Of a stretch of 9,156 nucleotides of DNA, positions 1 to 9,156 are shown piece after piece; position 1 is the first letter of the stretch; each line of letters opens with the position of its first letter. A model generated the notes under the pieces. That model worked only from the letters and a program-made list of their open reading frames with translations, did not search any database and had not been told where the DNA came from. Source of the stretch: Candidatus Pacearchaeota archaeon (lineage in GTDB: Archaea; Nanoarchaeota; Nanoarchaeia; Pacearchaeales; GW2011-AR1); contig NZER01000069.1 in NCBI GenBank assembly GCA_002690445.1, positions 1-9,156 on the forward strand, given 5' to 3'. The translations under genes and the position numbers were made by a program.

Positions 1-416
1 CAACGTATCCTGATGATTTCGAGAATCCGGAATACGTAAGAATATCTTTAGCGATGTTAAATTTTCTTAATACTCCTCTGCTTTACTCAGAGACGCGAAA
101 ACTAGAGCGTTCTGTACGTAGAGACTTAGAGCGCACAACAGGCGCGAAAGGATACTGGGACGATCCAACATATGAATCTAATCTAATCATCCTACGAAGG
201 CCGCAGCGCAGAGTATCGTATAACGATGAGGATGAGGGTCCTATGCACCATGATTTCCAATGGTGGACATCAGGACACTTCCGTAACCAATACTATCCAT
301 CTCTGGGAGATGTAGACGATCCTCATTCCCATAAATTGATATGGATCGATCATTTTCTAAAGGGACCGAAAGATAAACCCATCCGCACAAAGCCAACAAA
401 CCTAGTTGTGCAGTAA
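1..416 (+). CDS. C-terminal part of an unidentified phage protein (5' end outside window)
   Basis: The reading frame is open from nucleotide 3 to the TAA at 414-416, so the first ATG inside the window (54) need not be the true start; the residues before it (TYPDDFENPEYVRIS...) read naturally into it. The visible 137 residues are charged and soluble. Near the C terminus they carry an aromatic/His-rich stretch (HHDFQWWTSGHFRNQYYPSL) followed by HKLIWIDHFLKGPKDKPI. From memory, a similar signature (GHWRNQ-x-YPS, then H-x-x-IWI-x-x-x-x-KG) occurs in the C-terminal parts of uncharacterised actinophage proteins; its function is unknown to me. The next gene starts 9 bp after the stop, consistent with an operon. 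Partial status is secure; the family comparison is only recollection. Confidence 0.7.
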   Translation, partial: TYPDDFENPEYVRISLAMLNFLNTPLLYSETRKLERSVRRDLERTTGAKGYWDDPTYESNLIILRRPQRRVSYNDEDEGPMHHDFQWWTSGHFRNQYYPSLGDVDDPHSHKLIWIDHFLKGPKDKPIRTKPTNLVVQ

Positions 417-425
417 GATTAGAAT

Positions 426-815
426 ATGTCCACATTAATTGTCATACTGCTGATCATCTCTAGCGTAGTTCTAGTCGGTATTAATGTTGCTCTGCTTCTC
501 TATACGAAGCTCATATACGACGTTAGCGTGTCGGTTCTAAAGGTTAGTGAGAAGCTGTTGACCGAGACGGTGATAATCAAGGATGAGACGATCATCATCA
601 GAAAAGATACTCGAATTATTAAAGAAGAATCCAGTAAGGTTCGGGAACTGACAGAATTGAATGTTCGAATTTCAGGAGGCACTACAACAGACACCCGTAG
701 CCAACTAACCGGACATGACCGTATAGAGATACCAGATGAAACGGAGCCACAGGAAGTGAGTCCTATGCTTGCAAATATAATATTGGGCGGAGAAATACCG
801 GACAAACAAACGTAG
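426..815 (+). CDS. Small single-pass membrane protein with a charged, probably helical tail
   Basis: A protein of 129 residues. Residues 3-27 form one strongly hydrophobic segment (LIVILLIISSVVLVGINVAL), a signal anchor with no obvious cleavage site. Residues 30-80 alternate aliphatic and charged positions (for example KVSEKLL and KEESSKVREL), which suggests an amphipathic helix or short coiled coil outside the membrane. The C-terminal 50 residues are polar and Pro/Glu-rich and look disordered. No catalytic motif is visible. The gene lies 9 bp after the preceding stop and 8 bp before the redox gene, so it is probably co-transcribed. No strong Shine-Dalgarno is present; the start was chosen because the membrane segment follows at once. 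A TAGAAT hexamer directly abuts the ATG, and the same ATTAGAATATGT string occurs at 7498-7509. Function unknown. Confidence 0.75.
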   Translation: MSTLIVILLIISSVVLVGINVALLLYTKLIYDVSVSVLKVSEKLLTETVIIKDETIIIRKDTRIIKEESSKVRELTELNVRISGGTTTDTRSQLTGHDRIEIPDETEPQEVSPMLANIILGGEIPDKQT

Positions 816-823
816 AGGTAATA

Positions 824-1048
824 ATGGAAATAACAGTTTATACATCAAATGGTTGAGGCCCGTGCATGGCAACCAAGGCTTGGTTGAGCAAAAACGGACA
901 CAGCTATACCGAAAAGAACATCTCTACTGATAGAGAATACGCCAGTGAACTGATGGGGTTGGGATTTAGAGTTACTCCTGTAGTAGTAGCTGGCAGTCAG
1001 ATGCTAGCCGGATTTAATCCTAATAAATTACAAGAGATTCTCGCTTAA
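824..1048 (+). CDS. Glutaredoxin/thioredoxin-like protein with in-frame TGA at the CxxC motif (candidate selenoprotein)
   Basis: Read from the ATG at 824, which has a good Shine-Dalgarno (AGAGG, 814-818, spacer 5), the frame gives MEITVYTSNG, then TGA (854-856), then GPC and a complete thioredoxin-fold protein of 74 residues. The beta1 strand (ITVYTS) leads into what should be the CGPC active site, with TGA exactly where the first, nucleophilic Cys belongs and Cys14 as the resolving Cys. The conserved cis-Pro motif (VTP, residues 50-52) and the family's C-terminal G-F-x-P-x-x-L follow. Length and layout match NrdH/glutaredoxin-type redoxins, which reduce disulfides, for example of ribonucleotide reductase. 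TGA is an ordinary stop in neighbouring genes, so global recoding is unlikely. A SECIS-like hairpin follows (870-886). I therefore infer selenocysteine insertion. Alternatives are a nonsense mutation or sequencing error, or a shortened product from ATG 866, which would lack the active site. Confidence 0.75.
870..886 (+). promoter_or_regulatory. Bacterial SECIS-like hairpin downstream of the in-frame TGA
   Basis: CAACCAA (870-876), GGC (877-879) and TTGGTTG (880-886) form a perfect 7-bp stem, or a 6-bp stem with apical loop AGGCU. It begins 13 nt after the TGA at 854-856. Bacterial SECIS elements lie within the coding region just after the UGA and have a small apical loop with a G in its first positions; the E. 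coli fdhF loop is AGGUCU. Position and loop both fit. That it recruits SelB is inference. Confidence 0.55.
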
Positions 1049-1059
1049 GCTGTGAGAAT

Positions 1060-1548
1060 ATGAGTCCATCACAAAACTTTAAAAGCAACTGTCACCATTA
1101 TTTTGTCATTGATTCTCCACAGGGATACTGGTCAAAAGCCAACTGTAAAAAATGCGGCCTAATAAAGGCGCTAGGAAACTCTGACGATAATCCCCATATA
1201 ACAGAAAGTAGCAGGATTGAGTTCTTAAAGAACTCTGGAGTTGATTTTAACAACCTGTGTGCCAAAGATAAACGAGAGTGGTTAAAACCATATGTTCAAA
1301 AATATGGAATCCAACAAACCGCTAGATTACTAAACAAACCTACATCCTCAATTGGAAAATGGGCAGAGGGATTATCACGATTTCCCAGAAATTCTCAGAA
1401 ATATTCAAAAGAATTCAGATTTCAAGCTATTTTGGAATATACCATAAAAAAGAATTTCTATGGTGTAGCCAAGCAGCTACAGATACCCAGATCAACCCTG
1501 CAGTCATGGGTTCGAAAATATGCTATATCAGGCACAACTACATCTTGA
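1060..1548 (+). CDS. Putative DNA-binding protein: N-terminal zinc motif plus two helix-turn-helix segments
   Basis: A protein of 162 residues. The N terminus has a compact metal-binding pattern, C11-H12-H13 then C29-x2-C32-G, with the spacing H-x3-I-x4-G-x3-S-x3-C-x2-C-G that I recall as a small zinc module in phage and environmental bacterial proteins. Two similar helix-turn-helix segments follow: residues 82-101 (YGIQQTARLLNKPTSSIGKW) and 133-154 (YGVAKQLQIPRSTLQSWVRK). Both have the A-x-x-L-x-x-x-x-S-x-[IL]-x-x-W core of transposase-type (IS3/psq-like) HTHs. There is no transposase catalytic domain, and no inverted repeats flank the gene, so it is more likely a regulator or a homing/recombination accessory. 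It starts 11 bp after the redoxin stop, with GTGAG just upstream. Its TGA stop overlaps the -35 of the promoter at 1545. Confidence 0.75.
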   Translation: MSPSQNFKSNCHHYFVIDSPQGYWSKANCKKCGLIKALGNSDDNPHITESSRIEFLKNSGVDFNNLCAKDKREWLKPYVQKYGIQQTARLLNKPTSSIGKWAEGLSRFPRNSQKYSKEFRFQAILEYTIKKNFYGVAKQLQIPRSTLQSWVRKYAISGTTTS

Positions 1549-1575
1549 CAAATCCCTTCAATATAACTGTATTAT
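1545..1575 (+). promoter_or_regulatory. Sigma70-like promoter, possibly giving a leaderless mRNA
   Basis: A perfect TTGACA (1545-1550) is followed after 19 bp by TATTAT (1570-1575). The -35 overlaps the TGA stop of the upstream gene. The predicted start of transcription, 6-8 nt after the -10, falls on or beside the ATG at 1583, which has no Shine-Dalgarno. This predicts a leaderless transcript. The same TTGACA-N19 layout recurs at 6873. Confidence 0.5.
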
Positions 1576-1582
1576 TATATAG

Positions 1583-1819
1583 ATGATCATACGATACGGT
1601 GTTAAGTTAGAGAACGAGAAACTTCCGAAAGTATTCATTAGAAAAGAGACCTCCGTTCCCATGCGTGGGGATGAAGTTGTCCTGCACGACGAAGCTAACA
1701 ACCGGATCATCTATTGCGTGGTTCATCGAAGAGAGTGGGTTTTAAACAGCCCGCTTGAGAGCGATGACAGCGACGATACAGTGAATATCTATTTAACGGT
1801 AAGAAAGTATGGTGAATAA
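1583..1819 (+). CDS. Small protein of unknown function
   Basis: A protein of 78 residues that I do not recognise. It is rich in alternating hydrophobic/charged stretches (MIIRYGVKLE, PKVFIRKE, GDEVVLHD, RIIYCVVHRREWVL, DTVNIYLTVRKYGE), which suggests a small all-beta fold. It has one Cys and no metal-binding pattern. An acidic patch (ESDDSDD) sits in the last third. The ATG has no Shine-Dalgarno but lies 7 bp after a good -10, so leaderless translation is plausible. Its TAA stop is directly next to the following gene (TAAAATG, 1817-1823), which indicates translational coupling. The opposite-strand frame here has no support of its own. Confidence 0.65.
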   Translation: MIIRYGVKLENEKLPKVFIRKETSVPMRGDEVVLHDEANNRIIYCVVHRREWVLNSPLESDDSDDTVNIYLTVRKYGE

Positions 1820-1820
1820 A

Positions 1821-2009
1821 ATGGCGGATTATTGCGTAACGGTTCTGGTTAAGGCCAAGATCCACTACGACGACCACCCCGATACCGGGGAGGAGGTGGC
1901 TGCTCACGCAGCCTCCGACTTCATTACGCAGGTAATTAACCGGGGAGATGAGGACGAATGCCTCAACTATGAAGTAATTTCTACAGATGTAGTAAAAAGT
2001 TTTAATTAA
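1821..2009 (+). CDS. Small acidic protein of unknown function
   Basis: A protein of 62 residues from the ATG at 1821. I prefer this start because GGTGA (1811-1815) sits 5 bp upstream and the ATG follows the previous TAA by one base. The alternative ATG at 1809 adds four residues (MVNK) and overlaps the previous gene. The sequence alternates beta-like (YCVTVLVKAKIHYDD) and helix-like (EEVAAHAASDFITQVINRG) stretches and ends in another strand-like segment (YEVISTDVVKSF). This beta-alpha-beta pattern resembles small phage proteins of unknown role. There is no catalytic or metal motif. It is probably in an operon with both neighbours. Confidence 0.65.
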   Translation: MADYCVTVLVKAKIHYDDHPDTGEEVAAHAASDFITQVINRGDEDECLNYEVISTDVVKSFN

Positions 2010-2022
2010 TACAAAGGTAAGA

Positions 2023-2712
2023 ATGACCACACAAGATAACCCAACTAATTATTTAGTGATATTGATGGATTACGGAGATATGAAAATTAACGTAATTAAA
2101 GAAGTAAGAGATGAAGTGTCACTGAGCTTAAGTGCGTCAAAAGACTTGGTTGAGAGTGCGCCATCTATTGTGAAGGCCAATTTAAGCGAGATAGAGGCTA
2201 AAGCTTTAAAAGCAAGACTTGCCAAGCATGGGGCTACCGTACGCATTGGACGTAAGTTTGACGACATGCCTGTCGGTGTTGATTCTATTTTCTTTGCTGA
2301 CGACGAATCCACAACAGATCCTGACTACAACATTATTATCGATGCGCAGTTGGATCGTATTAAATCTCTATGGGAAGATCGCAATAGCTGGAATGAGGGA
2401 CAGGGTGAGTGGACGTGGAAAAAACGGGAACGTTTTGAGATGTTGATCTTGTTAACCACTCTCAGAGACTCTACTGCTACGCTCAATGGGCTACTCAAGA
2501 CATACGTTTCTGATATTGACAACCCGTCTTCTGCATGGAAGCAGCTACTGGATATCTATACGAATCCTAAAATTACAGACCCGTTCAACGCACTGAAAGA
2601 AGCAGGGGGCGTTAGTCCTACGCATCTTGCGGAAACCAGAAACAGAATCGCACGCATATTAAATATAGAATCACCTTTTACAAAAGAAGAAGGGGAGTCC
2701 GCGTCAAAGTAA
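2023..2712 (+). CDS. Protein with an N-terminal ribosomal bL12 C-terminal-domain-like fold
   Basis: A protein of 229 residues. Residues 10-75 resemble the C-terminal domain of ribosomal protein bL7/L12: YLVILMDYGDMKINVIKEVR, then SLSLSASKDLVESAP, then an acidic helix (LSEIEAKALKARLAKHGA) and the closing strand TVRI. These correspond to the bL12 segments F-x-V-x-L...K-x-x-V-I-K-x-V-R, G-L-x-L-x-E-A-K-x-L-V-E-x-x-P and A-x-x-L-K-x-x-L-E-x-x-G-A-x-V. In bL12 this domain recruits EF-Tu, EF-G and IF2 to the ribosome. The bL12 dimerisation domain and hinge are absent. Instead there is a 150-residue tail of helical character (KRERFEMLILLTTLRDS...) that I do not recognise. GGTAAG precedes the ATG. 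The gene is the last before the repeat array, 20 bp from its first element. Virus-encoded bL12 is known; this fused arrangement is unusual. Confidence 0.75.
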   Translation: MTTQDNPTNYLVILMDYGDMKINVIKEVRDEVSLSLSASKDLVESAPSIVKANLSEIEAKALKARLAKHGATVRIGRKFDDMPVGVDSIFFADDESTTDPDYNIIIDAQLDRIKSLWEDRNSWNEGQGEWTWKKRERFEMLILLTTLRDSTATLNGLLKTYVSDIDNPSSAWKQLLDIYTNPKITDPFNALKEAGGVSPTHLAETRNRIARILNIESPFTKEEGESASK

Positions 2713-2732
2713 GTGTCTTCCCTGAAATTTTG

Positions 2733-3766
2733 TAACCATCCAGATGGAGAGCACCAGTCTTTTTGAGTGAGTCAAAAAGGACAAGAGTTCCAATAAAAGA
2801 AGAGCGAGACAAAGGTCCCAAAAGCAACAGTGAGGTTTATCGAACCAGTTCCAATGAAAGTAACAGGTGATGAGAGTGAGACACTGGTTGGAAGAGCACC
2901 AAAAAGGCCAATCGAACCAAAATATGCGAAAGCAACACGTATCGAGAGTAAGTCATAGTTAATACAGCGCCACAAAGATATAACGAACCAGTTCCAGTGA
3001 AAGTACCAGAGGGTGAAAGTGAACCCGGTTTTTATAGAGTACCAATAGAGACAAGTGAGTCATCAGTGAAGAGAGATCTACATCACCAAACGAACCCTAA
3101 AGGGCTGAAAGCAACATCTGTAAAGAGTGAACCACCAATCCGGAAAGTAACAGGCGACTAAAGTGAATCACCACACACGACAGCACCATTTCAAAGAAAT
3201 GAATCCTCGCACACGACAGTACCATCGAGAAGAAATGAAACCGATGTAAATGAAAGCAACACCGATGACAAGTGAACCCCAGTCGCAGAAAGCAACATGT
3301 TAAGGAAGTGAGTCCTTATTACTGACAGCACCATTTACCACGAACGAACCATATGAATAGAAAGTAACATGTTAGTGAAGTGAGCCACGAGTCCGAAAAG
3401 CAACAAGAAATGCCAGTGAACCATATTTGACGAAAGCACCATTCATTAAGAGTAGTCACGATTACCGACAGCAACACCTCAACTAAACGAACCATTGGCA
3501 TAGAAAGTAACAGCACGACCAAGTGAGCCACTTCTATCGATAGCACCAATATCAGAAAGCGAACCCAAGCTGATGTAAATAAAGCAACATCGGTAGCTAG
3601 TGAACCACGCATTCCGGAAAGCAACACATCATAGAAGTGAGTCACGCCGATCGATAGCACCATGAGCATGCAGCGAACCCATAGGCCCAAGAGCACCAAA
3701 GTGAGTAAGTGAACCATTTGATCATGAAAGCACCACCAACTGGTAGTGAGCAAATAAACAGCACCT
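2733..3766. repeat. Array block 1 (about 58 elements)
   Basis: Core starts run 2733 (B), 2751 (A), 2769 (B), 2787 (A) and so on to 3730 (A), 3748 (B) and 3761 (A), alternating throughout. Irregular steps are 19 bp (to 2824, 3111, 3256, 3621, 3730), 17 bp (to 2967, 3092, 3453), one of 23 bp (3561 to 3584) and one of 13 bp (3748 to 3761). The first elements (TAACC, GTTCC, GAGAC) and the one at 3075 are degenerate. The block ends in a hairpin (3762-3781). Confidence 0.85.
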
Positions 3767-3781
3767 GTAACTGAGCAGGTG
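3762..3781. repeat. Hairpin at the end of array block 1
   Basis: CACCTG (3762-3767) and CAGGTG (3776-3781) form a perfect 6-bp stem around an 8-base loop, with one more possible G-U pair. The 5' arm is made from an A-type core, so the hairpin uses array sequence. No T-run follows on either strand, so it is not a typical intrinsic terminator. Confidence 0.6.
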
Positions 3782-3786
3782 TAACT

Positions 3787-3950
3787 ACTAATAGGGGGGT
3801 ATGAGCCAAAGGGGGGGTACTCCCACTGTGTTAATCGGAAAAGAGAATCTGTTAGAGAGAATGAGTCGAAAGACACTAGGAAGTATGGGTACGTGCGGGT
3901 TGAGGCCCACGGCCCATTTCAGAAAATGGCTAAAGCCACCCAGCTTGAAA
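3787..3950. other. Degenerate island within the array
   Basis: The 18-bp rhythm is lost here. Only scattered cores remain (GAGCCA at 3803, GAATC at 3845, GAGTC at 3863). G-runs (3794-3799, 3811-3817) and a GGGGGTAC octamer (3813-3820) stand out; the octamer is also one arm of the hairpin at 4594-4613. A plus-strand frame from ATG 3801 stays open to 4043 but runs into array elements and has only a G-run directly upstream. I see no good evidence that it is a gene. It may be a decayed array segment or the remnant of an inserted gene. Confidence 0.45.
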
Positions 3951-4046
3951 GTTACATACTCTATGAGCGAGCCACGTCTCAAGAAAGCACCACCTATAGT
4001 AAGCGAACCATTCCATTCGATAGCAACACTAGGCCATGAGTGAACC
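3951..4046. repeat. Array block 2 (6 elements)
   Basis: Core starts are 3951 (GTTAC, A), 3969 (GAGCC, B), 3987 (GCACC, A), 4005 (GAACC, B), 4023 (GCAAC, A) and 4042 (GAACC, B), at 18-bp steps except the last (19). It is followed by 63 bp of AT-rich non-array sequence, then one isolated A core (4110-4114) immediately before the start codon at 4115. Confidence 0.8.
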
Positions 4047-4114
4047 GCAAGGTTGTACACTTGGTAAAATAGGGAAATGATTTATCTAGAACAAAATATG
4101 CCAGTAGGAGCAAC

Positions 4115-4393
4115 ATGGTAGACCGGAGGAAGTGCGAGATCGTTAGCGCTGACACCAACGTGCGATGTCATCGCGAGGTACGCTACATCATCTCTATACA
4201 CGATGATAGCGCTATACCTAACCTTGCCCCTGTGCATGCGCCTAAAAACAATCTATACAACAGGTGGTGGAGAGTCTGCGGCACACACGACAGGTTGATA
4301 GGCAGGTATAACCTCATAGCGCAGGGATGGACCAAATCAGAATCTATCATGTGTGAAAGGGCCCCCGCCATGCGTGGTACATCACATGCATAG
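4115..4393 (+). CDS. Small zinc-motif protein encoded inside the array
   Basis: A protein of 92 residues with a likely metal site: C7, C18, then C55-x2-H58 in the string WWRVCGTHDRLIGRYNLIAQ. This C-x10-C...VCGxH layout resembles a treble-clef or zinc-ribbon. From memory, similar VCGTHD-x-L-x-G strings occur in small uncharacterised actinophage proteins. The start has a good Shine-Dalgarno, AGGAG (4106-4110, spacer 4), which overlaps an A-type array element (GCAAC, 4110-4114). Array elements resume directly after the TAG stop. The coding region itself shows no 18-bp periodicity, so it is a genuine insertion or separator and not an array artefact. The function is unknown. A role with the array (processing or regulation) is only suggested by location. 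Confidence 0.75.
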   Translation: MVDRRKCEIVSADTNVRCHREVRYIISIHDDSAIPNLAPVHAPKNNLYNRWWRVCGTHDRLIGRYNLIAQGWTKSESIMCERAPAMRGTSHA

Positions 4394-4404
4394 GTGCGCA
4401 CCTA
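4391..4404. repeat. 14-bp perfect palindrome at the gene/array junction
   Basis: TAGGTGCGCACCTA is self-complementary. It begins with the TAG stop of the gene at 4115-4393 and contains an A-type core (GCACC, 4398-4402). The next element (GAGCC, 4407) is only 9 bp away, and the regular 18-bp spacing starts from there. It could be a protein-binding site or a mark of how the gene entered the array. Confidence 0.6.
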
Positions 4405-4823
4405 TCGAGCCACAAGTCTCAACAGCAACATCTAACCGAAGCGATCCATCAACATCAATAGCAACATCTATCACGAGTGAGTCAACAATAGCGAAAGTAC
4501 CAGCTAGGCTGAACGAACCAATCATTCTGAGAGTACCACGGAAGAATAGTGAGTCATCATGAACGAGAGCACCAGCCGTTGCAAGCGAGTCGTGTACCCC
4601 CGTAAGGGGGTACAAGAAGGAACCATTAGTTGTGAGGGAACCAAGCTCCACAAGTAAGTCACTTTTAGCGAGAGCACCAAGAGTATCGAACGATCCATGA
4701 GACCAAGGGGACCAGATGATACGAGTGAGTCGAGAGGCTAGTGAGTACCAGTAAGGTGAAACGAGCCAAACAGATAACAAGAGCAACAATGCATAGAGTG
4801 AGTCCTATATGGACAGAGCACCA
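4398..4823. repeat. Array block 3 (about 24 elements)
   Basis: After the palindrome, cores run from 4407 (B) and 4425 (A) at 18-bp steps to 4587 (B). A GC-rich hairpin (4594-4613) replaces one A element. The rhythm resumes at 4620 (B) and continues to 4818 (A). Deviations are 17 bp (to 4709 and 4800) and 20 bp (to 4783). The A element at 4638 is GAACC instead of GYAMC. Confidence 0.85.
4594..4613. repeat. GC-rich hairpin with GNRA tetraloop in the array
   Basis: GTACCCCC (4594-4601), GTAA loop (4602-4605) and GGGGGTAC (4606-4613) make a perfect 8-bp stem with a GUAA tetraloop if transcribed. It occupies the place of one A element between B elements at 4587 and 4620. No T-run follows, so it is probably not a terminator; an RNA-processing or pause signal is possible. 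Confidence 0.75.
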
Positions 4824-4829
4824 TTCGAA

Positions 4830-5105
4830 ATGACTTCCCTCATTTGCTTATATGGGGGACATAGCGATTGCGCTTTAATGAAATGTCAATGCAAGTGTCA
4901 CAAGGAGATGGAACGAACCCTAAAGGATGAAAGTACCCGCTATCAAGAGTGGTCATTTTTCCTGAGAGCACCAGATAAAGCGAACGAGTCACGAAGCCCG
5001 AAAGGACCAGTTGATACGAACGAACCATTCCGTTTGAAAGCACCACCACAAGCAAGTGAATCATCCAAAACGAACGCACCAATGAATACGAATGAACCAG
5101 CATGA
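4830..5105 (+). CDS. Cys-rich mini-protein whose frame continues into the array
   Basis: The array is interrupted at 4824-4914 by about 90 bp without periodicity. That stretch encodes, from ATG 4830, a Cys/His cluster: C6, H11, C14, C19, C21, C23, H24 (CLYGGHSDCALMKCQCKCHK). This C..H..C....C-x-C-x-C-H pattern resembles very small zinc-binding proteins I recall from actinophages. The frame then stays open for about 62 codons through array block 4, where elements read as AP (A) and NEP or NES (B), until TGA at 5103-5105. Whether the array-derived tail is really translated is uncertain. No convincing Shine-Dalgarno is visible. An in-frame ATG at 4809 would begin within an array spacer. The N-terminal module looks real; the tail may be incidental. 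Confidence 0.45.
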   Translation: MTSLICLYGGHSDCALMKCQCKCHKEMERTLKDESTRYQEWSFFLRAPDKANESRSPKGPVDTNEPFRLKAPPQASESSKTNAPMNTNEPA

Positions 5106-5643
5106 TAGACAGCAACAGATATATAGAGTGAATCAAGGCCACCAAGAGCACCAGATAAAGCGAATGAGTCAACGACAACGAGAGCAACTATGGACACGTA
5201 ACGAGCCAAAAGTGGAGAAAGCACCCCGCTACGAGAGCGAGTCATGTTTGACGAAAGCACCAATGGCCTGAAACGAACCACCTCAAACAAAAGCAACAGA
5301 GGAATCAAGTGAACCATTATACGGAAGAGCACCTTTGAAGAAGAGTGAGTCAACGAAAGCAAACGCACCAGAGAAACAAAACGAACCCGATGATGCAAAA
5401 GCAACAGTTCGACGAGAGTGAGTCTCCGACCTAGAAAGAACCGATGGATACGAACGAACCCTGTCTTTTGAAAGCAACAAACGGATAAAGTGAACCATTT
5501 ATCATTAGAACACCACGAATTGGAAGTGAGTCGATTGGACGGAGAGCACCAGTACGCTAGAACGAGTTACGTCGAGGCGAGAGAACCATCGAGAAAAAAT
5601 GAACCAAGTGGTTACGAGAGCACCAAATGAACCAGAGTGAACG
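4915..5643. repeat. Array block 4 (about 41 elements)
   Basis: Cores run from 4915 (GAACC, B) and 4933 (GTACC, A) to 5620 (GCACC, A) and 5639 (GAACG, B), the last ending directly before the ATG at 5644. Steps are 18 bp except 17 bp (to 4950) and 19 bp (to 5203, 5420, 5583, 5620, 5639). Elements near the right end (ACACC 5510, GAGTT 5564, GAACC in A position at 5583, GAACG 5639) are degenerate, as at the left end of the array. Confidence 0.85.
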
Positions 5644-6003
5644 ATGGCAGTAAGACTAACAAAAAGGAACCTGACGTCCCACGACAATCCTAATCACGAA
5701 CGAGAAGTGCCGTCTTTGCCGGAAGAATCCTTTGGACACTGTATACGGCGCGACAGTAAATCCGGACAAGGCAAGCTCTCCTGTACAACAAAGAAGAAGA
5801 CTACGTTAGCAGACGGATTATGTATGAGTTGCTGGGACAAAATGGTCGGACAGGCATCACCAGCAGAGGATGAAAAGTACGGTAGAACATCTAATCTGAA
5901 GGCAGAGTCAGAGACTCCGGTGGGACGTCCAAAAGGTTGGAAGTCAGTAAAAAAGTCTAAGAGTGGTCCGAAGCTGACTAACGGACACGTTACATATAGG
6001 TGA
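5644..6003 (+). CDS. Small basic protein with a four-Cys motif and a GRP (AT-hook-like) tail
   Basis: A protein of 119 residues. C33, C47 and C60-x2-C63 (GHC...LSC...GLCMSCWDK) suggest a zinc ribbon. The C-terminal third is basic and Gly/Pro/Lys-rich, with GRPKGWKSVKKSKSGPK (94-110) containing a GRP core like an AT-hook, so nucleic-acid binding is likely. The only usable start is the ATG at 5644, which follows the last array element (AGTGAACG) with no spacer and has no Shine-Dalgarno. Translation may therefore depend on the array transcript or on an unrecognised signal. The position beside the array makes it a candidate partner or regulator, but nothing in it resembles the Nop domain of Tas proteins. 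Function unknown. Confidence 0.65.
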   Translation: MAVRLTKRNLTSHDNPNHEREVPSLPEESFGHCIRRDSKSGQGKLSCTTKKKTTLADGLCMSCWDKMVGQASPAEDEKYGRTSNLKAESETPVGRPKGWKSVKKSKSGPKLTNGHVTYR

Positions 6004-6078
6004 TTGCACGGACAGAATGGTGAAAGTATACCCACTTGATGAATGTGCGTCCGTCCATGCAACCAAAAAGAGTTTAAC

Positions 6079-6501
6079 ATGAAGTATTTACTAAGAATCA
6101 GTATAGTCGCGTGCGTGTTGGGAGCGGTATCACTAGGCATCGGTGCTCCGACTGAAGCAGACACAGGAATCCATCCGAACGTCACACACCAAGTCTGGAT
6201 GCAGGGCTACGGGTTATTCGATGTCGTGTTTGCAGGATCATTCTGTATTCCGACACGATCAAAGACAGAATTAACGGCAGGAGATCTGGTATCTGTGGTG
6301 GACACTAGAAAATGTCCTGATATCCCATTTGAAATGAAAAAGGTTCTGTATAAGAATATGTCGGGCTGGACATGGGACTTCGTGTTACGAGAGCTATCTG
6401 AAGACGAAATACCAGAGGAGCCAGTTCCTATCTATAAAGAAGAGACTGAGGAAGAAAATATGGATGTAGCAACGACTACACCAGAGACAGCATTAGTATG
6501 A
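6079..6501 (+). CDS. Exported protein with signal peptide, unknown function
   Basis: A protein of 140 residues from the ATG at 6079, which has AAAGAG (6067-6072, spacer 6). An in-frame ATG at 6043 would put 12 polar residues before the signal peptide and is less likely. Residues 1-24 form a classical signal sequence: positive n-region (MKYLLR), hydrophobic core (ISIVACVLGAVSLGIG) and small residues at GIGA/PTEA, with likely cleavage near residues 23-27. The core Cys has no lipobox around it. The mature part has two Cys (in FCIPT and TRKCPDI) that could form a disulfide outside the cytoplasm, and a very acidic tail. The stop overlaps the next start (ATGA, 6498-6501), so the two genes are translationally coupled. 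A phage cell-surface or exclusion factor is possible, but this is only inference. Confidence 0.7.
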   Translation: MKYLLRISIVACVLGAVSLGIGAPTEADTGIHPNVTHQVWMQGYGLFDVVFAGSFCIPTRSKTELTAGDLVSVVDTRKCPDIPFEMKKVLYKNMSGWTWDFVLRELSEDEIPEEPVPIYKEETEEENMDVATTTPETALV

Positions 6502-6869
6502 CTGACACCATTGAAAAACTTGATTTCAGAATATACCGACCCATAGATGTGATGTGTTGTGAGATGGAGTACCACAATATGGAGTACTTCCAGTTTAAAG
6601 GCAGGGCAGAAGTAAGGCGGCGAGGGGCTAAGGCAAACAACGAAGCCCGCAGCATCAGAATCATTACCTTGGATGTAATGCAGAGATCAGGCATCTATAT
6701 TTCCAGTGACTTGGCAACTTGTATTAAATGGGAAGAACTCACTAAATCAGGAAAAACTGCGTTTCAGAGAGCCATTCTCAGAGCCTCCTGCCACGCATTA
6801 GGTTTAAATCTACAACACATGAACTATCGGACTGCCGTACCTAGAGAGTTATTCGAAAGCACTGCGTAG
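6498..6869 (+). CDS. Protein of unknown function, coupled to the exported protein
   Basis: A protein of 123 residues that I do not recognise. The start overlaps the previous stop in an ATGA arrangement, so coupled translation is expected. The N-terminal half is mixed (YRPIDVMCCEMEYHNMEYFQF). A basic patch follows (KGRAEVRRRGAKANNEARS), then a strand-like IRIITLDV. The C-terminal half looks helical (WEELTKSGKTAFQRAILRAS, CHALGL). The Cys residues are not spaced as a zinc site. The basic patch could bind nucleic acid. The TAG stop is 3 bp before the promoter at 6873, so this gene ends the transcription unit. Confidence 0.65.
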   Translation: MTDTIEKLDFRIYRPIDVMCCEMEYHNMEYFQFKGRAEVRRRGAKANNEARSIRIITLDVMQRSGIYISSDLATCIKWEELTKSGKTAFQRAILRASCHALGLNLQHMNYRTAVPRELFESTA

Positions 6870-6872
6870 GGC

Positions 6873-6903
6873 TTGACATAAACAGAAACTCCTTTGCTAT
6901 ACT
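6873..6903 (+). promoter_or_regulatory. Sigma70-like promoter with extended -10
   Basis: TTGACA (6873-6878), a 19-bp spacer and TATACT (6898-6903) preceded by TGC (extended -10). It lies just after the stop at 6869 and points into the 230-bp leader before the gene at 7134. It matches the layout of the promoter at 1545. Confidence 0.6.
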
Positions 6904-7020
6904 GTTAATCGTGCTCTGTATATCAGCCTCACTGGATACGGCACACAACTCCTTTAAGGTGACGTCACCAGCAGCCCGGAGGCGTCACCGCAGGACTCCC
7001 CTACCCCCACGGTATATATA
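6904..7020 (+). other. Non-coding leader with palindrome and direct repeats
   Basis: This stretch between two promoters has no reading frame of note. GGTGACGTCACC (6958-6969) is a perfect 12-bp palindrome. GGTGACG (6958-6964) can also pair with CGTCACC (6983-6989), and CGTCACC occurs at both 6963 and 6983 as a 20-bp-spaced direct repeat. It may be an operator or part of a small RNA started at about 6910. No T-run terminator is present. Confidence 0.45.
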
Positions 7021-7025
7021 GCTTT

Positions 7026-7082
7026 CCCTTACGCATTGCTGGGTTATTTGCTATTGACGAACTGATTATTTCTTGCTACACT
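7026..7082 (+). promoter_or_regulatory. Promoter P1 with upstream palindrome-family element
   Basis: TTGACG (7054-7059), 17-bp spacer, then TACACT (7077-7082) preceded by TGC. Upstream, CCCTTACGCATTGCTGGG (7026-7043) belongs to a family shared with P2, P3 and P4, including the flanking TATATAGCTTTCCCTTA. Unlike the others, here the element is 10 bp away from the -35 instead of touching it. P1 should transcribe the gene at 7134. Confidence 0.65.
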
Positions 7083-7133
7083 GGTATCACCAAATAAGAG
7101 GTTAGTAACCAGCAACCGATCCCGGAGGACAGA

Positions 7134-7436
7134 ATGACCATCAGCAAGAATCGACGATGCTTCCGATGCCTTGGAGTAAATGGGATTTCCCCACTCCATT
7201 GCAAGGGAAACGATGAGATAGTCATTAGACCGGGCGAGAAAGCCAGAATTTTGAATTGCAAATGTGAGTGCAATGATTTTGGCAAGGTACAGGGGAATGA
7301 TGCCGGACACGTAAAACTCACCCAAGCCAAGGTTTATGGACACGCCGATAAAATTTATGGGCGTAGAGGAAAAAAAGGATTAACGTCTAAAAAGTGGAAC
7401 CAGCGATTATTGGGAAAGAAAGGCAGAGGGCGTTAG
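7134..7436 (+). CDS. Small basic Cys-rich (zinc-motif) protein
   Basis: A protein of 100 residues with a strong Shine-Dalgarno (GGAGG, 7124-7128, spacer 5). C9-x2-C12 (CFRC), H22-C23 and the tight cluster C42-x-C44-x-C46 (NCKCECND) suggest one or two zinc sites. The C-terminal 30 residues are highly basic (YGRRGKKGLTSKKWNQRLL, GKKGRGR), suggesting RNA or DNA binding. It forms a monocistronic cassette: promoter P1 upstream, an 11-bp near-palindrome (GGTTAGTAACC, 7100-7110) in the 5' leader, and a hairpin terminator (7470-7495) downstream. The function is not recognised; a regulator or nucleic-acid-binding takeover protein is plausible. Confidence 0.7.
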   Translation: MTISKNRRCFRCLGVNGISPLHCKGNDEIVIRPGEKARILNCKCECNDFGKVQGNDAGHVKLTQAKVYGHADKIYGRRGKKGLTSKKWNQRLLGKKGRGR

Positions 7437-7469
7437 TAGAGATAAAACAAAATAGACGCCATTCGAAAC

Positions 7470-7495
7470 AGCCTCTTAGCAATAAGGGGCTTTTT
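7470..7495 (+). terminator. Intrinsic terminator
   Basis: AGCCTCTTA (7470-7478), GCAA tetraloop (7479-7482) and TAAGGGGCT (7483-7491) form a 9-bp stem with one G-U pair, followed by TTTTTC. It lies 34 bp after the stop of the gene at 7134-7436. Confidence 0.8.
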
Positions 7496-7512
7496 CAATT
7501 AGAATATGTTCG

Positions 7513-8469
7513 ATGTCAACAGAATTCACAATTATCAGAATACTAGACGGTATCGACTTTGTATTAAAAGCCGAACAACTACCGTGGTCTCCCGGAAAAG
7601 GTTGGCAGCGTCCTTCACATCCGGGACATAATCCGAAAGACCGTATCTATGTAGGAACTAAAAAAGCCCCTCTAGGTGTCCCAGTATACGTTGGAGATCG
7701 TGAGGGCAAGTATTGGCTTCAGACCGATGCTAAGAAGATAGCTTTAATTCAGACTAAGACTGGAATCGAATCCAGAATGCGGAAGAAGTTGGGAGAGGAA
7801 GCATTCGAATCATTTATTTCAGGATGGGATGAACGTAGAGAGAAACGTCAGGGATACGCAAAACAGAATCTGGATCAATACGAAACATTCGTAGAGAACG
7901 TTCGTGAATCTGATGTTCCAGATATTCGGAAGGCTGAATTCGCATTACTATCAGCCCGTGCGGATTTCACCAAGTCAACAGTAGCATGGCAGATGACAGA
8001 CGGTGTAGACGATCCGAATGAACTAGAAGCTATTTTTCTAGGAAAAACCAGTCGAGGTAAAGACTCTACTATTGGACTTCCTATTATGCGGACAGCCAAT
8101 TTAAGACTGCTGCGTAATAAGAACAAAGAAGACGGAACCGTTCCCATTGGTAATCGGGAAGCCCGTCAGAGTACGAAGTTTCCGGGATTAGGACTGCCTA
8201 AGTATAGTTTTGCTGCTTGCTTGATAGAAGGTTCTAAATCAGAAATCGTCTGTCTGGATACACACATGATGCAAATCTACACAGGATATGATGGTAAACA
8301 GATGGCTGGTTCTAAAGCCATGTATGAGCAATTAGAAAACCACGCCCTCATGGAAGCCAAGCAAATCGGAATGTCGCCCTTCGCTTATCAGTGGGCAGTC
8401 TGGGATCACAAACGAGGCAAGCAAGAGAAACACGACTTCCTGTGGACACCCCGTAAACACGCACGCTAG
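7513..8469 (+). CDS. HhH-GPD superfamily DNA glycosylase-like protein
   Basis: A protein of 318 residues. The C-terminal third carries the hallmark of the helix-hairpin-helix/GPD glycosylase-lyase family (endonuclease III, OGG1, AlkA): the hairpin FPGLGLPKYSFAACLI (223-238) and, 10 residues later, CLDTHMMQIYTG (247-258). D249 corresponds to the catalytic Asp of the VDTH motif of endonuclease III, and K230 lies near the place of its catalytic Lys, shifted by one. There is no Cys cluster for a 4Fe-4S centre. The N-terminal 130 residues are unrelated to the usual family layout and unknown. Likely role: base excision on modified or damaged DNA, for example phage or host modified bases. No Shine-Dalgarno; TAGAAT (7500-7505) lies 7 bp upstream of the ATG, so a leaderless start after the terminator is possible. 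Confidence 0.6.
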   Translation: MSTEFTIIRILDGIDFVLKAEQLPWSPGKGWQRPSHPGHNPKDRIYVGTKKAPLGVPVYVGDREGKYWLQTDAKKIALIQTKTGIESRMRKKLGEEAFESFISGWDERREKRQGYAKQNLDQYETFVENVRESDVPDIRKAEFALLSARADFTKSTVAWQMTDGVDDPNELEAIFLGKTSRGKDSTIGLPIMRTANLRLLRNKNKEDGTVPIGNREARQSTKFPGLGLPKYSFAACLIEGSKSEIVCLDTHMMQIYTGYDGKQMAGSKAMYEQLENHALMEAKQIGMSPFAYQWAVWDHKRGKQEKHDFLWTPRKHAR

Positions 8470-8499
8470 CCCGCAGCGCCGCGACCCGTATATAGCTTT

Positions 8500-8544
8500 C
8501 CCTTACCACTTATGGGTTGACGGACCGCCTGCATGTGGTATAAT
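8500..8544 (+). promoter_or_regulatory. Promoter P2 with palindromic element touching the -35
   Basis: CCCTTACCACTTATGGG (8500-8516) runs straight into TTGACG (8517-8522). After a 16-bp spacer comes a perfect TATAAT (8539-8544) with TG upstream (extended -10). It transcribes the hairpin RNA at about 8551-8645. An operator overlapping the -35 suggests repression, or activation, by a dimeric phage regulator. Confidence 0.75.
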
Positions 8545-8550
8545 TACGGT

Positions 8551-8645
8551 AGATCAAAAAGAACACCACCCCCGACGGGAACACCACCCGTCGGACCCGA
8601 CGCCCGCTAGATGTCATGAGAGCGCAAGCGTCGGGATTTTTTTTT
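8551..8645 (+). ncRNA. Small structured RNA with mutually exclusive hairpins (attenuator-like)
   Basis: From the predicted start after P2 to the T-run there is no reading frame but four pairing segments: 1 = CCGACGGG (8572-8579), 2 = CCCGTCGG (8587-8594), 3 = CCCGACGC (8596-8603), 4 = GCGTCGGG (8628-8635). Segments 1:2 and 3:4 form two perfect 8-bp hairpins, the second followed by T9. Segments 2:3 and 1:4 could pair instead, as in attenuators. It is either a free-standing small RNA or a conditional terminator before P3 and the 40-codon gene. GAACACCACC occurs twice, at 8561 and 8579. Confidence 0.6.
8596..8645 (+). terminator. Intrinsic terminator of the P2 transcript
   Basis: CCCGACGC (8596-8603) pairs perfectly with GCGTCGGG (8628-8635) across a 24-nt loop. 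A and then nine T follow (8637-8645). On the minus strand, TGCCC/GGGCA (8658-8671) followed by a T-run could be a weaker terminator facing the other way. Confidence 0.8.
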
Positions 8646-8681
8646 GTCAAAAAAAGTTGCCCGGAGGGGCAGCACAGCTTT

Positions 8682-8726
8682 CCCTTAGCACTTAGGGGTT
8701 GACGAACCATCTAGATGTGGTAGTAT
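8682..8726 (+). promoter_or_regulatory. Promoter P3 with palindromic element beside the -35
   Basis: CCCTTAGCACTTAGGG (8682-8697), an imperfect 16-bp palindrome, is followed by TTGACG (8699-8704), a 16-bp spacer and TAGTAT (8721-8726) with TG upstream. The spacer and -10 region share ATGTGGTA...TTACG with P2, so the two are probably duplicates. It drives the 40-codon gene at 8760. Confidence 0.7.
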
Positions 8727-8759
8727 TACGTCATACTACATAAGGAGATACGTGCAGAG

Positions 8760-8882
8760 ATGACAGCTAAAAGGAACGCACTCACCACCGAGCAGTTGGT
8801 GGCATTGCTCAGGAAGTCACGGCTAACCGTGATTACGTGGGACAAAGACGGACAACCCGTCAAAACCTACCCTTACGGGTAG
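8760..8882 (+). CDS. 40-residue protein of unknown function
   Basis: The ATG at 8760 follows a strong Shine-Dalgarno-like AAGGAG (8742-8747); the 12-bp spacing is longer than usual. A GTG at 8752 is better spaced but stops after three codons, so the ATG is the start. The product begins MTAKRNALTTEQLVALLRKS and ends in TWDKDGQPVKTYPYG: a basic N terminus, a short amphipathic helix (TTEQLVALLRKS) and a strand-turn-strand end. It is transcribed from P3, about 25 bp downstream of the predicted transcription start, and followed by paired hairpins and a terminator. I do not recognise it. Very small phage proteins from such cassettes often target host factors, but that is inference. Confidence 0.65.
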   Translation: MTAKRNALTTEQLVALLRKSRLTVITWDKDGQPVKTYPYG

Positions 8883-8893
8883 ACTCCACCACA

Positions 8894-8974
8894 GGGGGGC
8901 TTCACCAGAGGCTCCCCGACAGCCAGAGGTTCTACGACTACACATCCTACGGGATGGCTTCACCAGAAGCCATC
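8894..8974 (+). repeat. Two hairpins with the same ACCA loop
   Basis: Hairpin 1: GGGGGGCTTC (8894-8903), ACCA (8904-8907), GAGGCTCCCC (8908-8917), 10 bp with two G-U pairs. Hairpin 2: GATGGCTTC (8953-8961), ACCA (8962-8965), GAAGCCATC (8966-8974), a perfect 9-bp stem. Both share GGCTTCACCAGA. They lie in the 3' untranslated part of the P3 transcript and have no T-run, so they are not terminators. Confidence 0.7.
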
Positions 8975-9024
8975 TCAACCTCCAAAAACATCGTTTTTTC
9001 AGCCTAAATCAGGCTTCTGGGCGA

Positions 9025-9050
9025 CCGAACATCTGTTCGGTTTTTTTTTT
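9025..9050 (+). terminator. Intrinsic terminator of the P3 transcript
   Basis: CCGAAC (9025-9030), ATCT (9031-9034), GTTCGG (9035-9040) and ten T (9041-9050). A small upstream hairpin AGCCT/AGGCT (9001-9015) precedes it. Confidence 0.85.
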
Positions 9051-9096
9051 ATCCCGTAAATCCAGCAGCACAGCCAGCAGCAGAAGCGGCATCTTT

Positions 9097-9143
9097 TCCT
9101 TAGCGCTTAGGGATTGCCAAACCTCTATCCAATTTGATATACT
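9097..9143 (+). promoter_or_regulatory. Promoter P4 with palindromic element beside the -35
   Basis: TCCTTAGCGCTTAGGG (9097-9112), the most symmetric copy of the family, then TTGCCA (9114-9119), an 18-bp spacer and TATACT (9138-9143) with TGA directly upstream. It reads out of the window, so another cassette of the same kind probably follows. Confidence 0.65.
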
Positions 9144-9156
9144 TGTCTTAGGCAGA

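Follow-up and report, generated by a model that had tools for sequence, protein, structure and literature searches.

A four-block TIGR array with covarying unit ends in DNA that is likely from a tailed phage

Introduction

In the portion of PMC12045711 considered here, dual-repeat TIGR arrays usually comprise 5–15 units, whose edge and loop repeats alike open with box D and close with box C. Repeats are described there as conserved within a locus, with the edge pair covarying between TasR arrays. The methods given in that portion limit searches to 5 kb around Tas genes, and guide excision and spacer gain are left as open questions. Among the literature listings searched, no other primary TIGR paper was found, and PDB titles (March 2026) show TasH structures.

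Here, we analyse a TIGR array in a 9,156-nucleotide stretch of DNA (contig NZER01000069.1, positions 1–9,156, hereafter the window), which is likely to derive from a tailed phage.

Results

The array was delineated on the forward strand with a PWM and dynamic-programming chain, using a model trained on the window's own sequence. This chain comprises 123 alternating 10-nt repeats at positions 2747–5653, 62 of them edge-type (B, RANNGARYCA) and 61 loop-type (A, RANAGYAMCA), with the two types alternating in 117 of 122 adjacent pairs and steps of exactly 18 bp in 99, 19 bp in 11 and 17 bp in 4 of the 122. The chain score of 1189, a figure that counts one stray element at 754, stands against 10.6–16.5 for five shuffled sequences, 10.7 for the flanks and 8.3 for the opposite strand, confirming the two alternating short element types recognised in a preliminary description of this DNA. 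That description placed about 130 elements at 2733–5643; the array is real, and its element count and limits are revised to those given above. A start at 2733 is nevertheless sensible, as positions 2733–2738 (TAACCA) correspond to the 3′ half of an edge repeat.

The array had also been described as running without a break, which proved wrong: three interruptions, at about 3762–3946, 4056–4402 and 4832–4910, divide it into four blocks, all on the + strand. Block 1 (2733–3761) begins with the 5′-truncated edge repeat at 2733–2738, block 2 (3947–4055) holds six elements, and blocks 3 and 4 span 4403–4831 and 4911–5653; a 92-aa ORF (4115–4393, +) lies between blocks 2 and 3. As read from the sequence, edge repeats are truncated at both array ends, and the final one (5635–5644), with a degenerate 3′ half, overlaps the start codon of the downstream ORF.

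The previously proposed 36-bp dual-spacer unit holds: of 54 complete units, 40 measure exactly 36 nt and the other 14 measure 35–38 nt. Spacers had been given as about 8–9 bases; once a conserved purine is counted into the repeats, making these 10 nt long, spacers are mostly 8 nt (A, 45/54; B, 47/54). Positions 3′ of each repeat carry almost no information content, and nearly all window spacers are distinct, with one identical pair (null mean 0.11, maximum 1) and nine pairs one letter apart (null mean 3.1, maximum 8), a slight excess of near-copies that suggests some internal duplication.

CRISPR arrays likewise alternate repeats with mostly unique spacers; however, CRISPR repeats are given as 25–36 nt in the part of PMC12045711 considered, and the window's two 10-nt repeats with 8-nt spacers do not match a single repeat of that size, so that CRISPR was rejected, as in the preliminary description. 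The published dual-repeat TIGR-TasA arrays, as far as they are described in that part, share with the window two alternating short repeats with common end motifs, spacers of about 8 nt, a unit of about 36 nt and a truncated first edge repeat, along with a TasA gene in the genomes of the window's relatives. Both window repeats have the form RA...CA, compared with UG/CCA in TasR arrays, a motif divergence for which the same source allows.

A four-element pattern occurs in at least 120 stretches in IMG/VR, some of them repeat proteins; a 34-base window pattern had no IMG/VR match. Under stricter rules (at least eight elements and 60% alternation, a separate coding test not being part of them), arrays are present at 55 of the 120 pattern loci listed, on 50 contigs. 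A single protein family of about 260–370 aa, some copies of which are cut by contig ends, is encoded on 45 of these 50 contigs, and the five without it are records of 4–30 kb. The profile of this family matches TasR (9mty, 5.7e-23) and TasH (21kl, 1.7e-13), followed by IS110-family recombinases, and the predicted fold of its members also matches TasR (9mty) and TasH (21kl, 9w04 and others). Transposase_20 is the sole Pfam match, found in 16 of 18 aligned members and just below the cut-off in the protein of the window's closest relative, and phrog_4285 matches all 18. The family is TasA, as this is described in the portion of PMC12045711 considered, and the relatives' proteins are modelled as a solo Nop fold akin to TasR and TasH, without a nuclease domain.

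The model trained on the window recovered arrays in 68 of 80 TasA viral loci, always on the strand of the protein, compared with 0/80 on the opposite strand and 0/80 after shuffling; the remaining 12 loci had no array. These 80 are the best of at least 538 confirmed viral loci, the TasA profile was derived from pattern-found loci, and eight of the 80 come from contigs already detected by the pattern scan. Among bacterial and archaeal TasA-family loci, many of them distant relatives, arrays were present in 8 of 36. By a uniform method, the window holds 122 elements, compared with a maximum of 110 among the 80 TasA loci. The recovery of arrays at TasA loci and the profile matches to TasR and TasH support the initial TIGR interpretation, and on this sequence evidence we identify the window array as a TIGR array.

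In agreement with the preliminary description, no Tas protein is encoded in the window, a six-frame search for TasA relatives giving a best E value of 2.1. In the surrounding virus family, TasA is present in seven of 35 records, including that of the closest relative (L261/G029), and the other 28 are mostly short fragments, with one record of 95.6 kb (G049). The closest relative is a phage contig overlapping the first 188 bp of the window at 88.8% identity, into which a gene whose end lies at 3–416 (+) continues. It carries an open TasA frame (L261:668–1726) 8.46 kb before the end of the record, which puts TasA some 11 kb upstream of where the array lies. Three further records (G005, G061 and G043) hold TasA and an array on one contig and one strand, 7.6–13 kb apart, whereas elsewhere the array abuts TasA, at a median distance of 24 bp. 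An HTH protein of the window (1060–1548, +) has relatives in G049 (28%, 1.3e-10) and G031 (6e-4), and the ORF immediately 3′ of the array (5644–6003, +) in G049 (34%, 4.8e-8) and G043 (4.5e-5).

The window is thus likely to represent a split-locus TIGR variant, in which the lack of a Tas gene is expected, because TasA in this family lies 7.6–13 kb upstream of the array. TasA would then probably be encoded by the window's own genome, about 11 kb upstream on the + strand; against this, the link to the TasA-bearing relative consists of the 188-bp overlap and weaker protein matches, and 28 of the 35 family records, G049 among them, show no TasA. Since no Tas gene adjoins it, we file the array by itself as a TIGR member and not as an array-Tas pair. 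An endonuclease VII-like gene precedes TasA in all four family records in which that side was covered (G029, G061, G005 and G043) and is retained in G049, where TasA is missing; a relative occurs in three of the 80 other TasA loci within the fetched stretches, in none of them adjacent to TasA. The encoded protein had no match among PDB sequences, and a partnership with TasA is a possibility.

Inspection of the window revealed that the two ends of each unit covary. In 45 of 54 cases, positions 7–8 of a B repeat form a Watson-Crick match with positions 3–4 of the following B repeat, 36 nt away, compared with 16.7 (maximum 28) in 2000 shuffles; with G-U counted, this rises to 51 of 54 against 33.7 (maximum 42, 2000 shuffles). 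Controls within the window gave 18/54 in the backward direction (16.3 shuffled), 14/62 within one repeat (19.2) and 7/47 with the second-next repeat (15.0), and the same test on A repeats gave 0/53. The pairs seen include AC/GT, GT/AC, AT/AT, GC/GC and GA/TC, and the changes are therefore compensatory. We refer to this 2-bp match as the clamp.

As the clamp had first been spotted in the window, other loci served as the out-of-sample test. In 90 other arrays, one per group of loci with common spacers, 1408 of 1654 clamps are complementary, compared with 1119 after shuffling (z 27.3). The controls in this set gave z 6.0 backward, 4.5 within the repeat and −0.1 for A repeats, the first two presumably arising from kinship of neighbouring repeats. 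Array by array, z exceeds 3 for B in 29 of 75 and for A in none of 68, and in 28 of the 75 the clamp is near-invariant and hence uninformative. An apparent avoidance of identical clamps in neighbouring units of the window (7/47 the same, compared with 13.7) is not general elsewhere (1160 compared with 1135) and was given no weight for that reason.

Because the covariation is found in B and absent from A, we assign B as the edge repeat and A as the loop repeat. By analogy with the processed tigRNAs described in the portion of PMC12045711 considered, a guide would extend from the middle of one B repeat to the middle of the next. Covarying unit ends suggest that the start and end of a guide RNA can be predicted from DNA alone; the covariation itself is observed in DNA, and pairing of the clamp in RNA is what we infer from it. 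New in this array is that the edge repeat differs from unit to unit while the two ends of each unit covary, and such unit-to-unit covariation within one array is not described in that portion of PMC12045711.

Spacer turnover was followed by comparing other TasA viruses with one another, rather than the window's own relatives. In L203 and L204, which are 94% identical in their longest flanking match, 41 spacers are identical and six carry one or two changes, with 13 unrelated and 20 unmatched, and the array ends are identical on both sides. Of six further pairs aligned, five differ at more than one spacer, and all five combine differing interior spacers with one or both array ends in common. 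An alignment of L182 and L185 over 12,875 columns contains only five differences, all within one 8-nt spacer, which changes from AAAGTAGA to ATGGACAC between intact flanking repeats, and neither version is present in the other virus's fetched stretch. This swap is a single event and could reflect an assembly error. One pair, L192/L194, differs by 4.6% outside the array and not at all inside it, which counts against a simple rule of fast spacer change. Spacers common to different arrays form 185 pairs, compared with 139 expected (sd 11, maximum 166), an excess due in part to residual kinship, and this result was given no weight. Related array-bearing viruses are thus not identical in their spacers, contrary to what would have spoken against the TIGR interpretation, and the alignments of these viruses show that spacers are renewed: interior spacers and units are replaced, duplicated or lost, while the flanking DNA and one or both ends of the array persist.

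Distinct spacer pairs (1735 and 1779), leaving out pairs with a spacer of other than 8 nt, were used to look for exact 16-mer targets in 2.6 Mb of fetched DNA (5.28 million 16-mer positions, both strands). Each of the four strand arrangements in two unit phases gave 0–4 matches, compared with means of 1.7–2.8 in re-paired controls. Near-matches in own sequence yielded nothing credible among eight counts; one was high (157 compared with 129.5, maximum 143 in 12 permutations) and others were low (108 compared with 126.8, and 2 compared with 10.0), deviations that we treat as noise.

Discussion

We consider it very probable that this multi-block TIGR array specifies about 61 dual-spacer guides of about 36 nt for a TasA encoded about 11 kb upstream in the same phage. 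Cleavage within every edge repeat (B) of the array transcript is predicted to release about 61 guide RNAs in the order edge half, spacer A, loop repeat (A), spacer B, edge half, whose ends would pair through the 2-bp clamp (edge positions 7–8 with positions 3–4 of the next edge). These guides would load a nuclease-less, Nop-domain TasA whose gene probably lies in the phage's own genome, some 11 kb upstream of the array and on its strand. On the model of published TasR, spacers A and B would pair with opposite strands of the target. The complex would most likely bind, unwind and bend sites of 16–18 bp in competing genomes, such as other phages or plasmids, and could block their expression or replication; binding rather than cutting is favoured because TasA lacks a nuclease domain. 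Transcription, processing and DNA binding are all deduced from sequence here, and the identity of the targets is the weakest step. Against this account stand the absence of sigma-70-like promoters and of a terminator-like site on the + strand after the array in the scan of 2500–6200, and the negative target searches. Spacer renewal is more in keeping with moving targets, such as competing mobile elements, than with fixed self-regulation.

Compared with the dual-repeat TIGR-TasA arrays in the considered portion of PMC12045711, the window differs in having about 61 units in four blocks and unit-specific edge repeats with matched ends, and its relatives differ in that TasA lies 7.6–13 kb away instead of adjacent to the array. 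The edge pair covaries within one array here and between arrays in that work. TIGR stem-loop arrays, as described there, also have variable unit ends able to pair; however, the window has a 2-bp clamp in a recognisable edge repeat and a conserved loop repeat, and no extended palindrome of the stem-loop kind was seen in its array, which on this comparison looks intermediate between the two forms. The relatives' TasA resembles TasR and TasH by profile and predicted fold, but that of the closest relative lacks their RuvC or HNH part, and a separate endonuclease VII-like gene adjoins it.

From sequence alone, the clamp allows prediction of the guide ends, as well as of a pairing on which processing may depend. 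Near-identical viruses differing in one spacer, together with related arrays that have parts in common and renewed interiors, form a natural record of spacer turnover. Furthermore, 5-kb searches around Tas genes, as in the methods of PMC12045711 considered here, would miss arrays in the split layout.

Rather doubtful as a whole, though worth stating, is a combination of three proposals: that in split TIGR-TasA systems of a tailed-phage family each individual clamp pairs the two cuts of its guide, that a dedicated spacer-writing process exists, to which the precise exchange of a single spacer between repeats would point, and that TasA, encoded about 11 kb away, works in trans. If all three were true, the clamp and not a fixed edge repeat would tell processing which two cuts match, and TasA would perhaps act with the endonuclease VII-like gene preceding it.

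It is improbable, in our view, that the virus has lost TasA and that the array is a relic or decoy, as might be read from the lack of TasA in the window and from G049, in which the genes that flank TasA stand side by side with TasA absent. G049, however, also lacks an array in the 49 kb examined, so both seem to have been lost together; 51 of the 54 window units keep an intact clamp with G-U counted, where decay would break it, and the TasA frame of the closest relative is open. Still less probable is that the array relies on the host or on a co-infecting virus for a Tas protein acting in trans. This would equally account for a window without a Tas gene, but the closest relatives have TasA genes of their own, in a constant position. 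Mimicry of a guide array by periodic DNA such as iterons, a VNTR or a gene for a repeat protein, for which one could cite the step of 18 as a multiple of three, the very long ORFs of some IMG/VR pattern matches and a longest open frame of 207 codons inside the array, can be dismissed, as in the preliminary description, since 17- and 19-bp steps break any reading frame, frames of at least 207 codons occur in 11% of randomised-spacer trials (5–95% range 109–242 codons), nearly all spacers differ, and covariation of repeats 36 nt apart is a signature of RNA pairing. We therefore retain the reading of a guide array serving a TasA of the same phage.

In the remainder of the window, a consensus scan found no sigma-70-like promoter at 2500–6200 (5.0 expected), and, by consensus scan only, no terminator-like site on the + strand from the array end to 6200. 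The window contains no tRNA gene or Rfam family, it had no match in the phage collection, and positions 1–2720 had none in the plasmid collection. A 318-aa protein of the window has an identical copy in one cluster of three contigs, the longest of 8894 bases, so the window may make up the greater part of a metagenome contig. Immediately 5′ of the array lies an ORF with a ribosomal L7/L12 C-terminal domain (2023–2712, +); no viral relatives were found for this protein or for the 318-aa protein.

TasA loci in viruses

In the window's virus family, TasA, the nuclease-less Nop-domain protein predicted to partner the TIGR guides, is directly preceded by an endonuclease VII-like gene (1166-2065, 17395-18288 and 6243-6992 in the fetched viral stretches L265, L313 and L267, respectively), which is retained without TasA in G049, a record of the same family. 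All 18 TasA proteins scanned fall in PHROGs phrog_4285, named transposase by PHROGs, and many Tas proteins may be hidden under this entry in phage annotation.

We scanned 80 TasA loci for arrays, the best 80 of at least 538 confirmed, and found no window-type array in the fetched flanks of 12 of them (for example L190, L191 and L215); these may instead carry arrays of a stem-loop, diverged or distant kind. Two virus contigs, L182 and L185, are identical over 12.9 kb except for a single exchanged 8-nt spacer, the third in the array.

Features within and around the array

The gene directly before the array (2023-2712) encodes an unknown part fused to a ribosomal L7/L12 C-terminal domain; one relative shows 98% identity, and apart from it the 120 matches listed contain ribosomal L7/L12 proteins only. 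Four mutually related promoter-like stretches (7015-7110, 8489-8548, 8671-8730 and 9084-9145) read AGCTTTCCCTTA..., followed in two of them by TTGAC-N-TATAAT-like boxes (55 nt long, 84% identity), and no stretch of this set was seen 5' of the array in the window. The 92-aa ORF between array blocks 2 and 3 (4115-4393, + strand) shares its start region with an A-type-like element, GGAGCAACATGG (4109-4117). Within block 3, two edge repeats flank a perfect-looking hairpin, TGTACCCCCGTAAGGGGGTACA (4593-4614).
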